Assembly: GCA_017480195.1 (NCBI GenBank) | Contig: JAFVBE010000014.1 | Coordinates: 1 to 64,000 of the forward strand | Direction of reading: 5' to 3' | DNA length: 64,000 nt | Origin: Lachnospiraceae bacterium | GTDB lineage: Bacteria; Bacillota; Clostridia; Lachnospirales; Lachnospiraceae | In this document: positions 1-64,000 of the stretch, piece by piece | Position numbering within the stretch: position 1 is the stretch's first letter | Layout of the letters: each line of letters begins with the position of its first letter | Notes under the pieces: model-generated | Database searches by the model: none | Seen by the model: only the letters and a program-made list of their open reading frames with translations | What the model was told of the DNA's origin: nothing | Made by a program: the position numbers and the translations under genes

Positions 1-7
1 CATTATG

Positions 8-84
8 GGGGACGGGGGTTCGGGGCGAAAATGAAGCATTTTCGCCCCTAACCCCCGTCCCCAAGGACACTAACCCCCGTCCCC
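8..84. repeat. REP-like long hairpin plus extra half-copy
   Basis: Positions 8-20 (GGGGACGGGGGTT) pair with 50-62, and 22-33 (GGGGCGAAAATG) pair with 37-48 around a 3-nt loop, with one mismatch (21/49). A further half-copy AACCCCCGTCCCC lies at 72-84. GC-rich GGGGACGG hairpins of this kind are recurrent REP-type elements in Firmicutes, often mobilised by Y1 (RAYT) transposases; no such transposase is in the window. It lies downstream of the next gene and may end its transcript. Confidence 0.7.
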
Positions 85-116
85 AAGAACAGATGACATG
101 TTTTCAGCCTTAAATA

Positions 117-1064
117 TTATGCAATATCCGTATCAAATATTTCTTCTTTATAATACTCTCTTAGATATTCCGGTTGTGTAGGAACTTTTAGAATATCCAT
201 ACATTTATCAACATCCCAGCCTGTAGTTTCCATCATATTTTTCAAATGTTCTATGGTTGTTTCATCAACAATACCCTGACTCAAATTACACACATCAGCC
301 ACCCCGCTTTCTAAATTTTTTGTCATAGGAATTCCGAACTCATTCTGAAGAATTTCTTTCTTAACTTTTGGAATAATATCCCTTGACAGAAGAATTGATA
401 GCATCTTAATCAGTTTGACCTCGCTTTGCTGTCCATCATTCCCAAGACATATAAGTATAACTGAAATCAAATCATAATTCTTTTTATTATCTTTGTAAGC
501 TCCATATATATTTTTTTCGGTTATATCATAGCTTACTATGGTATTCTGCCGATACTTCGGCGGTTTGGTACATATCCATATTGAATTTACTTTTTTTAAT
601 TCCTCATAATGAGAATTCTCAAATACTGTGCCATATTGTGATGATATCATACGACTTGCATAGTAGATACCTCTTTTTATGATAGGGTATCCGGGATAGA
701 AATTACTCTGAGCCTCAACATTAATTATCATATCCTCTGTTGTATGTTCAAACGGCACTACAGCTTTAAACCTGATATCAAATGTAACCGTATTTTCTTT
801 TATGCTTGTATCCTCTGAATTCAAACCATAGACAAACTCTGATTTTTCATCACGATGTAATGTATCTTTTGAAATTTCCGGCTCGCCTTCGATAAAATTA
901 TCGGCAATTTCTTCAACCCTATAGCTCGAATATTCATTCATACTGTGTTTCATTATCCAAGCAAGTATAATCTTATTCGCAAGAATCTGCTTACATGCCT
1001 TGTCATATGAACTCATATCATCAGCAGTATCAATTCTTTTAGCTAATATATTCTGTACATTCAA
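117..1064 (-). CDS. PD-(D/E)XK nuclease-like family protein
   Basis: A 315-residue soluble protein. The core resembles the PD-(D/E)XK nuclease/Rpn-like proteins abundant in Lachnospiraceae: a conserved Asp in TFDIRFKAVVP, then the E-x-Q signature in INVEAQ, followed by the basic helix KRGIYYASRMIS. The C-terminal half is helical with no recognised domain. Such proteins are thought to be nucleases or recombination-promoting factors related to transposases; whether this copy cuts DNA is not known. The ATG is preceded by an AAGGGGGAAT-type ribosome site. It stands alone, next to a REP-like hairpin, consistent with an accessory gene. It could equally be a non-catalytic relative. Confidence 0.6.
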   Translation of the reverse strand: MNVQNILAKRIDTADDMSSYDKACKQILANKIILAWIMKHSMNEYSSYRVEEIADNFIEGEPEISKDTLHRDEKSEFVYGLNSEDTSIKENTVTFDIRFKAVVPFEHTTEDMIINVEAQSNFYPGYPIIKRGIYYASRMISSQYGTVFENSHYEELKKVNSIWICTKPPKYRQNTIVSYDITEKNIYGAYKDNKKNYDLISVILICLGNDGQQSEVKLIKMLSILLSRDIIPKVKKEILQNEFGIPMTKNLESGVADVCNLSQGIVDETTIEHLKNMMETTGWDVDKCMDILKVPTQPEYLREYYKEEIFDTDIA

Positions 1065-1499
1065 TATAATTCCCCCTTATTGTACAATATAGTTTTTTCA
1101 ATTTCAATAATCTTCAAGGTAAAATACAAATAAATCCATCACCTGCCTTTTCTTAAGTTTTTTATCTTTAGTGAGGTATTAAGCAGGATAATTCTTTGGA
1201 TTGTAGGAGAAATCCTAAAATGATATTTACATTTATTAAAGATATTAATCTGCTTGTCAGAAAGCATACTACATAATGAGACAAAAAGCAACAAACTTTA
1301 TATAATTATGTTATAATTCATATGTCGGAATTTTAAACTAAGCTTTTGGGAGGTAATCAATGAACAAACGAATTAAATACTCGGTGCAGTTCTAAAACTG
1401 ACAGCAGATTGTATCGAGGTTAATCAAAGGCTAAGGCTTATGTTGTCAGGAGCTGCACCGTTCAAGATAGTACGAGTTCTATTATTGAAGGGAGCAAAA
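1065..1499. other. Intergenic region with an aborted leader ORF
   Basis: 435 bp with no full gene. At 1359 an ATG behind a strong GGGAGG site opens an 11-codon frame that stops at once (MNKRIKYSVQF). A different frame then runs open, without its own good start, into the methyltransferase gene. This could be a decayed gene start or a short leader peptide. No convincing terminator or riboswitch was seen. Confidence 0.4.
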
Positions 1500-2261
1500 A
1501 TGATGAACATTGAATATTATAAAAAAATATGGAAACACGAAGAGTCTCTGGCACATATTAACGGTTGGGATTTCTCTCATATTAAAGGACGCTATGAGGA
1601 GAACACTGATTTACCTTGGAATTACGATTCTATCGTGAGGAAATACTTACGCAAAGATATGATGTTGTTGGATTATGATACCGGCGGAGGCGAATATCTG
1701 TTATCACTCGGTCATCCATACAGTCATACAGCAGCTACAGAGGGCTATCCTCCGAATGTAAAATTATGTCAGGAAAAATTACTTCCATTGGGAATTGATT
1801 TAAGAGCATGTGACAATCCGTCTGAAATTCCTTTTGAAGATAATTACTTCGATATAATTATAAACAGGCATGGAGATTTTGACCCAAGAAAGATATACAG
1901 TCTATTAAAGACAAACGGCATTTTTATCACACAACAGGTCGGACAGGATAATGACAGAGACCTTGTGGAAATGGTATTGCCTAACACAAAACCGCCATAT
2001 TCAAATCTATATCTCAAAGAACAAAGTCAGGCATTTATAGATGCAGGATTTGAAATATTAGAGTCAGGCGAAGCATATCGCCCGATTAGATTCTATGATA
2101 TTGGTGCGTTTGTATGGTTTGCTCATATTATCGAATGGGAATTCCCTGATTTTTCTGTTGATAAATGCTTTGAGCAATTATTAAAAATGCAGAATCAGAT
2201 AGAGAAAACAGGGGTAATCGAAGGCACCATACACCGATATATGATTGTGGCAAAGAAGTAA
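1500..2261 (+). CDS. Class I SAM-dependent methyltransferase
   Basis: About 253 residues with a Rossmann-type methyltransferase fold. Motif I is altered but visible (MLLDYDTGGGEYL), followed by the acidic end of strand 2 (ATEGYPPN) and the FDIIINRHGDF segment of motif IV. The C-terminal part (IRFYDIGAFVWFAHIIEWEFPDF) is typical of small-molecule or rRNA-type class I enzymes annotated in Firmicutes; the substrate cannot be told. I start it at the first of two adjacent ATGs because GAAGGGAG lies just upstream; an in-frame ATG 60 bp earlier has no good ribosome site. It is convergent with a broken methyltransferase of a different subtype and separated from it by a strong hairpin. Confidence 0.8.
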   Translation: MMNIEYYKKIWKHEESLAHINGWDFSHIKGRYEENTDLPWNYDSIVRKYLRKDMMLLDYDTGGGEYLLSLGHPYSHTAATEGYPPNVKLCQEKLLPLGIDLRACDNPSEIPFEDNYFDIIINRHGDFDPRKIYSLLKTNGIFITQQVGQDNDRDLVEMVLPNTKPPYSNLYLKEQSQAFIDAGFEILESGEAYRPIRFYDIGAFVWFAHIIEWEFPDFSVDKCFEQLLKMQNQIEKTGVIEGTIHRYMIVAKK

Positions 2262-2282
2262 TAAGAAAATATAAATTTATTT

Positions 2283-2322
2283 ATAGCCTAAACATCAAAA
2301 TGTATTGAGATGTTTAGGCTAT
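2283..2322. terminator. Bidirectional terminator hairpin
   Basis: A perfect 14-bp stem (ATAGCCTAAACATC with GATGTTTAGGCTAT) with a 12-nt loop sits between two convergent genes. U-rich stretches follow on both strands. Confidence 0.8.
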
Positions 2323-2324
2323 CC

Positions 2325-3127
2325 TTAATTTTTCCTTCCTACTATTATAACATGGTTACTCATACCGATAATCGACTTCTCTTTACATATAGACAAGTGA
2401 TAGTTTGCCCATACATTAAATTCATCATCACTCCAGCTATCAGCCTTTTCGTTTAGCATTGGAAGCAAACCATCTTGTGCAAAATGTAATATCGGATCAA
2501 CTGAATATTGCTCATATAATTCTTCCATCTCCTCATAAGATGAATAGTATGTATCTGTCCAGAAGCACTTTTCATCATTGTGATTTAATATTCCTGTTTC
2601 TTTAATTTGATTAAGAAAATGGCTGTCCAAATATTTGGCATCACTCATAGAAATCATTTGATTTATATATAATCTTGGAATATATGCCGTGACTAATAAT
2701 CCGCCTTTTTTAAGAACTCTAATCGACTCCTTAAAGCAAGCTAATCTTTTTCCTTATCTGTTATATGATACATAGGTCCCATATTTAATACTACATCAAA
2801 TGAATTATCTGAAAAACAATCCATATTTGTCGCATCTAACACCTCTGTTCTCATATTATATGATTTACTTTTCAATATCTCTTTAATATACTCAATATGA
2901 CGAGGAGTAATATCTGTAGCTGTAACCTGATTTCCTTTATCAGCATAATAAAAAGCATATGCACCTGTTCCCGCAGCACAATCAAGTATAGCAGCTTTAT
3001 TATCAAATAATGTATCTAACATTTTCGTTGTTGTAACAAATTCAATTTTTCTTGCGTTGTTTGTAGATAATCTATCTTCCTCTCGATAATTTTCGTAATA
3101 GTTTACAACATTATCCATTTTTATCAC
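2325..3127 (-). pseudogene. Frameshifted class I methyltransferase
   Basis: Two adjacent reading frames form one 267-codon methyltransferase. The N-terminal part (2741-3127) has motif I AAILDCAAGTGAYAF and FDVVLNMGPMYHITDKEK. It then stops, and the sequence continues in another frame as RLACFKESIRVLKKGG and on into the C-terminal part (2325-2657, ending NHVIIVGRKN). Adding one A to the A5 run near 2747-2751 restores a single frame, so this is a one-base deletion in a homopolymer: real decay, phase variation, or a sequencing error. The N-terminal ATG has a GAGGTGATAAAA ribosome site. The family methylates small molecules or RNA; the substrate is unknown. A 31-bp fragment of a near-identical gene lies at 4999-5029. 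Confidence 0.8.
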
Positions 3128-3232
3128 CTCACAGAATAATTATATTTCTTTTCATTTTTTATTGCAATAATCATTTAAAATATAGCCTCGATAGTTTAAA
3201 TAATAATGACAAGATTGATGCTTTTTCAAAAT

Positions 3233-4597
3233 TCATTTACATTCACTGTGTTGTAGCATGACCGTTGCAAGCCGTTTCTTCAAAATAAGAAAATAAATTG
3301 CAAGTGTAAACATTGAACCAACACCGTCCGAAATTGGACAAGCGTAGAAAATGTATTCCAGCGGAAGGAAACGAGGCAGAAGCAAAATTGCTATCACATA
3401 CAGGCTCTTACGGAAAAATGAAATTGGAATTGCTTCTCTTACCATTCCCATTGCAGTGAATCCATCCACAAACGCAAATTGAATGGCAACAAAAGCAAAC
3501 CCTATGCAATATCTGCGCACAAAAACAGCAGTCTGTGCAACGGAGCTCGGATTATTAAGAAACAGCCGAACGAATACTTCCGGCACTGCCAGGATTGCTA
3601 ACATTAATACCCCCAAGTACAATCCTGTATAAATCAAAACATAACGAAAGCTGTCAACAATTCTTGAACGCCTGACAGAACCATAATAATAACTGAATAG
3701 AGTCGAACATCCACTGGTCAAACCTTCTGCCGGACAGATGGCAACCACCATCACGCTTTGAACAACCGCTGCATAGGAAATGTACCGGTCGCCCAAAGAA
3801 CCGCCATACTTTCGTAGCATGATGTTCAAAAGGATGATAAGCAGATTATCCAATACTATAATGAAAAGCGACATGCTTCCAATACTGAGAATCTTCAAAC
3901 AGACAGCTCCGCTGTACTGTCCGAAGCCAATATGTATAGGCATGGAACGATGATTCAGCACAACCAGAACATAAATCAAAACTCCTAACTGTGAGATTAC
4001 TGTTGCCAGTGCAGCACCTGCAACGCCCATATCCAATATGTAGATAAAAACAGGATCAAGTGCGATGTTCAACAATGCTCCAATAACAACAGACATCATC
4101 CCCTTACGAGCATAGCCCTGCCCCATAATGAAACGATTTAATCCTGTACCACAAAGCATAGCTCCAGTCCCCAATGAATATATAGTAAAATATATGTTTG
4201 CAGTCTGGTACATTGTATCACTACATCCCAACAGATACAGAAATGGTCTTTTAAACAGGAGTAAAGCTGTCGTCACTATTACAGAACAAATAATCAAAAG
4301 TAACACGGAATTATTCATAGAGCGCTGTGCTGCATCGTGGTTTTTCTCGCCTAATGATATACTCATCATCGCCGCACCGCCTACGCCCACCAACGATGCA
4401 AAACCCGTAATTGCGGTGAACGCCGGAGAACAGATACCGATGCTGGCAAGTGCGATTTCTGCTCCACTTGCCATGTGACCAATGTAAATGCGGTCTACGA
4501 TGCTATATAAAATATTAAATAGTTGCGCCAGCATTGCCGGAACTCCCAACTGCAAAACCAACTTTTTTACAGGTGTCGTATCAAAATTGCATTCCAT
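3233..4597 (-). CDS. MATE family efflux transporter
   Basis: About 454 residues with twelve predicted membrane helices in two MATE repeats. Typical signatures include MLAQLFNILYSIVDRIYIGH near the N-terminus and the NIALDPVFIY loop that ends the first half. MATE proteins export cationic or other drugs and metabolites by Na+ or H+ antiport; the substrate here is unknown. Two in-frame starts each have a good ribosome site: ATG at 4597 behind GAGGAGG and ATG at 4627 behind AAGGAGG. I chose the inner one because it fits the family N-terminus. The upstream leader carries a promoter and three inverted repeats, so the gene is probably inducible. Confidence 0.9.
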   Translation of the reverse strand: MECNFDTTPVKKLVLQLGVPAMLAQLFNILYSIVDRIYIGHMASGAEIALASIGICSPAFTAITGFASLVGVGGAAMMSISLGEKNHDAAQRSMNNSVLLLIICSVIVTTALLLFKRPFLYLLGCSDTMYQTANIYFTIYSLGTGAMLCGTGLNRFIMGQGYARKGMMSVVIGALLNIALDPVFIYILDMGVAGAALATVISQLGVLIYVLVVLNHRSMPIHIGFGQYSGAVCLKILSIGSMSLFIIVLDNLLIILLNIMLRKYGGSLGDRYISYAAVVQSVMVVAICPAEGLTSGCSTLFSYYYGSVRRSRIVDSFRYVLIYTGLYLGVLMLAILAVPEVFVRLFLNNPSSVAQTAVFVRRYCIGFAFVAIQFAFVDGFTAMGMVREAIPISFFRKSLYVIAILLLPRFLPLEYIFYACPISDGVGSMFTLAIYFLILKKRLATVMLQHSECK

Positions 4598-4655
4598 AGA
4601 AATCCTCCTCAAAAAAAAGATGTCCATGACACCTCCTTATAACACATCTTTGATG

Positions 4656-4765
4656 CGCCGTACCTACGGCGATGTCCTGAACATCCTTTATCGTTACCCG
4701 GTGGTAACGGTAAGTGATTATTTAAAATTGAGAATATCCTATCATACAACCTTTCGGTTTGTCAA
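4656..4765 (-). promoter_or_regulatory. Promoter and structured leader of the MATE gene
   Basis: On the minus strand a TTGACA (4760-4765) and TAGGAT (4736-4741) are 18 bp apart. The spacer contains the small palindrome AACC-N4-GGTT. The transcript then holds three inverted repeats: CGTTACC/GGTAACG (4692-4709), GATGT/ACATC (4671-4685) and CGCCGTA/TACGGCG (4656-4671). The long promoter spacer with dyad symmetry is reminiscent of MerR-type activation, and the leader hairpins of attenuation. Both readings are inference; no MerR gene is adjacent. Confidence 0.5.
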
Positions 4766-4789
4766 CTCCCGCAATCTCAAAATACAACT

Positions 4790-4861
4790 TCAGATGTAAA
4801 CTTCAGATATATCTGCCGATTTACACACGGTAAGTTCATGTATGATTTTCTTCAGTTCCAT
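4790..4861 (-). pseudogene. N-terminal remnant of an ACT-domain protein
   Basis: A 23-codon frame starting MELKKIIHELTVCKSADISE, behind a weak GAGAGA site, matches the usual opening of small ACT-domain proteins of Firmicutes (MELKKI-x-LTVCKV-x-D) as I remember it. It stops where the MATE promoter region begins. The remaining roughly 100 codons are missing, so this is a truncated gene start. Confidence 0.45.
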
Positions 4862-4895
4862 TGTTTTCTCTCTTACAAACTTTGATTTATAGTTA

Positions 4896-4944
4896 TGCAC
4901 CCTCTGCCTGTGAAATGCCACACTAAAATGAGTTTGCACCCTCT
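4896..4944. mobile_element. Possible IS21-type terminal-repeat remnant
   Basis: Two direct copies of TGCACCCTCT (4896-4905 and 4935-4944, 39 bp apart) are associated with ACTAAAATGAG and an inverted GCCTG/CAGGC pair. Ends with spaced repeats of a GTGCAAACTNATTTTAGTG kind are typical of IS21-like elements in Clostridia, as I recall. No transposase remains. This would explain the truncated genes on both sides. Confidence 0.35.
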
Positions 4945-4998
4945 TGATTTTCAGGCAACAAGGCAATCGCAGGATTGTATCATACTCTGCATTTGCTT

Positions 4999-5029
4999 TC
5001 GAGTATAACAGCTTTATTATCAAATAATG
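4999..5029 (-). pseudogene. Fragment of a methyltransferase gene
   Basis: 31 bp identical at 29 positions to 2982-3012 inside the frameshifted methyltransferase. On the minus strand it reads ALFDNKAVILE, equivalent to the residues just before motif I. The rest of the gene is absent. Confidence 0.6.
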
Positions 5030-5072
5030 CCCATGAACCAAATCCGCCACGCCCACAAAGCCTTAATATCTA

Positions 5073-5852
5073 TTACTTGAGGTAATTCCTCATACTTTTA
5101 AGTGCATTCTTCTCCAACCTGCTCACCTGCGCCTGCGATATCGAAATCTCATCCGCCACCTCAGTCTGAGTCTTGCCTTCAAAAAATCGCAATTTTATAA
5201 TATTATATTCCCTGTCATCGAGCCTGTTCATAGCATCCTGTAAGGACATATTCTCGACCCAGTTTTCTTCCCTGTTCTTCTTATCACTAATCTGATCCAT
5301 AAGATAAAGAACATCCTGTCCCTCCTGATACACAGGCTCAAACAAAGACATCGGTGTAGCTATGGAATCCATAGCATTGGTGATATCCTCCTCCGGCATA
5401 TCAAGCTCATCTGCTATCTCCTTAGTAGTAGGCTCTCTGTCAAGCTTCTTTAAAAGCATATCTTTCGTGTAGATAGCCTTGTATGCTATATCTCTTAGCG
5501 AACGCGAAACCCTTATCGCGTTATTATCTCTCATGTATCTCCTGCATTCTCCTATAATCATAGGTACGGCATAGGTGGAAAATTTGACATCCATACTCCT
5601 GTCAAAATTATCAATAGCCTTAATCAGCCCTATACATCCGACCTGAAATAAATCATCTGCATTCTCAGGATTATTACCCGCAAACCTTTGTATAACACTT
5701 AAAACCAATCTCAGGTTACCCTTGATAAATTCATCTCTTGCTTCTTTATCACCCTTATCAATACGCTCAAATAAAGCTTCCTTTTCTTCATCAGAAAGTA
5801 AAGGAAGCTTTGATGTGTTGACTCCACAAATAACCACTTTGTTAAGTGCCAT
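5073..5852 (-). CDS. sigG: Sporulation sigma factor SigG
   Basis: 259 residues with the late-forespore sigma-G hallmark N-terminus NKVVICGVNTSKLP, region 2 (NADDLFQVGCIGLIKAIDNFD, FSTYAVPMIIGECRRYMRDN) and a region 4 helix-turn-helix near the end (TQTEVADEISISQAQVSRLEK). Sigma-G directs RNA polymerase to forespore genes after engulfment. I start at the ATG behind GGGAGG, which gives the usual length; the frame extends 15 codons further upstream without support. In many Clostridia sigG follows sigE; here it stands alone, downstream of pncB and upstream of decayed sequence. Its presence indicates a sporulation-capable lineage. Confidence 0.95.
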   Translation of the reverse strand: MALNKVVICGVNTSKLPLLSDEEKEALFERIDKGDKEARDEFIKGNLRLVLSVIQRFAGNNPENADDLFQVGCIGLIKAIDNFDRSMDVKFSTYAVPMIIGECRRYMRDNNAIRVSRSLRDIAYKAIYTKDMLLKKLDREPTTKEIADELDMPEEDITNAMDSIATPMSLFEPVYQEGQDVLYLMDQISDKKNREENWVENMSLQDAMNRLDDREYNIIKLRFFEGKTQTEVADEISISQAQVSRLEKNALKSMRNYLK

Positions 5853-5962
5853 CTTCTTGTTCCTCCCAAAGTATAACTTATACTTTAAAGGATTCACATT
5901 TGTGGTAATTTCTATTCAATTATAAAATGGTATTTTAAGGTAAGTTTAAGTTAAAGCAAGTG

Positions 5963-7411
5963 CTACTGCTGATTATCCTCAAGCATCTTAACCTTAGTAT
6001 CATAAAGCTTCTTAGATAAATCTACATAATGAATATGTGGATTTTCATAACGCTGTTCTTCCTCCCATACCTTGCTCTTAAGCTGCTCGGCAACATAAGC
6101 CTTAATGTCTTTAAGCTCCGGCTTGTCATATACAAGCTTACCGTCTCTGAATATAGGTACCTGAAGTTCTTTAACATCAACATTTTCAAACTTCATCTTC
6201 TTCCAAGGCTTCTTCGGATCAACATAGGCAAATGGCACATCACCATTAACATCTTCATCATTAAGAGTAATAAGATCTGCAAGTCCATAGCCTGTCTCTC
6301 TGCTGAATATTCTCCAGAGCCTCTTCTTGCCCGGATTGGTTATCTTCTCAACATTTTCGGAAATCTTAATCTTAGGCTCGTATTCGCCGTCCTTTCCATC
6401 CTTAACGGCAACAAGCTTATACACTCCACCGAATACAGGGTCGGACTTTGAAGTAATCATTCTCTCGCCTACACCATAGGAATTAATTCGTGCTCCCTGC
6501 TTATTAAGCGAGCGTATAAGGTATTCATCGACGCTGTTAGATACGACGACATTACAGTCCTCCATACCATTAGCATCAAGCTGCTTCCTAATCTTCTTTG
6601 AGAAATAAGCAAGGTCACCGCTGTCTATTCTGACGCCTTTAAGTCTCTTGCCCATAGGTTCAAGGACATCCTTCGCAACCTTAATCGCATTTACAAGTCC
6701 GCTGTTAAGTATATCATAGGTATCTATAAGGAGAGTACAGTTGTCAGGATAAACCTCTGCATACGCTTTAAATGCTTCGTATTCCGTATCAAAGAACTGT
6801 ACCCAGCTATGCGCCATAGTTCCAATAGCAGGCACGCCGAACATCTCATCGGCAAGAACTGTCGCTGTCGCCGCAGCACCGCCAATATAAGCTGCCCTCG
6901 CTCCGAGTGTAGCCGCATCTGCACCATGCGCACGTCTTGCACCGAATTCCATAACTATCGCACCTGTATCTCCTGCCGCACGACAGATTCTTGATGCCTT
7001 GGTAGCTATAAGCGACTGAAAATTAATCGTAAGCAAAAGCATAGTCTCCAAAAGCTGTGCCTCTATAACCGGTGCCGTCACCGTAACAAGAGGTGTATTA
7101 GGATACACTATCGTTCCCTCCGGTACAGCATCTATATCTCCTGTAAATTTAAAATTCTTAAGATATTCCAAAAATTCCTCTGAGAACTCTCCCTTACTGC
7201 GAAGATATTCGATATCCTCATCATTAAAGCTAAGATTTTCAATATACTCTATAAGCTGTTCAAGTCCTGCCGATACGACAAAACCACCATTATCAGGATT
7301 GTTACGATAGAACATATCGAACACCGCAATCCTGTCCTTGTATCCCTTCTGAAAATATCCGTTTGACATTGTAAGCTCGTAGTAATCCATAAGCATCGTC
7401 AGATTTCTCAT
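5963..7411 (-). CDS. pncB: Nicotinate phosphoribosyltransferase
   Basis: 482 residues, normal length. It joins nicotinate to PRPP with ATP hydrolysis to give nicotinate mononucleotide, the entry step of the NAD salvage (Preiss-Handler) pathway. Recognisable segments are MLMDYYELTMSNGY at the N-terminus, EFGARRAHGADAA and GTMAHSW in the barrel, and GVRIDSGDL in the phosphate-binding region. The gene begins one base into the stop codon of the HAD phosphatase gene (TAATG overlap), so the two are translationally coupled. Confidence 0.95.
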   Translation of the reverse strand: MRNLTMLMDYYELTMSNGYFQKGYKDRIAVFDMFYRNNPDNGGFVVSAGLEQLIEYIENLSFNDEDIEYLRSKGEFSEEFLEYLKNFKFTGDIDAVPEGTIVYPNTPLVTVTAPVIEAQLLETMLLLTINFQSLIATKASRICRAAGDTGAIVMEFGARRAHGADAATLGARAAYIGGAAATATVLADEMFGVPAIGTMAHSWVQFFDTEYEAFKAYAEVYPDNCTLLIDTYDILNSGLVNAIKVAKDVLEPMGKRLKGVRIDSGDLAYFSKKIRKQLDANGMEDCNVVVSNSVDEYLIRSLNKQGARINSYGVGERMITSKSDPVFGGVYKLVAVKDGKDGEYEPKIKISENVEKITNPGKKRLWRIFSRETGYGLADLITLNDEDVNGDVPFAYVDPKKPWKKMKFENVDVKELQVPIFRDGKLVYDKPELKDIKAYVAEQLKSKVWEEEQRYENPHIHYVDLSKKLYDTKVKMLEDNQQ

Positions 7412-8061
7412 TATTTTAGTACCTCTCTTTCTATATCCGCCGGTATCTCGGCAAAAATTACCGCGCCCTTCTCTATAAGATAATCCTTATCTCTGAAACC
7501 CCAGAGACAGGATATGCAAGGAAGACCTGCATTCTTCGCAGTCTCCATATCCACCTCGGAATCACCTACATATATAGCATCCTCTACATCACTTCCAAGA
7601 ATTTCCAATGCCTTAAAGCACGAGTCGGGTGCAGGCTTTCTCCTGAATTCCGGAGAATCACCTATTGCAACATCCACCACATCTTTAAAATATCTTTCAT
7701 ACAAGTCATCAACTGCGCTTTGTATCTTATTTGACACAATAGCCATCTTAATACCTTTTTCTTTAAGCGAATGCATAAGCTCTATAACTCCGTCATAGGG
7801 TCTGGTCTTGTCCTGATTATGCACATTGTAATATTCCTTAAAATACGCAATCGACTTCTCAAAATCCTCATCGCCCGCACTCTCAGGCAGAGACTTTTTC
7901 ATAAGCACCTTTATACCATTTCCAAGAAAGAATCTTACCTCCTCCTTAGTCCTTAGCGGATAACCCATCTTATCAAGCGCATAATTCACACTGTCATACA
8001 AATCATCCAGGGTATTAAGCAGCGTTCCATCCAAATCAAAAATAACTGTATTGTAATTCAT
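7411..8061 (-). CDS. HAD-family hydrolase, phosphoglycolate-phosphatase-like
   Basis: 216 residues with all HAD motifs: nucleophile and acid-base Asp pair in FDLDGTLLNT near residue 9, Ser in AIVSNK, Lys in RKPAPD, and the acidic motif YVGDSEVDMETAKNAG. The insertion cap is of the Gph/PGMB type. It likely dephosphorylates a small phosphorylated metabolite; phosphoglycolate is only the family default. Coupling to pncB could mean a nucleotide or pyrophosphate-related substrate, which is inference. A REP-like repeat lies upstream. Confidence 0.85.
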   Translation of the reverse strand: MNYNTVIFDLDGTLLNTLDDLYDSVNYALDKMGYPLRTKEEVRFFLGNGIKVLMKKSLPESAGDEDFEKSIAYFKEYYNVHNQDKTRPYDGVIELMHSLKEKGIKMAIVSNKIQSAVDDLYERYFKDVVDVAIGDSPEFRRKPAPDSCFKALEILGSDVEDAIYVGDSEVDMETAKNAGLPCISCLWGFRDKDYLIEKGAVIFAEIPADIEREVLK

Positions 8062-8105
8062 AATAATTTCAGTCCTATCTTACAGTAAAATCTTATGCAC
8101 ATTAT

Positions 8106-8168
8106 ATCATCTTACCTGTCGGCTCAATGCATTATTTGCTTTATGTCGGTGTCCGCAGGCGCACATCG
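8106..8168 (+). repeat. Dispersed composite repeat, copy 1
   Basis: 63 bp that align with the reverse complement of 58861-58925: the arm CATCTNNCCTGTCGGCTC, then GCTTTATGTCGRTGT and a closing CACATCG. The arm is also the unit of the tandem array at 20138-20253. The two dispersed copies differ at scattered positions, and this one has lost part of the second stem. Confidence 0.65.
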
Positions 8169-8310
8169 TAGCAATGCTCATTATAACACCTAATTTCCAA
8201 CATATAAAGAAAAATTTTGATTATTGCTTTCATATATCTTATAAAATATAATATAGCTATACCAAATAATATATTTTACATTTTTTTAAGAAAAAATCGG
8301 AGAAATTAAT

Positions 8311-10086
8311 ATGAAATTTTTTAATAACAGAAAAAAAGAAGAACCTAATATGCTTGATTCGGCGCATGATACATTCATAACAAATATCAACCACTCCATC
8401 AGAACCCCTATGCATATAATCCTGAGTATGTGTGAGCTTATTATGCAGGAAAGCGATTCTGACGAAATAATTGAATATGCCTTCAATGCAAGAAGAGCAG
8501 GAAATATACTACAGGCTCTTATGAACAAATATTATTTTTATTCCAGATTACGCGTTGGAAGCATATCGCCGATGGAGACACAATTCCCGGCACCTAAGAT
8601 GATTACAAGCTTCACCAATGCCACGAATTCCGAATGCCGCAAAAAAAATCTCCCGTTTCAATCAGATATTTCAAAGGATATTCCAAATATACTAATAGGT
8701 GATAATCTTCTTCTGACACAGATATTATTCAATTCGACATCTCTTGCTACAAGACATGAAAATACTACTTTTCTTTCTCAGAGAATTGCATGGAATAGTA
8801 TCGACGCTGACAACGGAAATCTTATTATAACATTATCTTGGGATATAGACGGGCAAGACGAGTCGGATGCAATTATCAATGATGTAAATTATGAGATTTA
8901 CATGCTCGAACAAATCACTGAAAGCATGCAGGGCAGTATGAATTTAGCATCGGAGGGCACACAAAAAACTCTTACCTATATTCTTCCGTTTAAGATTGCC
9001 CAAAATCAGGAATATAATGAAGACCTGAAATCCATTTCATATACAGCCAAAAAGGCAAGAATACTCTTAGTTGATGATAATGAATTAAATATCCATATCG
9101 TAAGCATGTTACTTAAAGCAACAGGGGTTTCTATGGATACTGTCTTAAGCGGCGAGGAAGCGCTTGACCTAATAAAAGATAATCACTATGACATAATGTT
9201 CATAGATTACATGATGCCCGGTATGAACGGCATAGATTTACTTAACGCAATAAGAAAAGAATATCCTGATGTATATGAGAACACACCTATATTTGCACTT
9301 ACCGCCGCTATCAATACCGAAGCCAGAGATAAGCTTTTGAATGCCGGCTTCAAGGGTTTTATTCCAAAACCAATTGAAGGAAACATTTTAGCCTATATAG
9401 TTAAGAATAACCTTCCGCCTGAGCTCATAGAAAAGAAATCCAGCCTAATTGGTTCAGGAACTCTGGATAATGAAGTATTTGAGAATTATTCAGATATTAT
9501 GAAAAAATATGATATTAACCTTACGGAGGGACTAAAATATACAAGCTATGATATCGACCAATATGCCATAGTAGCAGAGCTTATGGTTAAAAATTACGCC
9601 TCAACCCGTGAACATGTAGAAAAATATTATGCAAAGAACAATATAAATGATTTAGGTATAACCGTTCATTCACTAAAAAGTAATTCCAAATTCATCGGTG
9701 CGATAAATCTTCCTGTTATAGCACTCGGCATTGAATTAAAGGCTGAACAGGATTACAAGGACTATATAACATATTCACTTCCGCTTCTTTATTATGAATG
9801 GGAAAAAATGATTAAAGGTTTAAAAGAATTTCTTGACACTTACAAAAAATCAGTTATATTTAAAGAAGAGGCTTCTGATAATATTGCTGTAAATGATGAA
9901 ACTTATTTAGAAGATATAATAGAATATGTTGATAATTTTCAGCCGGAGCCGGCTATTAAACTAATTGATGAAGTACTTCGCCGTCAGATTGCGGACAATG
10001 ATTTTGACAGACTTAATAAGGCAAAAGAAGCCATTGAAAAATTTGAATATGACGAAGCCATAAGCTTACTTAAGGAGAAAATATAA
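8311..10086 (+). CDS. Soluble hybrid histidine-kinase-like protein (HisKA, receiver, HPt)
   Basis: 591 residues, no membrane segments. An H-box with the phosphorylatable His is present near residue 28 (INHSIRTPMH). The following region should hold the ATPase, but only a weak N-box-like stretch (DNLLLTQILFNSTSLA) is seen and no glycine-rich G boxes. A receiver domain follows (ILLVDDNE, phospho-Asp near residue 299 in FIDYMMPG), then an HPt-like domain with HSLKSNS, His near 453. It may shuttle phosphate rather than make it, or be an unusual kinase. The ATG has a CGGAGAAA ribosome site. It overlaps the downstream response regulator by one base (ATAATG). Confidence 0.8.
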   Translation: MKFFNNRKKEEPNMLDSAHDTFITNINHSIRTPMHIILSMCELIMQESDSDEIIEYAFNARRAGNILQALMNKYYFYSRLRVGSISPMETQFPAPKMITSFTNATNSECRKKNLPFQSDISKDIPNILIGDNLLLTQILFNSTSLATRHENTTFLSQRIAWNSIDADNGNLIITLSWDIDGQDESDAIINDVNYEIYMLEQITESMQGSMNLASEGTQKTLTYILPFKIAQNQEYNEDLKSISYTAKKARILLVDDNELNIHIVSMLLKATGVSMDTVLSGEEALDLIKDNHYDIMFIDYMMPGMNGIDLLNAIRKEYPDVYENTPIFALTAAINTEARDKLLNAGFKGFIPKPIEGNILAYIVKNNLPPELIEKKSSLIGSGTLDNEVFENYSDIMKKYDINLTEGLKYTSYDIDQYAIVAELMVKNYASTREHVEKYYAKNNINDLGITVHSLKSNSKFIGAINLPVIALGIELKAEQDYKDYITYSLPLLYYEWEKMIKGLKEFLDTYKKSVIFKEEASDNIAVNDETYLEDIIEYVDNFQPEPAIKLIDEVLRRQIADNDFDRLNKAKEAIEKFEYDEAISLLKEKI

Positions 10087-10712
10087 TGCCTCAGGAACCA
10101 TACCGACTAATGATTATTGATGATGATGTATCACTGTTAAAATCTATAGAACCGCTGCTTATAAACGAGGGTTATATAGTTAGCCTTGCCAAATCCGGCA
10201 AACAAGCCATAAGCGCATTAAGCAAGGGTATGACCCCAGACCTTATACTGCTTGATATAGCTATGCCTGAGATGAATGGTTATGAAACCTTTAATAAAAT
10301 TAAAGCCATACAGAATGTTCCGATTATCTTCCTTACCAGTATGGAGGATATTAACGCAGAGCTAAAGGGCTTGCAGCTTGGTGCCATCGACTATATAACC
10401 AAGCCTTTTGTGATGGATATTCTTCTTGCAAGAGTTAAGAATCATCTTGCCAGTATAAGAAAGATGAAGCAGGAGGAAATCGAAAATAACAAGAATTCCA
10501 TATCATTTGACGACAAAAAGTTAAAGATTTTAGAGGGTGAGCTTACAGATACGGAATTCAAGGTTGCCAAAATGATAGCACTCGGATATACCAATCAGGA
10601 GATAGCCGAGCAATTAAGCTACTCATATACATACATAAAAAAATTGGCATACCGCATATTCGACAAGCTTGATATCAACAAGCGAAATGAGCTACGCCAA
10701 TTTTTAGTATAA
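10086..10712 (+). CDS. Response regulator with LuxR-type DNA-binding domain
   Basis: 208 residues. The receiver has the acidic pocket MIIDDD, phospho-Asp 57 in LILLDIAMPEMNG, Thr/Ser in FLTS and Lys in ITKPF. After a short linker comes a GerE/LuxR helix-turn-helix (LTDTEFKVAKMIALGYTNQ, then YIKKLAYRIFDKL). It should bind DNA when phosphorylated, with the preceding hybrid protein as its obvious partner since the two are translationally coupled. Target genes are not evident. It converges with the sirtuin gene. Confidence 0.9.
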   Translation: MPQEPYRLMIIDDDVSLLKSIEPLLINEGYIVSLAKSGKQAISALSKGMTPDLILLDIAMPEMNGYETFNKIKAIQNVPIIFLTSMEDINAELKGLQLGAIDYITKPFVMDILLARVKNHLASIRKMKQEEIENNKNSISFDDKKLKILEGELTDTEFKVAKMIALGYTNQEIAEQLSYSYTYIKKLAYRIFDKLDINKRNELRQFLV

Positions 10713-10721
10713 TTTTCACAT

Positions 10722-11444
10722 TTATTTTATCTGAGAGAATACCTCTCCTATCTTTCCGTTTATCAGTATATCTGCGTTCTTATCCCTCGGAGTGGGAGCC
10801 ATATTTATTACTACAAGATATTTACCCTTGAAATAATCTATAAGTCCGGCAGCAGGATATACTACGAGTGATGTACCTCCTATGATAAGCATATCAGCAT
10901 GAGAAATATGATTTACGGTTCTTGATATTATATTGCTGTCAAGTCCCTCTTCGTATAAAACCACATCCGGCTTTATAAGTCCGCCACATTCATCACAGGT
11001 CGGAACCCCATCTGAGTGTACAATATAATCCATGCCAAAAAATTTGCGGCATTTAGTACAATAATTTCTATGCACCGAGCCATGAAGCTCGAGCACTTCT
11101 TTACTGCCTGCCTTCTGATGAAGTCCGTCTATATTTTGTGTAACAACTGCTTTAAGCTTGCCTCTTTCCTCAAGCTCAGCCAGCTTCTTATGTGCAGCAT
11201 TCGGCTCAGCATTAGGTGCAAGCATCTTGTCCTTGTAAAATTCATAGAATTCCTCGGTTCTGTTCATGTAAAAAGAATGGCTTACTATGGTTTCAGGCGG
11301 ATATTTGTACTTCTGATTATAAAGACCATCCGTACTTCTGAAATCCGGTATGCCGCTCTCTGTAGATACTCCTGCACCACCGAAGAATACTATATAATTA
11401 CACTCCTCTATGGCATCAGCAAATTTTTTTATCTCCTCGTTCAT
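10722..11444 (-). CDS. cobB: SIR2-family NAD-dependent protein deacylase
   Basis: 240 residues of the classical bacterial sirtuin type. NAD-binding GGAGVSTESGIPDFRS, the TQNIDGLHQKAG segment, catalytic His in LELHGSVHRNYC, and four zinc-binding cysteines (CTKC and CDEC) are all present. It removes acyl groups from lysines using NAD. I start at the ATG behind GGAGGGG; the longer frame runs into cdaR. It is the last gene of the c-di-AMP operon, 19 bp after cdaR. Distinct from the class-M sirtuin at 34180-35226. Confidence 0.92.
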   Translation of the reverse strand: MNEEIKKFADAIEECNYIVFFGGAGVSTESGIPDFRSTDGLYNQKYKYPPETIVSHSFYMNRTEEFYEFYKDKMLAPNAEPNAAHKKLAELEERGKLKAVVTQNIDGLHQKAGSKEVLELHGSVHRNYCTKCRKFFGMDYIVHSDGVPTCDECGGLIKPDVVLYEEGLDSNIISRTVNHISHADMLIIGGTSLVVYPAAGLIDYFKGKYLVVINMAPTPRDKNADILINGKIGEVFSQIK

Positions 11445-11463
11445 ACTAATCCCCTCCGTTTTT

Positions 11464-12696
11464 CTACTCCTCATCTGCAATAACATTTACCGTTACGCTT
11501 CCCATAACATCACATTTTATACCATCTAAGTCAGCAAATTCAATCTCAACCGTATTTGTACCAACAATCAAATTCGTACAACTTATTACCGGCTTAATAT
11601 CTGCCGCAGTCATATCTGTTATTACATTTTCAAGTCCGGATATCTCTACTTTGAAATCTTTGGATAATTCAACTTCATATTCATAGTCCGATTGTTTACC
11701 GGTCAGAGAAATATCATCAGCATTAATACTTATCTCTTTACTTGTCACTTTCTCTATATCTACAGTAACGGCAACATCAGCAGACTGCTGAGCAAGTATT
11801 ATTCCCTCAGGCAGATAATCATTCACATTTATTATTGTCTGAAGGCTCTCATACATGCCACTAACGGATATATTATCTATATTAATCTCCTCAATACTCT
11901 CTAAATCTTCCTCCATACCTGCCACATCTATCGTCTTTGGCTGATATGCAACCTCAGATATGGCATATCCATCCATAACTGTTCCTTTTATATCAATATT
12001 AACATTAATTGTCTTGACAGGATATATTATTACATTGATATCAGCCTTCTCTTGACTTAATACTATCTTATCATTAGCTATTTTTTCACCATAAGCATCA
12101 AGAATAGCGATATCATCGACTGCAGTAATATCATCGACTGCACTACTTACATTAACAGTTACTATCACATCTGTTATCTTGTCCACAGCACTCTTGGGAC
12201 CTTCTATAGTTATAATATTAGGTGTAGCATATGCATCACCAACAGCATATCCCGAACTCGCTGTACCCACGGTTACAACTCTTACAGGGAACTGCTCAGA
12301 AACCTTGTCCTCAAGACTAAGCTGTATCACATTATCAGAACAGCTTATAGTTATCTCATCCGCTAATGACCTTCTCTTAGGTTCTACATTTACCTGAACC
12401 GAATTGGTAATAGACATCTGTGACAAATCAGCATAAGCATAAAAATCATCAGCTTTTAAGCCATTTACTATTGAACGCCTACCCTTTACAACTATATCTA
12501 CAGTGCCGCCCTTTACGACATCATACACCTGGTCAAGTTCATCAAGAACATCTGCATTAACCTGCTCTACAGGTATATCCTCGATCGTAACCGACACTGA
12601 ATAATCTGTAATATTTATTACAACAAGCCAAAGCAAAATCGCAAAAAACACTGCAAGAATTTTATATCCGAAATTATTGAAAATCTTATTTTTCAT
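11464..12696 (-). CDS. cdaR: CdaR, YbbR-domain regulator of diadenylate cyclase
   Basis: 410 residues: an N-terminal membrane anchor (ILAVFFAILLWLVVINITDYS) and about four extracytoplasmic YbbR-type beta repeats with the recurrent VDI/ITIEGPKSAVDKI pattern. In Firmicutes CdaR binds and modulates CdaA in the membrane. It overlaps the end of cdaA by 11 bp. The usual third gene, glmM, does not follow; a sirtuin gene does. Confidence 0.92.
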   Translation of the reverse strand: MKNKIFNNFGYKILAVFFAILLWLVVINITDYSVSVTIEDIPVEQVNADVLDELDQVYDVVKGGTVDIVVKGRRSIVNGLKADDFYAYADLSQMSITNSVQVNVEPKRRSLADEITISCSDNVIQLSLEDKVSEQFPVRVVTVGTASSGYAVGDAYATPNIITIEGPKSAVDKITDVIVTVNVSSAVDDITAVDDIAILDAYGEKIANDKIVLSQEKADINVIIYPVKTINVNIDIKGTVMDGYAISEVAYQPKTIDVAGMEEDLESIEEINIDNISVSGMYESLQTIINVNDYLPEGIILAQQSADVAVTVDIEKVTSKEISINADDISLTGKQSDYEYEVELSKDFKVEISGLENVITDMTAADIKPVISCTNLIVGTNTVEIEFADLDGIKCDVMGSVTVNVIADEE

Positions 12697-13567
12697 TCTT
12701 CTTGCCTCCTTTTATACGCTTTGCCTTTCTTCCTTTTTTACTCTGAACATTCTTACCAGACTGCAAGGAAGTAAGCTTCTTTCTTAATTCCTCGACATCA
12801 AGATTGCTATATAAAGTTCCCCCCTGTGCAATGGATATCTGTCCGTTCTCCTCCGAAACTACAAGTGTCACACTATCTGATACCTCACTTATACCGACAG
12901 CAGCCCTGTGTCTCGTTCCTAAATCCTTATTCAAATCATTTCTACCTGTAAGAGGCAGATAACAGGTTGCAGCTATAACCCTGTTATTTCTTATTATTAC
13001 AGCACCGTCATGTAACGGTGTATTATGCTCAAATATATTCTCTATGAGCTGGCTGGAAATTGCCGCATCAATACTTATACCTGTAGACTCATATTCGCCA
13101 AGAGGAACATTTTGCTCAATTACAATGAGCGCACCTGTTTTATTTTTACTCATAAAAGTAGCTGCGCTGATTAATTCCTGTATAGTATTATTATTTACGC
13201 GTTCATTTTTGACATTTTTGTCGTTCCTGATAAGCACATCTGATATGATGTTCTTTCTTCCGAGTTCTTCTAATGCCCGACGGAGCTCCGGCTGAAAAAG
13301 AATAATAACAGCGATAATTCCGACATTTATGGTATTTCTGAATAGCCACAGCAAAGTATTAAGCTTAAGCAAAGCAGCAATTCCCATAAAAACAGCAATT
13401 ATTATAATACCCTTAAATACTGTCCACGCTCTTGTTCTTTTAATCCAAAGGATAATATTATATATCAGATATGATAATATAATTATTTCCAATATGTCAG
13501 ATACAGATATATGCGGCACATAAAACCAATCAAAATATGAACTTATCGCTGAAAGAAACTTACTCAA
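12686..13567 (-). CDS. cdaA: Diadenylate cyclase CdaA
   Basis: 293 residues. Three N-terminal membrane helices (residues about 20-90) precede the DAC domain with the catalytic motifs DGAVIIRNNRV and GTRHRAAVGISE. The enzyme condenses two ATP into c-di-AMP, which controls potassium and osmolyte transport and wall homeostasis. The C-terminal tail is lysine-rich. It lies directly downstream of two uncharacterised membrane-protein genes (15-bp gap) and overlaps cdaR. Confidence 0.96.
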   Translation of the reverse strand: MSKFLSAISSYFDWFYVPHISVSDILEIIILSYLIYNIILWIKRTRAWTVFKGIIIIAVFMGIAALLKLNTLLWLFRNTINVGIIAVIILFQPELRRALEELGRKNIISDVLIRNDKNVKNERVNNNTIQELISAATFMSKNKTGALIVIEQNVPLGEYESTGISIDAAISSQLIENIFEHNTPLHDGAVIIRNNRVIAATCYLPLTGRNDLNKDLGTRHRAAVGISEVSDSVTLVVSEENGQISIAQGGTLYSNLDVEELRKKLTSLQSGKNVQSKKGRKAKRIKGGKKNEK

Positions 13568-13582
13568 ACCAACACCCCATCA

Positions 13583-14533
13583 TCAATCTTTTGATTTTTC
13601 TTCCGTCCTTTTAGATGTAACCTGTTTAACTGTTTTTTTCTTCGCAGAAACATTATACTTAGGAATAGCCTTTACATAGTAATAGTAGTCGTCATCCTCG
13701 AACTGTACGACCTCTTTGCGTGAGAAATCCACGAGTCTCTTGCATACCATAACTATTACTCCTACCAGTATTCCGATTATGGTTCCCAATACTAATGAAC
13801 CTCCCGGAACTTCTACATCCAAAGCCACTCCACATACCATGGCAAATAATATATTACAAAGTCCGCCTACTCCTATTGCTACATACCATGAGTAGTCAAA
13901 AGGCAGCTTGTAGATAAAAAATGTAACAAGTATTACCAAGGCAAAAACTATAGCCATCATAAGTATTTCTTTATTCTTAAGAAGATTATCTATAAGATAT
14001 GTATATATATCTATTTCTTCTTTGTCTGACGCCGTAATAAGCATCTCATTTATATCCTTTATACATCCGGCATATTTATATAAGAATATACCAATTGCAA
14101 CCGGAACCATACCTGATGCTCCTGCAAAAATTGCAACTACCAACGGAATAGCAAAATTAAGCTTGAATATATACATTATAGGCACAAAGAATAATATCCA
14201 GCCACACCGTGGAAACATCCTCATATACATAAAATAAATAATCATAAATAATAGAAATGTGATAATACCAATCTCTTTTGATACAAAAAAAGTATTAAAA
14301 ATTATAACAATACTACCTATCAAGGTCGCTGTTGCTCCGGAAACCAATGCACAGATAACCGAGAGTAAGAAAGTCACAATACTTCTCGCGAATAAATCCG
14401 AGTATCCGTATAGCTGATTTATTGACCAAAACATCAACCATGCTGCTACAAAACGGAAAAGAGGTGATATAACTTCGTCATATTTTCTCAAGAAATCCCT
14501 GATAGTGTCTCTGACCTGTAATATACCTGACAT
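13583..14533 (-). CDS. Polytopic membrane protein of unknown function, cda operon
   Basis: 316 residues with about eight hydrophobic helices, a cytoplasmic loop near residues 165-190 (DINEMLITASDKEEIDIYTY) and a charged C-terminal tail with an acid/tyrosine patch (FEDDDYYYYVKAIPK) followed by a Lys-rich stretch. No transporter signature is recognised. Its start codon overlaps the stop of the upstream gene (TAATG) and cdaA follows 15 bp later, so it is co-translated with the c-di-AMP genes. A scaffold or partner of the cyclase is a guess from position. Confidence 0.75.
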   Translation of the reverse strand: MSGILQVRDTIRDFLRKYDEVISPLFRFVAAWLMFWSINQLYGYSDLFARSIVTFLLSVICALVSGATATLIGSIVIIFNTFFVSKEIGIITFLLFMIIYFMYMRMFPRCGWILFFVPIMYIFKLNFAIPLVVAIFAGASGMVPVAIGIFLYKYAGCIKDINEMLITASDKEEIDIYTYLIDNLLKNKEILMMAIVFALVILVTFFIYKLPFDYSWYVAIGVGGLCNILFAMVCGVALDVEVPGGSLVLGTIIGILVGVIVMVCKRLVDFSRKEVVQFEDDDYYYYVKAIPKYNVSAKKKTVKQVTSKRTEEKSKD

Positions 14534-15267
14534 TATTCATTATCTCCTTTCCTCATACTATCTGCATATTCCTGCATTCTCTTTTTTCTTTGTTCTTCCT
14601 CGATAGCCATTCGTCTCTCACGAATCTGCTGTCTTGTCCTTTCAATATCCATCTGCTTCTGCTGTTCCTGTTCTTTTTTTTCGGCTCTCCTTGCCTCAAG
14701 TCTCTTTGAATTCTCTATAATCTGTCTTTTTCTCTCTTCATCCTCCTGCTGCTGCCTCTTATTAATCATCTCAGTTTTATTGACAACAGTCTTCCGCGTC
14801 TTAACCTCTTCCGAAGGCTTCTTAGTCTCTGTCTTGACAGATTTAATATCAGAATTCTTAATAAGCTTTCCATGATGCATGGGCCCACCTGTTAATTCAA
14901 TTAAATCCCTTAGATTACAGTTATAATCAGTAAGCCCCTTTCTTGCCTTTTCATACCTATAGGAATATACAAAAAATGCTAAAATATAATACATCAGGCA
15001 AAACACTACATACCAGCCAAGCACCTTGTACATTATACCAAAATAATCCATATCATTTATATCTGACAGCAGGTTTTCAAATCTTATAAATACATAAGCC
15101 CCCACTATAGTCCAGAATACTATGGTGGCAGATACAAGTGTCATAAGCGCACTATATCTGACATAGTCCTGCTTGAAATATCTACTCATAACAAGTCCAT
15201 TATTTTTTTCATTTTTTTCAAATATGGAAATCTTCGTCATAAGACTGACTTTTTTTTCATCTATCAA
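14533..15267 (-). CDS. Membrane protein with long charged coiled coil
   Basis: About 244 residues if translation starts at the TTG at 15267, which has AAGGAG seven bases upstream; the longer frame adds 28 codons without support. Two hydrophobic helices (about SALMTLVSATIVFWTIVGAY and VLGWYVVFCLMYYILAFFV) are followed by a cytoplasmic tail of roughly 100 residues very rich in Glu, Gln, Arg and Lys (for example QQQEDEERKRQIIEN), predicted to form a coiled coil. Function unknown. It is coupled by a TAATG overlap to the next membrane protein and so to cdaA. Confidence 0.7.
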   Translation of the reverse strand: MIDEKKVSLMTKISIFEKNEKNNGLVMSRYFKQDYVRYSALMTLVSATIVFWTIVGAYVFIRFENLLSDINDMDYFGIMYKVLGWYVVFCLMYYILAFFVYSYRYEKARKGLTDYNCNLRDLIELTGGPMHHGKLIKNSDIKSVKTETKKPSEEVKTRKTVVNKTEMINKRQQQEDEERKRQIIENSKRLEARRAEKKEQEQQKQMDIERTRQQIRERRMAIEEEQRKKRMQEYADSMRKGDNE

Positions 15268-15355
15268 AGCTAATTCTCCTTGTCCCCAAACATTCTTATA
15301 TGATACCACAATTAAGTGAGCCAAGCAAGCGCTAATGAGCTTATTTGACATATCC

Positions 15356-15856
15356 TTAATTCACTAAATTTCCGATTAAACCATACGACACAATATCCAT
15401 AATTATGGCAGCTACAAATATTCCAATAAGAATAGCTATAGATGCCTTCTTGATATCTACTTCAAGCAGTGATGCTATAAGTGAACCTGTCCAGCCTCCT
15501 GTACCGGGCAGCGGTATACCTACAAAAAGCAGAAGAAATATAAACTCGCCCTTCTCAATACCATCTGATTTTTTCATGGCACGACCTTCAAGCCTCTCTA
15601 TAAGCCCCTTTAGTATATTATGCTTCTTCATAAATATAAAAATCTTCTTAATCAATAAAAGTATAAACGGTATAGGAATAATATTTCCGATTATACATAA
15701 AATATTAGCTTTAAGTAATGGGATTTTCAAAAGTGAAGCGACAACCAATCCACCTCTTAATTCGATAAGCGGAAGCATTGAAACCAAAAATACGAATACT
15801 TCTTTCGGCATAAAATTACCCAAAGAATTATTGTACCAATCAACCAAACTCTGCAT
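15356..15856 (-). CDS. Small multi-drug export protein (COG2426 family)
   Basis: 166 residues with four to five membrane helices and the family signatures LPLIELRGGLVVA near residue 30 and GIPLPGTGGWTGSLIA near residue 115. The family is named for putative small-molecule export; the transported species is not established. It is the first gene of the run leading into cdaA and cdaR. Confidence 0.85.
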   Translation of the reverse strand: MQSLVDWYNNSLGNFMPKEVFVFLVSMLPLIELRGGLVVASLLKIPLLKANILCIIGNIIPIPFILLLIKKIFIFMKKHNILKGLIERLEGRAMKKSDGIEKGEFIFLLLFVGIPLPGTGGWTGSLIASLLEVDIKKASIAILIGIFVAAIIMDIVSYGLIGNLVN

Positions 15857-16086
15857 AATGAACTCCTTAAACTGTCTATTAATTTAATGTTATCTGCACA
15901 AAGGCAAAATAATACTTTTACAGTATAACAGATTTTACCAAAAAATAAAAGCTAAAAAGTCACTGATTAAGTTTCTATTTCATTAACATAAAAATATAGA
16001 AATTTTATAAATAGTATGCTATAATTTTTTAATGATTTATACAAATTCAAATAAAAGAATTTTATACTTAACGGAGGGGAGAATCT

Positions 16087-17139
16087 ATGTATCAGAAATA
16101 TGGGCAAAACTCTAACGGCAATCTGGTTGTTGCCACAGCTAATATCAAGAATCCCGAAGCGCTTATTCTTATGACCAGCTCAGAGAATTTCAATACTCAT
16201 GTTAACGAACTTGAGAAAATGTATCCAAATGTTCCAAGTATCGGTGGTATAGGTATAAGCTACGCAGGACAGTCATCTACAGAAAAAGGTGTTACTGTCA
16301 TAGCCTTATATGATGTAGCTGCATCCGCAGGTGTCATAGAAGAATTATCTACTATGCCGCTTAAATACATAAAAAGGCTTGAAGAATCAATAAAAACAGT
16401 CGGTGCACAAAAAGGCAATTCAGCATGCTTTGATTTAACAACAGGATGTGACGGTAAATTAGTCACCACCCTTAATCTTGAATTACACGACAGAGGAATC
16501 CCGCTTATAGGCGGTACGGTGGACGGACCTACCATATCAGTAAATGGCAAGGTTTATTCCGACTCCTGTGCTTACCTTATGCTCCGCAATAAGACCGGTA
16601 AGATATGTGCATATAAGGAAAATATATATCTTCCTACAGGACAGCGTTTTGTAGCAACAAAAACCATTCCGTCCAAGATGTCACTTGTAGAGGTTGACGG
16701 TCATCCAGCCGCAAAGTTTTATCAGGATGTGCTTGATATACCTGATGAAGCAGTTGCAACCCAGACCTTCAAAAATCCTTTTGGTCGTGTATACGGTAAT
16801 GAAACCTACTTAATATCCATCAAGGAAATCGACGGAACTGCACTCAACTGCTACAAGCAGGTAAATGATATGGATATCCTCACCCTGATGGAGCTTAAGG
16901 ATTACAAGCAGATTGTTCAGGATACACTTAAGCAGATGGAAACCGATATGCCTAAAGTAAAAGGCATCATTTCCGTAAACTGCCTGTTCCGTTATCTACT
17001 GTTCCAGCAGGAACATTATCTGAATGACTATTTCGTTGAGATGAACAGGTTCAACAGCCATGCAGGTTTGGTAGTTGTCGGCGAGCATTACTGCAAGCAG
17101 CATATCAATCAGACCATGTGCTGTATAGCTTTTGATTAG
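16087..17139 (+). CDS. FIST-domain sensor protein
   Basis: 350 residues, soluble. It matches FIST N and C domains: the N-terminal part has the [12 protein letters not shown] core and [12 protein letters not shown]; the C-terminal part ends [20 protein letters not shown] domains are thought to sense small ligands such as amino acids and are frequently linked to chemotaxis proteins. An ATG behind ACGGAGGGGAGA starts it. The chemoreceptor gene follows after 8 bp, so the pair probably forms a two-protein cytosolic receptor. Confidence 0.85.
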
Positions 17140-17147
17140 GAGGTGCT

Positions 17148-18110
17148 ATGATGGGATTATTTAACAGGAAAAAGACATCAGAAGAAATCGAGACACAAAC
17201 AAATATATCTGCTGCTCCTGTCAAAAGCGATAACTCTGATGTTATGCTTAAGACGGTTCAGTTCCTCAAAAATAACAACGACGCATTGGTTAAGCAGAAC
17301 TTAAAAACTGTCAGTGGTATAGACAGTATATACAGAAATCTCCAGAATATGGAGGACAAGAACAAATCCCTGCTTGAAGAATGTGAGGTTATGCAGGAAA
17401 GATTTGATAACATAATCAAAATCACCGACAGCTTTAAATCCGTAAAAGACGGTATTGAGGAATCTGTAAATAAAGCTCAGGCACAGGTCGATGTATTGCA
17501 ATCAAGCTCAAATGTCGTAACTGAGAGATTTGGCGAGATGGACAGCACCTTCCATTCATTACTTGCTGCAGTTGAAAAAATCAGAGAGTCTACAGAGGGT
17601 ATCACTGCCATCGCCAATCAGACCAATCTCCTCGCACTTAATGCCTCTATTGAAGCTGCCCGTGCAGGTGAGCAGGGACGAGGCTTCTCAATTGTAGCTG
17701 AAGAGGTAAGAAAGCTCGCAGAGGAAATCAAAAACCTTATAAGCGAAATAAACACAAGTATTGATGATGTAAGCAGTACAACCGCTGCTCTTAATACAAC
17801 CTTAGAGGAATCCAAGGATGCGTTAAATGTAAGCATAGAGAATGTTGACGATACACATGCAATATTTAATTCCGTAAGTAAGGATGTAAATAATATCGAA
17901 GAGGTAAGCCTACAAATTGCCGAAGCCGTAGATGAAAGTAAGCATAGTGTTGATAACATTTCAATGTATGTGGATGATAGTACCAACAGCTTCGATAATA
18001 CCCTTGAGCAAATAGATGATATGAAGGTATCAGATACCGAAAAGGGTACATTATTCGAAGACTTCAACAACCTCATTGGACAGATGCCACATCTTATAAA
18101 GGATAAATAG
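17148..18110 (+). CDS. Cytosolic methyl-accepting chemotaxis protein
   Basis: 320 residues, no membrane helix and no periplasmic sensor. The MCP signalling hairpin tip is clear near residues 160-185 ([28 protein letters not shown]), where CheA and CheW bind. Long coiled coils flank it. Two adjacent ATGs follow AGGAGG; the second (17151) has slightly better spacing. Input likely comes from the preceding FIST protein. No flagellar or che genes are in the window. Confidence 0.9.
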
Positions 18111-18137
18111 ATTAATTTAAATACATATATAACAAAA

Positions 18138-18181
18138 ATGGCCCTGATATTACAGTCATATTGCAATATCAGAGTCATTTT
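18138..18181 (+). terminator. Terminator after the chemoreceptor gene
   Basis: CTGATATT (18144-18151) pairs with AATATCAG (18165-18172), followed by a T-rich run. Confidence 0.7.
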
Positions 18182-18194
18182 TATCTTCATAGGA

Positions 18195-18533
18195 TTATGT
18201 TACTGACCAATAATCTCCAACAATCTTTCTTCTAATGAATTCAACTATCCACGATAACCCAATGCCTGCAAGTCCCCAGATAACATATCTGACCGTCATC
18301 ACTAAAATAGCAGATGAAAGATATATAGCTCCTATAAGCATAAAAAAGCAGAAATTTATATTTCCTTTTCTCCTATTTTCCGCCTTCTCTTCTTCAGTAT
18401 ATGTATATTTTGCAACTAATTCTTTAAATTCTTCCAGAGTATATCCGTGTTCAGCAGCTGTTGCTTCAATTTCTTCATCAGAAAAATCAAAATTCAAATT
18501 AGCTACTCGTCTTTTGATATCTTCCTCATTCAT
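18195..18533 (-). CDS. Small two-helix membrane protein
   Basis: 112 residues. The N-terminal half is acidic and helical (EEDIKRRVANLNFDFSDEE). Two hydrophobic helices follow (about INFCFFMLIGAIYLSSAILV and YVIWGLAGIGLSWIVEFI). ATG behind GGAGGTG; a GTG four codons earlier overlaps the ribosome site. No family recognised. Confidence 0.6.
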   Translation of the reverse strand: MNEEDIKRRVANLNFDFSDEEIEATAAEHGYTLEEFKELVAKYTYTEEEKAENRRKGNINFCFFMLIGAIYLSSAILVMTVRYVIWGLAGIGLSWIVEFIRRKIVGDYWSVT

Positions 18534-18624
18534 TATTTTTATCACCTCCAGTTAATTTAGTATACATTTTTTTCTATATTTATGCAATAGTTTTCTCAAA
18601 AAATATAGAATTTTTTTCAAAAAA

Positions 18625-18662
18625 ATAAGAAGTGTTGGATTTAAGCTCACAACACTTCTTAT
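18625..18662 (-). terminator. Terminator of the MATE gene
   Basis: A perfect 13-bp stem ATAAGAAGTGTTG / CAACACTTCTTAT followed on the minus strand by seven T. It lies just after the stop codon at 18672. Confidence 0.85.
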
Positions 18663-18671
18663 GTAAACTTC

Positions 18672-20087
18672 TTACTCAGGACTTACTTCTTCACTCATGC
18701 CAAGCTCCCTATAAGTCTTAATTATTATAACAAGCGCAATTATAAATGTAAGTATATCAGCCGCCGGAAACGAGTAAAGCAATCCGTCAAGTCCGAAGAA
18801 TATCGGAAGAATAATCGGAAGTGAAACTCCCATTATAACCTCTCTCGTAAGTGAGATAAGTGTTGACTGGAAGGCCTTTCCAAGCGCCTGCAGATATATA
18901 AAGGTTCCTTTATTGACGGTTGCAAGCACCATCATACACAGATATACTCTGAAGCTTTTTACAGCAAACTCCGTATAATAAGCACTCTCATTTGACGCAC
19001 CGAATATGCCGATAAGCTGCTTTGGGAAGAACTCAACTATAATAAGTGCGATAGCCCCCATTATCGCCTCAGCCGTAAGCAGATAAGTAAATAAGGTCTT
19101 CGCCCTGTCCTTTCTTCCGGCGCCTATATTGTAACCAACTATCGGTATACATCCTGCCGCCATACCAATGGAAATTGATATGGCAATCTGGAAGAATTTC
19201 ATGACAATTCCGAGTACGGCAAGCGGAATCTGCGAATACTCCTCCTGACCGAATACTGCATCCTTTGCTCCGTATTTTGTACACATATTCTGAACTGCTG
19301 CCATAGATACAACAAGCGCAACCTGTGCTAGAAAGCTGGTAAGTCCGAGCATAAGAAATCTCTTTATAAGGCTTGCATCTAACTTAAAGCTCTCCTTCGA
19401 TAATTTAACTGCCTTCATATGAAGCAGGTACCAGAGAGATAGTATTGCAGTAAGTATCTGACCTGCGACGGTTGCTATCGCTGCGCCCTTCATACCCATC
19501 TTCATAGGGAAGATAAATATAGGATCTAATATAATATTAGTGATTGCACCAAGCACCGTTGCCGCCATAGCGAACTTAGGACTTCCGTCAGACCTTATAA
19601 TTGGGTTCATAGCCTGACCGAATACATAAAAAGGTATACCGACTGTAATCCAGAAGAAATACTCCTTGGCACACACATATGTCTCGTTGTTTACTCTTCC
19701 ACCAAAGAATGTAAGTATCGATTCTGAAAATATAAGATATACAGCCATTAGTAAAATGCCACTTGCAAGGCAGAGTATAATTGCATTTCCCACACTTTTA
19801 TGAGCATCTTCCTTTCTGTCTGCACCCAGACATATACTTACAAATGCACAGGTACCATCTCCTATCATAACCGCAAATGCCAGCGCAACTACCGTCATGG
19901 GAAATACTACAGTATTCGCAGCGTTGCCATAAGAGCCAAGATAGCTCGCATTTGCTATAAATATCTGGTCTACTATGTTATAAAGTGCTGCCACCACCAA
20001 CGAGATAATACAAGGAATTGCGTATTTTTTCATCAGCTTTGCAGGGTGTTCCTTAACCAAAAAATCATTTGATGCCAAATCGTTCAT
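18672..20087 (-). CDS. MATE family efflux transporter
   Basis: 471 residues, twelve predicted helices. Family motifs include the N-terminal ISLVVAALYNIVDQIFIANA and the domain-linking NIILDPIFIFPMKMGMKGAA. A Na+ or H+ driven multidrug or metabolite exporter; substrate unknown. AAGGAGG precedes the ATG. A 42-bp tandem repeat lies immediately upstream in its leader and a strong terminator follows. Confidence 0.92.
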   Translation of the reverse strand: MNDLASNDFLVKEHPAKLMKKYAIPCIISLVVAALYNIVDQIFIANASYLGSYGNAANTVVFPMTVVALAFAVMIGDGTCAFVSICLGADRKEDAHKSVGNAIILCLASGILLMAVYLIFSESILTFFGGRVNNETYVCAKEYFFWITVGIPFYVFGQAMNPIIRSDGSPKFAMAATVLGAITNIILDPIFIFPMKMGMKGAAIATVAGQILTAILSLWYLLHMKAVKLSKESFKLDASLIKRFLMLGLTSFLAQVALVVSMAAVQNMCTKYGAKDAVFGQEEYSQIPLAVLGIVMKFFQIAISISIGMAAGCIPIVGYNIGAGRKDRAKTLFTYLLTAEAIMGAIALIIVEFFPKQLIGIFGASNESAYYTEFAVKSFRVYLCMMVLATVNKGTFIYLQALGKAFQSTLISLTREVIMGVSLPIILPIFFGLDGLLYSFPAADILTFIIALVIIIKTYRELGMSEEVSPE

Positions 20088-20137
20088 AAAATGTCCTCCT
20101 TATAATATCTGTGTAGACCGACATTCGTCGGCGCATA

Positions 20138-20253
20138 ATCTCGCCTATCGGCTCGATGATGTACATTCGTCGATCCTTCATCTCGCCTATCGGCTCGATG
20201 ATGTACATTCGTCGATTCTTCATCTCGCCTATCGGCTCGATGATGTACATTCG
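20138..20253. repeat. 42-bp tandem repeat, three copies
   Basis: Units start at 20138, 20180 and 20222. Each contains ATCTCGCCTATCGGCTCGAT and GATGTACATTCGTCGAT; copies differ by one base or are clipped in the last. The arm CATCTCGCC / GGCTCGATG can form an imperfect hairpin. The same arm occurs in the dispersed repeats at 8106 and 58861. A partial unit (CGACATTCGTCGGCG) lies at 20119. Located 50-170 bp upstream of the MATE start codon; the 20254-20456 remainder shows nothing else convincing. Confidence 0.85.
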
Positions 20254-20456
20254 CCAAATATCTGCATCTGTGTGCAAGCACACATACAGCTACTTGGCTC
20301 ATTGTCTACACAAAAAAGAAGCATGGAGTTGTCTTCCAACGGAGTTCGTCTACCAACTTCCACACTTCCTAATTATTTCAAGTGTTATATTTAATTTCAC
20401 TTAACGAAGTATAAGATATTATTATGAAAAAAGTCAAGTAAATTTTATAAGAAAAT

Positions 20457-21119
20457 TTACGCATTAAGTCCCATAAGCTTAAAGGTCTTATCCTTGAAGA
20501 AATGGTTATAAACAGCTATAACTCTGCCCACACCTATCATAGCTGCGACTGTTCCTATGCCCACGCCTACCAGTGAGCCGGTTGCCATGAGACCTATGGT
20601 GCAGGTAAGAAGCACACAGCTTATATCAAGACAATTCTTACACAAGCCTGCAGACTTCTTCACCCTGTCTGATATAGCCTGTACTATGCCATCTCCGGGA
20701 TTAGGTACAAGTCTCGCATTCATACTCATAGCCGCACCTATTCCTGTCAAAATAATTGCAATAACAAGACATATTATCCTTGAGGGAATCGTAGTCGGTG
20801 CAGGAATATATTTACCAAATATATTAAAAAATCTCGTGAATACAACAGATAATGGAATCTGCAGCAAATCATACAGTTTAAAATTCTTCCACTTAAGAAG
20901 ATATTCTATTATGGCAAGTACAAGGTACATTACGAAGGATGCATTTCCAAAATTAAACCCACCTATCTGCGATATGGAATACGGTACCGAAATAATAGGT
21001 GACACACCATAATCCGCCTTGGTATTAAGTATAATTCCGAGCGCCAGCACAAGTAAACCAACTATGTAGAGCAGCCATCTGTATAGTAAATTCCTAATTT
21101 TATTATTGTTTTCCTTCAT
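20457..21119 (-). CDS. YczE/YitT-like membrane protein
   Basis: 220 residues with five to six hydrophobic helices, including LYIVGLLVLALGIILNTKAD and NPGDGIVQAISDRV. It fits the YczE/YyaS family of integral membrane proteins, whose role is unknown. ATG behind AAAGGGAAA. It shares the divergent intergenic region with paaK. Confidence 0.75.
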   Translation of the reverse strand: MKENNNKIRNLLYRWLLYIVGLLVLALGIILNTKADYGVSPIISVPYSISQIGGFNFGNASFVMYLVLAIIEYLLKWKNFKLYDLLQIPLSVVFTRFFNIFGKYIPAPTTIPSRIICLVIAIILTGIGAAMSMNARLVPNPGDGIVQAISDRVKKSAGLCKNCLDISCVLLTCTIGLMATGSLVGVGIGTVAAMIGVGRVIAVYNHFFKDKTFKLMGLNA

Positions 21120-21285
21120 CTTGTTTTCCCTTTAAGTTTTAAATAAATTTTTGAAACATCTTTTATATGTTATCAATAAGATTTAATGTCACCTTTAATA
21201 CAAATTCAACATTTTTAATTTTAACAAAACACTCACTCACTGTAAAGCGTTAAATTTTTTTTTGCATAAACTACTGTCAAAACTA

Positions 21286-21315
21286 TTGCAACATAATATT
21301 ATTTCGGGTTATAAT
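21286..21315 (+). promoter_or_regulatory. Probable promoter of the phenylacetate-CoA ligase gene
   Basis: TTGCAA (21286-21291) and TATAAT (21310-21315) with an 18-bp spacer, about 100 bp before the start codon. Confidence 0.6.
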
Positions 21316-21413
21316 GTAGAAGTTGTAATCTTAAATCTAAGACAGCCTTAGGATATTAAGGACATAACATTACAATATACTTTTATAAAATTTAATTTTA
21401 GAGGAGACGAAAC

Positions 21414-22739
21414 ATGGGAAATTATTTTAATCCTGAAATTGAAACCATGCCTGTGGAAGAGATTAAAAAGCTCCAGAGCGAGCGTCTTGTAGAACAGGTA
21501 AAGCACGTATATGATAATGTAAAATTTTATCATGACAGAATGGACGAAGCAGGAGTAAAGCCTGAGGACATCAAGGGTGTCGAGGACTTACATAAACTTC
21601 CGTTCATCAACAAGGACGACTTAAGAGACCAGTATCCTTATGGATTACTCGGTGTGCCTCTCTCAGACTGTGTACGTATTCAGTCAACCAGCGGAACTAC
21701 AGGCCGCAGAGTTGTAGCATTTTACACACAGGATGATATCGATGTATGGGATACCTGCTGTGCACGTGCCATCGTTGCAGCCGGCGGTACAAATGAAGAT
21801 GTAGTACATGTAAGCTATGGCTACGGTCTTTTCACAGGTGGTCCGGGACTTAACGGCGGTTCACACAAGGTCGGCTCACTTACACTCCCTATGTCATCAG
21901 GTAACACTGACAGACAGATACAGTTTATGACCGACTTAGGCTCTACTATACTTTGCTGTACTCCATCCTATGCGGCATATCTTGGCGAAAGCATTGCTGA
22001 GCGTGGAGTTAAGGATCAAATTAAGTTAAAGGCCGGTATATTCGGTGCAGAGGCTTGGACTGAGGAGATGCGTCACAACATAGAGGAATCACTCGGCATC
22101 AAGGCTTATGATATATATGGACTTACTGAGATAAGCGGTCCCGGCGTATCCTTCGAATGTGAGGAGCAGCGTGGTATGCATGTAAATGAAGACCACTTCA
22201 TCGCAGAAGTAATCAATCCACAGACAGGTGAGGTTCTCCCTGAGGGTGAGAAGGGCGAGCTTGTATTTACATGTATAACTAAGAAGGCATTTCCGCTTCT
22301 TCGTTACCGCACCAGAGATATATGTGTACTCTCTCGTGAGAAGTGCTCATGCGGACGTACTCACATCCGTATGAGTAAGCCGCTTGGACGTAGTGATGAT
22401 ATGATGGTTGTAAAGGGTGTAAATGTATTCCCATCTCAGATAGAGACAGTATTACTTAACAACGGATATGAAGCTAATTATCAGTTAGTTGTTGACCGTG
22501 TTGGCAACAGCGACACCATCGCATGTGATGTAGAATGGCTTGTTGACAATGCACCTACTGATTCCATTGATAAGGTTAGCAGAGAGAAGAAGCTCGTTGC
22601 AGCACTTAAGTCTATGCTTGGTATTGCGGTTGAGGTTCATCTTGTTGCACCTAAGACTATCCCAAGAAGTGAGGGTAAGGCTGTAAGAGTTATAGATAAT
22701 CGTAACTTATTTGAGGAGAGCTCATTACAGAAGAAATAA
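21414..22739 (+). CDS. paaK: Phenylacetate-CoA ligase family protein
   Basis: 441 residues of the adenylate-forming PaaK family. It activates an aryl acid, classically phenylacetate, as acyl-AMP and then the CoA thioester. The P-loop-like TSGTTGRRVVAFYTQDD (about residues 97-113), IYGLTEISGPGV and the C-terminal DMMVVKGVNVFPSQIE hinge are all visible. GAGGAGA precedes the ATG. In gut Lachnospiraceae such genes are common without the aerobic phenylacetate pathway; indole- or phenyl-acetate activation is inference. A structured repeat follows directly. Confidence 0.9.
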   Translation: MGNYFNPEIETMPVEEIKKLQSERLVEQVKHVYDNVKFYHDRMDEAGVKPEDIKGVEDLHKLPFINKDDLRDQYPYGLLGVPLSDCVRIQSTSGTTGRRVVAFYTQDDIDVWDTCCARAIVAAGGTNEDVVHVSYGYGLFTGGPGLNGGSHKVGSLTLPMSSGNTDRQIQFMTDLGSTILCCTPSYAAYLGESIAERGVKDQIKLKAGIFGAEAWTEEMRHNIEESLGIKAYDIYGLTEISGPGVSFECEEQRGMHVNEDHFIAEVINPQTGEVLPEGEKGELVFTCITKKAFPLLRYRTRDICVLSREKCSCGRTHIRMSKPLGRSDDMMVVKGVNVFPSQIETVLLNNGYEANYQLVVDRVGNSDTIACDVEWLVDNAPTDSIDKVSREKKLVAALKSMLGIAVEVHLVAPKTIPRSEGKAVRVIDNRNLFEESSLQKK

Positions 22740-22757
22740 AAATTATTAACCATACCA

Positions 22758-23042
22758 TAGTAAGAAATAAATAGCGACTGTGAGAACATACAATCAATTT
22801 GCTAAATCAGTCAACTCAGGTTCTATATCTTCGCACGAAAACGATAAACTCGCTTCGCTCAGACACATCGTTTTCTGAGTGAATCTACGCGTTCCTCTGA
22901 GCCAAGCATTCTTGCTTGCAAGAATATTTGGCGAAGAGCGCGATATCGAGTGATGAAATCACGAGATACGCGAATTCTCATTACTGATTTTACGCAAATT
23001 GTGCAAATTGTTCTCACAGCCGCTATTTATTTCTTGCTACTA
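22758..23042. repeat. 285-bp structured repeat element, copy A
   Basis: A large nested inverted repeat. Outer arms AGAAATAAATAGCG... (22763-22788) pair with 23009-23034 over 26 bp with one mismatch, extended by TAGTA/TACTA. Inside are AATTTGC/GCAAATT and AAATCAGT/ACTGATTT stems, then stem S1 GAAAACGAT (22837-22845) with ATCGTTTTC (22867-22875). The core 22885-22979 is identical over 95 bp to copy B and folds as ATTCTTGC/GCAAGAAT inside CCAA/TTGG and CTCT/AGAG, plus GTGAT/ATCAC. It sits between convergent genes and fills the gap 22740-23083. No protein is supported here. Confidence 0.85.
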
Positions 23043-23083
23043 CATAATCATAAACATATAGTTTATTAGTATATTATTATATT

Positions 23084-23563
23084 TTATAGTTCGTGGTAGT
23101 ATGGACAGATGTTTTCGTAGTGGCCGTCCTTCATGCGGAAGCCCTTAGGGATTGTGCCAAGCTGTGTGAAGCCAAGACGCTCGTATAAGTGGCGGGCGTG
23201 TATATTGCTCTCAACTACGGCATTGAATTGTAGAACTCCGAAGCCTTCTTTTTTCGCCTGTGCCAGACAATCAAGGACGAGTGCTTCGCCTATATGCTTT
23301 CCTCTGCTTTCGGAACTTACAGCATAGCTTGCATTACATATATGTCCGCATCTGCCGACATTATTAGGATGTAATATATATAAACCGTATATTCTTCCTT
23401 CTTCTTCCGCTACACCTGTATATGTCTGTGAAGCGAAGAAGTAAGCACCTGATGTTTCGTTCAATAATTCCTCCTGCGGAAATGCGATACCATCCTCCAC
23501 AACCTCGTTCCATATGTTAATCATTTGAGTTAAATCTTTTTCTGTGTACTTTCTTATCTGCAT
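23084..23563 (-). CDS. GNAT family N-acetyltransferase
   Basis: 159 residues, one GNAT fold. Acetyl-CoA-binding segment around ESRGKHIGEALVLDCL, the beta-bulge region LQFNAVVESN, and HARHLYERLGFTQLGTIPKGF at the C-terminus. It resembles amino-acid or phosphinothricin-type acetyltransferases; the acceptor is unknown. It stands alone, convergent with paaK. Confidence 0.85.
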   Translation of the reverse strand: MQIRKYTEKDLTQMINIWNEVVEDGIAFPQEELLNETSGAYFFASQTYTGVAEEEGRIYGLYILHPNNVGRCGHICNASYAVSSESRGKHIGEALVLDCLAQAKKEGFGVLQFNAVVESNIHARHLYERLGFTQLGTIPKGFRMKDGHYENICPYYHEL

Positions 23564-23646
23564 TTTTCTTCCTCTTATAACTAATAATTTAATTCGTATT
23601 TACCATAATACTTATGAAGTATATATCAGATATTTAATTATTACAA

Positions 23647-24537
23647 CTAATATTTTACCTGCTCAGGTATGCAGACCACCAGCTCCTCTTTCGGAATTTT
23701 AAAGAAATATTCCAGAAGCTCTGCATCTAACTGTGTACCTGCTACCTCCTTCATAATCGCTATGGCGTCCTCGTGTGTACGAGGTTCCTTATACGAACGG
23801 CGCATCGTAATCGCCGAATATGTATCTGCTATCGAGATAATCCTTGCGGCAAGCGGAATCTCATCCCCGGGAAGCTTGTAATATCCATTTCCGTCTATAC
23901 GCTCATGGTGATATAGTATCCAGTCCGATATGTTATCAAAGGTGTGAAGCGGCTTAAGTATCTCAACACCCACCCTCGGATGCGAACGCATTACATCCCA
24001 CTCTTCGGGCACAAGCTTGGCAGGCTTATTGAGTATGCTCTCAGGTACACCCAGCTTACCCACATCATGCATAAGTGCTGCGTACTCCAAGCTGATAGGA
24101 TTTATATCATTTTTGATTGAATTCGGTAAATATCTGTAGAACAACATAGTGACATTCTGAACATGTCTGCTGTGACCATTCAAATTCGGATCTCTGGCAT
24201 CTATGACACCGACCAGAACCTCTGCTATATCTATGCTTCGTTCCTTCGCAGTCTCAAGAAGATTGAACATAAGGGTAAGAACTATAGCGACGAATATACT
24301 TCCGCCAAAAAGTATCATCGCCATCATCAAATCAGGCTTGCTTGCCACGACTATAAATATATATCCGCACAGGAAAAAAACAAGAAGAACCAGAGCCATT
24401 CCCTTCCAGAAGCGGTCCCTCTTACTTCCGCTTGAAAGTACATCGTGCGTCGTATGGATAAATAATCCATAGCGCACGATATTCGACACCATAACCACTA
24501 TGCCAATTGAAATTAGGATATTTATTACAGCCTTCAA
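23647..24537 (-). CDS. Membrane-anchored HD-GYP-type phosphodiesterase
   Basis: 296 residues. About three N-terminal helices (residues 5-105) precede an HD-GYP domain: His in LNGHSRHVQNV, HD in LMHDVGKLGVPESILNKP, and HHERIDGNGYYKLPGDE, where canonical GYP reads GYY. RIISIADTYSAITMRRSYK follows. Expected to hydrolyse c-di-GMP at a metal centre; the GYY change may alter this. ATG start at 24537 after a TCGGGAG site. Apparently monocistronic. Confidence 0.85.
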   Translation of the reverse strand: MKAVINILISIGIVVMVSNIVRYGLFIHTTHDVLSSGSKRDRFWKGMALVLLVFFLCGYIFIVVASKPDLMMAMILFGGSIFVAIVLTLMFNLLETAKERSIDIAEVLVGVIDARDPNLNGHSRHVQNVTMLFYRYLPNSIKNDINPISLEYAALMHDVGKLGVPESILNKPAKLVPEEWDVMRSHPRVGVEILKPLHTFDNISDWILYHHERIDGNGYYKLPGDEIPLAARIISIADTYSAITMRRSYKEPRTHEDAIAIMKEVAGTQLDAELLEYFFKIPKEELVVCIPEQVKY

Positions 24538-24634
24538 AGCATTTACTCCCGATAATTGTAAAAATCTACCACTTCATCAATTATAGCATAGCTTTGAAAA
24601 ATAGCAAATAAATTAAACCTATAACCTTAATTAA

Positions 24635-25600
24635 TTAAAATATATTTCCGTTTGTTTCTCTTGACTGCTTCTCGCGTAATTTAACCAGCGAAGCCGCTCC
24701 CTCAGGCTTATATTGCTCTATCAGTTCAAGATAGTTTCCCGACTGCCTGCAATTATGGATTATGCAGCGCATATCATCAGAATTTTTTCCGAACATCATA
24801 CCAAGCAGCCCCATATCGTAATGATTCTGTCTTTCGCTTATTAAGCCCTGTCCATACAGGTCTTCCATGAGACCGTTGTTACGCACCTCACCTCCGATGT
24901 GGCTTACCACCTTATACAAATCAGGATCAACCCTACGAAGATATTCCAGATAGCGTCTTTCAATATTCCTATTTGGCGTTCCGCTCATCATCATATTGGC
25001 TATATCCTCTACAGATGCTCCTATGGTATCATCTATTACATTCATCTTAGTCCTGCCATCAGCAGTTTTCGTAAATGTATAATATCCATCCTCAGAATAT
25101 AATGTGTTCGACCACGAATACTTAGCAACAGCCGGCTCCTTCACAAGCATGTCAAATGCCTTACGTGCATATTGTGATTCTGAGTTTCTCTTGATTTCTT
25201 CCGGTATTTCAAGCTTCCCTGCGGCAACGGCAATCTGCACCATCTCATACTCGTTGACCTTACGACCATGATAGTAACAAAAGCCGTTATCCTTTAATTT
25301 ATTAAAGCTCTCCGGCAGCTTGACCGCCTTAACCTTCTCAGAATCAGGCTCCGTATATTCAGACGGCGACTTACTTCCTGCAGTGTGCGCCACAACCTTC
25401 TTAATAGGTCTTTGGGTATTCCCATACTTTGCCATTACCATTTTATCGGTTATACATACGGATGAGAATCCGAAGATATTTTTTCCTGTGTTTTTCGACG
25501 GTATAACCAGCCTCTTGTTATTTACAAAATAATTTTTCTTTTTGCTCTTACTATGAGTGTTACGAATATAAGTGTACGGATTTATTACTGAGATATTCAT
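24635..25600 (-). CDS. Conserved hypothetical protein
   Basis: 321 residues, soluble, no signal peptide. The N-terminus is basic and possibly flexible (NTHSKSKKKNYFVNNKR). The rest holds segments such as FCYYHGRKVNEYEMVQIAV and MMSGTPNRNIERRYLEYLRR. It faintly recalls Firmicute proteins annotated DUF3879, but I cannot confirm this. GGAGGGG precedes the ATG. It is not tightly linked to either neighbour. Confidence 0.55.
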   Translation of the reverse strand: MNISVINPYTYIRNTHSKSKKKNYFVNNKRLVIPSKNTGKNIFGFSSVCITDKMVMAKYGNTQRPIKKVVAHTAGSKSPSEYTEPDSEKVKAVKLPESFNKLKDNGFCYYHGRKVNEYEMVQIAVAAGKLEIPEEIKRNSESQYARKAFDMLVKEPAVAKYSWSNTLYSEDGYYTFTKTADGRTKMNVIDDTIGASVEDIANMMMSGTPNRNIERRYLEYLRRVDPDLYKVVSHIGGEVRNNGLMEDLYGQGLISERQNHYDMGLLGMMFGKNSDDMRCIIHNCRQSGNYLELIEQYKPEGAASLVKLREKQSRETNGNIF

Positions 25601-25741
25601 ATGCTTACCCCTCCATATCTGATGTTATTTACAGATATATCGGAGGAATCTTTTTAAATATTACATATAATAAATTACGAATTACGGTTTATTCCCATAC
25701 AGACAGGATATACCGAAATAAGTTATGAATCCATACACATC

Positions 25742-26878
25742 TTACCTTCCACTCACCTGATATCTGCAATATAATCTTACTCCCAGCACTACCATAATAA
25801 TTGACAATAAAGCATATAAGACCGGCGCAACCTGCATATCCATAAAATATTTTCCGCCGATTTTAAAAAGCCAGCTTGACCAGAATGAATTATTATCCAA
25901 TTGCACCGTAGGAAGAAGTTGGATAATATGTGCTACAGGTCTTGTATTTGCATTTGACGGAAGAAAATTCCCAAGAAAATACAGGACTGTCATAATGCCT
26001 ATGGCACCAAGTCTGCTCTTTAAAAGCTCTGATATAAACATAGCCGCTACAGCATATAATACCGAAGCTAATACCAGCATAGCACACCAGCGTATAATAA
26101 TCTCTCCTATGGTAAACGGATACCATGAATACACAATATCAATCTGTATAGGAGCATTCATACCATTAAATCCGATTGTACAGCCCACACCTATAAACAT
26201 TATTACAATCCACAAAATCATGGTTAATAACATTATGCTTATACCTGCAAGCATTTTTGCAAAATATGTCTTTCTTCTGCCGTATCTGCTGCTTAAGATA
26301 AGCTGGTCTGTACGCCTGCTGTGCTCTCCTGTTAAGACTGAGGATAAGACTATTGCTGCCAGAAGGAATCCAAGCGTAGCCGGTAAAAACATAGTATCTG
26401 TAATCTTTGTAGGGCCTGCGTGATATTCATAAATAAACGGCTTTTCAACCTTTTCATCCTGTCTTTCTATCCATTCTATCTCAGAGTCAGTTGCGCCATG
26501 CATATATAACACCTCTGTATTGAATTTCTTTCTTGAATTATACATATCATCAGCAGTTATTCCAATCAGCGAATAACCATAACCCATAATTCCACGCTCG
26601 ATAGATGCAATTTCCTCATAAGCACAGTTATCAAGATTCCACTCTACTCCATATTCATCAATCATCACATCATACATTTCATTTAATAAGGTATCGTCTA
26701 TGGCTCGTCCGTTTAATGTCATCTGTGCAGCCTTTATCTGTTTATCTGTGCTGTCCATAATTGGGAAAACAGATACCGCCGCTATTATAAGCGTAAGTAC
26801 AATGAGCATCGCAACAGTAAATTTATTTTTTAAAATCTTCTTTAATTCATATCCATATAATGTAAAAAAATTATTCAT
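25742..26878 (-). CDS. ABC transporter permease (ABC-2 type)
   Basis: 378 residues. One N-terminal helix (FTVAMLIVLTLIIAAVSVFPI), an extracytoplasmic domain of about 130 residues, then five more helices after a short cytoplasmic TDQLILSSRYGRRKTYFAKML motif typical of ABC-2 exporters. It partners the ATPase encoded 18 bp upstream. Last gene of the sigma-factor operon. Confidence 0.85.
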   Translation of the reverse strand: MNNFFTLYGYELKKILKNKFTVAMLIVLTLIIAAVSVFPIMDSTDKQIKAAQMTLNGRAIDDTLLNEMYDVMIDEYGVEWNLDNCAYEEIASIERGIMGYGYSLIGITADDMYNSRKKFNTEVLYMHGATDSEIEWIERQDEKVEKPFIYEYHAGPTKITDTMFLPATLGFLLAAIVLSSVLTGEHSRRTDQLILSSRYGRRKTYFAKMLAGISIMLLTMILWIVIMFIGVGCTIGFNGMNAPIQIDIVYSWYPFTIGEIIIRWCAMLVLASVLYAVAAMFISELLKSRLGAIGIMTVLYFLGNFLPSNANTRPVAHIIQLLPTVQLDNNSFWSSWLFKIGGKYFMDMQVAPVLYALLSIIMVVLGVRLYCRYQVSGR

Positions 26879-26896
26879 ATTAAGTCTCCAATAATA

Positions 26897-27586
26897 TTAT
26901 TCAAATTCCTTCATATAAAATTCCTCAAGGTCTCCCATATCCTCATTCCATTCTCCATCATAGATAAGTAGCCCGCCCTTCATCATAAGAACTCTTTTAG
27001 CTATGTGTTCTATATCCGATACGATATGTGTGGAGAATAAAACTATAGTGTCCTTTCCAAGCTCGGCAATCAGGTCTCGAAATCTCACTCTCTCCTTTGG
27101 GTCAAGTCCTGCTGTCGGCTCATCAAGGATAAGGATTTTCGGCTCATTTATAAGTGCCTGTGCTATACCGACACGCTGTTTCATTCCACCTGAGAATGTT
27201 TTTATCTTCTTATTTGCCACATCAGATAGTCCTACTAATTCAAGCAGTTCATCGGTTCTTGCCTTCGCATGCTTCTTATTAAGACCTTTAAGTGCTGCTA
27301 TATACATTACAAAATCTCTCGCTGTAAACTCCGGATAATAACCAAAATCCTGTGGCAGATATCCAAGTAATGCTCTGTATTCCTCTGATGTGACAGCTAT
27401 ACCGTCAGCGTCTACAGTTCCGCTTGTAGCATCAAGAATACCGCTCATTATCCTCATAAGTGTCGTCTTGCCTGCACCATTTGCTCCAAGCAGTCCTGTC
27501 ACTCCCTCACTTAATTCAAAGCTCAATCTGTCAACTGCAATTTTATTCTTAAACTGCTTCGTAACTCTGTCTACATTTACCTTCAT
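26897..27586 (-). CDS. ABC transporter ATP-binding protein
   Basis: 229 residues. Walker A GANGAGKTT near residue 37, Q-loop in YLPQDFGYYP, signature KTFSGGMKQRVGIAQ, Walker B ILILDEPTAGLD and switch His in FSTH. It resembles the bacitracin/lantibiotic-export ATPase group. Its ATG overlaps the preceding gene by four bases, so the anti-sigma-like protein, ATPase and permease are made together. Confidence 0.93.
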   Translation of the reverse strand: MKVNVDRVTKQFKNKIAVDRLSFELSEGVTGLLGANGAGKTTLMRIMSGILDATSGTVDADGIAVTSEEYRALLGYLPQDFGYYPEFTARDFVMYIAALKGLNKKHAKARTDELLELVGLSDVANKKIKTFSGGMKQRVGIAQALINEPKILILDEPTAGLDPKERVRFRDLIAELGKDTIVLFSTHIVSDIEHIAKRVLMMKGGLLIYDGEWNEDMGDLEEFYMKEFE

Positions 27587-28287
27587 GCATATACCTCCGA
27601 TGTATTATAAAATCTCCTATACTCTAAAATCATTATAAATAATAAAATAATTACAGCCATTAGCCAGCGCATATTATACTGTACTTTGAACATATCAGTA
27701 TATGTGCCTGAAATCCATATGGATAAAACTGATATTACCAAAGCAACACCTACACATATATATGAATTATCCCTTGCGTAAGTCGTCCGCTCCAGCTCCA
27801 TACATATTATTGATGTTGCAAGGTATGGAATAAGTAAAAATGCACCTGTCATAATAAGCGAATATCCAAAGCTTACATATAAAACCGGTACTGCAATAAC
27901 GAACATCAAAAGCTCAAAGCCTCCGATAATTACCATACGGGCAAAGATTATACTTCTCAATGAGAATCTTGTCGCCCTCTCAAGCTCTGCCATATTAAAG
28001 GTCTGTGACCTTATAGCTTCAAAGACTGTAAGCACCGCTATAAACGGCACGATGGAAGCTGTAATTAATATGGTATTAGCAAGCATTTTATATGAGCCGA
28101 TAATCACTATGACAAATGCCAGAATTGACATAAGCCATACGGGCTTTCTTATATAACCGGTCTGTATTTTTATGAACTCATTTATACCTATATCTCTTGT
28201 AGGAAATTTCCTGATAAACTCTCTTTTCTCAACCGGTTTGGGTGCATCAAAATATGTTTTAATTTCCTCCTGTAACTGCTTATCCAT
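27583..28287 (-). CDS. Membrane protein, possible anti-sigma factor or transporter partner
   Basis: 234 residues from the ATG behind GGAAG. The N-terminal 50 residues are cytoplasmic (EIKTYFDAPKPVEKREFIRK), followed by about six helices. No zinc-finger HCxxC is present, so it is not a ZAS anti-sigma factor. Position directly after an ECF sigma gene (overlap of 8 bp) and before an ABC pair suggests it either restrains the sigma factor or is a second permease subunit. Confidence 0.7.
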   Translation of the reverse strand: MDKQLQEEIKTYFDAPKPVEKREFIRKFPTRDIGINEFIKIQTGYIRKPVWLMSILAFVIVIIGSYKMLANTILITASIVPFIAVLTVFEAIRSQTFNMAELERATRFSLRSIIFARMVIIGGFELLMFVIAVPVLYVSFGYSLIMTGAFLLIPYLATSIICMELERTTYARDNSYICVGVALVISVLSIWISGTYTDMFKVQYNMRWLMAVIILLFIMILEYRRFYNTSEVYA

Positions 28288-28738
28288 TCTCATCACTTCC
28301 TTCCAGATATGTTCTAAGCTCCTTAAGTATCTTCTGCAATCTCCTGTATACTGAGAACCTTGATAGCTTAAACAACTTCCCTATATCAGAAACATTTTCC
28401 TCATTCACATAACGAAGCAGCATAAGCTCTCTGTCTTCCTCATCCAGTCTGTCAAGTGCATGCTTTAATTCTGTATGCAGGATAGTCTCGTCCTCAAAGC
28501 TTTGCTCAACCCCTTCATCAGTCTCCGAAAGACAGACCGGCTTTATCCTTCTGTACTCGTCTATACACAGGTTTCTTGCAATCGTATAAAGATACGCAAG
28601 TTCCTTTCCACGAACCTTATAATCGCTGTTAAAAAAGCGAAGAAAGGCTTCCTGCGTTATGTCTTCCGCCAAGTATTTATCCTGTACCTTAAAATAGCAA
28701 TAGCGGTAGATCTTATCATATTGTTGTTCTATATCCAT
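28280..28738 (-). CDS. ECF-type RNA polymerase sigma factor
   Basis: 152 residues. Region 2 (YFKVQDKYLAEDITQEAFLRF, then LYTIARNLCIDEYRR) and region 4 (LDEEDRELMLLRYVNEENVS, ending with a helix-turn-helix LFKLSRFSVYRRLQKILKEL). It should direct transcription of its own operon with the membrane protein and ABC exporter, in response to an envelope signal. No clear ECF promoter was picked out upstream. Confidence 0.9.
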   Translation of the reverse strand: MDIEQQYDKIYRYCYFKVQDKYLAEDITQEAFLRFFNSDYKVRGKELAYLYTIARNLCIDEYRRIKPVCLSETDEGVEQSFEDETILHTELKHALDRLDEEDRELMLLRYVNEENVSDIGKLFKLSRFSVYRRLQKILKELRTYLEGSDENG

Positions 28739-28841
28739 GGATACGCATTTGACCTCCCTTCATAATGATTAACGCACAAGTGATATGATATGTGCGGGGG
28801 AATAAAAAATCAATCAAAAAAATATGTTTATAGTAACAATG

Positions 28842-28859
28842 GTCGGTTAGAGGGGTATG
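28842..28859 (+). repeat. 18-bp direct repeat, left copy
   Basis: GTCGGTTAGAGGGGTATG, matching 29814-29831 at 17 of 18 positions. The two copies bracket the hairpin array and the GNAT gene, about 970 bp apart. Confidence 0.6.
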
Positions 28860-28945
28860 GTATACTTTAATAGATTATCTGATTAATGGCGGCACGCTGC
28901 GCGTGTATAGGATTTGTGAATGTAACTGACATTTATGTAAACTAA

Positions 28946-29146
28946 TTACAGACTAAGTAGTGCAAAACATTTATTTAGTCCGTAGTTTTTTTGAAGAAGT
29001 GCGGACTAAAATGAGTAATATGTTGATTTAGTCTGTATTTTGGTGGAAATAATACAGACTAAACCGGACAAAATTCTTAATTAGTCTGAAAGTTTCGAAA
29101 AAATATACGGACTAAATTTGGTAAACCAATAATTAAGTCTGTATAC
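28946..29146. repeat. Array of four regularly spaced hairpins
   Basis: Four palindromic units share a TACRGACTAA / TTAGTCYGTA stem: 28947-28984, 29002-29035, 29055-29088 and 29104-29145. Their centres are 53.5, 52.5 and 53 bp apart. Loops of 12-18 nt differ in sequence; spacers are A/T-rich. Unit four has a 15-bp stem with two mismatches and an inner TTGG/CCAA hairpin. There is no coding potential. It fills most of the 565-bp gap between the sigma factor and GNAT genes. Confidence 0.85.
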
Positions 29147-29303
29147 TAGTGAAAAATGAGCGGAGTAATCTTATTATATATCCCGTTTATTTTTTCTTAG
29201 TGTATCCTGTATTATCTCTGTATCTCATATAATTTTACAAAACAAAATGTAAAAGTTAGTATATTAACAGTTAAATAAACTGGGATTTGTGGAGGCATGT
29301 TTT

Positions 29304-29768
29304 ATGAACTTAATATATAAAAAGGCGACTATAGATGATTTAGAAACTTTGCTAAAAACGAGAATAGAAGTCTTGCGAGCGGCTAATGAATTGGAAGATG
29401 ATATAAATATGGACAAAGTAAAGCAAGAATCAAAAAAATACTATATTAAATCCTTGCACAATAATATGCATACTGCTTATCTTGTGTTTGATAATGATTC
29501 TTTTGTCGGAGCAGGAGGAATAAGTTACTTTAGTGTAATGCCAACATATCATAATCCGACAGGTAAAAAAGCGTATATTATGAATATGTATGTTAGACAG
29601 GATTATAGAAGACATGGGATAGCAACGAAGATGCTTGATTTACTTGTTGAAGATGCAAAAATGAAGGGAATAAATGCAATATCTTTAGAAGCAACAAGAA
29701 TGGGAAAACCGCTTTATGAGAACTATGGTTTTGTAAAAATGGAAAATGAAATGGAATTATTAGCTTAG
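29304..29768 (+). CDS. GNAT family N-acetyltransferase
   Basis: 154 residues from the ATG behind GGAGG (an in-frame GTG 15 bp upstream is unlikely). GNAT core: MYVRQDYRRHGIATKMLDLL with the RxxGxG/A acetyl-CoA loop, then AISLEATRMGKPLYENYGF. Acceptor unknown. It lies alone between direct repeats with a hairpin array upstream, and is the only plus-strand gene for many kilobases, which suggests acquisition as a unit. Confidence 0.85.
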   Translation: MNLIYKKATIDDLETLLKTRIEVLRAANELEDDINMDKVKQESKKYYIKSLHNNMHTAYLVFDNDSFVGAGGISYFSVMPTYHNPTGKKAYIMNMYVRQDYRRHGIATKMLDLLVEDAKMKGINAISLEATRMGKPLYENYGFVKMENEMELLA

Positions 29769-29813
29769 CAAATTCCAATTCACTTAGATAATTGCCGTGC
29801 ATACGCGTAGCGT

Positions 29814-29842
29814 GTCGGTTAGAGGGGCATGCTCTAACCGAC
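29814..29842. repeat. Right direct repeat and 11-bp hairpin
   Basis: GTCGGTTAGAG (29814-29824) pairs perfectly with CTCTAACCGAC (29832-29842) around gggcatg. The first 18 bp repeat 28842-28859. It lies between convergent genes but has no T-run, so a terminator role is uncertain. Confidence 0.6.
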
Positions 29843-29857
29843 CATTCATATAGATAT

Positions 29858-30769
29858 TTATCTCCTCTTATACACCTTCGGATACACAAGCACCATCGCA
29901 ATTATACAAATGAGCAAAAATACAAGTATATACCATACCGTACCGGTCAGGCTTATGTCATTTCCGAACAAGCTTCCTTTGAAGTTAAATGCCTCCTTCA
30001 TGCTGCTTACGAACTCGCCGTTATCCACTCCGCCTATGTCAGTGTTAATCTTGTCAAGAAGTCCGTTTAATATAGTGTTCCTGTAGAGGACGGTTATACC
30101 TGTTCCCGGAAAGATATTACAGAAAATCTGTATTCCTTTTGAAAACTGTGACAAAGGCATATACGCACCGATTACAAAACCGCAGGCAGCCGACAGCATA
30201 CCGAAGAATGCACCGCTTGCCGATGAAGTTTTGAAGAAAATAATAATCAGCATGAAGAACGCTGTTGCAGATAATGAGCCAAGTAATGTGAGTACATAGG
30301 CATAGACAATATTCTCTGCCGGTATATACATATCCCCCTGACTTGACAGAATCACGAAGCCTATAGTAAGAACAACCGCACTCATAATAAATGCTGAGAT
30401 AGTCGAAGCCACAAAATACGAAAGAACTATCTGCCATCTCTTTAACGGCGTTGCAGATATATCATAATCTATCTTATTTTCCTTGTCATTTACGATAGTT
30501 GACAGACAGTTGTACGGAACTGTGATAAGTGCTGAGCCGATTACACCAACCAACAGGATAAAATTGATAAGCATATCAATGTCCTTCTCATCTATCAAGC
30601 CTTCAAGTCCCTTCATAGCACTGTGCGCAGAATCAATATATGCATTCTTAAGAAAAAGCATATATAATACAAGTACTATAATCGAAGTAAGCATTGAGAA
30701 AATTACCGACTGCCTATCCTTAAAATATATAAGAAGATTTCTCTTCGTTAATCCCATAAACTTTCTCAT
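29858..30769 (-). CDS. ABC transporter permease (ABC-2 type)
   Basis: 303 residues, six predicted helices. An N-terminal amphipathic start (GLTKRNLLIYFKDRQSVIFS) and the ATPLKRWQIVLSYFVAS coupling segment are typical of ABC-2 export permeases. It overlaps the ATPase gene by four bases and forms one transporter with it. Drug or peptide export is the family default. Confidence 0.9.
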   Translation of the reverse strand: MRKFMGLTKRNLLIYFKDRQSVIFSMLTSIIVLVLYMLFLKNAYIDSAHSAMKGLEGLIDEKDIDMLINFILLVGVIGSALITVPYNCLSTIVNDKENKIDYDISATPLKRWQIVLSYFVASTISAFIMSAVVLTIGFVILSSQGDMYIPAENIVYAYVLTLLGSLSATAFFMLIIIFFKTSSASGAFFGMLSAACGFVIGAYMPLSQFSKGIQIFCNIFPGTGITVLYRNTILNGLLDKINTDIGGVDNGEFVSSMKEAFNFKGSLFGNDISLTGTVWYILVFLLICIIAMVLVYPKVYKRR

Positions 30770-31665
30770 TTTGCCATCTCCCTTCCTGTGAGGTTGAGGA
30801 ATACATCATCCATGCTTCCCTTTATTATCTCGTAATCAGATATTCTGTCCTTATTCTTATATACAAACTCCGTTATATTATCCTTAAATAATATATTGTA
30901 ATGGTCTGCATCATAGGAATATTCAAAACCCTTTATAAGCTTCTCATTATCTTCACTTTGTTCTATGTACCACACAAGCCTTGAGGATGCATACTTCGTC
31001 TTAAGCTCTGTCGGTGTACCTGTTGCAATTATCTTGCCCTTGTCAAGTATGACAACATGGTCTGCATCCCTCGTCTCCTCCATATAATGAGTGGTTAGAA
31101 ATATCGTTAGCTTCTTTTCCTTCTTAAGATAATCTATGTAATCCCAGACAATCTTCCTTGACTTAGGGTCAAGTCCTGTCGTCGGTTCATCCAAGAAAAG
31201 TATCTTAGGCTCATTGATGAGAGCTCTTATAATATCCACTCGTCTCCTCTGTCCGCCTGATAGCTTCTCATACTTCCTATTCCAGATATCCTTAAGCTCA
31301 AAGACATCCATAAATTGCTCAAGTCTTGCATCAATCTCCGCCTTAGACAATCCGTAATATGAACCTCTCGTATATAGATTCTCCTTGACCGTAAGTTTAC
31401 CATCAAGTACCGAATTCTGAAATACAATTCCTATCAAATCCCTTATCGCATCATCAGACTTGCCAAGCTCATTGTCAAATATTTTAACATCTCCGGAAGT
31501 CCTCTCAAGTATCGTACATAAGATATTAATCGTCGTAGACTTACCTGCACCATTCTCCCCTAAGAATGCAAAAAGCTCTCCTTCGTTTACCTCGAAGGAA
31601 ATGTCGTCTACAGCTAAGTGCTCTTTGTACTTTTTTACCAAGTGCTCTACCTTAATCGCATTCAT
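30766..31665 (-). CDS. ABC transporter ATP-binding protein
   Basis: 299 residues. Walker A GENGAGKSTT, Q-loop IGIVFQNSVLD, signature YEKLSGGQRRRVDIIR, Walker B ILFLDEPTTGLD, switch His in LTTHYMEE. A DrrA-like extra domain of about 80 residues follows. Partner of the downstream permease. An inverted repeat at 31700-31729 in its upstream region may be an operator. In related genomes such pairs often follow LytTR and DUF3021 genes; here VapBC lies between. Confidence 0.93.
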   Translation of the reverse strand: MNAIKVEHLVKKYKEHLAVDDISFEVNEGELFAFLGENGAGKSTTINILCTILERTSGDVKIFDNELGKSDDAIRDLIGIVFQNSVLDGKLTVKENLYTRGSYYGLSKAEIDARLEQFMDVFELKDIWNRKYEKLSGGQRRRVDIIRALINEPKILFLDEPTTGLDPKSRKIVWDYIDYLKKEKKLTIFLTTHYMEETRDADHVVILDKGKIIATGTPTELKTKYASSRLVWYIEQSEDNEKLIKGFEYSYDADHYNILFKDNITEFVYKNKDRISDYEIIKGSMDDVFLNLTGREMAK

Positions 31666-31699
31666 ATTTTTTCCTCTTTCTCGTTTTTATTCTTCATAT

Positions 31700-31729
31700 G
31701 ATATTTGTTATATCTAATCGTCAAATATC
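31700..31729. promoter_or_regulatory. Inverted repeat upstream of the ABC pair
   Basis: GATATTTG (31700-31707) and CAAATATC (31722-31729) are perfect inverted copies with centres 22 bp apart, about two helical turns. A dimeric regulator site is plausible; the LytTR protein encoded at 33036 is a candidate binder by context only. Confidence 0.45.
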
Positions 31730-31789
31730 ACTCTTAAAAATTTTATATCTAATTTATCTACAATACAAGCATACAACAATTCTTAAAAC

Positions 31790-31816
31790 AAAAAAAGAGC
31801 AACCGGATTAAGTTGC
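31790..31816 (-). terminator. Terminator after vapC
   Basis: GCAAC/GTTGC stem followed on the minus strand by TCTTTTTTT. Confidence 0.6.
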
Positions 31817-31843
31817 AAAAAACCTAACCCAAGTTGCACTATA

Positions 31844-32245
31844 TCATTTTGTCCAGTCCTCTATTACAAGATTATCTACACGATTAAATTCCCTAGTATT
31901 ATTTGTAACAAGTATAAGACCTTCCGATTTAGCGTGTCCTGCAATAAGCATATCCATTGGTCCAATCGGTGTACCCATCTTTTCAAGCTCTGCCCTAATC
32001 CTTCCATACTCCTCAGCAGCGTAGCCATCAAAATCCACTACAGTAATCGGTGAAAGAAACAACGACATAGCCAATCTATTCTTCTCTACCGCTTGACTTT
32101 TCTCTACACCATACATAAGTTCTGCATAAGTAATCGAAGAAATACATATATCATCAGGGTCATGTTCCAAAAAATGTTTTATAGCCAATTCAGGCTTATG
32201 CTTAATAATATAAATGCAAATATTTGTATCCAGCATATACTTCAT
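31844..32245 (-). CDS. vapC: VapC-type PIN-domain toxin ribonuclease
   Basis: 133 residues. The PIN catalytic acids are all present: MLDTNICIYIIK (Asp 5), SSITYAELMYGVEKS (Glu), PMDMLIAGHA (Asp) and VTNNTREF near the end. VapC toxins cleave tRNA or rRNA and are held inactive by VapB. The gene overlaps vapB by four bases. The pair separates the LytTR-DUF3021 genes from the ABC exporter they usually accompany. Confidence 0.93.
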   Translation of the reverse strand: MKYMLDTNICIYIIKHKPELAIKHFLEHDPDDICISSITYAELMYGVEKSQAVEKNRLAMSLFLSPITVVDFDGYAAEEYGRIRAELEKMGTPIGPMDMLIAGHAKSEGLILVTNNTREFNRVDNLVIEDWTK

Positions 32246-32472
32246 AGAGACTCACGCTCCTGCTGTATAAAAAAACTGCTTTCATCCTTCATAAAATCCT
32301 CAGTAAACAACTTAAGACTATTTAAAAATCCTGTCCATTTGTTATCCTTTGGCATGAGAAATACAATATCACCTATCTTGTTAACTGCAACCTCTTCACC
32401 GCTAAAGCGATATTCCTTTGGAAGTCTTACAGCCTGACTTCTTCCATTTTCAAATAATTTTGCCGTCATCAT
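32242..32472 (-). CDS. vapB: VapB-type antitoxin
   Basis: 76 residues, opening TAKLFENGRSQAVRLPKEYR, the AbrB-type swapped-hairpin DNA-binding domain usual for VapB. The C-terminal tail (LFTEDFMKDESSFFIQQE) should wrap the toxin. Three in-frame ATGs lie close together after AGGAGG (32478, 32472, 32469); the middle one has the best spacing. A palindrome at 32495-32514 is a fitting autoregulatory operator. Confidence 0.9.
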   Translation of the reverse strand: MMTAKLFENGRSQAVRLPKEYRFSGEEVAVNKIGDIVFLMPKDNKWTGFLNSLKLFTEDFMKDESSFFIQQERESL

Positions 32473-32494
32473 AATCATACACCTCCTATATCAA

Positions 32495-32514
32495 GTATAT
32501 ATCACGATATATAC
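32495..32514. promoter_or_regulatory. Palindromic operator candidate of vapBC
   Basis: GTATATAT-N4-ATATATAC, a perfect 8-bp inverted repeat directly upstream of the vapB ribosome site, where VapBC complexes usually bind. Confidence 0.6.
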
Positions 32515-32575
32515 CAAGTCAAGTATAATAATTATATGCAGCAATTTAAAATTTATTTCTAAAAATCAGCACACT

Positions 32576-33034
32576 CTACTCCTCATCACGAAACTTCTCA
32601 AGTGCCTTATTAATCTTAGCCTCGTCAATCTTGCTCATCCAGAGTGACGAAATCCATACAAACGCATATACAACGAAAAATATAATCACAACCGAGATAT
32701 ATCCCGATAGCTCTGTATACCATTTGAATATATATCCTGCGGCTGATACGATTATAAAAAGTGACAGGCAGTGAAGTATAATCCTCAATACACCGCTTCT
32801 TCCACCCTCAACTTCTTCAAGCAGCAAGGTAGGCAATGAACACAAAAATCCTATAAATATAATTGATAATGGAGTATACCAGTCAAGACTATAGCTGCTT
32901 CCCTGAATATGCGTTATCACACCACCTATACCCACCATGAAAAATATACCTGTGGTTATCTGAAGTGTCTGCTCAAATATCAGCTTGATTTTTTCTTTTC
33001 TGTTATCATCACGATTATTATTATCCTGTACCAT
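32576..33034 (-). CDS. DUF3021 family membrane protein
   Basis: 152 residues, four hydrophobic helices (for example TTGIFFMVGIGGVITHIQG and LSGYISVVIIFFVVYAFVW), ending in a charged helix. DUF3021 proteins are regularly encoded directly after a LytTR regulator, as here (1-bp gap), and are thought to modulate it from the membrane. The signal is unknown. Confidence 0.85.
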   Translation of the reverse strand: MVQDNNNRDDNRKEKIKLIFEQTLQITTGIFFMVGIGGVITHIQGSSYSLDWYTPLSIIFIGFLCSLPTLLLEEVEGGRSGVLRIILHCLSLFIIVSAAGYIFKWYTELSGYISVVIIFFVVYAFVWISSLWMSKIDEAKINKALEKFRDEE

Positions 33035-33035
33035 A

Positions 33036-33470
33036 TTATATTCCCAGCCTTTTCTTCAAATCCTTCACATAGCTTCTTGCTATAACAACAGCCTCATCAT
33101 TCAGAAGTCCGGCATTCATTCTGCCGTTTATATCAGACTTTACGGATTTAATCTTCCTGATATTTACAATCATTGCCTTCGCACAACGAAGAAAATTCAT
33201 ATTAAGCAAGTTTTCAAGCTCATATAGCTTATATTTCGTCTCATAGCAATTATCCTTCGTATATATAAATGTCTTCTTATCGACAGACTCTATGTAATAT
33301 ATATTACCGATATTAAGCATATAGGTCTGTTCGTCCTTTGTTACTGCTATTCTGCCTGTGCCGCTCTCCAGAAGATTAATCGCCGCCTGTATCTCGTCGG
33401 TCTTTTCAACGGCTCTTATAACAGCCTTTTCATCATCCTTTGAAGCAGCCTGCTCGTAAATAACCTGCAT
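33036..33470 (-). CDS. LytTR-domain transcriptional regulator
   Basis: 144 residues: a short N-terminal region followed by a LytTR DNA-binding domain (about residues 40-140; YYIESVDKKTFIYTKDNCYE, NFLRCAKAMIVNIRKIKSV, VIARSYVKDLKKRLG). No receiver domain, so it is likely controlled by the DUF3021 partner. Probable targets are its own operon and the ABC exporter downstream. Confidence 0.9.
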   Translation of the reverse strand: MQVIYEQAASKDDEKAVIRAVEKTDEIQAAINLLESGTGRIAVTKDEQTYMLNIGNIYYIESVDKKTFIYTKDNCYETKYKLYELENLLNMNFLRCAKAMIVNIRKIKSVKSDINGRMNAGLLNDEAVVIARSYVKDLKKRLGI

Positions 33471-33505
33471 CTTATATTCTCCAAATTTCCCAAAAGTCTT
33501 GTATA

Positions 33506-34117
33506 TTAATATGTCCCAATATAATATATATCATCATCAAATTTAAATCGTAGTTTCACATTTTCATGTACAATATGAATATTTTCATCTATATTATCTG
33601 TCGAATCAATAAAGTAAACAAAGCCTGAACTGCTGTCTATAAGTCCGGGCCACATACAAAAATAAACTCCATAACCTGCATTTGTATTAACCAGCCCAAC
33701 AAAACCATTTTTAGAGATACACCTTTGTTCATCATCAGTAAGTATAATATTATAATTTTTGTCCAACTCAAAATCTCCGGCTTCTATGCGTTCCACAACC
33801 TGCTGTCTTATCTGACGATTTCTTATATAATTAATATGCATATGAAAATAATCACTGTAAAAGATTATATGTAATACGATGCAGAAAAAATAAATAAATA
33901 TGACAGTAAGCCTTTTTCTGCCTCTTAATTTAACCGCAGCAAAAATCATAAAGAATATAGTAAAAATCCATAACTGAATATTTATTATGAATACCAAAAA
34001 ATCTGCTATTGGATTAATGTCAAATAATTTCCATTTGCACAATGAAAAAACTATACTGACAACCAGTATAATAATTGATATTATCAGATGTATTATATTC
34101 TTTGTCTTTGGTTTCAC
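33506..34117 (-). CDS. Membrane protein of unknown function
   Basis: About 203 residues when started at the GTG behind GAGGAGG. Three helices in the first half (IIHLIISIIILVVSIVFSLC, FLVFIINIQLWIFTIFFMIF, LTVIFIYFFCIVLHIIF), then a roughly 100-residue extracytoplasmic or cytoplasmic domain with GFVYFIDSTDNI. No family recognised. Confidence 0.65.
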   Translation of the reverse strand: MKPKTKNIIHLIISIIILVVSIVFSLCKWKLFDINPIADFLVFIINIQLWIFTIFFMIFAAVKLRGRKRLTVIFIYFFCIVLHIIFYSDYFHMHINYIRNRQIRQQVVERIEAGDFELDKNYNIILTDDEQRCISKNGFVGLVNTNAGYGVYFCMWPGLIDSSSGFVYFIDSTDNIDENIHIVHENVKLRFKFDDDIYYIGTY

Positions 34118-34179
34118 GATATACCTCCTCACTCCTAGCAATATATCCCATTATACCACAGTTTTATCTATAATTGGGA

Positions 34180-35226
34180 TTAAACTGAAATATCCTTTAA
34201 CACATCTCCGATATCCCCATCTATACATATAGCGCGTTCTGAAATCACCTCAGGGACAAATGCCTCTCCGTAATTGATGCAGGCATAAACAGCGTTAGGA
34301 TTAGCGGCTGTCATCTGCCAGAACGGATATTTAATAATGACAGGTGTATTCGCACCTACACCAAGTTCAAGATATAACACATGCTTATCCTCATGCTCTC
34401 TTAAGAAATTTGCATATCGTGACGAGGCAAGCTTCCAGCCCTCGTCCTCAACAAATGTGTCATCAACACGAAGATTCATCGTCATATTACTTCCGTCATC
34501 AGGGCATTTCGGTATAAGCTCTGATGGAATTTCCATCTTAAGCTTTTTATCAGCAGGCACATCAAATATACCATTCTCATCCCTTACAAAGCCCTGTGCT
34601 TCCATCGCCTTCATAACCCATTCTTCATTGTCATAGGTCTTCTTAAGCTTAGGGTTGACACTCTGGAACAGTCCGTAATCCCCCTGTGTATAAAACAATC
34701 TTTTCTTATCAAAGCCTGATCTTTGGAACTGATGGTCAACATTTGTAGTTATTACAAAATAATCCTTTTTCGGTGTACTTGCCAAGTCATCGGTTTTTCT
34801 CCCATCCACCAGTTCATAAAGCCTTTTATATACCGGCTTCGGCGCATCTATATATCTGTTAAAATAAATATGTCTTGACCACCACGCCCAAAGCGTCTCA
34901 TCATCAGGGAACGGATAAAATCCTCCCGAATACATATCATGTATGCCAAACCTCTCGGCAAAGTCAAAAAAATACTTTTCAAACCGCTCTCCACTATAGG
35001 TAAATCCCGCAGAAGTGGAAAGCCCTGCTCCTGCACCTATTATAACAGCATCTGCCGTTTCTATCTCATTTTTTAATCTCCTTATATTTTCCTCATGTGA
35101 GCCTGTCTCACTTATTATCCTATATCTCACAGCATCAAGTCCTTTCTGTATTGTATCCCTATATCCATCTCTTTTTTTATTTAAGTAATCCTTCGTAATA
35201 GAATTTGTCTTCGTCTTTGAAAACAT
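34180..35226 (-). CDS. Class M sirtuin (SirTM), probable protein ADP-ribosyltransferase
   Basis: 348 residues, longer than deacetylase sirtuins. The NAD-binding GAGAGLSTSAGF is kept, but the second motif reads TTNVDHQFQRSGF and the usual catalytic His position is Gln in YTQGDYGLFQ. These are the traits of SirTM enzymes, which ADP-ribosylate lipoyl-carrier GcvH-L in staphylococci and streptococci and are reversed by a linked zinc macrodomain. The macrodomain gene is upstream and overlaps by 50 bp. Neither gcvH-L nor lplA is nearby, so the target here may differ. AAAGGGTG precedes the ATG. Confidence 0.85.
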   Translation of the reverse strand: MFSKTKTNSITKDYLNKKRDGYRDTIQKGLDAVRYRIISETGSHEENIRRLKNEIETADAVIIGAGAGLSTSAGFTYSGERFEKYFFDFAERFGIHDMYSGGFYPFPDDETLWAWWSRHIYFNRYIDAPKPVYKRLYELVDGRKTDDLASTPKKDYFVITTNVDHQFQRSGFDKKRLFYTQGDYGLFQSVNPKLKKTYDNEEWVMKAMEAQGFVRDENGIFDVPADKKLKMEIPSELIPKCPDDGSNMTMNLRVDDTFVEDEGWKLASSRYANFLREHEDKHVLYLELGVGANTPVIIKYPFWQMTAANPNAVYACINYGEAFVPEVISERAICIDGDIGDVLKDISV

Positions 35227-36013
35227 TGAATATCACCCTTTCCATACTGCCCTCATGCTCCGACAGCCATTTTGTTACCGTATCAACCGCAATCTTGGCT
35301 GCACGCTCATTCGGGAAATGAAATACGCCCGTAGATATACAGCAGAACGCCACACTTTTAATGTCATTCTCAAGGCAGATATTAAGTGTATTTTTATAGC
35401 AGTCAGATAAGTCCTTCGCAAGTCCTTTGGTAAGTCCTCCCATTACTATCGGTCCTACTATATGAATAACCTTTTTCGCAGGCAGATTATATCCATCCGT
35501 AAGCATCGGCACAGCCGTCGGCTGTTCATAGTCCATACCGTATTTTGTTCTGAAGTTATTCATCTGCCTGTTGCACTCTGCACGAAGCTCTATACCCGCA
35601 TATGTATGTATGCAGTTGTCTATACATGTGTGCATCGGTACGAAACAGCCAAGCATCTGACTGTTCGCAGCATTGACGATTGCATCTACATCAAGTCTTG
35701 TAATATCTCCCTGCCATATCGACAACTTATCTGCCTGATTTTTATTGCTTCCGTATTCCTCTGCCACAGTCTTTATATCCTTAAGTTCTACTATACCCTT
35801 CTCTATCGCTGCTTCCTTAAGATACTCATCCTGTATCGCAAGTATTTCATCATCCATCGCACGAGGCATGCGTATATTCATAAGAGAACGCAAAATCCTC
35901 TTTTTTTCAAATATATTGTCCGAAACCTTCAAGTCCCTATACTCGCCTGAATCTTCCTTGAACCTGTCTACGAGGTAATTTAGTCTTTCTTCCTGTGTCA
36001 TAAGTTTTGTCAT
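35177..36013 (-). CDS. Zinc-dependent macrodomain protein, ADP-ribosyl hydrolase
   Basis: 278 residues from the ATG behind GGGAGAG. An N-terminal helical extension of about 80 residues leads into a macrodomain: WQGDITRLDVDAIVNAANSQ, the Zn-macro motif GCFVPMHTCIDNCIH with Cys/His metal ligands, and FCCISTGVFHFPNERAA. It matches the SirTM-linked Zn-macro group that removes ADP-ribose from proteins. It is co-expressed with the SirTM gene. A candidate HxlR-type site lies about 110 bp upstream at 36120-36140. Confidence 0.9.
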   Translation of the reverse strand: MTKLMTQEERLNYLVDRFKEDSGEYRDLKVSDNIFEKKRILRSLMNIRMPRAMDDEILAIQDEYLKEAAIEKGIVELKDIKTVAEEYGSNKNQADKLSIWQGDITRLDVDAIVNAANSQMLGCFVPMHTCIDNCIHTYAGIELRAECNRQMNNFRTKYGMDYEQPTAVPMLTDGYNLPAKKVIHIVGPIVMGGLTKGLAKDLSDCYKNTLNICLENDIKSVAFCCISTGVFHFPNERAAKIAVDTVTKWLSEHEGSMERVIFNVFKDEDKFYYEGLLK

Positions 36014-36119
36014 ATTATACTCTCCCATCACAAATTGGTATTTAAAAATCATAATCTTTACCTAAACTATAATTTCCGTTTCAACTATATATGAAGTATA
36101 ACAAAAGGATTTTTTGAAA

Positions 36120-36140
36120 CAAGTACGCACTTTTTTATTA
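36120..36140. promoter_or_regulatory. Candidate HxlR-type operator upstream of the macrodomain-SirTM operon
   Basis: CAAGTACGCACTTTTTTATTA. Its CAAGTACGCAC-(C)-TTTTT part is shared with 38590-38613 in front of the ACGX operon. HxlR-family sites are typically GTAC-centred dyads, which fits the GTAC here. Confidence 0.5.
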
Positions 36141-36166
36141 GATAGTTACCTTTAGGTAATTTATAA

Positions 36167-37126
36167 TTACATTCTCACAACTATCTTACCATTAACAGCC
36201 CCCTTATCTTGCGCGGTTATGGCATCCTTTATATTATCAAATTCAAACACCTTTCCGTATATAGGAACAAGCTTTTTATCATTGAAAAAATTAAACATAT
36301 CATCAACCACTTCCTGCGTAGGATAGTTCGAGAAAAATCCTGTCAGATAAACACCGTTTGGAATATCCTTTATGGGATCAAATCCATCAAGTGCATACAC
36401 CCCGCCAAGTATACCCGTCTGGCAGACTATACCGCCTTTATTCACAGCAGTCATAGTATCCTTGAGATACTTTGGACCAACAAGGTCAAGTGCTTTTGTT
36501 ACACCATTTATTCTCCCGGTCAATTTACCATCATCCAATATTATCTCATCCGCATCTTTGATTAGATGGAATTTATCGTCTTTATGTGTTGTAGCAATCA
36601 CACATGAGCCAAGTGCCTTTGCTATCTGTATGGCAGCATACCCAAGTGCACATGTTGCACCGCGAATAAGCAATGTATCCTCTGCCGTAAGATTAAGACA
36701 TTCAAAGAGCGAGCCCCATGCCGTAAAATATGTCTCAGGTATAGCAGCAAGCTCCTCCCAATTAAGCCCACTTTCTATCTTAAATACATGATGTGCAGGA
36801 AGTAAGGCATATTCTGCATAGCTTCCGTTAAAGCTTCTTCCCATACCACCCATCATAGCTATAACCTTATCTCCTTTAGTAAATCCTGTATCTGACGGCT
36901 CCTCTATCACTCCCACACATTCGATACCGGGTATGACAGGCTTTTGTATGTAATCTGCATTTATCTCATTTAATCTAAGTATCTGCTCGGAATGGTTCAT
37001 ACCAAATGCCTTGACCTTTACAAGAACCCAACCGTATTTAACCTTAGGTATCGGCAGCTTGGATATTTCGATATTCTCTGCAGATGTTATTTTATCTATT
37101 GATATCGCTTTCATTTTTTTATCCAT
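36167..37126 (-). CDS. Zinc-free medium-chain dehydrogenase, quinone-oxidoreductase type
   Basis: 319 residues. MDR fold: GroES-like N-terminal domain (GIECVGVIEEPS, GDKVIAMMGG), then a nucleotide-binding domain (LLIRGATCALGYAAIQIAKALG, consistent with NADPH). The structural zinc cysteines are absent, so it fits the quinone oxidoreductase/zeta-crystallin group that reduces enones or quinones. It starts 31 bp after the radical SAM gene on the same strand and is probably in the ACGX operon. Confidence 0.85.
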   Translation of the reverse strand: MDKKMKAISIDKITSAENIEISKLPIPKVKYGWVLVKVKAFGMNHSEQILRLNEINADYIQKPVIPGIECVGVIEEPSDTGFTKGDKVIAMMGGMGRSFNGSYAEYALLPAHHVFKIESGLNWEELAAIPETYFTAWGSLFECLNLTAEDTLLIRGATCALGYAAIQIAKALGSCVIATTHKDDKFHLIKDADEIILDDGKLTGRINGVTKALDLVGPKYLKDTMTAVNKGGIVCQTGILGGVYALDGFDPIKDIPNGVYLTGFFSNYPTQEVVDDMFNFFNDKKLVPIYGKVFEFDNIKDAITAQDKGAVNGKIVVRM

Positions 37127-37157
37127 CTCATATATACCTCACATCATATACTAATTA

Positions 37158-38213
37158 TTATACTAATTCAAACAGTTCTCCATTTTCATCTGCCCAGCAC
37201 GCCGGATCGTCAGCATAGAAATCTCCGTATGTTCCCTTTGCAACTGCCGGACATCCTCTGCACCATGCAAGCAGTTTACAGCGTGAACACTTGCTGAATT
37301 TCTCATACTCACGATAATTCTCCATACTCGTTATCCATACATCTGCAAGCCTGTCCTCAAATACATTTCCTACTTTACTTTCAGCAACTCTGCGGCAGGC
37401 GTACACCTCACCTGTAGGAAGTATGGTAAGATGGCAATTGCCACAGTTACATCCTCCGTATATCATGCCCTTTTCGGCATCTTCAGGGATTTCAAATTCA
37501 CCTATTTCATATTCATACAGAGTCCACAGGTGATCCTTTTTATTAAAGTAAGTCTCGCACCCCTCTGCCTCATACTCTTTAAATTTCTTATCACATATAG
37601 CAAGCAGCTCCCTATATTCGGATGCTGTCATGCTCGAATCAAGCTCACCGCCGCTTGGTACATATCTTGAAAATGCAAATATCTTTGCACCTGCTTTTAC
37701 CACCTCGTCTATAATCCCCGGCACTTCCATACGATTATCCTTTGATACCGTAGTCATGATAACGCTCTTTATGCCTGCACGATTGATACATCCAATCTTC
37801 TCCAATGTACAGTCAAATGAGCCCGGTTTCCTGAACCAGTCATGTGTCTTGTGAAGACCATCTAATGAGAGCTGATATTTCTCGCAGCCGTACCATTTCA
37901 GTTCCTTACATACATTATCATTTAGATGAAACGGATTGCCAAGTATCGTAAACGGTATATCATGTTCGTGCAATAATCCAAGCAGTCTCCAAAAATCAGG
38001 ATGCAGTATCGGATCACCACCCGTTATATAAAAATAAGGGCTGCGGCCATACACCTCACAAAAGTCAAGACAGTTGTAAAATGTATCCTCCATCTGCTCC
38101 CAGTTCATCGACTCAAGGCAGGTGTGCTCTCCTGATGAATATATATAACAATGCTTACATCTTTGGTCGCACTCATCTGTAATATGCCATTGAAAAGAAA
38201 AATAAGGTTTCAT
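37158..38213 (-). CDS. Radical SAM/SPASM maturase, ACGX system
   Basis: 351 residues from the ATG behind GGAGG. The radical SAM [4Fe-4S] motif is CDQRCKHC near residue 19, with YITGGDPIL as the SAM-binding GGE-like loop. A C-terminal SPASM region supplies cysteines for auxiliary clusters (GGCNCGNC, VYACRR, KCSRCKLLAWCRGC, DPACW). It matches what I remember as the radical SAM/SPASM partner of ACGX-repeat peptides. It should modify the Cys-rich repeats of the small protein encoded 107 bp upstream; the chemistry is not known to me. Confidence 0.9.
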   Translation of the reverse strand: MKPYFSFQWHITDECDQRCKHCYIYSSGEHTCLESMNWEQMEDTFYNCLDFCEVYGRSPYFYITGGDPILHPDFWRLLGLLHEHDIPFTILGNPFHLNDNVCKELKWYGCEKYQLSLDGLHKTHDWFRKPGSFDCTLEKIGCINRAGIKSVIMTTVSKDNRMEVPGIIDEVVKAGAKIFAFSRYVPSGGELDSSMTASEYRELLAICDKKFKEYEAEGCETYFNKKDHLWTLYEYEIGEFEIPEDAEKGMIYGGCNCGNCHLTILPTGEVYACRRVAESKVGNVFEDRLADVWITSMENYREYEKFSKCSRCKLLAWCRGCPAVAKGTYGDFYADDPACWADENGELFELV

Positions 38214-38268
38214 AATATTAACCTCCACATATATATAAACAGCTTTCACTGATTATCTCATTAGTATT

Positions 38269-38312
38269 GTTACGGGGGTGCGTCACATGGACACACCCTT
38301 TATCACCGTAAC
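38269..38312 (-). promoter_or_regulatory. Hairpin between the precursor and maturase genes
   Basis: GTTACGG pairs with CCGTAAC at the ends of this segment, and GGGTG with CACCC inside. There is no strong T-run. Partial termination or RNA processing here would give more precursor than enzyme, as is usual for RiPP operons. Confidence 0.55.
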
Positions 38313-38320
38313 AAATAATT

Positions 38321-38506
38321 CTACTTGTCGCCCGCTCCACATGCACTTCCACATGCTGCTGATGCATAAACCTTCTTGTCGCCTGCTCCGCACGCACTTC
38401 CGCATGCTGCTGATGCATAAGTCTTCTTGTCGCCTGCTCCGCATGCTGTTCCACAAGCTGAAGAAGCCTTACCCTGTGCCCATCCTGCAATGTTTGCTAA
38501 TGCCAT
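38321..38506 (-). CDS. ACGX-repeat RiPP precursor peptide
   Basis: 61 residues from the ATG behind GGAGG. A short leader (MALANIAGWAQGKA) is followed by three repeats of about 17 residues, each with two ACG motifs (for example YASAACGSACGAGDKK), six in total as ACGT, ACGA, ACGS, ACGA, ACGS, ACGA. The DNA repeats with a period of 51 bp. Ala/Cys/Gly/Lys-rich composition and adjacency to a SPASM enzyme identify a ribosomally made, post-translationally modified peptide. No transporter or protease gene is adjacent, so the product may act inside the cell. Confidence 0.88.
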   Translation of the reverse strand: MALANIAGWAQGKASSACGTACGAGDKKTYASAACGSACGAGDKKVYASAACGSACGAGDK

Positions 38507-38589
38507 TTTATGTACCTCCAATTATTATTCAGAAAACTTATTAAATGTGTTTCCTGTATAATCCATTTTACATATAAAAAAGATGCATA

Positions 38590-38613
38590 CAAGTACGCAC
38601 CTTTTTGTAAGTA
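38590..38613. promoter_or_regulatory. Candidate HxlR-type operator upstream of the ACGX operon
   Basis: CAAGTACGCACC, then TTTTTGTAAGTA. A GTAC-centred dyad (GCATACAAGTACGC) begins just to the left. It lies about 90-105 bp upstream of the precursor start. The same core is found at 36120-36140. Confidence 0.5.
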
Positions 38614-38685
38614 TTGATTTTAATATATAAAAAATAATTATTACAAAGAAAATACAAATATAAACAGAAGAATATTCGTGACATA

Positions 38686-38714
38686 TTGACAGATTATATA
38701 TAACATAATATAAT
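38686..38714 (+). promoter_or_regulatory. Consensus promoter of the HxlR gene
   Basis: TTGACA (38686-38691), 17-bp spacer, TATAAT (38709-38714): a perfect sigma-A promoter, about 110 bp before the regulator start codon. Confidence 0.8.
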
Positions 38715-38823
38715 TTCACCATAACATTCAATTTAGAACATTACATCCCTTATCGAATGTAATATCAATTTATGCAACTAATTGAATTTAAAGCTGTAAA
38801 TAAAAGCTAAAAAGGAGTCTAAT

Positions 38824-39147
38824 ATGAAGAAAAAAGAAGAATTACCGGAATGTCCGGTAGCAACTACAGTTTCACTTATTGGAAGTAAATGGAAATTATT
38901 AATTATAAGAAATCTTCTGAACCGTCCCTGGAGATTTAATGAATTACATAAATCACTTGAAGGCATAAGTCAGAAGGTCTTAACCGAGAGCCTTCGCTCT
39001 ATGGAAGCAGACGGCATAGTTACACGAACTGTATATGCCGAGGTTCCACCACGCGTGGAATACGCTCTAAGTGAGTTAGGCGAGTCATTAAGACCAATTA
39101 TCAACTCAATGGCAGACTGGGGAAACGAATACAAGAATAATCTTTAA
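38824..39147 (+). CDS. HxlR-family winged-helix regulator
   Basis: 107 residues. HxlR core: VATTVSLIGSKWKLLIIRNL, LHKSLEGISQKVLTESLR, and the wing RVEYALSELGESLRPII. A single conserved N-terminal Cys (Cys 10, in PECPVATT) corresponds to the redox- or electrophile-sensing Cys of YodB/HypR-type members. It is divergent from the ACGX operon and the natural candidate for its control. AAAGGAG precedes the ATG. Confidence 0.9.
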   Translation: MKKKEELPECPVATTVSLIGSKWKLLIIRNLLNRPWRFNELHKSLEGISQKVLTESLRSMEADGIVTRTVYAEVPPRVEYALSELGESLRPIINSMADWGNEYKNNL

Positions 39148-39167
39148 TATCATTTCTGATTATCTTC

Positions 39168-41318
39168 CTAATTATTATCATATTCCTTGCCGAATTTCTC
39201 CGCAATCGCTCTAACCTCATCCTCCGCATCCAAAAAAGCTTTGGCAACATTCGGATCAAAGTGCGTTCCAACGCCCTCCCGTATTATATCCATAGCCTTT
39301 TCAAATGGGAATCCCTTCTTATAGCTTCGGTTAGAAACCAGTGCATCAAATACATCGGCTACAGCCATTATTCGTGCGGATAGAGGGATTTCCTCGCCTA
39401 CAAGACCCTTCGGATATCCCGAGCCATCCCATTTCTCATGGTGATATGTCGCAAGATTTTTAGCCTCGTTTAAGTAACCCGTATCAGGCACTATCTCAAT
39501 AGCCTTGTCTATAATATCCTCACCGGCTGTAGTGTGCTTTTTCATCTCAACGAATTCTTCATCTGTAAGTCTTCCCGGTTTATTTAAGATAACATCAGAT
39601 ACCTTTATCTTGCCTATATCGTGAAGTGGCGCTGAATGCTCTACATCCGATATGAATTCATCGGTAAGCTGGTCAGCATATATTCCCTCTTCCTTCATCT
39701 TATTCATAATAATCTTAGCATAAGCAGCCGTCTTTCTGACATGGTCACCCGTACATTTATCTCGGCTCTCCACGAGATCGGCAAGAACCATGATAAGTCC
39801 ATTCTGCATCTTGGATATAGCCTCAGTCTGTTCCTGAATATCAGCAACATATTTCACGCTATCCTCAGAGGTCTTAACCAATGCGTAATAAAGATTTTCA
39901 ATCTCATCGCCTGTGTGTATATCAAGCTCACGTATCCTGTCCACACTCTCGGTTCGCGCCTCATCACTGTTATATGCAAATGAGCTTGCACTGAGCGCCA
40001 TAGTATTTACAGGATAGATAATATTAAACTCAGCCAGCCAAAGACCTACGGTAAGTACAAATATGAAAAATCCGAGGAACAAAGCTATAAGCTTAGCAAA
40101 AAAGCTGTGCTGATTCTCCCTTAGCTGATCCATGGATATATCAATAGCCGCATAACATTGACACACTCCATTGCTGTCATATACCGGCTGATAGACGGTT
40201 AAAAGCCATCCATATGTTTCATCAGATATAATAGGTTCAATCGCCTCTCCTGCCAGAAGCGCCGGCAGATACTCCGAAAATGCTTCGTCAAACTCTACTA
40301 TATCACCGGGCTCTGAGCCTTCCAAATCCGCCGTATCAAGATCAAATACGACATGACAGCCATCCTCCATTATCTTATATACATATATGTATTCTATATC
40401 ATACGAGCTGTCTTTTATATTATACAAGCGCTGCTCTGTGTACAAATATCCGTCCGCAGCCTCTCCAAGCTCGATATATTCATCCACACGGTCAGCATCA
40501 ATAACACTCCCAGCAAGATAAGCAACTCCCTCACCCAGCTTAATATGGTCCTCTATAGTAGAATTACGATAGAGAATAAAGCTTATGACTGTAGAAGCAG
40601 CAGCTATAAGAAAGCAGGCACTCATAAGCAGAAGCAATATCTTTGTACGCACAGACATGGTACGGCTTTCAGTCTTTCTTGCGGCAGCTCTTGCTTCTTT
40701 GGAAAGCGGAGTCTGCTTCCATCCGTCTATTCTAAGCTTATCCTTGACCTTATCCGGTACAAGCTGCAACACAATAATCAGAATAATAACTGTTACTGCC
40801 TTATCTGCCATATCAATCATAAAATCCGCCAGAAGTTGTGCCTGAAATCTGTTAAAGGTTCCATTATTATACAGATAATTAACCACAGGAACCGATATAC
40901 CCTCACCCGCAAATCCATATAAAAACCATGTAATTATGGCACTGATTACACCGCCAATAAGTGAAAGTGTGATTACATATGCAAAAATCATATAAAGCTT
41001 TTTCATATATCCTTTTTGAACAAAAAAGGCTGTAATTACTGCTATAAGCACATTTATAAAACCATAATATATTGATGCACTATCGGATATAACTGCCTTA
41101 ATTATATTTGATAGAAGTCCTACGGTAACACCCGGCAGATATCCGCCGAGGCCGGCAGTTAAGACAGTGCCTACAGTATCTAAGAACATCGGAAGATGAA
41201 GAATATCGGCAAGCTCTGCACCACCCATATTAATCAGAATACCTGCCACGCACATCACAAGCATCCACAGCAGCTTCGAGCACTTATTTGATTTATTTTT
41301 GTAATTCTTTGTTTCCAT
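39168..41318 (-). CDS. Membrane sensor HD-GYP phosphodiesterase
   Basis: 716 residues from the ATG behind GAAAGAGG. The N-terminal 180 residues form a multi-helix membrane module resembling ECF-transporter S components (MFLDTVGTVLTAGLGGYLPG). A second membrane pair encloses a Cache-like extracytoplasmic domain (about residues 250-420), then a HAMP-like segment and the HD-GYP domain (HVRKTAAYAK, LHDIGKIKVSD, YHHEKWDGSGYPKGLVGEE, DVFDALVSNRSYK). It should degrade c-di-GMP when a ligand is sensed. 26 bp downstream of the lipid kinase gene. Confidence 0.92.
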   Translation of the reverse strand: METKNYKNKSNKCSKLLWMLVMCVAGILINMGGAELADILHLPMFLDTVGTVLTAGLGGYLPGVTVGLLSNIIKAVISDSASIYYGFINVLIAVITAFFVQKGYMKKLYMIFAYVITLSLIGGVISAIITWFLYGFAGEGISVPVVNYLYNNGTFNRFQAQLLADFMIDMADKAVTVIILIIVLQLVPDKVKDKLRIDGWKQTPLSKEARAAARKTESRTMSVRTKILLLLMSACFLIAAASTVISFILYRNSTIEDHIKLGEGVAYLAGSVIDADRVDEYIELGEAADGYLYTEQRLYNIKDSSYDIEYIYVYKIMEDGCHVVFDLDTADLEGSEPGDIVEFDEAFSEYLPALLAGEAIEPIISDETYGWLLTVYQPVYDSNGVCQCYAAIDISMDQLRENQHSFFAKLIALFLGFFIFVLTVGLWLAEFNIIYPVNTMALSASSFAYNSDEARTESVDRIRELDIHTGDEIENLYYALVKTSEDSVKYVADIQEQTEAISKMQNGLIMVLADLVESRDKCTGDHVRKTAAYAKIIMNKMKEEGIYADQLTDEFISDVEHSAPLHDIGKIKVSDVILNKPGRLTDEEFVEMKKHTTAGEDIIDKAIEIVPDTGYLNEAKNLATYHHEKWDGSGYPKGLVGEEIPLSARIMAVADVFDALVSNRSYKKGFPFEKAMDIIREGVGTHFDPNVAKAFLDAEDEVRAIAEKFGKEYDNN

Positions 41319-41344
41319 AAATACCTCTTTCTTTTGTCCTATAC

Positions 41345-42301
41345 TCAACATTTCATATTCAATATATTACTCAGACACTCTATAGTAACCTTTGTCTCAT
41401 CCCCTACATATTCGCCATCCGAATGTAAAACTGACGGTTCTTTAACTTTGATGATAGCCTTCTTAGCGTCTAAAAGTCTGAATCCTTTTATCTTTTCCTG
41501 TTTAGCCATAACGAGTAACGGAAGCTTCGTAAACGCACTTATCTTAGATATATCGGAAGCAATACAAATCGAAAGCTTTCCGTCATCATAGGAAGCATCC
41601 GGTGCCATAGGCACTCCGCCGCCTTCTGCCCTCACATTCATAAATGCTGCAAATATCATCTTTTTAAGCCTCAATGTCTCTGATAAATTATCTTCCTCAT
41701 CATATATATCTATCTCAGTGTCAATATAATCCATAGTAAAGAGACTTATAACGGTTAAGATTAGATATGTAAGTGACCCAAGTCCGACTTTATTAAGAAC
41801 ATTCTTTATCTTTGAAGTAAGAGCCTTCTTACACACTATCGCATCAAGTCCGATACCGCTGCTGATACCAAATAACCTTTTTTCATCGTCTAATGTTATC
41901 TGACCTATATCAATTTTCTTATATGGCTTACCTGACAGGACTATATCAAGAGCTTTTACAGGATCCTTCGGAAGGCTTAAACCTCGCGCAAAATCATTCG
42001 CAGAACCGGAAGGTATCACGCCAAATATCACTTTTTCGAAATCATTAATTCCATTCAGGCAGGCATTTATGGTACCGTCGCCACCGACAACAATTATATG
42101 AATATTTTCCTCATTAAGCTTTGACAGCTTATAGGCGAGATTTTTAGCATGCTCCGCACTCTCTGTCTTAAATGCTTTATAATCTATATCTCTTGCATTT
42201 AATTCCTGCTTTATCCTATGCCATATCTTTTTAACTCTGCCGCTACCGCCACTCATATTGACGATAAAATAATATTTATTATTCACTATACGAATCTCCA
42301 T
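41345..42301 (-). CDS. Diacylglycerol/lipid kinase family protein (YegS-like)
   Basis: 318 residues. The ATP-binding VVGGDGTINACLNG is near residue 73, the GVIPSGSANDFARGL substrate loop follows, and the C-terminal beta-sandwich ends with PSVLHSDGEYVGDE. It phosphorylates diacylglycerol or a related lipid using ATP at the membrane face. No strong ribosome site is visible before the ATG. Confidence 0.9.
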   Translation of the reverse strand: MEIRIVNNKYYFIVNMSGGSGRVKKIWHRIKQELNARDIDYKAFKTESAEHAKNLAYKLSKLNEENIHIIVVGGDGTINACLNGINDFEKVIFGVIPSGSANDFARGLSLPKDPVKALDIVLSGKPYKKIDIGQITLDDEKRLFGISSGIGLDAIVCKKALTSKIKNVLNKVGLGSLTYLILTVISLFTMDYIDTEIDIYDEEDNLSETLRLKKMIFAAFMNVRAEGGGVPMAPDASYDDGKLSICIASDISKISAFTKLPLLVMAKQEKIKGFRLLDAKKAIIKVKEPSVLHSDGEYVGDETKVTIECLSNILNMKC

Positions 42302-42406
42302 TATCTTATGAATATATCGAATATTATTCTAATCTAAAATATTAATTTAATCAAGATAATTCATATAGACAACGATAAAATGTCGCAAAAATAATGGTAT
42401 AATGTC

Positions 42407-42441
42407 AAAACGGAGTACAGGTAAAATCTGCACTCCGTTTT
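42407..42441. terminator. Hairpin, probable terminator
   Basis: ACGGAGT-A-CAG pairs with CTG-C-ACTCCGT around a 7-nt loop, flanked by A4 and T4. It lies between the VanZ and lipid kinase genes and may terminate VanZ transcription on the minus strand. Confidence 0.6.
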
Positions 42442-42503
42442 ATTATTATACATATTATAATTCGTCATATTCAGAACAGCTATATTTTTTAGGATACTAT
42501 AAT

Positions 42504-42971
42504 TTACTTATGCATTTTTATGCGTTCTAAAATAAAAATAATAACTAATATTCCAACCAACGCACCCGCACCATCAATTAGAACATCAAAAAGCTGTCCG
42601 CTTCTTCCCGGTACAAAAAGTTGATGTATCTCATCGGTCGCTGCATACAAAACACAGCAAACCAAAGGATATATAATATTTGACTTCGACCGCTTCTTAA
42701 CAGGATAAAATACCCCGACAAGAAACATACCAAGTATGGCATACTCGGTCGCATGAGCACATTTCCGAACAGGATGGTCGATACTTTCCGCAAACTCAAG
42801 CTGTGCGTCTTCGCTCATTGATTCAAAATCAGGTACAAACACTCTGCCTACAGCAAGTCCAACCCTGTAGCTGTCATCCTCAGACTCATCAGCATCACGA
42901 GCCGAAAAGTAAAATATTACCACCATCCATATACACGATAAAATTAGAAATATAAGTTTATGTTTGGTCAT
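42504..42971 (-). CDS. VanZ family membrane protein
   Basis: 155 residues from the ATG behind TAGGAG. Four helices with the VanZ signatures KCAHATEYAILGMF and CVLYAATDEIHQLFVPGRSGQLFDVLID. VanZ proteins of glycopeptide resistance operons lower teicoplanin binding, but isolated homologues like this one have no established role. Monocistronic. Confidence 0.9.
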   Translation of the reverse strand: MTKHKLIFLILSCIWMVVIFYFSARDADESEDDSYRVGLAVGRVFVPDFESMSEDAQLEFAESIDHPVRKCAHATEYAILGMFLVGVFYPVKKRSKSNIIYPLVCCVLYAATDEIHQLFVPGRSGQLFDVLIDGAGALVGILVIIFILERIKMHK

Positions 42972-43143
42972 ATTAATACTCCTATTCAGAGATATCAATC
43001 TTAAATCATCCATATCGGAAAATAAAAGTATCATGGTCTGTGGATGAAAGCGTTTCCCTTAGGTCCCCGTGCAAAATACGATTTAATCTCATTTTAGATG
43101 AATTAATAATATTTTCAAGTATTTTTATAATCATATTACAAAT

Positions 43144-46100
43144 TTAATAATCTATCGCAAATTGACTTCTTACATTCTCTATATATTCCCTGTCACTTAA
43201 ATCAAGAGCATTCAACCTTGATGAACTATCTACAAAACAGAACACAAGCTTAATAATTCCTGTAATGCAGCTTCCGGAATCACATATTCCTGCAATAATC
43301 AGTGGGATATAATACGGCACCGCTTCATATACTGCCTTTATAAGACAGAATCTTGTAATTCCCGACAACATCATCATGGCTTCGCTTGAAACCTCCAGTG
43401 CCTTGTTTTTCTTATTATTTTTAAAATAGATAACCAAATAAGCAATACTAAATGCACAATATAAAAATCCTAACACAGTACCGATAATACTTGATACAGC
43501 ATTGGCTATTATCTTGCTTTTGTAATTATTTATACATAATCCAAGAATTCCGAAAAACATATCCGAAAAAGCATTGCACAGACATACCGACCACATCCCC
43601 ATTTCTACGGCATATGAGCTATATTTATCCGATGGCGACTTCATAGGGAATCCTGTTACAGCCCATGAAAACTCACAAATAATTGTCGCCATTTCTGCTA
43701 CAGTGCCAACCACATCAATGAATGAAAACAGTTCTATATCCGTATCGGTCGGATTTACAGGGTCAGGCCTTAAACCATTAGGTGTCAAAGCATCTGATAT
43801 AGTAGTACTCAGATAACTTACTGTCTGCCATACGCAGTTCAAAATGTCCTTTACATCACTGTAGCTTATGTCGACATTCTTTGTCTCTGTAGCTTCATTA
43901 AAACCTAAATTCTGACTGTCCGGATTAAAATTATGTACAAAAGTCGTTATATTCTCCAAATAAGTGTCTACCTCAGCCTCACTTGATATGCCGGCGGGTC
44001 TTCCCTTAGTCGACAGTCTACAGGTCATCTGAAGTGTAAATGTAGCCAGAAATACATGAAAATCTCTGATAGTCATCTTATCTTTTTTAAAGATGGTTCT
44101 GTAGAGCACGCCGATTACAGGAATCGTAATCTTTTGATTCAAATAATTCCAAAGATTACTTATAGCATCATCAATAATATCAAACAGAATACCTACTATA
44201 TTTCTCGAAGCACTAAGTGATATATCCACTGTTCCCTTCAAAAGTCTTAAGACCGCTATAGTAGTATTGCCCCAGAAGTCGCCATTTACAGCTTCATTTA
44301 AGCTGGCAACAGCCTTGTTAAACTCTGTATTATCAAGCCCGTCTGTTACCTTCTTCAGCCTTTCTAATATATCATTGACATTAATAGTAACCTCTGTGTC
44401 TGCCCTTTCAATCGAATATCCTGAGAAATTACTGTATGGAACATAAGAGTAATCTCCTGTAAGAGCAAGCTGTGCGGCATTCACATCACTATTTAGATTA
44501 TCTATGATAAAATTAGAGCCTTCCACTCCGTAGTAACAGTCAAACCTCCTAATCTGACGATTGGTATCCCTCATATTTCGATCACCGATAGTAGAAATCA
44601 TTTCTTCTATAGCATTATCAAAAGCCTTATTCATATTGGACATCCCATTATCTATCGTCCTTCGAGCAAGCTTTGCAGCTTTTTTGAGAAATATAAAGGA
44701 CTGGTCGATTGTTCCGTCTATAGCCCTTGCAGTTACCCTCATACCTGCAAAGTCAAAAGGATCACCAAGCCATTCAAGCAGACTGATAAATGGTGCGGCA
44801 AGCTGAACAAAAAGCGTCTCAACCACATCCAATGCCTGTTGAATTACCTCGACAATCTGCTCTATGACATATCTGACCCCATTCAGTACAAAGGTAATAG
44901 CTGCCTTAACTACTTTCCCTACAACATTAACTACAGTAACTATACCCTGCACAAATCTTTTTACTGCGGAACGCAAGAAGTCTCCTATTGATGACCAGAA
45001 TTTGCAGGCTCCTTCTGCATACCATGATGCTACTATTTCATCGTACTCATCGCCGGTTATATCCCGTGATATAACATCATCGCCCCTGACTTCAAATATA
45101 AATCCCTGTCTTCCGCTTGCAAGAAGGTTTTCATACGGAGCAGAAATACTTCCCATTGGAATGAAAGGCTTACCGGCAGTAACAGATGCAGATAGAGCAG
45201 CTTCAGATATAGGTGCATATGTAAAAAAACATCTCGTAATATCATTTATACACTTAGACGCCTTATCCATAGCCGAGCTGTCATTACGAAGACTATCAGA
45301 CAGCATATATCTTCCATCAAGAACCTTTGCATCCTTTAGCTCCTGAGCTTTCATAAACATAAGCCTCCTCTCTATATATTGGCTTCCCCTTAGTCCGCTA
45401 AAGGCAGCATTATCTCCATATTTATATATATCCACCAGTCCATCTATGCCGGCATATTCAAGTGTACAGTCCAATCCGTCTATATAGATATCCTCCTCGG
45501 CTATTGAGTAGGCTTCATGATATATTACAACTGTTCCTCTATAATCAGTTTTCACATAAACATAAGTATCAGGTCCAATATTCTCATACCTGCCATTAAT
45601 CTTCAGATGCATATGAGCCTTTGACCACATTCTGATGCTTACATTTCTTGCCGGCACATTTTCTTCATCATAGACATAAAGCCTTGTAACATATACATTC
45701 TGCTTAATTATCTTTTCATCCGTTTCATCCGTTAATATACTCTCTTCCTCCCAGTTGTCGTTATCCGGTGCAAGCTCAAGCTTAAAAATCTCAGACCATT
45801 GATTCTGATAAAAAGCGGTCACACTCTGTTCATTGGCATCAACGGCAAAATGAGCCGAAGCAACATTCTTAGCTATCTCAAGAGGAGAAGAAACTATCTT
45901 ATCATCAAGAGTAACATACATATGCCGCAGACTTCCACCATTTTTATCAATCAAAAAGATTAATTCTGCTCTCTCAACACCGTTAATTATTGAGTGACTC
46001 ACATCAAGAGATGTAATCTTCTCTCCACTGCCTGTCCATATGGCTTTGGCTTTATCGAAAATACCATTGCTTCCACTGAGTTTTACAATTGAAGAGCTCG

Positions 46101-46908
46101 CAATTCCTGAGATTTTGTAATTAATATAAGCAAATCCTATACATTTTCCACCTGATTCTCTATCGCAATATACAGTCCTTAACCCTTCGAGAATATATTC
46201 ATCCCCAACAGACAGCGATAGCGTTTTCTCCGCCGAGACCATCATTCGCTTTGATATAGGTAAAATACTGAATTTCCCCTTCTGAGCTACCAGCGAAGGC
46301 TGTGCCATAAATCCATTATAGGTGTAGTCATTTGAATACATCATTACCGGAGCATCGAATTTTACAGCCATATTCTCGGACAGCAAAGCGGTAGAAATCT
46401 TGAAGCTGTCAAGTTTTCCTGTCCCCTGCTTGCTTCCCATATAAATGTATTTCTCGTTTTGATACCTTGCAGCAAATAGATTCTCGCCCTTATAGCAGAA
46501 TGCACTCCGTCCAATCAACGGCTGACTATGATTACCATCCAACATCTTGATACTCGGATTACCATTATAATCAAAGAGTACATCCGCTGTATAATACTTA
46601 CCGTCATAGCCCTGATAGTCAATCAGTGCTACTGCGCACTTCTGCTGATTCAGATAAAGATTCACATAATGATATCCGGAATCAGAAATTCGACTGAACT
46701 GTCCTTTGAAGAGATGCTTGCTGTATCCTGATGTGGCCTTATCATCAGAGATAAGATAATACAGCTTACCATCAGATGTATCCTCATAGAATATGTACTC
46801 TCGTTCAGTTCCATCAATGGCGGAGGCTAAGATTTTACCACAAAGGGACCTTGCCTGCTCATAGGAATCAGTAAGTGAATATTTTGCTGAAAAAGAATAT
46901 TTTGACAT
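43144..46908 (-). CDS. Very large protein of unknown function (1254 residues)
   Basis: No signal peptide. Residues 1-380 are beta-rich with repeated short-strand patterns like a propeller (GKYYTADVLFDYNGN, KYIYMGSKQG). Residues 390-490 look like an Ig-like carrier domain (VPARNVSIRMWSKAHMH). From about 640 there is an amphipathic/hydrophobic helical region (FLRSAVKRFVQGIVTVVNVV, AAPFISLLEWLGDPFDFAGM) and three or four strongly hydrophobic helices near the C-terminus (FFGILGLCINNYKS, IGTVLGFLYCAFSIAYLVIY). The LEWLG-x-FDF stretch recalls large uncharacterised fungal and bacterial proteins, from memory only. AAGGAGG precedes the ATG. Monocistronic. A toxin-like or pore-forming role is possible but unsupported. 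Confidence 0.6.
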   Translation of the reverse strand: MSKYSFSAKYSLTDSYEQARSLCGKILASAIDGTEREYIFYEDTSDGKLYYLISDDKATSGYSKHLFKGQFSRISDSGYHYVNLYLNQQKCAVALIDYQGYDGKYYTADVLFDYNGNPSIKMLDGNHSQPLIGRSAFCYKGENLFAARYQNEKYIYMGSKQGTGKLDSFKISTALLSENMAVKFDAPVMMYSNDYTYNGFMAQPSLVAQKGKFSILPISKRMMVSAEKTLSLSVGDEYILEGLRTVYCDRESGGKCIGFAYINYKISGIASSSIVKLSGSNGIFDKAKAIWTGSGEKITSLDVSHSIINGVERAELIFLIDKNGGSLRHMYVTLDDKIVSSPLEIAKNVASAHFAVDANEQSVTAFYQNQWSEIFKLELAPDNDNWEEESILTDETDEKIIKQNVYVTRLYVYDEENVPARNVSIRMWSKAHMHLKINGRYENIGPDTYVYVKTDYRGTVVIYHEAYSIAEEDIYIDGLDCTLEYAGIDGLVDIYKYGDNAAFSGLRGSQYIERRLMFMKAQELKDAKVLDGRYMLSDSLRNDSSAMDKASKCINDITRCFFTYAPISEAALSASVTAGKPFIPMGSISAPYENLLASGRQGFIFEVRGDDVISRDITGDEYDEIVASWYAEGACKFWSSIGDFLRSAVKRFVQGIVTVVNVVGKVVKAAITFVLNGVRYVIEQIVEVIQQALDVVETLFVQLAAPFISLLEWLGDPFDFAGMRVTARAIDGTIDQSFIFLKKAAKLARRTIDNGMSNMNKAFDNAIEEMISTIGDRNMRDTNRQIRRFDCYYGVEGSNFIIDNLNSDVNAAQLALTGDYSYVPYSNFSGYSIERADTEVTINVNDILERLKKVTDGLDNTEFNKAVASLNEAVNGDFWGNTTIAVLRLLKGTVDISLSASRNIVGILFDIIDDAISNLWNYLNQKITIPVIGVLYRTIFKKDKMTIRDFHVFLATFTLQMTCRLSTKGRPAGISSEAEVDTYLENITTFVHNFNPDSQNLGFNEATETKNVDISYSDVKDILNCVWQTVSYLSTTISDALTPNGLRPDPVNPTDTDIELFSFIDVVGTVAEMATIICEFSWAVTGFPMKSPSDKYSSYAVEMGMWSVCLCNAFSDMFFGILGLCINNYKSKIIANAVSSIIGTVLGFLYCAFSIAYLVIYFKNNKKNKALEVSSEAMMMLSGITRFCLIKAVYEAVPYYIPLIIAGICDSGSCITGIIKLVFCFVDSSSRLNALDLSDREYIENVRSQFAIDY

Positions 46909-47007
46909 AATTTAGCCTCCTTATAAACTTATTGATTGCAGCTTATGTTTATTCTATAAATATAGCACTAATATTTTTTTAAGGCAATAAAATTGTATTA
47001 AAGACAA

Positions 47008-47076
47008 ATTCATCATAACGCCATCGCTGAACTCACCAAACAAATTGAGGAACTAAAAGCACAAAAGAATAAATGA
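47008..47076 (+). pseudogene. Possible 3' gene remnant
   Basis: A 22-codon stretch reading IHHNAIAELTKQIEELKAQ and ending in a stop, preceded at once by a stop codon in frame. It looks like the coiled-coil tail of a lost gene. Chance is not excluded. Confidence 0.25.
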
Positions 47077-47169
47077 TGTATAATGAAAAAATCCCACCTA
47101 AATTTCAGCTTATACTGTAATTCAAATGAGATTTCCTCAAATTTTCTATATTTATATTTTTTATAATCT

Positions 47170-49056
47170 CTATTTATTTTTCTCTTTAATAAATTTCAGG
47201 AATTCATCCTCCGGAATCGGTTTTGAGAAATAATATCCCTGAATATAATTTATACCAAGCTTCTCCATAGTATCAAGCATTTCCTTAGTCTCTATACCCT
47301 CTGATACTATCTTAAGTCTAAGACCGTGTATCATATGCATAGCTGCATCCATTACGTATTTCGCTTTACCGTTCTCAAAATATGAAACTATCATATCCCT
47401 GTCGAACTTAACAAGCTCTACAGGCATGTCCACTACATAATTAAGGTTTGACTGTCCCGTACCGAAATCATCCAAAGAAAAACCCACTCCATAATCAATA
47501 AGCTTGTTCATATTATCAAGCAATACCTTCTTCGCCGATACCGAACCGGACTCAGTAATCTCAAGATTAATCATGGATGGGTCTACATTATACCAATCCA
47601 TAATCTCTATGAAGCTTTCTGCCAAAAATTCATATGAACCCTGAACAGTTGACAAATTAACTTCAATATATTCAAGTCCATATTGCTCAGGAAGTTTCTC
47701 AGCTATGAACTGACAAACCTTCTTGAAAACCATCTCACCAATCTTAAGTATCATACCGTTCTGCTCTGCTATGCCGATAAATACTCCGGGAGGTATAAGC
47801 TTACCTTCTGCATCAAATATCCTGACAAGAGCCTCAGCAGATACAAACTTCTTTTCTTCCGTAGAATATATAGGCTGATAATATACGACTATCCTATCCT
47901 CAGCTATGGCATCCGCTATCATCTGCTCGGTAAGCTGTTCCTTATACATCTGAGCTGCAAGAGATTTATTTAGTTCAACCTTGCTTGTCTCCGCCAAATC
48001 AATACTGTTATTTCTTGTATATCTGATACAGGGAAGGATATCATTAGCCTGCTCACATACTCTTATACTCGGCATAACTACTATATTAGGGGTTGTTATA
48101 AAGTCCTTAGCAGGTCCCCATCCGTCTTCAAATCTATCATCAATAAGCTTTTCTACTCTCTCGTAATCCTTAGGCCTCATAGTAAGTATGAATCTACCCG
48201 AGTCCCCCTTGAATACCATAGTATGAGATATTGAAGCGAGAAAGTCTATTATTTCCTGATTAATCAGCATATCTTTCTTCCTGTCATTTGGAACAAACGG
48301 CGTAGAAATAAGTATGTCAATAATAGAAGAATCATCATCATTTCCAAAAACCTGTTCCAAATACTGTACAAGTGCGCCAATGGTAAAAAAGCCGGTCCTT
48401 CTGTCAACATTATTTTCAGGATTCTCAAGACGAAGATATATTACAAGCACACTTATTGCACCGGCATATCCCACAAGCAAAAGCCTGTTATATAAAAATT
48501 GTATTATAGCACATAAAAGCCAAAGCACAATCCAGAACATAACTGCTGTTCTTCGTTCCAAATTCATCTGTGCCTTGTACCGAAACAGCAGATATACTAT
48601 AATACCGAAATATGTCATACAAAATACATATGTAGTAACTACACTTGGTCCGTAAGTAAATTCATTACTCATATCCTCTAAATTTTTATATATAGGAAGA
48701 CTCAGGACAAGAATGATGCCTATGACAGCCATAATTGAATAAATGATAACTCTTTTTTTATAAAACTCTCTATCTGTAAAAATATCAGAGCATACATATA
48801 TAAGTCCACTATATGCTACGATAACCAGTGTCACAACATAGAGCTTGCATATCAGATTAACCAAGTGCACAGGCAGATAGTCATTATATCTTAATACAAC
48901 CATCGAAGCGACATCAAAAATAAGCCCTGCCGTTATAGCAGAAAAAATCTGTAAAAATGCTTTTTCAGTATTCAAATTCAACTTATTCTGGTTACGATAA
49001 AAATAAAAAACTACTCCCAAGAGAATAATGCCGCAACACTGCATTTTGATATTCAT
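47170..49056 (-). CDS. Membrane c-di-GMP phosphodiesterase (degenerate GGDEF, EAL)
   Basis: 628 residues. Seven or so N-terminal helices (to about residue 210), then a reduced GGDEF domain (GGDEF position reads KGDSGRF, so cyclase activity is lost) and a full EAL domain: SAEALVRIFD, LEITESGSV, LDDFGTGQSNL, VSEGIETKEM and YIQGYYFSKP. The metal and substrate residues of EAL enzymes are present, so it should cleave c-di-GMP to pGpG. The membrane part probably senses an unknown signal. Monocistronic. Confidence 0.93.
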   Translation of the reverse strand: MNIKMQCCGIILLGVVFYFYRNQNKLNLNTEKAFLQIFSAITAGLIFDVASMVVLRYNDYLPVHLVNLICKLYVVTLVIVAYSGLIYVCSDIFTDREFYKKRVIIYSIMAVIGIILVLSLPIYKNLEDMSNEFTYGPSVVTTYVFCMTYFGIIVYLLFRYKAQMNLERRTAVMFWIVLWLLCAIIQFLYNRLLLVGYAGAISVLVIYLRLENPENNVDRRTGFFTIGALVQYLEQVFGNDDDSSIIDILISTPFVPNDRKKDMLINQEIIDFLASISHTMVFKGDSGRFILTMRPKDYERVEKLIDDRFEDGWGPAKDFITTPNIVVMPSIRVCEQANDILPCIRYTRNNSIDLAETSKVELNKSLAAQMYKEQLTEQMIADAIAEDRIVVYYQPIYSTEEKKFVSAEALVRIFDAEGKLIPPGVFIGIAEQNGMILKIGEMVFKKVCQFIAEKLPEQYGLEYIEVNLSTVQGSYEFLAESFIEIMDWYNVDPSMINLEITESGSVSAKKVLLDNMNKLIDYGVGFSLDDFGTGQSNLNYVVDMPVELVKFDRDMIVSYFENGKAKYVMDAAMHMIHGLRLKIVSEGIETKEMLDTMEKLGINYIQGYYFSKPIPEDEFLKFIKEKNK

Positions 49057-49370
49057 AAATTTGCACCCGATAAATTATATTATACTTAGTATATTTTATT
49101 ATGAAATGTAAGTATTTGCAAGCTAAATTCCGAGTAAAATCCACATTTATTATAATTTAACTTACAAATACAAAAATATTCTTCTTTTTTCCATTTAAAC
49201 TGATAATTTGATAAGAGTTCAATAAATAACACCCCATGTTCATAAAAATTATATTGTTTTATAAATAAATTAAGCTCTATAATAATAGAGTGCTTAGGAT
49301 ATTTTTCTCATTAATTTTACACACTTAATCCCTATGGATTGCACAACCAACTATCACCATAAGTCATAAT

Positions 49371-49542
49371 AAACCCTGTTATTCCATCTTATAGGCTTAT
49401 GGCTATAATTATTCTAAGCATACAGGGTTTTCTTTCAAAATCTAAGATACAGGTGTCAGCAATGGAATTGATGGAGTCATGCAGACACCTGGATTTTGAA
49501 GGATAATTAAAAAGGTATGAACCTTATATTTAAAGTTCATAC
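49371..49542. other. Cluster of three strong stem-loops in a gene-free region
   Basis: Within the 49057-49597 gap. Hairpin one: AACCCTGT (49371-49378) with ACAGGGTT (49421-49428), enclosing TTATAG/CTATAA. Hairpin two: TTCAAAATC (49433-49441) with GATTTTGAA (49491-49499) and inside it CAGGTGTC (49449-49456) with GACACCTG (49483-49490). Hairpin three: GGTATGAAC (49513-49521) with GTTCATACC (49534-49542), followed by T5 on the minus strand, a likely terminator of the downstream-facing HTH gene. A small structured RNA is possible. No ORF is supported; 49057-49370 shows nothing clear. Confidence 0.6.
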
Positions 49543-49597
49543 CAGTTACATGAATTTCTATTAACAAATAATTTTCATATTCGTCTCAAAATATTAT

Positions 49598-49972
49598 TTA
49601 CTCAATATTCATATCCTTAATCATCTTTTCAATAACCTCATCGCTTAGGTCAATGGTATTCTGAGCAGAAAAATAAGCAATCAGCCTCAGCATTATCTTC
49701 ATCTTCTCAGCCTCTTCACATTCTAATATTTCTGACCATATGTCACGATTCTCAGGCTCACTTCCTAAGAACATATAATCTGCTCTTAATCCAAACTTAT
49801 CCTCAATCAATTGTGCTGTCTTTTTAGATATAGGAAGTCTGCCCGATTCATTTCCTTTATAAAGCGATTCGGATATACCTATAGCCTCAGCCATCTGTTC
49901 CTGAGTCAACTTCTGACTCAATCTTAATCTTCTTAACCTTTGTGCTCCTCTGTCATTATCTCTTTTATCCAT
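49598..49972 (-). CDS. XRE-family helix-turn-helix regulator
   Basis: 124 residues if started at the ATG at 49972, which has GGGGA upstream. N-terminal Cro/C1 HTH (LRRLRLSQKLTQEQMAEAIG, ISESLYKGNESGRLPISKKT), then a C-terminal helical region that may mediate dimerisation. Targets unknown; it could regulate itself or the PurF-like gene downstream. Confidence 0.88.
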   Translation of the reverse strand: MDKRDNDRGAQRLRRLRLSQKLTQEQMAEAIGISESLYKGNESGRLPISKKTAQLIEDKFGLRADYMFLGSEPENRDIWSEILECEEAEKMKIMLRLIAYFSAQNTIDLSDEVIEKMIKDMNIE

Positions 49973-50088
49973 CGTAAAATTCCCCATTTTCATAACCAAT
50001 TATGGCATATACCACAAAATGAATTATAAAATTTTATACAGGTTCATAACAGAGATAATTCTTACCCTTAAGGAGTAACTATTTTACA

Positions 50089-51492
50089 CTACTCTTTACC
50101 GCTCCAGCAGTATGTACAAAGCTTATCCGGATCTATACCGACAGAATTAATCATATCATCCAATCTATGAAATCTAAGAGAAGTAAAATTAAGTCTTTCT
50201 CTTATCTTCTCTACCATAATCTCATACTTCTCGGAATTATAATCAGCATATTCCCTTAATATATCATCAGTTACCTCTTTTCCCTCAAGTTCTGCGATAA
50301 CATCTCTCGTAATAAGCTCCATCTCAGAATTGGTTCTTGAGAAATTAAGATACTTACAACCAAATACAAGCGGTGGACATGCAGGGCGAATATGGACTTC
50401 CTTAGCACCATTTTCAAAAAGATACTCCGTCGTCTCCCTCATCTGTGTTCCTCTTACGATTGAATCATCTATCAAAAGAAGGCTCTTGTCCTTTATCAGT
50501 TCCTTAACAGGTATAAGCTTCATCTTAGCTATGAGATTTCTCTTGCTCTGTATGGTCGGCATAAATGAGCGAGGCCATGTCGGTGTATATTTTATAAATG
50601 GTCTGGAAAATGGTACACCGGATTCATTTGCATAGCCTATGGCATGAGCCGTACCGGAATCAGGCACACCTGCTACTATATCAGGCTTAACATTATCTCT
50701 TTTGGCTAATGCCTGTCCGCATTTATAACGCATCTCTTCGACACTTACTCCCTCATAGGACGCCGAAGGATAACCATAATATATCCAGAGGAAGGTACAT
50801 ATCTTCATCTTATTACCCGGAGCAACAAGTGTCTTAACACCCTCAGGCTCCATAACGACTACTTCACCGGGACCAAGTTCCTTATAGGTTGTATATCCAA
50901 GATTAAAATACGAGAAATCCTCAAATGCTGCACAATATGCATTTTCTTTTTTACCTATGGAAATTGGTGTTCTACCGAACTTATCTCTGGCACAATAGAT
51001 TCCTTTTGGAGTGAGAATAAGCATGGACATGGAGCCTTCTATAATCTCCTGAGCATACCTTATTCCATCTATAAAATTATCCTTCTGATTGATAATTGCA
51101 GCCACTAATTCCGTCGAATTAATCTCACCATTACTCATTTCAAAAAAGTGAGTTCTGCCCTTCAATATATCTGCTATAATCTCTTTGTCATTATTTATCT
51201 TACCTACTGTAGTAATTGCAAATGAACCATGATGTGAGCGGACTAATATAGGCTGTGCCTCATAATCCGAAATACATCCGATACCCATATTGCCATGCAT
51301 AGAATTAGCATCATCATCAAACTTAGTTCTAAAAGGAGAATTCTCAATCTTATGTATCGACTTCTCAAAGCCGTCATCTCCATATACAGCCATTCCTGCT
51401 CGCCTTGTACCTAAGTGTGAATGATAATCTGTTCCAAAGAATAAATCAAATACACAATCCTCTTTTCCAACTACTCCAAAAAAACCACCCAT
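50089..51492 (-). CDS. Amidophosphoribosyltransferase-like protein lacking the N-terminal cysteine
   Basis: 467 residues with the PurF architecture: an Ntn glutaminase domain (HLGTRRAGMAVYG, HHGSFAITTVGKI, ARDKFGRTPISIG) and a phosphoribosyltransferase domain with the PRPP motif LLLIDDSIVRGTQM. In true PurF the residue after Met (or after a propeptide) is the catalytic Cys; here the start reads MGGFFGVVG, so the glutaminase nucleophile is missing. It may use ammonia, work on another substrate or be regulatory. Similar MGGFFGV proteins occur across Clostridia, as I recall. No pur genes are adjacent. Confidence 0.85.
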   Translation of the reverse strand: MGGFFGVVGKEDCVFDLFFGTDYHSHLGTRRAGMAVYGDDGFEKSIHKIENSPFRTKFDDDANSMHGNMGIGCISDYEAQPILVRSHHGSFAITTVGKINNDKEIIADILKGRTHFFEMSNGEINSTELVAAIINQKDNFIDGIRYAQEIIEGSMSMLILTPKGIYCARDKFGRTPISIGKKENAYCAAFEDFSYFNLGYTTYKELGPGEVVVMEPEGVKTLVAPGNKMKICTFLWIYYGYPSASYEGVSVEEMRYKCGQALAKRDNVKPDIVAGVPDSGTAHAIGYANESGVPFSRPFIKYTPTWPRSFMPTIQSKRNLIAKMKLIPVKELIKDKSLLLIDDSIVRGTQMRETTEYLFENGAKEVHIRPACPPLVFGCKYLNFSRTNSEMELITRDVIAELEGKEVTDDILREYADYNSEKYEIMVEKIRERLNFTSLRFHRLDDMINSVGIDPDKLCTYCWSGKE

Positions 51493-51603
51493 GTTTTTTT
51501 CCTCCGGTTTTCTAAAGACAAATTTCTTTTATCTGAATCAATGGGTATTATAACAATTTTTCGAATAAAAATAAATATAAATATATAATTTTTTAAACAA
51601 ATG

Positions 51604-51651
51604 AAAAAAGAGTCATCAAAAGTCTTAAAAATCAAGACCTTCGATGACCCC
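51604..51651 (-). terminator. Terminator of the DUF378 gene
   Basis: On the minus strand GTCATC-N3-GGTCTT pairs with AAGAC-N4-GATGAC, followed by a T6 run. Confidence 0.8.
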
Positions 51652-51658
51652 TGCCTGT

Positions 51659-51868
51659 CTACTGGTAGCTTCTCTCGTTTCCAAGTAAGCCGTAGAAGCT
51701 TATAAGATATAATCCGCTTATACCTACAAGACCATATACTATTCTTGTAAATACTGTAGCGTCTCCGAATAATGCTGATACAAGATTCCAATCAGCAAAG
51801 CCTATAAGTCCCCAGTTGATTGCTCCTATGACAACAATTGTCAAACATAAAATATTTAAGAACTTCAT
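51659..51868 (-). CDS. DUF378 small membrane protein
   Basis: 69 residues, two helices: ILCLTIVVIGAINWGLIGF and VYGLVGISGLYLISFYGLLG, the DUF378 pattern including the INWGL motif. Function unknown. AAGGAG precedes the ATG. A strong terminator follows. Confidence 0.9.
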   Translation of the reverse strand: MKFLNILCLTIVVIGAINWGLIGFADWNLVSALFGDATVFTRIVYGLVGISGLYLISFYGLLGNERSYQ

Positions 51869-51942
51869 ATTAAAATCTCCTTTTATATATTTATAGTTCC
51901 TAAATATATATTGCCCAGAATATAATAAATTATTTACAAATT

Positions 51943-52971
51943 TTATAATCTGTCCGCAATTTCATAAATTAGTTTCTCAGTTTTCTCCCATCCAAGACAC
52001 GCATCGGTTATCGATTTACCATATACACCGCCGTCTACGCTCTGGTTTCCATCCTCTATGTAGCTTTCCACCATGAAGCCTTTGACAATTTTTTTAATAT
52101 CACTGTTATAATTACAATTGCTTATTACCTCATTGATAATTCTTTTCTGCTCAAAAGGATTCTTACCCGAATTAGCGTGGTTTGCGTCTATTATAACAGC
52201 CGGATTCTCGTATTTGCCTTCAGCATATACCTCACATAATCGGAGTAAATCTTCATAATGATAATTCGGCATAGGCTGTCCATGCTTATTGTTATATCCA
52301 CGAAGAATTGCATGCGCATATTGATTTCCCTGTGAATGTACCTCCCAGCCTCTATATATAAATGTATGTCCATGCTGTGCAGCGGTTATTGAATTCATCA
52401 TTACCGATATATCACCGCTGGACGGGTTCTTCATTCCAACAGGTACAGATAATCCGCTTGAGGTAAGTCTGTGCTGCTGGTTCTCCACCGAACGCGCACC
52501 AACTGCGATATATCCAAGCACATCATTTAAGTATTCTGCATTCTCAGGATAGAGCATCTCATCAGCACATGAAAAGCCTGTCTCTGAAATAACTCTCATA
52601 TGAAGTTCTCTTATAGCAACTATGCCCTTGAACATATCCGGCTTCTCATTCGGGTCAGGCTGATGAAGCATACCCTTATATCCCGCACCTGTCGTACGTG
52701 GCTTATTTGTATATACTCTCGGTACTATGAAAATCTTATCCTTAACCTTCTCCTGTATCGGACAAAGTCTTGATACATAATCAACTACACTCTCTTCTTT
52801 ATCAGCAGAGCATGGACCTATTATAAGAAGCAGCTTATCTGATCTGCCGGCTAAGATATTCTTTATCTCTACATCTCTTTCCTCTACGATTTTACCAAGT
52901 GCTCCGGTTAATGGGTACATCTCCTTTAACTCTACCGGAAGTGCTAATTTTCTTTCAAATGTCATATTCAT
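51943..52971 (-). CDS. aroF: 3-deoxy-7-phosphoheptulonate (DAHP) synthase, type I
   Basis: 342 residues, the AroFGH type. It condenses phosphoenolpyruvate with erythrose 4-phosphate, the first step of the shikimate pathway. Visible are LLIIGPCSADKEESVVDY, RVYTNKPRTTGAGYKGM, ARSVENQQHR, VGMKNPSSGD and VIIDANHANSGK. The AroFGH sub-family is usually feedback-inhibited by an aromatic amino acid. GGAGG precedes the ATG. It lies 41 bp after pheA and is controlled by the same Phe attenuator. Confidence 0.96.
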   Translation of the reverse strand: MNMTFERKLALPVELKEMYPLTGALGKIVEERDVEIKNILAGRSDKLLLIIGPCSADKEESVVDYVSRLCPIQEKVKDKIFIVPRVYTNKPRTTGAGYKGMLHQPDPNEKPDMFKGIVAIRELHMRVISETGFSCADEMLYPENAEYLNDVLGYIAVGARSVENQQHRLTSSGLSVPVGMKNPSSGDISVMMNSITAAQHGHTFIYRGWEVHSQGNQYAHAILRGYNNKHGQPMPNYHYEDLLRLCEVYAEGKYENPAVIIDANHANSGKNPFEQKRIINEVISNCNYNSDIKKIVKGFMVESYIEDGNQSVDGGVYGKSITDACLGWEKTEKLIYEIADRL

Positions 52972-53012
52972 AATTTATTCCTCCATATGTTATAATGTTT
53001 TGAAAATTTATT

Positions 53013-53867
53013 TTAATTCTCGTTATCGAGACATTTTCCAACTATCTTAACGAGATTGCATACCTCAGATAATCTGTCAAGCATTTCTCTGCCCTCATCC
53101 GTATCTATATCTCCGTCGGCTTCAACATAAAAATAATATTCCCAAGCCTTTTGCTTAGATGGTCTGCTCCTTAGAACCTTCATATTAAATCCGTATTCAC
53201 TTATAACAGCTATGGCTTTTGCTAATGCACCTGCCACATTATTTACAGTAAAAAGAAGTATAAAGCTTGTGTACTTCTCCTTGTCCGTCTCATCCTCGAA
53301 GCACTTTTCAAATATCGCGAATCTTGTAGTATTGTCTGTCATCTCATTAATATTCGCATGAAGTACATCCAAGCCATACAACTCGGCAGTTTCAATACTT
53401 GCAATGGCTGCGATGGATTTATCGCCAAGCTCTGCGACCTCCTTAGCCGCCATAGCCGTATTCGGAGCAAGCATCTCATCAAAGCCGTGCTTCCTGATAT
53501 ATCCCTCGCACTGTGCAAGTGCCTGCGAATGACTTACAACCTTGGTAATATCCTTGGTGCTTGAGCCTTTCACACCAAGCAGATTCTGGGATATCTTATA
53601 AGGAATAACCCTGTCAACCACAAGTTCACCGCTTACCATAAGGTCAATGACCTGACCGACCTCACCTGTGTAGCTGTTCTCTATCGGCAGTACCGCACAT
53701 TTGCAGTTTCCCTCTTCTACAGCTTTATAAGCCTCTTCAAAGTTCGGATATGAAATGAGCGCTCCGTCAGGATAAGTCTTCTTCGCAACAATATGTGCAA
53801 ATGCCCCTTCCACTCCGCTATACGCTACCTTGATTTTTCCGTCCTCGTCATAATAATGTTCTTCCAT
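53013..53867 (-). CDS. pheA: Prephenate dehydratase
   Basis: 284 residues from the inner ATG behind GGAGG; the outer ATG at 53879 lies within the ribosome site. The PDT domain (VAYSGVEGAFAHIVAK at the start, VLPIENSYTGEVGQ, catalytic NTTRFAIFEK) is followed by an ACT domain (NVAGALAKAIAVISEYGFNM, RSRPSK) that binds phenylalanine. It converts prephenate to phenylpyruvate. Preceded by a Phe leader peptide and terminator, so expression follows Phe-tRNA charging. Confidence 0.95.
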   Translation of the reverse strand: MEEHYYDEDGKIKVAYSGVEGAFAHIVAKKTYPDGALISYPNFEEAYKAVEEGNCKCAVLPIENSYTGEVGQVIDLMVSGELVVDRVIPYKISQNLLGVKGSSTKDITKVVSHSQALAQCEGYIRKHGFDEMLAPNTAMAAKEVAELGDKSIAAIASIETAELYGLDVLHANINEMTDNTTRFAIFEKCFEDETDKEKYTSFILLFTVNNVAGALAKAIAVISEYGFNMKVLRSRPSKQKAWEYYFYVEADGDIDTDEGREMLDRLSEVCNLVKIVGKCLDNEN

Positions 53868-53890
53868 AGCTTCCTCCATTGTTTTATTTA

Positions 53891-53942
53891 CTCAAAAAGA
53901 AAACCACCGCTACTTTTATTTATTCATCAAAAGTAGCGGTGG
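53891..53942 (-). terminator. Attenuator terminator of pheA-aroF
   Basis: A perfect 14-bp stem, CCACCGCTACTTTT (53904-53917) with AAAAGTAGCGGTGG (53929-53942), is followed on the minus strand by TTTTCTTTTT. The leader segment GCGATGGA, within codons 16-18 of the leader peptide, can pair with TCCACCGC of this stem at 7 of 8 positions and would act as antiterminator. Confidence 0.9.
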
Positions 53943-53971
53943 AATTTATCTTATACTGTTAAAGCTTTTGC

Positions 53972-54046
53972 TTAAAGCTCGTACAATTTAAAATCCATCG
54001 CGTTCATAAAGAAAAAGAAAAAATTTTTATTCTGATAGTTCTTCAT
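53972..54046 (-). CDS. Phenylalanine leader peptide of the pheA operon
   Basis: 24 codons, MKNYQNKNFFFFFMNAMDFK then LYEL, with five consecutive Phe codons (9-13), a sixth at 19, and Tyr at 4 and 22. GAGG sits eight bases before the ATG. When charged Phe-tRNA is scarce the ribosome stalls in the Phe run and leaves the distal leader free to form the antiterminator; otherwise the terminator at 53891-53942 forms. This is classic enterobacterial-style attenuation and is seen directly in the sequence. Confidence 0.92.
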   Translation of the reverse strand: MKNYQNKNFFFFFMNAMDFKLYEL

Positions 54047-54277
54047 CGGTCTTTCCTCTTTATAAGCCTAACTTTTTTCTACGATACGCATTATAATTTA
54101 TTATATATTATTTGTCAAATATTATTTTCAAATAATCGAGTAATAAAACAATTGTAAAAGAGACGGTTATGTGATAAACTCTATGAGAATTTTTACACAG
54201 ACTACATAGAGATTAAGCGCAAAATACAAGCTTTATCATACAGTCTGCTGCAAGTATGTTAAACAGGAGATAAAATT
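54047..54277. promoter_or_regulatory. Divergent intergenic region of the pheA operon and PTS-type permease gene
   Basis: 231 bp with promoters expected in both directions. AT-rich; AACAGGAG precedes the plus-strand gene. No clear operator was picked out. Confidence 0.4.
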
Positions 54278-55327
54278 ATGAACAAGGTTAAAGGCTGGTT
54301 AAATGAAATATTTATAGACGGACTTAGCGGTATGGCACTCGGACTTTTCTCAACACTTATAATAGGTACAATCATCGCCCAAATCGGAGAACTGATAGGC
54401 GGCGATATAGGTGCGTATCTTATCGCTATAAGTAATTTTGCAAAATCCATTACAGGTGCAGGAATCGGTGTCGGAGTAGCCGCCAAATTAAAGAGCGGAC
54501 CGCTGGTTACAGTGTCTGCAGCAGTTACGGGTATGATAGGAGCATTTCCTGCGGTACTAAGTATAGAAGCCTTCGGTCTTGGAAAGCCGGGTGAGCCGCT
54601 TGGTGCATTTGTGGCAGCCATATTTGCTATTAAATTAGGCAACTTAGTTGCAGGTAAAACCAAGGTTGATATTCTTGTCACTCCATTAGTTGCAATACTC
54701 TCAGGTGCTGCTGTAGGTATATTTGTCGGGCCTTATATATCGAAGCTTATGTCATGGCTTGGTGCACTCGTAAATGTAAATGTCGAGGCACATCCTATAA
54801 TCGGCGGAATTATCGTGTCAGTATTAATGGGTATGATACTTACACTTCCTATAAGTTCAGCGGCAATAGGAATCTCAATGGGTATATCAGGACTTGCCGC
54901 CGGTGCAGCCACCATAGGCTGCTGCTGTAATATGGTCGGCTTCGCTGTAGCAAGCTACCGTGAGAACAAGTTCGGCGGACTTATAGCTCAGGGTGTCGGA
55001 ACCTCCATGCTTCAGGTTCCTAATATACTTAAGAAGCCTCTTATCTGGCTTCCTGCCATTATCTCAAGTGCAATACTTGGTCCTATAGCCTCAGCAGTAT
55101 TAAAGATGGTCAGCACTCCTGTCGGCTCAGGTATGGGCTCAGCAGGCTTTGTAGGACAGTTCGCTGCGTATTCCGCAATGACCGAAACAGGCACAAGCGG
55201 CGGTAAAGCTATGCTTCTTATAATCATTATGCATTTTATCCTTCCTGCTGTTCTTACGCTTGCAATATCAGAGGGTATGCGCAAGCTTAAGCTTATTAAA
55301 GATGGCGATATGAAGCTTGACATATAG
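54278..55327 (+). CDS. PTS_EIIC-type sugar permease-like membrane protein
   Basis: 349 residues, about nine helices rich in Gly and Ala (GVGVAAKLKSGPLVTVSAAV, PISSAAIGISMGISGLAAG). It matches the PTS_EIIC_2 family, which resembles PTS IIC domains but is usually found without IIA or IIB partners, as here. Substrate unknown. Start codon behind AACAGGAG. Convergent with the S8 protease gene. Confidence 0.85.
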   Translation: MNKVKGWLNEIFIDGLSGMALGLFSTLIIGTIIAQIGELIGGDIGAYLIAISNFAKSITGAGIGVGVAAKLKSGPLVTVSAAVTGMIGAFPAVLSIEAFGLGKPGEPLGAFVAAIFAIKLGNLVAGKTKVDILVTPLVAILSGAAVGIFVGPYISKLMSWLGALVNVNVEAHPIIGGIIVSVLMGMILTLPISSAAIGISMGISGLAAGAATIGCCCNMVGFAVASYRENKFGGLIAQGVGTSMLQVPNILKKPLIWLPAIISSAILGPIASAVLKMVSTPVGSGMGSAGFVGQFAAYSAMTETGTSGGKAMLLIIIMHFILPAVLTLAISEGMRKLKLIKDGDMKLDI

Positions 55328-55356
55328 TATATAATCTGCACTGTGTATCTAATTAA

Positions 55357-57105
55357 TTATACATTTTCCCGTATTGCTTCAAATACACCGAATATATCAA
55401 GGACACCCCAGCCCCATGCTTCATTTGGGTATGCGATGTCCTTGCTTTCATTTGAGCCTCTTATAATCATTTGCTTTATAATTGGAGTATCAATATACGG
55501 GATGTTAAGATTTGTAAAACCCCATTCCAGTATAAGACTTGCTGCACCTGCTGTTATTGCAGCAGCTATACTTGTTCCGTCCATTCTCGAATATAGCTGT
55601 TCCTTCCCAAGCTGACTTTCAGATGTAGCAAATACCCCATACACATCTACAGCAGGAGCGCATATGTCCGGCTTGATATTACCCTTTCTCGTGTATCCCC
55701 TACTCGAATTTACATATAATGAATTGTTATAGTGGTTATATCCTGCTGCCGTTATCACCCCTCTGGAATTCCCCGGAGCACATATTGTAACATCGGGCTC
55801 TCCCCGTACAAATGTGGTGTCAGCGTTCAAAAATTCATGTATTGGAAGCCATGCATCAAAGCCCCTGTTCACACCAAGTACTGTTTCAGTAACTCCGATA
55901 GTCCATATACCATCTGAAGGAGCTTCGAACCGCATAAAAATCATTTGATCGCCCGACTGACTTTCTATAGCAACATTTTCAACATATACCTTCGTCCCCT
56001 CATACAAAAATTCTACTAAGGTACTTTCATTTTTTATGGATGATATATTGCTGAATTTTTCTCCTGTTGGTGACATTAATGTCACCTTCAATATCCCAGG
56101 CGCATTACCCCATATCTCAAGTGTAAATCCTCTATTATCAGGACCCACATATATTTCCATGTTCTCAGACATATTTATACTGCTTATCCGCCTGTCTCCC
56201 GCATAGTGTCCTCCATACCCAAGCTCATTTCCGGCAGAGCTAACGCTACAGATTCCTCGTAGGTTCTGAATTATATCGAAATACATCTCAAGATTAGTAT
56301 TACCATTATGGTCGCCACCATTTGTACCAAGTCCTATACATATAGCCATCGGTCTGCCAAGTCTCTGTGCCTCACTTAACAGGAATTTAATTCCAAGCAT
56401 AATATCGTTCTCACTATAACACTTCGCCTGTTCATTTATCAGATAAAAATCTCTTAAGTTTTTCTTAGCTTCCTTAAGCTTAACCATTATTATATCTGCC
56501 TCAGGCGCAACTCCTGTAAACTGCCCTTCAACAATATTGCCTGCTGCAACAGAAGCCAAAAATGTCCCATGTCCGTCATTATCGCGCGATGGAACTACTG
56601 AGAAAGGAGCATCATCTCTTAATGCACGATTTATATCATCTTCATAATATACCGCACCATATCCATACATTGAAGGTCCCGTACCCAAAACCGACTCATT
56701 CTGATCCCATATACTTTTTATCCTCGTAGTACCATCCTCATTTATAAATGTACTGCTTGTATAATTAATTCCTGTATCGACAAAACCTATCAGTGTATCC
56801 TTACCCGTAAGCGAAAGTCCGGTAAGCTTCCTGACTATATCAGCACCGACAACCGTGGCTACTGTCGTATCCATAAGCCCATAACACTTGGGTACAGTAT
56901 TATATCCATATGCAAAAACACGCGTACTGTCGAATTCCGATACTTTCTTATATGCAACCAAAAATTGTGAATTTATTATATTGATACAGGAAGGAGACAC
57001 CCTGCTCTGAATGTCACCCACATCATTATATTTGAATATAAAATCAAGATAATCCTCAGAATAAATATAATCAGAACATAATTCCTCTGTAATTACTTCG
57101 TCCAT
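55357..57105 (-). CDS. S8 (subtilisin-like) peptidase, Csp-type
   Basis: 582 residues. The Asp-His-Ser triad is intact: Asp near 110 (LIGFVDTGI), His near 179 (NDGHGTFLASVAAG) and Ser near 512 (DGTSIAAAITAG). An inserted jelly-roll-like domain (about residues 300-430) and lack of a signal peptide match the clostridial CspABC-like group, which processes germination enzymes or has other intracellular or spore roles. Which role applies here is unknown. Not followed by other germination genes. Confidence 0.9.
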   Translation of the reverse strand: MDEVITEELCSDYIYSEDYLDFIFKYNDVGDIQSRVSPSCINIINSQFLVAYKKVSEFDSTRVFAYGYNTVPKCYGLMDTTVATVVGADIVRKLTGLSLTGKDTLIGFVDTGINYTSSTFINEDGTTRIKSIWDQNESVLGTGPSMYGYGAVYYEDDINRALRDDAPFSVVPSRDNDGHGTFLASVAAGNIVEGQFTGVAPEADIIMVKLKEAKKNLRDFYLINEQAKCYSENDIMLGIKFLLSEAQRLGRPMAICIGLGTNGGDHNGNTNLEMYFDIIQNLRGICSVSSAGNELGYGGHYAGDRRISSINMSENMEIYVGPDNRGFTLEIWGNAPGILKVTLMSPTGEKFSNISSIKNESTLVEFLYEGTKVYVENVAIESQSGDQMIFMRFEAPSDGIWTIGVTETVLGVNRGFDAWLPIHEFLNADTTFVRGEPDVTICAPGNSRGVITAAGYNHYNNSLYVNSSRGYTRKGNIKPDICAPAVDVYGVFATSESQLGKEQLYSRMDGTSIAAAITAGAASLILEWGFTNLNIPYIDTPIIKQMIIRGSNESKDIAYPNEAWGWGVLDIFGVFEAIRENV

Positions 57106-57164
57106 AAAATACCTGCCGATTGGCTCTTATAGAAATATATGCAGAAAAAGCGAAATCAATACGC

Positions 57165-57460
57165 ACAAAGATGAATAGATTTAAGCAGGCTGCTACGCAA
57201 CTTGCAATCAATTTACTAAATCAGTAAACTTGAATTCTTTACGCTCTGCACGAAACAGACAACTCGCTTCGCTCAGACAGTCTGTTTCTGAGCGAGCCTA
57301 CGCGTTCCTCTGAGCCAAGCATTCTTGCTTGCAAGAATATTTGGCGAAGAGCGCGATATCGAGTGATGAAATCACGAGATACGCGAATTCTCGTTTCTGA
57401 TTTTACATAAATTGTGCAAATTGTTGCTTTAGCAGCCTGCTTAAATCTATCCATCCTTGT
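57165..57460. repeat. Structured repeat element, copy B
   Basis: Same family as 22758-23042. Outer arms ATAGATTTAAGCAGGCTGCT... (57175-57195) pair with 57430-57450 over 21 bp, extended outward by GATG/CATC and GCACAA/TTGTGC with two A-C mismatches. Stem S1 is GAAACAGAC (57252-57260) with GTCTGTTTC (57280-57288), three base pairs changed relative to copy A. CGCTCAG (57270-57276) and CTGAGCG (57288-57294) can also pair. The core 57298-57392 is identical to copy A. It fills the gap 57106-57541; open frames across it are not credible genes. Confidence 0.85.
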
Positions 57461-57485
57461 GCTATCTAAGTTTTCACCACATAAT

Positions 57486-57532
57486 AAAAATCGGCAGACT
57501 AATTAGTGCAAGCACATAATCTACCGATTTTT
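57486..57532 (-). terminator. Terminator of the small hypothetical gene
   Basis: AAAAATCGG-N-AGA pairs with TCT-N-CCGATTTTT; on the minus strand the stem ends in T5. Confidence 0.7.
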
Positions 57533-57541
57533 ATTCATATC

Positions 57542-57745
57542 TTATAGGTCACACAGCGATTCATTTTTTATTTTGCCGGTTGCCCAAGGACTGCCGACAT
57601 CGCATCTGCCGTGATGATATCTTTCAGCTACTTCTCCACTGTCTAAGTCATCAGACATCTGGAGATTAATTCTATTGATACCGTCTGCTCCCATTTTGCT
57701 GTCAAGCAGTTCAATTATATTCTCTATATCTTCATAGTTCTCCAT
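57542..57745 (-). CDS. Small conserved hypothetical protein
   Basis: 67 residues, acidic N-terminal half (ENYEDIENIIELLDSKMG), then a motif-like stretch YHHGRCDVGSPWATG with one Cys and two His that could bind metal. GGAGG precedes the ATG and a terminator follows, supporting a real gene. No family name is known to me. Confidence 0.6.
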   Translation of the reverse strand: MENYEDIENIIELLDSKMGADGINRINLQMSDDLDSGEVAERYHHGRCDVGSPWATGKIKNESLCDL

Positions 57746-57829
57746 AGCATAACCTCCATTTCATATAATTACATTTTATCAGTCTGTATGACAGTGTTAT
57801 CTGACAAGTCATCTTAATACCATAACAGA

Positions 57830-58816
57830 TTAGAGAAGATGCGCTCTTAAATCCTCACCACTCTTAGGACTGAGATATGCAGGTGCTATATCGAATACTG
57901 TCTTACAGCCACTCACGCCTTCCTTGTTAAGACGATATGCTGCCCTTGCATATGCAACAAGAACTGAGGAAGTAAATTCAGGATTGGAATCAAGCTTTAA
58001 GCTGTATTCGATAACATGATTGTTCTCAAGATTCCAGCCTGTCTTACCTGAACGGATAACAAATCCGCCATGTGGTATTCCGCTGTGACTTGCCTTAAGC
58101 TCTTCCTCACTTATAAAGTGAACTGTTGTATCATAATCAGCAAAGTAGTTTGGCATTGTCTTAATTTCATTTTCTACCTTTGCCGCATCTGCGCCATCTT
58201 CAAGTACAACAAAGCATTCTCTGGTATGCTTCTGTCTTGTAGTAAGTTCAGGATTCTTGCCTGCTCTAACAGCCTCAAGAGCTGAATCCACAGGAATTGT
58301 GTACTGCTTTGCATCCTTAACACCCTCAATTCTTCTTATGGCATCCGAGTGTCCCTGACTTACGCCCTTGCCCCAGAAAGTATAGTCTGCACCGTCAGGA
58401 AGGATTGCGTTTGCATATAATCTGTTAAGTGAGAACATACCCGGATCCCAACCTACAGAGATTATTCCAACCTTACCCGCTGACTTTGCAGATGCATCAA
58501 CATTTGCAAAATGCTCCGGAACTCTTGCATGTGTATCAAAGCTGTCAATAACATTGAAATACTTAGCATACTCCGGTGTCTGCTTTGGAAGGTCGGTAGC
58601 ACTTCCTCCACAGAGAATAAGTACATCAATCTTGTCCTTCCACTCAGTTACTGTATCAGCCGCACATACGCTCACACCCTCTGTAAGAATTTTTACCGTC
58701 TCCGGATTTCTTCTTGTAAATACAGCAACCAGCTCGAGGTCATCATTTTGCTTAATCGCACATTCGATACCACGTCCCAAGTTACCATATCCCATAATAC
58801 CAATTCTAATACTCAT
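57830..58816 (-). CDS. ddh: meso-Diaminopimelate dehydrogenase
   Basis: 328 residues. NADP-binding GIMGYGNLGRGIECAIK at the N-terminus, VLILCGGSATDLP, SVGWDPGMFSLNRLYA and SQGHSDAIRRIEGVKDA in the substrate domain. It makes meso-diaminopimelate in one step from tetrahydrodipicolinate with NADPH and ammonia, feeding wall and lysine synthesis. A dispersed repeat copy lies 45 bp upstream. Confidence 0.96.
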   Translation of the reverse strand: MSIRIGIMGYGNLGRGIECAIKQNDDLELVAVFTRRNPETVKILTEGVSVCAADTVTEWKDKIDVLILCGGSATDLPKQTPEYAKYFNVIDSFDTHARVPEHFANVDASAKSAGKVGIISVGWDPGMFSLNRLYANAILPDGADYTFWGKGVSQGHSDAIRRIEGVKDAKQYTIPVDSALEAVRAGKNPELTTRQKHTRECFVVLEDGADAAKVENEIKTMPNYFADYDTTVHFISEEELKASHSGIPHGGFVIRSGKTGWNLENNHVIEYSLKLDSNPEFTSSVLVAYARAAYRLNKEGVSGCKTVFDIAPAYLSPKSGEDLRAHLL

Positions 58817-58860
58817 TTCTTTTTTCTCCCTAGTTTATAAATTTGATATAATGAGCTTTG

Positions 58861-58925
58861 TGTCGATGTGAACTTTTGTACATCGACATAAAGCGAAAAC
58901 ACATCGAGCCGACAGGCGAGATGAT
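58861..58925 (-). repeat. Dispersed composite repeat, copy 2
   Basis: TGTCGATGT (58861-58869) pairs perfectly with ACATCGACA (58879-58887); then follows the arm CATCGAGCCGACAGGCGAGA. The reverse complement aligns along its length with 8106-8168. It lies between ddh and the upstream MATE gene. Confidence 0.7.
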
Positions 58926-58992
58926 ACAATTAATATAAAACATAACCATTAAAATATCAATAACATTATGATTACTTTTTTCTATAATCTCG

Positions 58993-60357
58993 CTATTCAA
59001 CCAGGTTTGTGATCCAGATTCCTTTTTTAATAAGCACATAGCCTACCACGACCTTAATTATATCAAGCGCCTGAATAGTCGCATATATCCAAAGTATCGG
59101 AAGTCCTGTAAATGTACATATGATATATGCCACAGGAACAGACACTACCCATGAAAATCCGCTATCAAACAAAAATGTAATTACCGTCTTACCGCCCGAA
59201 CGAAGCGTGAAATACAGCGTATTTAAAAAGCCCTGTATCGGGAAAAATAATGCAGTGATTATTATAAATTTTGTCGCATAATCTCTGACCAGATCCGTAG
59301 TATTGTAAATCTTCGGGAAAACTCCCGAAATAGATACCAATATTATTGTAAGAAGCACACATACGGCACTCGTAAACCACATCAGCTTAACGGAATTTTT
59401 CTTCGCCTTTTCATACTCAGACGCACCAAGCTGCTGACCGATGATAATACCGACAGCACTTCCCAAAGTAACAAAAACCACATTTAAAAGGTTGCATATT
59501 GCATTTGATATATTAAGTCCTGCGATTACATCCAGACTGCGTTTGGAATAAATCTGTGTAAGAACTGCAAGACCTCCTGCCCACAGGAATTCATTTATGA
59601 ATATCGGAAAACTCTTAGGCAAAACCTTCTTAGTCATATCGACAGGCACCTTCAAGGTCTTATATATTCCTTTTAGGAAGATATGTATATCTCTTCTTTT
59701 ATGCGACCATATAACTACAACACTCATCTCTACAAATCTTGAAATAACTGTTGCAATCGCTGCACCTCTTACCTCTAATCTTGGCAATCCGAATTTGCCA
59801 TATATCAGAAGATAATTAAATAGTACATCAACCACGACGGACGCTATACCTGCCACCATAGGCTTGACACTCTCATCTGTCTCACGCAGGCTTCCTGCAT
59901 ATATTTGTGTAATCGTAAACGGCAAAAAACCTATAAGCATAATATCCAGATATTGCCTGCTGTATTTAAGTGTAAGCATAGGGTCTATGTCACTTCCCTC
60001 ACCGGCCAGATATCGCCTTATCAGTGCATCTCCTGCGAAAACAAACACCAAAATACCCGCTATCGCACAGAAAAGTCCTATCCAAAATTTCAATCTGAAT
60101 ATTCCCTTGACACCTTCGGTATCTCCATGACCGTAGTATTGCGCTCCATATATTCCGGGACCTGACAGACCTCCGAATATCGCAAGATTAAACACAAATA
60201 TCAGCTGTCCCGCTATCGAAACAGCTGTTATACTCTCAGTTCCAAGACTGCCTACCATTATATTGTCCACAAGCCCTACCGCATTGGTAATTCCGTTCTG
60301 AATCATCATCGGAACTGCAAGCTTTAGAGCCTTTTTATATATACTGTTATTCTTCAT
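58993..60357 (-). CDS. MATE family efflux transporter
   Basis: 454 residues, twelve predicted helices. The N-terminal signature is KLAVPMMIQNGITNAVGLVD; the halves are linked around VVDVLFNYLLIYGKFGLP. A Na+ or H+ coupled exporter, substrate unknown. This is the third MATE gene in the window and diverges from the other two. Monocistronic. Confidence 0.92.
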   Translation of the reverse strand: MKNNSIYKKALKLAVPMMIQNGITNAVGLVDNIMVGSLGTESITAVSIAGQLIFVFNLAIFGGLSGPGIYGAQYYGHGDTEGVKGIFRLKFWIGLFCAIAGILVFVFAGDALIRRYLAGEGSDIDPMLTLKYSRQYLDIMLIGFLPFTITQIYAGSLRETDESVKPMVAGIASVVVDVLFNYLLIYGKFGLPRLEVRGAAIATVISRFVEMSVVVIWSHKRRDIHIFLKGIYKTLKVPVDMTKKVLPKSFPIFINEFLWAGGLAVLTQIYSKRSLDVIAGLNISNAICNLLNVVFVTLGSAVGIIIGQQLGASEYEKAKKNSVKLMWFTSAVCVLLTIILVSISGVFPKIYNTTDLVRDYATKFIIITALFFPIQGFLNTLYFTLRSGGKTVITFLFDSGFSWVVSVPVAYIICTFTGLPILWIYATIQALDIIKVVVGYVLIKKGIWITNLVE

Positions 60358-60426
60358 AATTTCAACCTTTAGTTCTCACAAATATATTGCTACAAATAAT
60401 AACAAAGAAAATGATTTTGTCAAGCT

Positions 60427-61428
60427 TTACTTCACAAGCTTTATCACAACAAGCTCCGGATAATTATTTATACGAAGTGGAATCACGCTGTTACCAAGTC
60501 CTCTGCTGATAATCATTGTAGTATCTTTATAAGTATGCTCTCCCTCATAAAGTTCGGGGAAGAATTCAAATTCCGGTGATACAAAGCCGCCCTTGCCCGG
60601 AACAACAAACTGTCCGCCATGCACATGTCCCGTTATAACCAGGTCCATACCACATGCCACATAATTATCATAATATGCCGGCTCATGTGCCAGGAGTATC
60701 TTAAGCTTATCCTTCTGCATATTCTGAGAAAGCTCCTCTAATTTGCCACTACCAAGCTCATCATCCGAAAGTCCTATCAGATAATACTCATCATCTATGT
60801 AAGCAGTCTCATTGTCTATAAAATTTATACCCTCATTTATTATATCCTCATAGAACGAATTTATCTTATCAGGCTTTTTTTGTTCAAGCCATTTTTCATG
60901 ATTACCTGTTATATAATATACAGGTGCTATCTCATTAGCCTGCTTCATAAAGCTAAGTGCCCTTTTGTAATTTGCATGTGACGAGTCAACCACATCTCCT
61001 GTCACAACGATAATATCAGGATTACATTTTTCAATTTCATCTATCAGCCTGCTCTCATCAAATCCAAAATACTGGTTATGCAAATCTGAAACCTGAACTA
61101 TCGTATATCCGTTTAAATCGTCGCCTATCTTTTCATTCTGATAGGTATACTCCGTAATAACTATATGATGATTCTGATGAAATCCCCATATAATAAGCCC
61201 CGTCCATATCACAAGGAATATCGGAACAGTTATATAAAACTTTTTCTTTTTGGTTTTATGATGAAATACATACATCCCAAGAAATGCACCTAATGAACCG
61301 CCGATTATGGCTACAAATATAAGTGTCTTCTCCGGTATTCGGTATTTATCCTTGATGGCTTTTTTCTTATCTATACCATATAGTATAAAGGCTATTAAGT
61401 TAATCATTATAAAATAGACTATCAGCAT
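60427..61428 (-). CDS. DUF1294-metallophosphoesterase fusion
   Basis: 333 residues from the ATG behind AGGGAG; the longer frame begins with an unsupported TTG. Residues 1-100 contain a DUF1294-like membrane module (YGIDKKKAIKDKYRIPEKTL, GGSLGAFLGMYVFHHKT), then one more helix. The rest is a calcineurin-like phosphoesterase: VQVSDLHN, VVTGDVVDSSHANY, ITGNHE, LLAHEP, VITGHVHGGQFV. It probably hydrolyses a phosphoester at the outer or inner membrane face; YkuE-type enzymes are the nearest named relatives. DUF1294 is normally a free small protein. Confidence 0.88.
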   Translation of the reverse strand: MLIVYFIMINLIAFILYGIDKKKAIKDKYRIPEKTLIFVAIIGGSLGAFLGMYVFHHKTKKKKFYITVPIFLVIWTGLIIWGFHQNHHIVITEYTYQNEKIGDDLNGYTIVQVSDLHNQYFGFDESRLIDEIEKCNPDIIVVTGDVVDSSHANYKRALSFMKQANEIAPVYYITGNHEKWLEQKKPDKINSFYEDIINEGINFIDNETAYIDDEYYLIGLSDDELGSGKLEELSQNMQKDKLKILLAHEPAYYDNYVACGMDLVITGHVHGGQFVVPGKGGFVSPEFEFFPELYEGEHTYKDTTMIISRGLGNSVIPLRINNYPELVVIKLVK

Positions 61429-61495
61429 ATTCTCCCTACTCAAATCAATTATAATAAAACCTAATTAATTCCCCTATAAATCTTAATCCTGTGAT

Positions 61496-62260
61496 TTACT
61501 TCGTATAAGTCTTTATTTTATCCACCAGCTTAGCCTGTACCAGATACCTCTCAGGATCATAGTTCGTACATGTGGACAGTGTTATAATCCTATCATCCGT
61601 AGTAAGCGTATCAACATCACGATAAATTCCGTTGCCATAGTTTTTAACCATATCAAGATATTCCTGATACCCCTCCTCAGTCTCAAAATCATACGCCGCT
61701 AAGATAAGCACATCCGTGAAGACATAAGCTCCAAAAATCTGATATGTCAGCATATATTCAGGAGTATAGATATATATGTACTCATTTTGATTAAAGAATT
61801 CCTCTTCACGAAACTGATGTAAGTCGTGGAATCCATCACCGTTTCTCATATTGTGTCCGTAAATCACTGTATTGTAGTCGTCAAAGTCCTCGCTGTTAAG
61901 TCTCTGCGTGTATATACAACCCGGATATCCGGAGCTTCCGTCAAGATTATGGTCAAGGTAATAATCCTCCGGCTGTTCCTCATCGCTTTGCAAAATCGGA
62001 TAAGATATATTTGTGTCAGGTATTACAATATACGCATAGACATTTTCATCCTGTTCCCACAATGAAGTAAAATCTATAGGATTCTCAATCATAGGTTCTT
62101 CTGTGGTCAGTTCTTCCGTAGTTGTCAGCTCTGTTGTTATGACCTCTGTTGTCTCCTGCTTAATCTCCGTCGTCTCTTCTACATCAGATTTCTTGCCACA
62201 TGATGATAATATTAAAATTGATATAATGATAAAATATGTTATATACTTCTTTAGTTTCAT
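61496..62260 (-). CDS. srtB: Class B sortase with lipoprotein-type signal
   Basis: 254 residues. The N-terminus has a signal helix and a lipobox-like LILSSCG (Cys 21), then a Thr/Glu-rich linker (about residues 28-58). The sortase B core follows with catalytic His (VIYGHNMRNGDGFHDL), Cys (ITLSTCTNYD) and Arg (PERYLV). Sortases cleave a sorting motif and attach proteins to wall peptide. Class B enzymes usually have a plain membrane anchor, so a lipid anchor is unusual. No substrate with a sorting motif was seen nearby. It is 11 bp after the ABC permease gene. Confidence 0.9.
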   Translation of the reverse strand: MKLKKYITYFIIISILILSSCGKKSDVEETTEIKQETTEVITTELTTTEELTTEEPMIENPIDFTSLWEQDENVYAYIVIPDTNISYPILQSDEEQPEDYYLDHNLDGSSGYPGCIYTQRLNSEDFDDYNTVIYGHNMRNGDGFHDLHQFREEEFFNQNEYIYIYTPEYMLTYQIFGAYVFTDVLILAAYDFETEEGYQEYLDMVKNYGNGIYRDVDTLTTDDRIITLSTCTNYDPERYLVQAKLVDKIKTYTK

Positions 62261-62271
62261 TTTACATTTCC

Positions 62272-63423
62272 TTAGTTTTCCAGCATAATACTTTTAACAG
62301 ATACTCTACGAAGCTTATTTGCGTAACTCTGCATAATAACCTCATAAGCAATTATAAACATAACCAAAGAAATTGCAAGTGCTTTGAAGTCAAAATTATA
62401 TTCCGGCATCTCTTCAAGATCAGCAAAAACAATATCAACCATAATCTTAAGCAGAACATACTGGTACACGCTGCCTATGGCAAAGCCTATATAAGCAATC
62501 GGTCTGTAACCGCCCAATATGGCTTTGTTCAAAGCCGAATCCTCATATCCGAATACCCGCATCATAGCTATAGTTTTGGCATTTGCACTTACAACACTTG
62601 AAAGAGCCAGAAACAGCGTTACAAATGCAAGTATAAGTCCAATGCTTACCATCATAACAGCCATAGTTCTGCTTGACAGCTCATCCATAGACATCGACAT
62701 CTGTGTCATGGCAGAAAAGCAGAATGTTCCAAATCCTATCAGGAATACAAGCGTCTTCCTGCCTCGCAACGTGCTTGCTCTTAAGTCTTCCAAAAAAGAA
62801 ATATCCTTATCTTCATTATCATTTTTTTTATTTTTATTAACCTTTATATCACGCTTTTCTCTTATCAAATCAAGTACAGGTGTCTTAAGCTTATGATAAG
62901 CATACAGTATTGAGATTATCGCAAAAAATACTGTAGGTACTACAACCAATGTAAATAAAATTATAATATGAAAATGCACCTTGAAGTCAGGCAGATATCC
63001 GGTATTATTCTGTACTTCGTAAAATCTCGGAAGATAAAAAAAGCCTGCCATATATCCAATCAGACATCCTAAGAACACGCTTAATCCAAACACCCAGAAA
63101 TGCTTTGCCACACTTAAATCAGAATATCCGAGTGCCTTTAATACCCCAAGCTCCTTACTATGTGTGTCCACATAATTCTTGATATAAAATATAAGCATTA
63201 TGACCGAAGTTATAGCAAGACATCCTCCGCTTACGGCACTTACAACCTTTCCTGTCATAACCTGTGCATCATATAGAATACGTCCCTGTTCCGATACTAT
63301 CTCATCCCTGATAGATACAATATCTGTGTTATAGCTTAAAAATAATGTACATACAAATACAGCACATACAGTAATAACCGATATACTTATCAATTTAATT
63401 GAATCCTTTATCCCAACTACCAT
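62272..63423 (-). CDS. ABC transporter permease, FtsX family
   Basis: 383 residues. Two FtsX-type units: helices around AVFVCTLFLSYNTDIVS and SGGCLAITSVIMLIFYIKNY with HSKELGVLKALGYS, and a second set with TIAMMRVFGYEDSALNKA. A compact permease related to the BceB/MacB type. Together with the ATPase encoded 4 bp upstream it forms an exporter or mechanotransmission complex. Confidence 0.85.
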   Translation of the reverse strand: MVVGIKDSIKLISISVITVCAVFVCTLFLSYNTDIVSIRDEIVSEQGRILYDAQVMTGKVVSAVSGGCLAITSVIMLIFYIKNYVDTHSKELGVLKALGYSDLSVAKHFWVFGLSVFLGCLIGYMAGFFYLPRFYEVQNNTGYLPDFKVHFHIIILFTLVVVPTVFFAIISILYAYHKLKTPVLDLIREKRDIKVNKNKKNDNEDKDISFLEDLRASTLRGRKTLVFLIGFGTFCFSAMTQMSMSMDELSSRTMAVMMVSIGLILAFVTLFLALSSVVSANAKTIAMMRVFGYEDSALNKAILGGYRPIAYIGFAIGSVYQYVLLKIMVDIVFADLEEMPEYNFDFKALAISLVMFIIAYEVIMQSYANKLRRVSVKSIMLEN

Positions 63424-63427
63424 ATAA

Positions 63428-64000
63428 TTACCATCCTATCTCATAAGCGGTTTTCTTCACTTCATTTTTAGAAATATCAACTATCCTGCCACTGTTAATC
63501 CTGATAACTGTGTCTGCCATATCAGCTATATTCTGATTGTGTGTAATCATCACGACAGTAAAGTCCGATTCCTTATAAAGCTTAGCTATGTAATCAAGCA
63601 CCTGTCTTCCCGTATCCTCATCCAACGCACCTGTTGGCTCATCCAAGAAAAGTACCTTTGGCTTTTTAGCAAGTGCACGTGCAACCGATACTCTCTGCTG
63701 TTCTCCTCCTGATAATTCACTCGGATATTTCTTAAGCTTATCCGAGAGCCCTACTTCATTTATTATCTCTTTATACTCCTTATTAGATGCAAGCTCTGCG
63801 CCCATTCGTACATTCTTCTCCACTGTCATATTAGGCAGAAGGTAATACTGCTGGAATATAAATCCAACCGTCTCCTTACGAAATGCCGTAAGCTTATTAT
63901 CCGAAAGCTTTGTTATATCTACATCATCATAACATACCGTACCGCTGTCTGCTCTCTCAAGTCCCGACACGACATTCAAAAATGTAGATTTACCTGAGCC
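63428..64000 (-). CDS. ABC transporter ATP-binding protein, 5' end outside window
   Basis: At least 190 codons, open to the window edge, which cuts inside Walker A (the last visible residues are [15 protein letters not shown]). Q-loop [10 protein letters not shown], signature [20 protein letters not shown], Walker [15 protein letters not shown] and switch HN (MITHNQ) identify the MacB/LolD-type ATPase. Partner of the FtsX-type permease. Confidence 0.93.

Follow-up and report, generated by a model that had tools for sequence, protein, structure and literature searches.

Gene content of the ACGX locus

The window analysed here, a 64,000-nucleotide stretch of DNA from a Lachnospiraceae bacterium, encodes on its minus strand a 61-aa precursor peptide (38321–38506) with six ACG motifs in three CGxxCGxxD units, followed by a 351-aa radical SAM/SPASM maturase (37158–38213), with 107 bp between the precursor stop codon and the maturase ATG at 38213. 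In NCBIfam profile searches, the precursor scored 37.2 bits against TIGR04341 (target_ACGX; cut-off 28) and the maturase 583.8 bits against TIGR04340 (rSAM_ACGX; cut-off 400), and the Radical_SAM and SPASM domains of the maturase were both above cut-off. Since these two adjacent genes exceed the ACGX cut-offs, the pair is already known by name, which bears out the family assignment that an earlier note had made from the letters of the sequence. The mRNA between the two genes contains a stem-loop (38267–38314, minus strand; 117 nt folded, −31.9 kcal/mol, z −3.26). Downstream, after a gap of 31 bp from the maturase stop (37158), comes the start (37126) of a quinone-oxidoreductase-like medium-chain dehydrogenase/reductase (MDR; 36167–37126, minus strand), recognized in profile searches with no NCBIfam model at cut-off; on the other side, an HxlR-family (DUF24) regulator (38824–39147, plus strand) is divergent from the precursor. 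All coordinates of this layout agree with those first described. The source genome (84.7% complete) holds a single ACGX copy.

No published study of the ACGX peptide and maturase family was found, judging by title, among the matches listed from the open literature searched, consistent with the earlier view of its product as uncharacterised, and no link between ACGX and SirTM-type sirtuins appeared among the literature matches listed. In the bacterial papers examined, ‘ACGX’ denoted a genome accession rather than a peptide family.

Conservation of the gene neighbourhood

The precursor frame is conserved in relatives: a same-strand ACG-repeat frame lies upstream of the maturase in 99 of 105 loci under one filter and 98 of 105 under another, in a set that counts the window twice and includes near-copies and fragments at contig ends. 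Six of the seven loci missed by the second filter have the maturase at most about 310 bp from the locus end; L017, from genome G051, is a real miss, and L234, from the same genome, has neither a precursor nor a recognised redox partner.

The association with an oxidoreductase and an HxlR regulator, to which the earlier note had appealed, also recurs. All 47 loci whose sequence continues for 5.5 kb or more on the downstream side of ACGX have a redox gene there, as do 19 of 20 more divergent loci, and a divergent HxlR gene is found in 62 of the 65 loci with enough upstream DNA, but in only 10 of the 20 more divergent ones. The common unit in relatives comprises HxlR, an operator-like element, ACGX, the maturase, and nitroreductase, MDR or FMN/ferredoxin genes, often with a Zn-macrodomain and SirTM-type sirtuin pair (Macro–SirTM). 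An intracellular electrophile or redox role for the ACGX peptide would fit such a neighbourhood.

Mycofactocin is a peptide redox cofactor that works with its dehydrogenases, and the modified repeats might similarly carry electrons for the nitroreductase, MDR and FMN/ferredoxin proteins. The constancy of a downstream redox enzyme and the alternation of several reductase families in one slot are consistent with this; however, the change of partners from locus to locus speaks against a single dedicated acceptor, and in one relative (G019, below) an MDR gene occupies the same slot without ACGX, so that a cofactor of this kind is doubtful. A Cys-rich precursor encoded next to a radical SAM/SPASM maturase could also signify an exported bacteriocin or signal peptide of sactipeptide or ranthipeptide type. 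This we regard as highly improbable: inspection of the same-strand genes running downstream in the 20 divergent loci (phmmer classes, with 27 unclassified ORFs judged by eye) revealed no exporter or peptidase, as the earlier note had remarked for the immediate neighbours of the pair; redox genes and HxlR recur instead, and the repeats are short and variable in copy number.

Regulator and operator-like element

The regulator has a single Cys (C10), located in an N-terminal CPV motif that aligns with the corresponding Cys of YybR (4A5M), which we take to be HypR. CP[VIL] is present in 76 of 83 HxlR matches, the other seven having, by eye, mis-set or cut N termini; the conserved N-terminal Cys of DUF24 thiol sensors is thus present. 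The nearest NCBIfam regulator models, RrpB and RrpA, remained below their cut-offs.

A conserved element (TACAAAAAGGTGCGTACTT; 38591–38609, minus strand) in the ACGX promoter, delineated by conservation and a genome site scan, occurs with at most two mismatches in 80 of 90 distinct ACGX promoters, as against 0 of 1,800 simulated Markov controls; the other ten lack it at two mismatches. Among the 80 element-bearing promoters, 74 have a GTTAC/GTAAC dyad at no more than three mismatches (control 259/1,600), lying 22–23 nt upstream of the element in 67 of those 74 (control 20/1,600), and 74 of the 80 have a −10-like box 24–25 nt from the A of ACTT (control 81/1,600). The element at 38591–38609 looks like a putative HxlR operator over the ACGX promoter, with HxlR as the presumed binding protein.

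Scanning the whole source genome yielded two sites without mismatches, one before ACGX and one, with its upstream dyad, before the Macro–SirTM genes (36121–36160, minus strand); the remaining 13 sites have three mismatches each, the reversed control giving seven. Further genes, among them a cupin (assigned by Pfam) and others named by eye, also have the element in front of them, so shared control here points to a stress regulon and not to a shared pathway.

The Zn-macrodomain and SirTM genes

Behind the second perfect site, and outside the coordinates of the earlier note, lies the Macro–SirTM pair (34180–36013). Its first gene (35177–36013, minus strand) encodes a Zn-macrodomain, predicted to be a protein-ADP-ribose hydrolase, that scored 293.8 bits against NF003163 (cut-off 272), with 8RSI as the best structure. 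Judged by alignment to 8RSI and by the motif definition given in the available part of PMC11490716, it has the Cx4HxC motif (CFVPMHTC, 123–130), NAAN at 114–117, an N-terminal extension and a SirTM gene next door. An in-frame upstream ATG is present at 36052. The second gene (34180–35226, minus strand) encodes a 348-aa SirTM-type sirtuin matching 5A3A (E = 3.4e-47), in which N162, Q181 and R253 align with SpySirTM N118, Q137 (replacing the catalytic His) and R192 and which carries GVGANTP; these are the residues and the GVGx[NT]TP motif of class M sirtuins (numbering from excerpts of PMC4518038, with 5A3A chain numbers 10 ahead of the paper’s). By analogy with characterised relatives, the pair is predicted to add and remove ADP-ribose.

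SirTM is present in 13 of 15 ACGX-positive and 29 of 125 ACGX-negative relatives (Fisher p = 2.3e-6, kinship ignored), and Macro or SirTM lies within 5.5 kb of ACGX in 29 of 47 loci, with no match in 18; 11 of the 20 more divergent loci have one or the other in the vicinity. In a SirTM tree of 70 rows (47 ACGX-linked and 23 unlinked, three of the latter from ACGX-positive genomes), 14 changes between linked and unlinked labels were counted, at least nine of them forced by well-supported branches; compared with a shuffled mean of 19.6, this indicates some clustering of ACGX-linked SirTMs. In two relatives (G019 and G007) ACGX is absent while both the element and Macro–SirTM are present. The order in G019 (88% complete; contiguous from HxlR to SirTM) is HxlR–operator–MDR–operator–Macro–SirTM, the interval from the first operator to MDR holding no ACGX, and in an ACGX-free relative (L248) the stretch from operator to SirTM contains no ACG-repeat ORF of at least 20 aa. 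The SirTM match in G019 carries one stop.

GcvH-L is described as the only known SirTM target, those of other SirTM/Zn-Macro systems being elusive (2024; available part of PMC11490716). In a search covering full-length GcvH and LplA (TIGR00545), full-length GcvH plus lipoate ligase were absent from 15 of 16 ACGX genomes, G051 being the sole carrier, and neither GcvH-L nor LplA was found in the source genome (84.7% complete), which in this respect departs from the extended SirTM operon. The matured ACGX peptide might be imagined as a redox carrier that replaces lipoyl-GcvH-L in clostridial SirTM systems, with SirTM ADP-ribosylating it (for example on the repeated Asp/Glu) and the Zn-macrodomain reversing this, thereby toggling a thiol/thioether buffer formed by the peptide. 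If true, the targets of SirTM would extend beyond the lipoyl system, and a RiPP would be under reversible ADP-ribosylation control. Relatives in which SirTM persists and ACGX is missing weaken the idea; with ACGX-linked SirTMs not forming one clade and G019 lacking ACGX, it ranks as speculative and quite improbable and not as the main reading.

Anti-phage defence was considered and set aside, PADLOC having returned viperin-like maturase matches (49.2 and 27.6 bits) and one marginal macrodomain match (17.3 bits).

Repeat pattern and possible chemistry

Of 556 precursor Cys residues, 541 are preceded by Ala and 552 followed by Gly, so that the local context is almost uniform among them. The precursor caller required two [AS]CG per peptide; with the first two Cys of each peptide excluded, the figures are 368/376 and 372/376. 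Position +4 is also constrained (D 305, E 39 and C 195 of 556), as it is in 15 divergent loci (D/E 52/96, C 40/96), where K at +5 occurs only 33 times, and 203 of 211 Cys in CX3C have D/E at +8. The CX3D/E motif of PapA/PapB-type ranthipeptides is hence present in the precursor, a pattern that the earlier note had missed. The maturase itself scored 161.9 bits against SbtM (TIGR04082; cut-off 350), the nearest named family after ACGX (112.9 bits for the next), and 58.8 bits against PapB (NF047865; cut-off 340). Its best solved-structure relative is SkfB (6EFN); 5WGG, presumably CteB, also matched. Maturation may thus possibly yield Cys–Asp/Glu thioethers, as the motif would suggest, or thiooxazoles, as would the nearest named relative.

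The first option would have a thioether close each CGxxD/E, as in PapA/PapB, and leave the first Cys of CGxxCGxxD as a free reactive thiol. The acid at +4 or +8, its persistence in divergent loci, the structural relatives and the linking of both CX3D and CX3E by PapB (PMC9413430, in part) point in this direction; the PapB score is low, however, and the repeats evolve together, so motif conservation is partly duplication. We consider this version a tentative possibility, and it is a chemistry option within the explanation preferred below. The second would make the product a metal buffer, in which thiooxazoles formed as by SbtM chelate copper or another soft metal in the manner of a cytosolic bufferin. 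SbtM is described in a review as forming thiooxazoles with loss of four H (PMC11002830, in part), bufferin Cys thiooxazoles sequester copper (PMC12452194, in part), and the uniform context of the ACGX Cys is in keeping with this. Yet thiooxazoles would not need the conserved acid, the SbtM score is far below cut-off, the regulator is of thiol-sensor type and inspection of the operon runs in the 20 divergent loci revealed neither metal regulator nor transporter; a metal buffer appears unlikely.

The number of Cys varies between loci (6, 8 and 10 in L026, L030 and L028) whose maturases are 97.7–99.4% identical, which suits a dosage-type function.

Discussion

On balance, we somewhat favour the view that the unit is a regulon for thiol/electrophile stress and that it produces a modified multi-Cys peptide acting inside the cell. 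This builds on gene families, on conservation of the operator-like element and its presence before both operons and on the recurrent gene association, all shown by sequence comparison. A thiol-sensor-like repressor, detoxifying reductases and a frequent sirtuin/macrodomain pair together suggest an internal redox-stress peptide, not an antibiotic. In such a regulon, an HxlR repressor with a reactive N-terminal Cys would occupy the GTTAC..GTAAC / AAAAARGTGCGTACTT operator over the promoter, from which thiol modification would free it; the ACGX precursor, maturase and reductases would then be produced, together with the Zn-macrodomain/SirTM pair, presumed to add and remove ADP-ribose like its characterised relatives. 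The maturase would modify the Cys residues of the ACG repeats, and the product, remaining intracellular, might offer several sulfur sites at which electrophiles or oxidants are trapped, or might act with the operon reductases as their redox partner.

The ACGX pair and its oxidoreductase/HxlR association thus stand as the earlier note had them, whereas the operator, its second copy and the recurrence of Macro/SirTM had escaped it. What is new is the regulatory and genomic setting of ACGX (the operator-like element, the second site before Macro–SirTM, the recurrent unit and the lack of full-length GcvH and lipoate ligase in 15 of 16 ACGX genomes), the pair itself being already named. ACGX becomes a candidate partner beside SirTM/Macro, apparently co-regulated, in genomes mostly without full-length GcvH and lipoate ligase. 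A family that was named but apparently unstudied in the literature searched gains a regulatory setting, which opens its role to ordinary stress and mass-spectrometry tests.

The locus resembles the NCBIfam ACGX system, with models compared by name and score, in that both proteins exceed the curated cut-offs and the precursor lies directly upstream of the maturase; the operator-like element, the HxlR regulon and the Macro/SirTM link come from the present analysis. The regulator shares its aligned N-terminal CPV Cys with DUF24/HxlR thiol sensors such as YybR, but differs from the formaldehyde-sensing HxlR, described with Cys11/Lys13 in excerpts of PMC7835342, in having no Lys at +2 of its Cys, and that identity was rejected. 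As in the extended SirTM operon of S. aureus and S. pyogenes (PMC4518038 and PMC11490716, both in part), a SirTM and a Zn-macrodomain occur with oxidoreductases in a redox-stress setting; here, by contrast, they accompany a radical SAM RiPP pair and HxlR, with no GcvH-L/LplA found. SbtM, a thio(seleno)oxazole maturase (PMC11002830), is the nearest named radical SAM family apart from ACGX, although its cut-off is not reached. PapA/PapB (PMC9413430) share CX3D/CX3E repeats and a SPASM maturase, whereas the PapB model is not matched at cut-off here and extra CX3C cysteines and a redox regulon are present. Bufferins use MNIO enzymes and Sec signals according to the available part of PMC12452194, neither of which was noticed at this locus, but are likewise Cys-rich modified peptides.

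ACGX pair and gene neighbourhood

The four genes singled out in the earlier note are all present exactly as it stated: a precursor (38321-38506, minus strand), a radical SAM/SPASM maturase (37158-38213, minus strand), a medium-chain dehydrogenase/reductase (MDR; 36167-37126, minus strand) and a divergent HxlR regulator (38824-39147, plus strand). Profile searches place the peptide in NCBIfam TIGR04341 and the maturase in TIGR04340, bearing out the ACGX assignment; the RiPP pair is thus real and already named, and its setting had been guessed well. New here are a predicted regulon and a recurrent link to SirTM and zinc macrodomain (Zn-Macro) genes, which make this unstudied family a testable part of a redox-stress response. 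The extent previously given stops short of two further genes downstream on the strand of the ACGX operon, one for a macrodomain (35177-36013) and one for a sirtuin (34180-35226). A strong stem-loop between precursor and maturase (38267-38314; z −3.26) possibly sets their ratio.

Among the best 80 of 199 maturase loci in species genomes, 47 have at least 5.5 kb of downstream sequence, and all 47 carry a redox enzyme there: MDR (31), a PNPOx-ferredoxin protein (24), nitroreductase (15) or ferredoxin-nitroreductase (9). SirTM lies downstream in 27 of these loci and Macro or SirTM in 29, with a macrodomain near ACGX on the same strand in 24 and on the opposite strand in one. Where 1.3 kb or more of upstream sequence is available, a divergent HxlR gene is found at 62 of 65 species-genome loci, so that both the oxidoreductase and the regulator proposed as partners recur. 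Twenty more divergent loci have a redox gene downstream in 19, Macro or SirTM nearby in 11 (upstream on the other strand in L231 and L232) and a divergent HxlR in 10. Their same-strand downstream runs comprise redox, Macro and SirTM families and in some cases a DUF1848-like gene before unrelated genes begin. Neither an exporter nor a peptidase was noticed in these runs (27 unclassified open reading frames (ORFs) judged by eye), in agreement with the earlier claim that neither is adjacent.

DUF1848 proteins recur beside HxlR, SirTM and Macro genes with and without ACGX, identified by Pfam (L240:1422-2351, L243:6034-6969) or by sequence likeness (L224:1038-1967, L228:4489-5457, L238:7508-8449), and in the relative G086 a DUF5131 protein (L249:6799-7692) sits between SirTM and the macrodomain. 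In the window, a LytTR regulator with a DUF3021 protein follows SirTM (32576-33470), and an HD-domain protein with an N-terminal 5TMR-like match adjoins HxlR (39168-41351); a similar pair and a similar ORF, respectively, occur in the relative G013.

Conservation of the repeat pattern

We examined 105 maturase loci, including near-copies and the window twice (L002 and L102): 16 from 145 relatives, the 80 from species genomes and, from a set of 398 genomes of the phylum, nine that score above cut-off. An ACG-repeat frame lies upstream at 99 or 98 of the 105, depending on the filter; the precursor frame is thus conserved in relatives. Leaders are mostly of the MALSNLxGW kind. The 90 distinct precursors, which omit the window's copy and the partly masked L009 and include a few mis-set starts, contain 556 Cys, preceded by Ala at 541 and followed by Gly at 552; position +4 holds Asp in 305 cases, Glu in 39 and Cys in 195. 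The precursor caller required two [AS]CG per peptide; leaving out each peptide's first two Cys (n = 376), Ala precedes 368, Gly follows 372 and Asp, Glu or Cys occupies +4 at 364. Where the maturase shares 51-81% identity with that of the window (15 loci), 92 of 96 Cys have D, E or C at +4, and Lys at +5 is retained for only 33. The final motif is CGxxCGxx[D/E] in 75 of 90 precursors. Repeat number changes fast, as peptides with 6, 8 and 10 Cys (L026, L030 and L028) accompany maturases that are 97.7-99.4% identical.

Across 36 aligned maturases, C19, C22, C255, C273, C309, C312, C318, C321, C339 and the pair R274-R275 are invariant; C15 is not, because locus L101 has R there. Three ACGX loci with maturases 84-89% identical to the window's fall in bins labelled Succinivibrio (L022), Prevotella (L036) and Spirochaetales (L039), which may reflect misbinned contigs or transfer.

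A predicted HxlR operator

Upstream of the precursor, 80 of the 90 distinct promoters carry the element AYAAAAARGTGCGTACTT with at most two mismatches, as do 0 of 1800 Markov controls. Of these 80 promoters, 74 carry a GTTAC/GTAAC dyad with at most three mismatches (259/1600 controls), which lies 22-23 nt upstream of the element in 67 (20/1600), and 74 have a −10-like box whose distance to the A of ACTT is 24-25 nt (81/1600). The window's own genome has two perfect sites, before ACGX (38591-38609; no clear dyad) and before Macro-SirTM (36121-36139; clear dyad); its other 13 sites have three mismatches each, and the reversed control gives 7 sites. At no more than one mismatch, 140 relatives yield 34 sites in 27 genomes (reversed control, 7). 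In the 30 element loci read, the site precedes an ACGX precursor in 10, Macro or SirTM in six, MDR in one, and in others a cupin gene (Pfam) or genes named by eye only; 19 of the 30 loci contain an HxlR gene. Most likely, therefore, this HxlR subfamily uses the element as its operator, and the element marks a redox regulon with ACGX as one output. A second HxlR locus in G013, separate from its ACGX locus, comprises the element, an unnamed ORF, nitroreductase and FMN reductase (L246:3263-5257).

Association with SirTM and Zn-Macro

The window macrodomain passes a protein-ADP-ribose hydrolase model, matches the zinc macrodomain 8RSI best and contains Cx4HxC, the Zn-Macro motif according to excerpts of PMC11490716. 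The sirtuin has no Pfam or NCBIfam match at E 0.001; among solved structures it matches SpySirTM 5A3A and the fusion 8RSN best, with a marginal third match, and it retains the SirTM-marking residues described in excerpts of PMC4518038.

Among the ACGX-positive relatives, 13 of 15 have SirTM, against 29 of the 125 that are ACGX-negative (p = 2.3e-6, ignoring kinship; genome set taken to be the 140 relatives of the element search). A bolder and rather improbable reading makes the ACGX peptide a SirTM substrate. In its favour, SirTM and ACGX have come together repeatedly on the SirTM tree. Full-length GcvH and the lipoate ligase TIGR00545 are each absent from 15 of 16 ACGX genomes, several of them incomplete, which also favours this reading; G046, G073, G077 and G117 have short GcvH matches only (20-27 bits, three above the low cut-off), and G051, alone in having both genes, yielded no ACGX precursor. 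Were ACGX the sole substrate, however, SirTM should not persist without it, yet G019 has HxlR, operator, MDR, operator, Macro and SirTM with ACGX and maturase missing from their slot, and G007 has operator, Macro and SirTM. ACGX-linked SirTMs also do not form one clade. A stop interrupts the SirTM frame of G019 (L240:5165-6175).

Comparison with characterized maturases

Two product predictions compete, Cys-Asp/Glu thioethers and thiooxazoles, and the ACGX maturase scores below the model cut-offs of both PapB and SbtM. PapB makes Cys-Asp or Cys-Glu thioethers in PapA, according to excerpts of PMC9413430, and the ACGX peptide has the equal CX3D/CX3E spacing. SbtM, by contrast, is the nearest named family to the ACGX maturase, and is described in excerpts of a review (PMC11002830) as a thiooxazole former, with the loss of four hydrogens.
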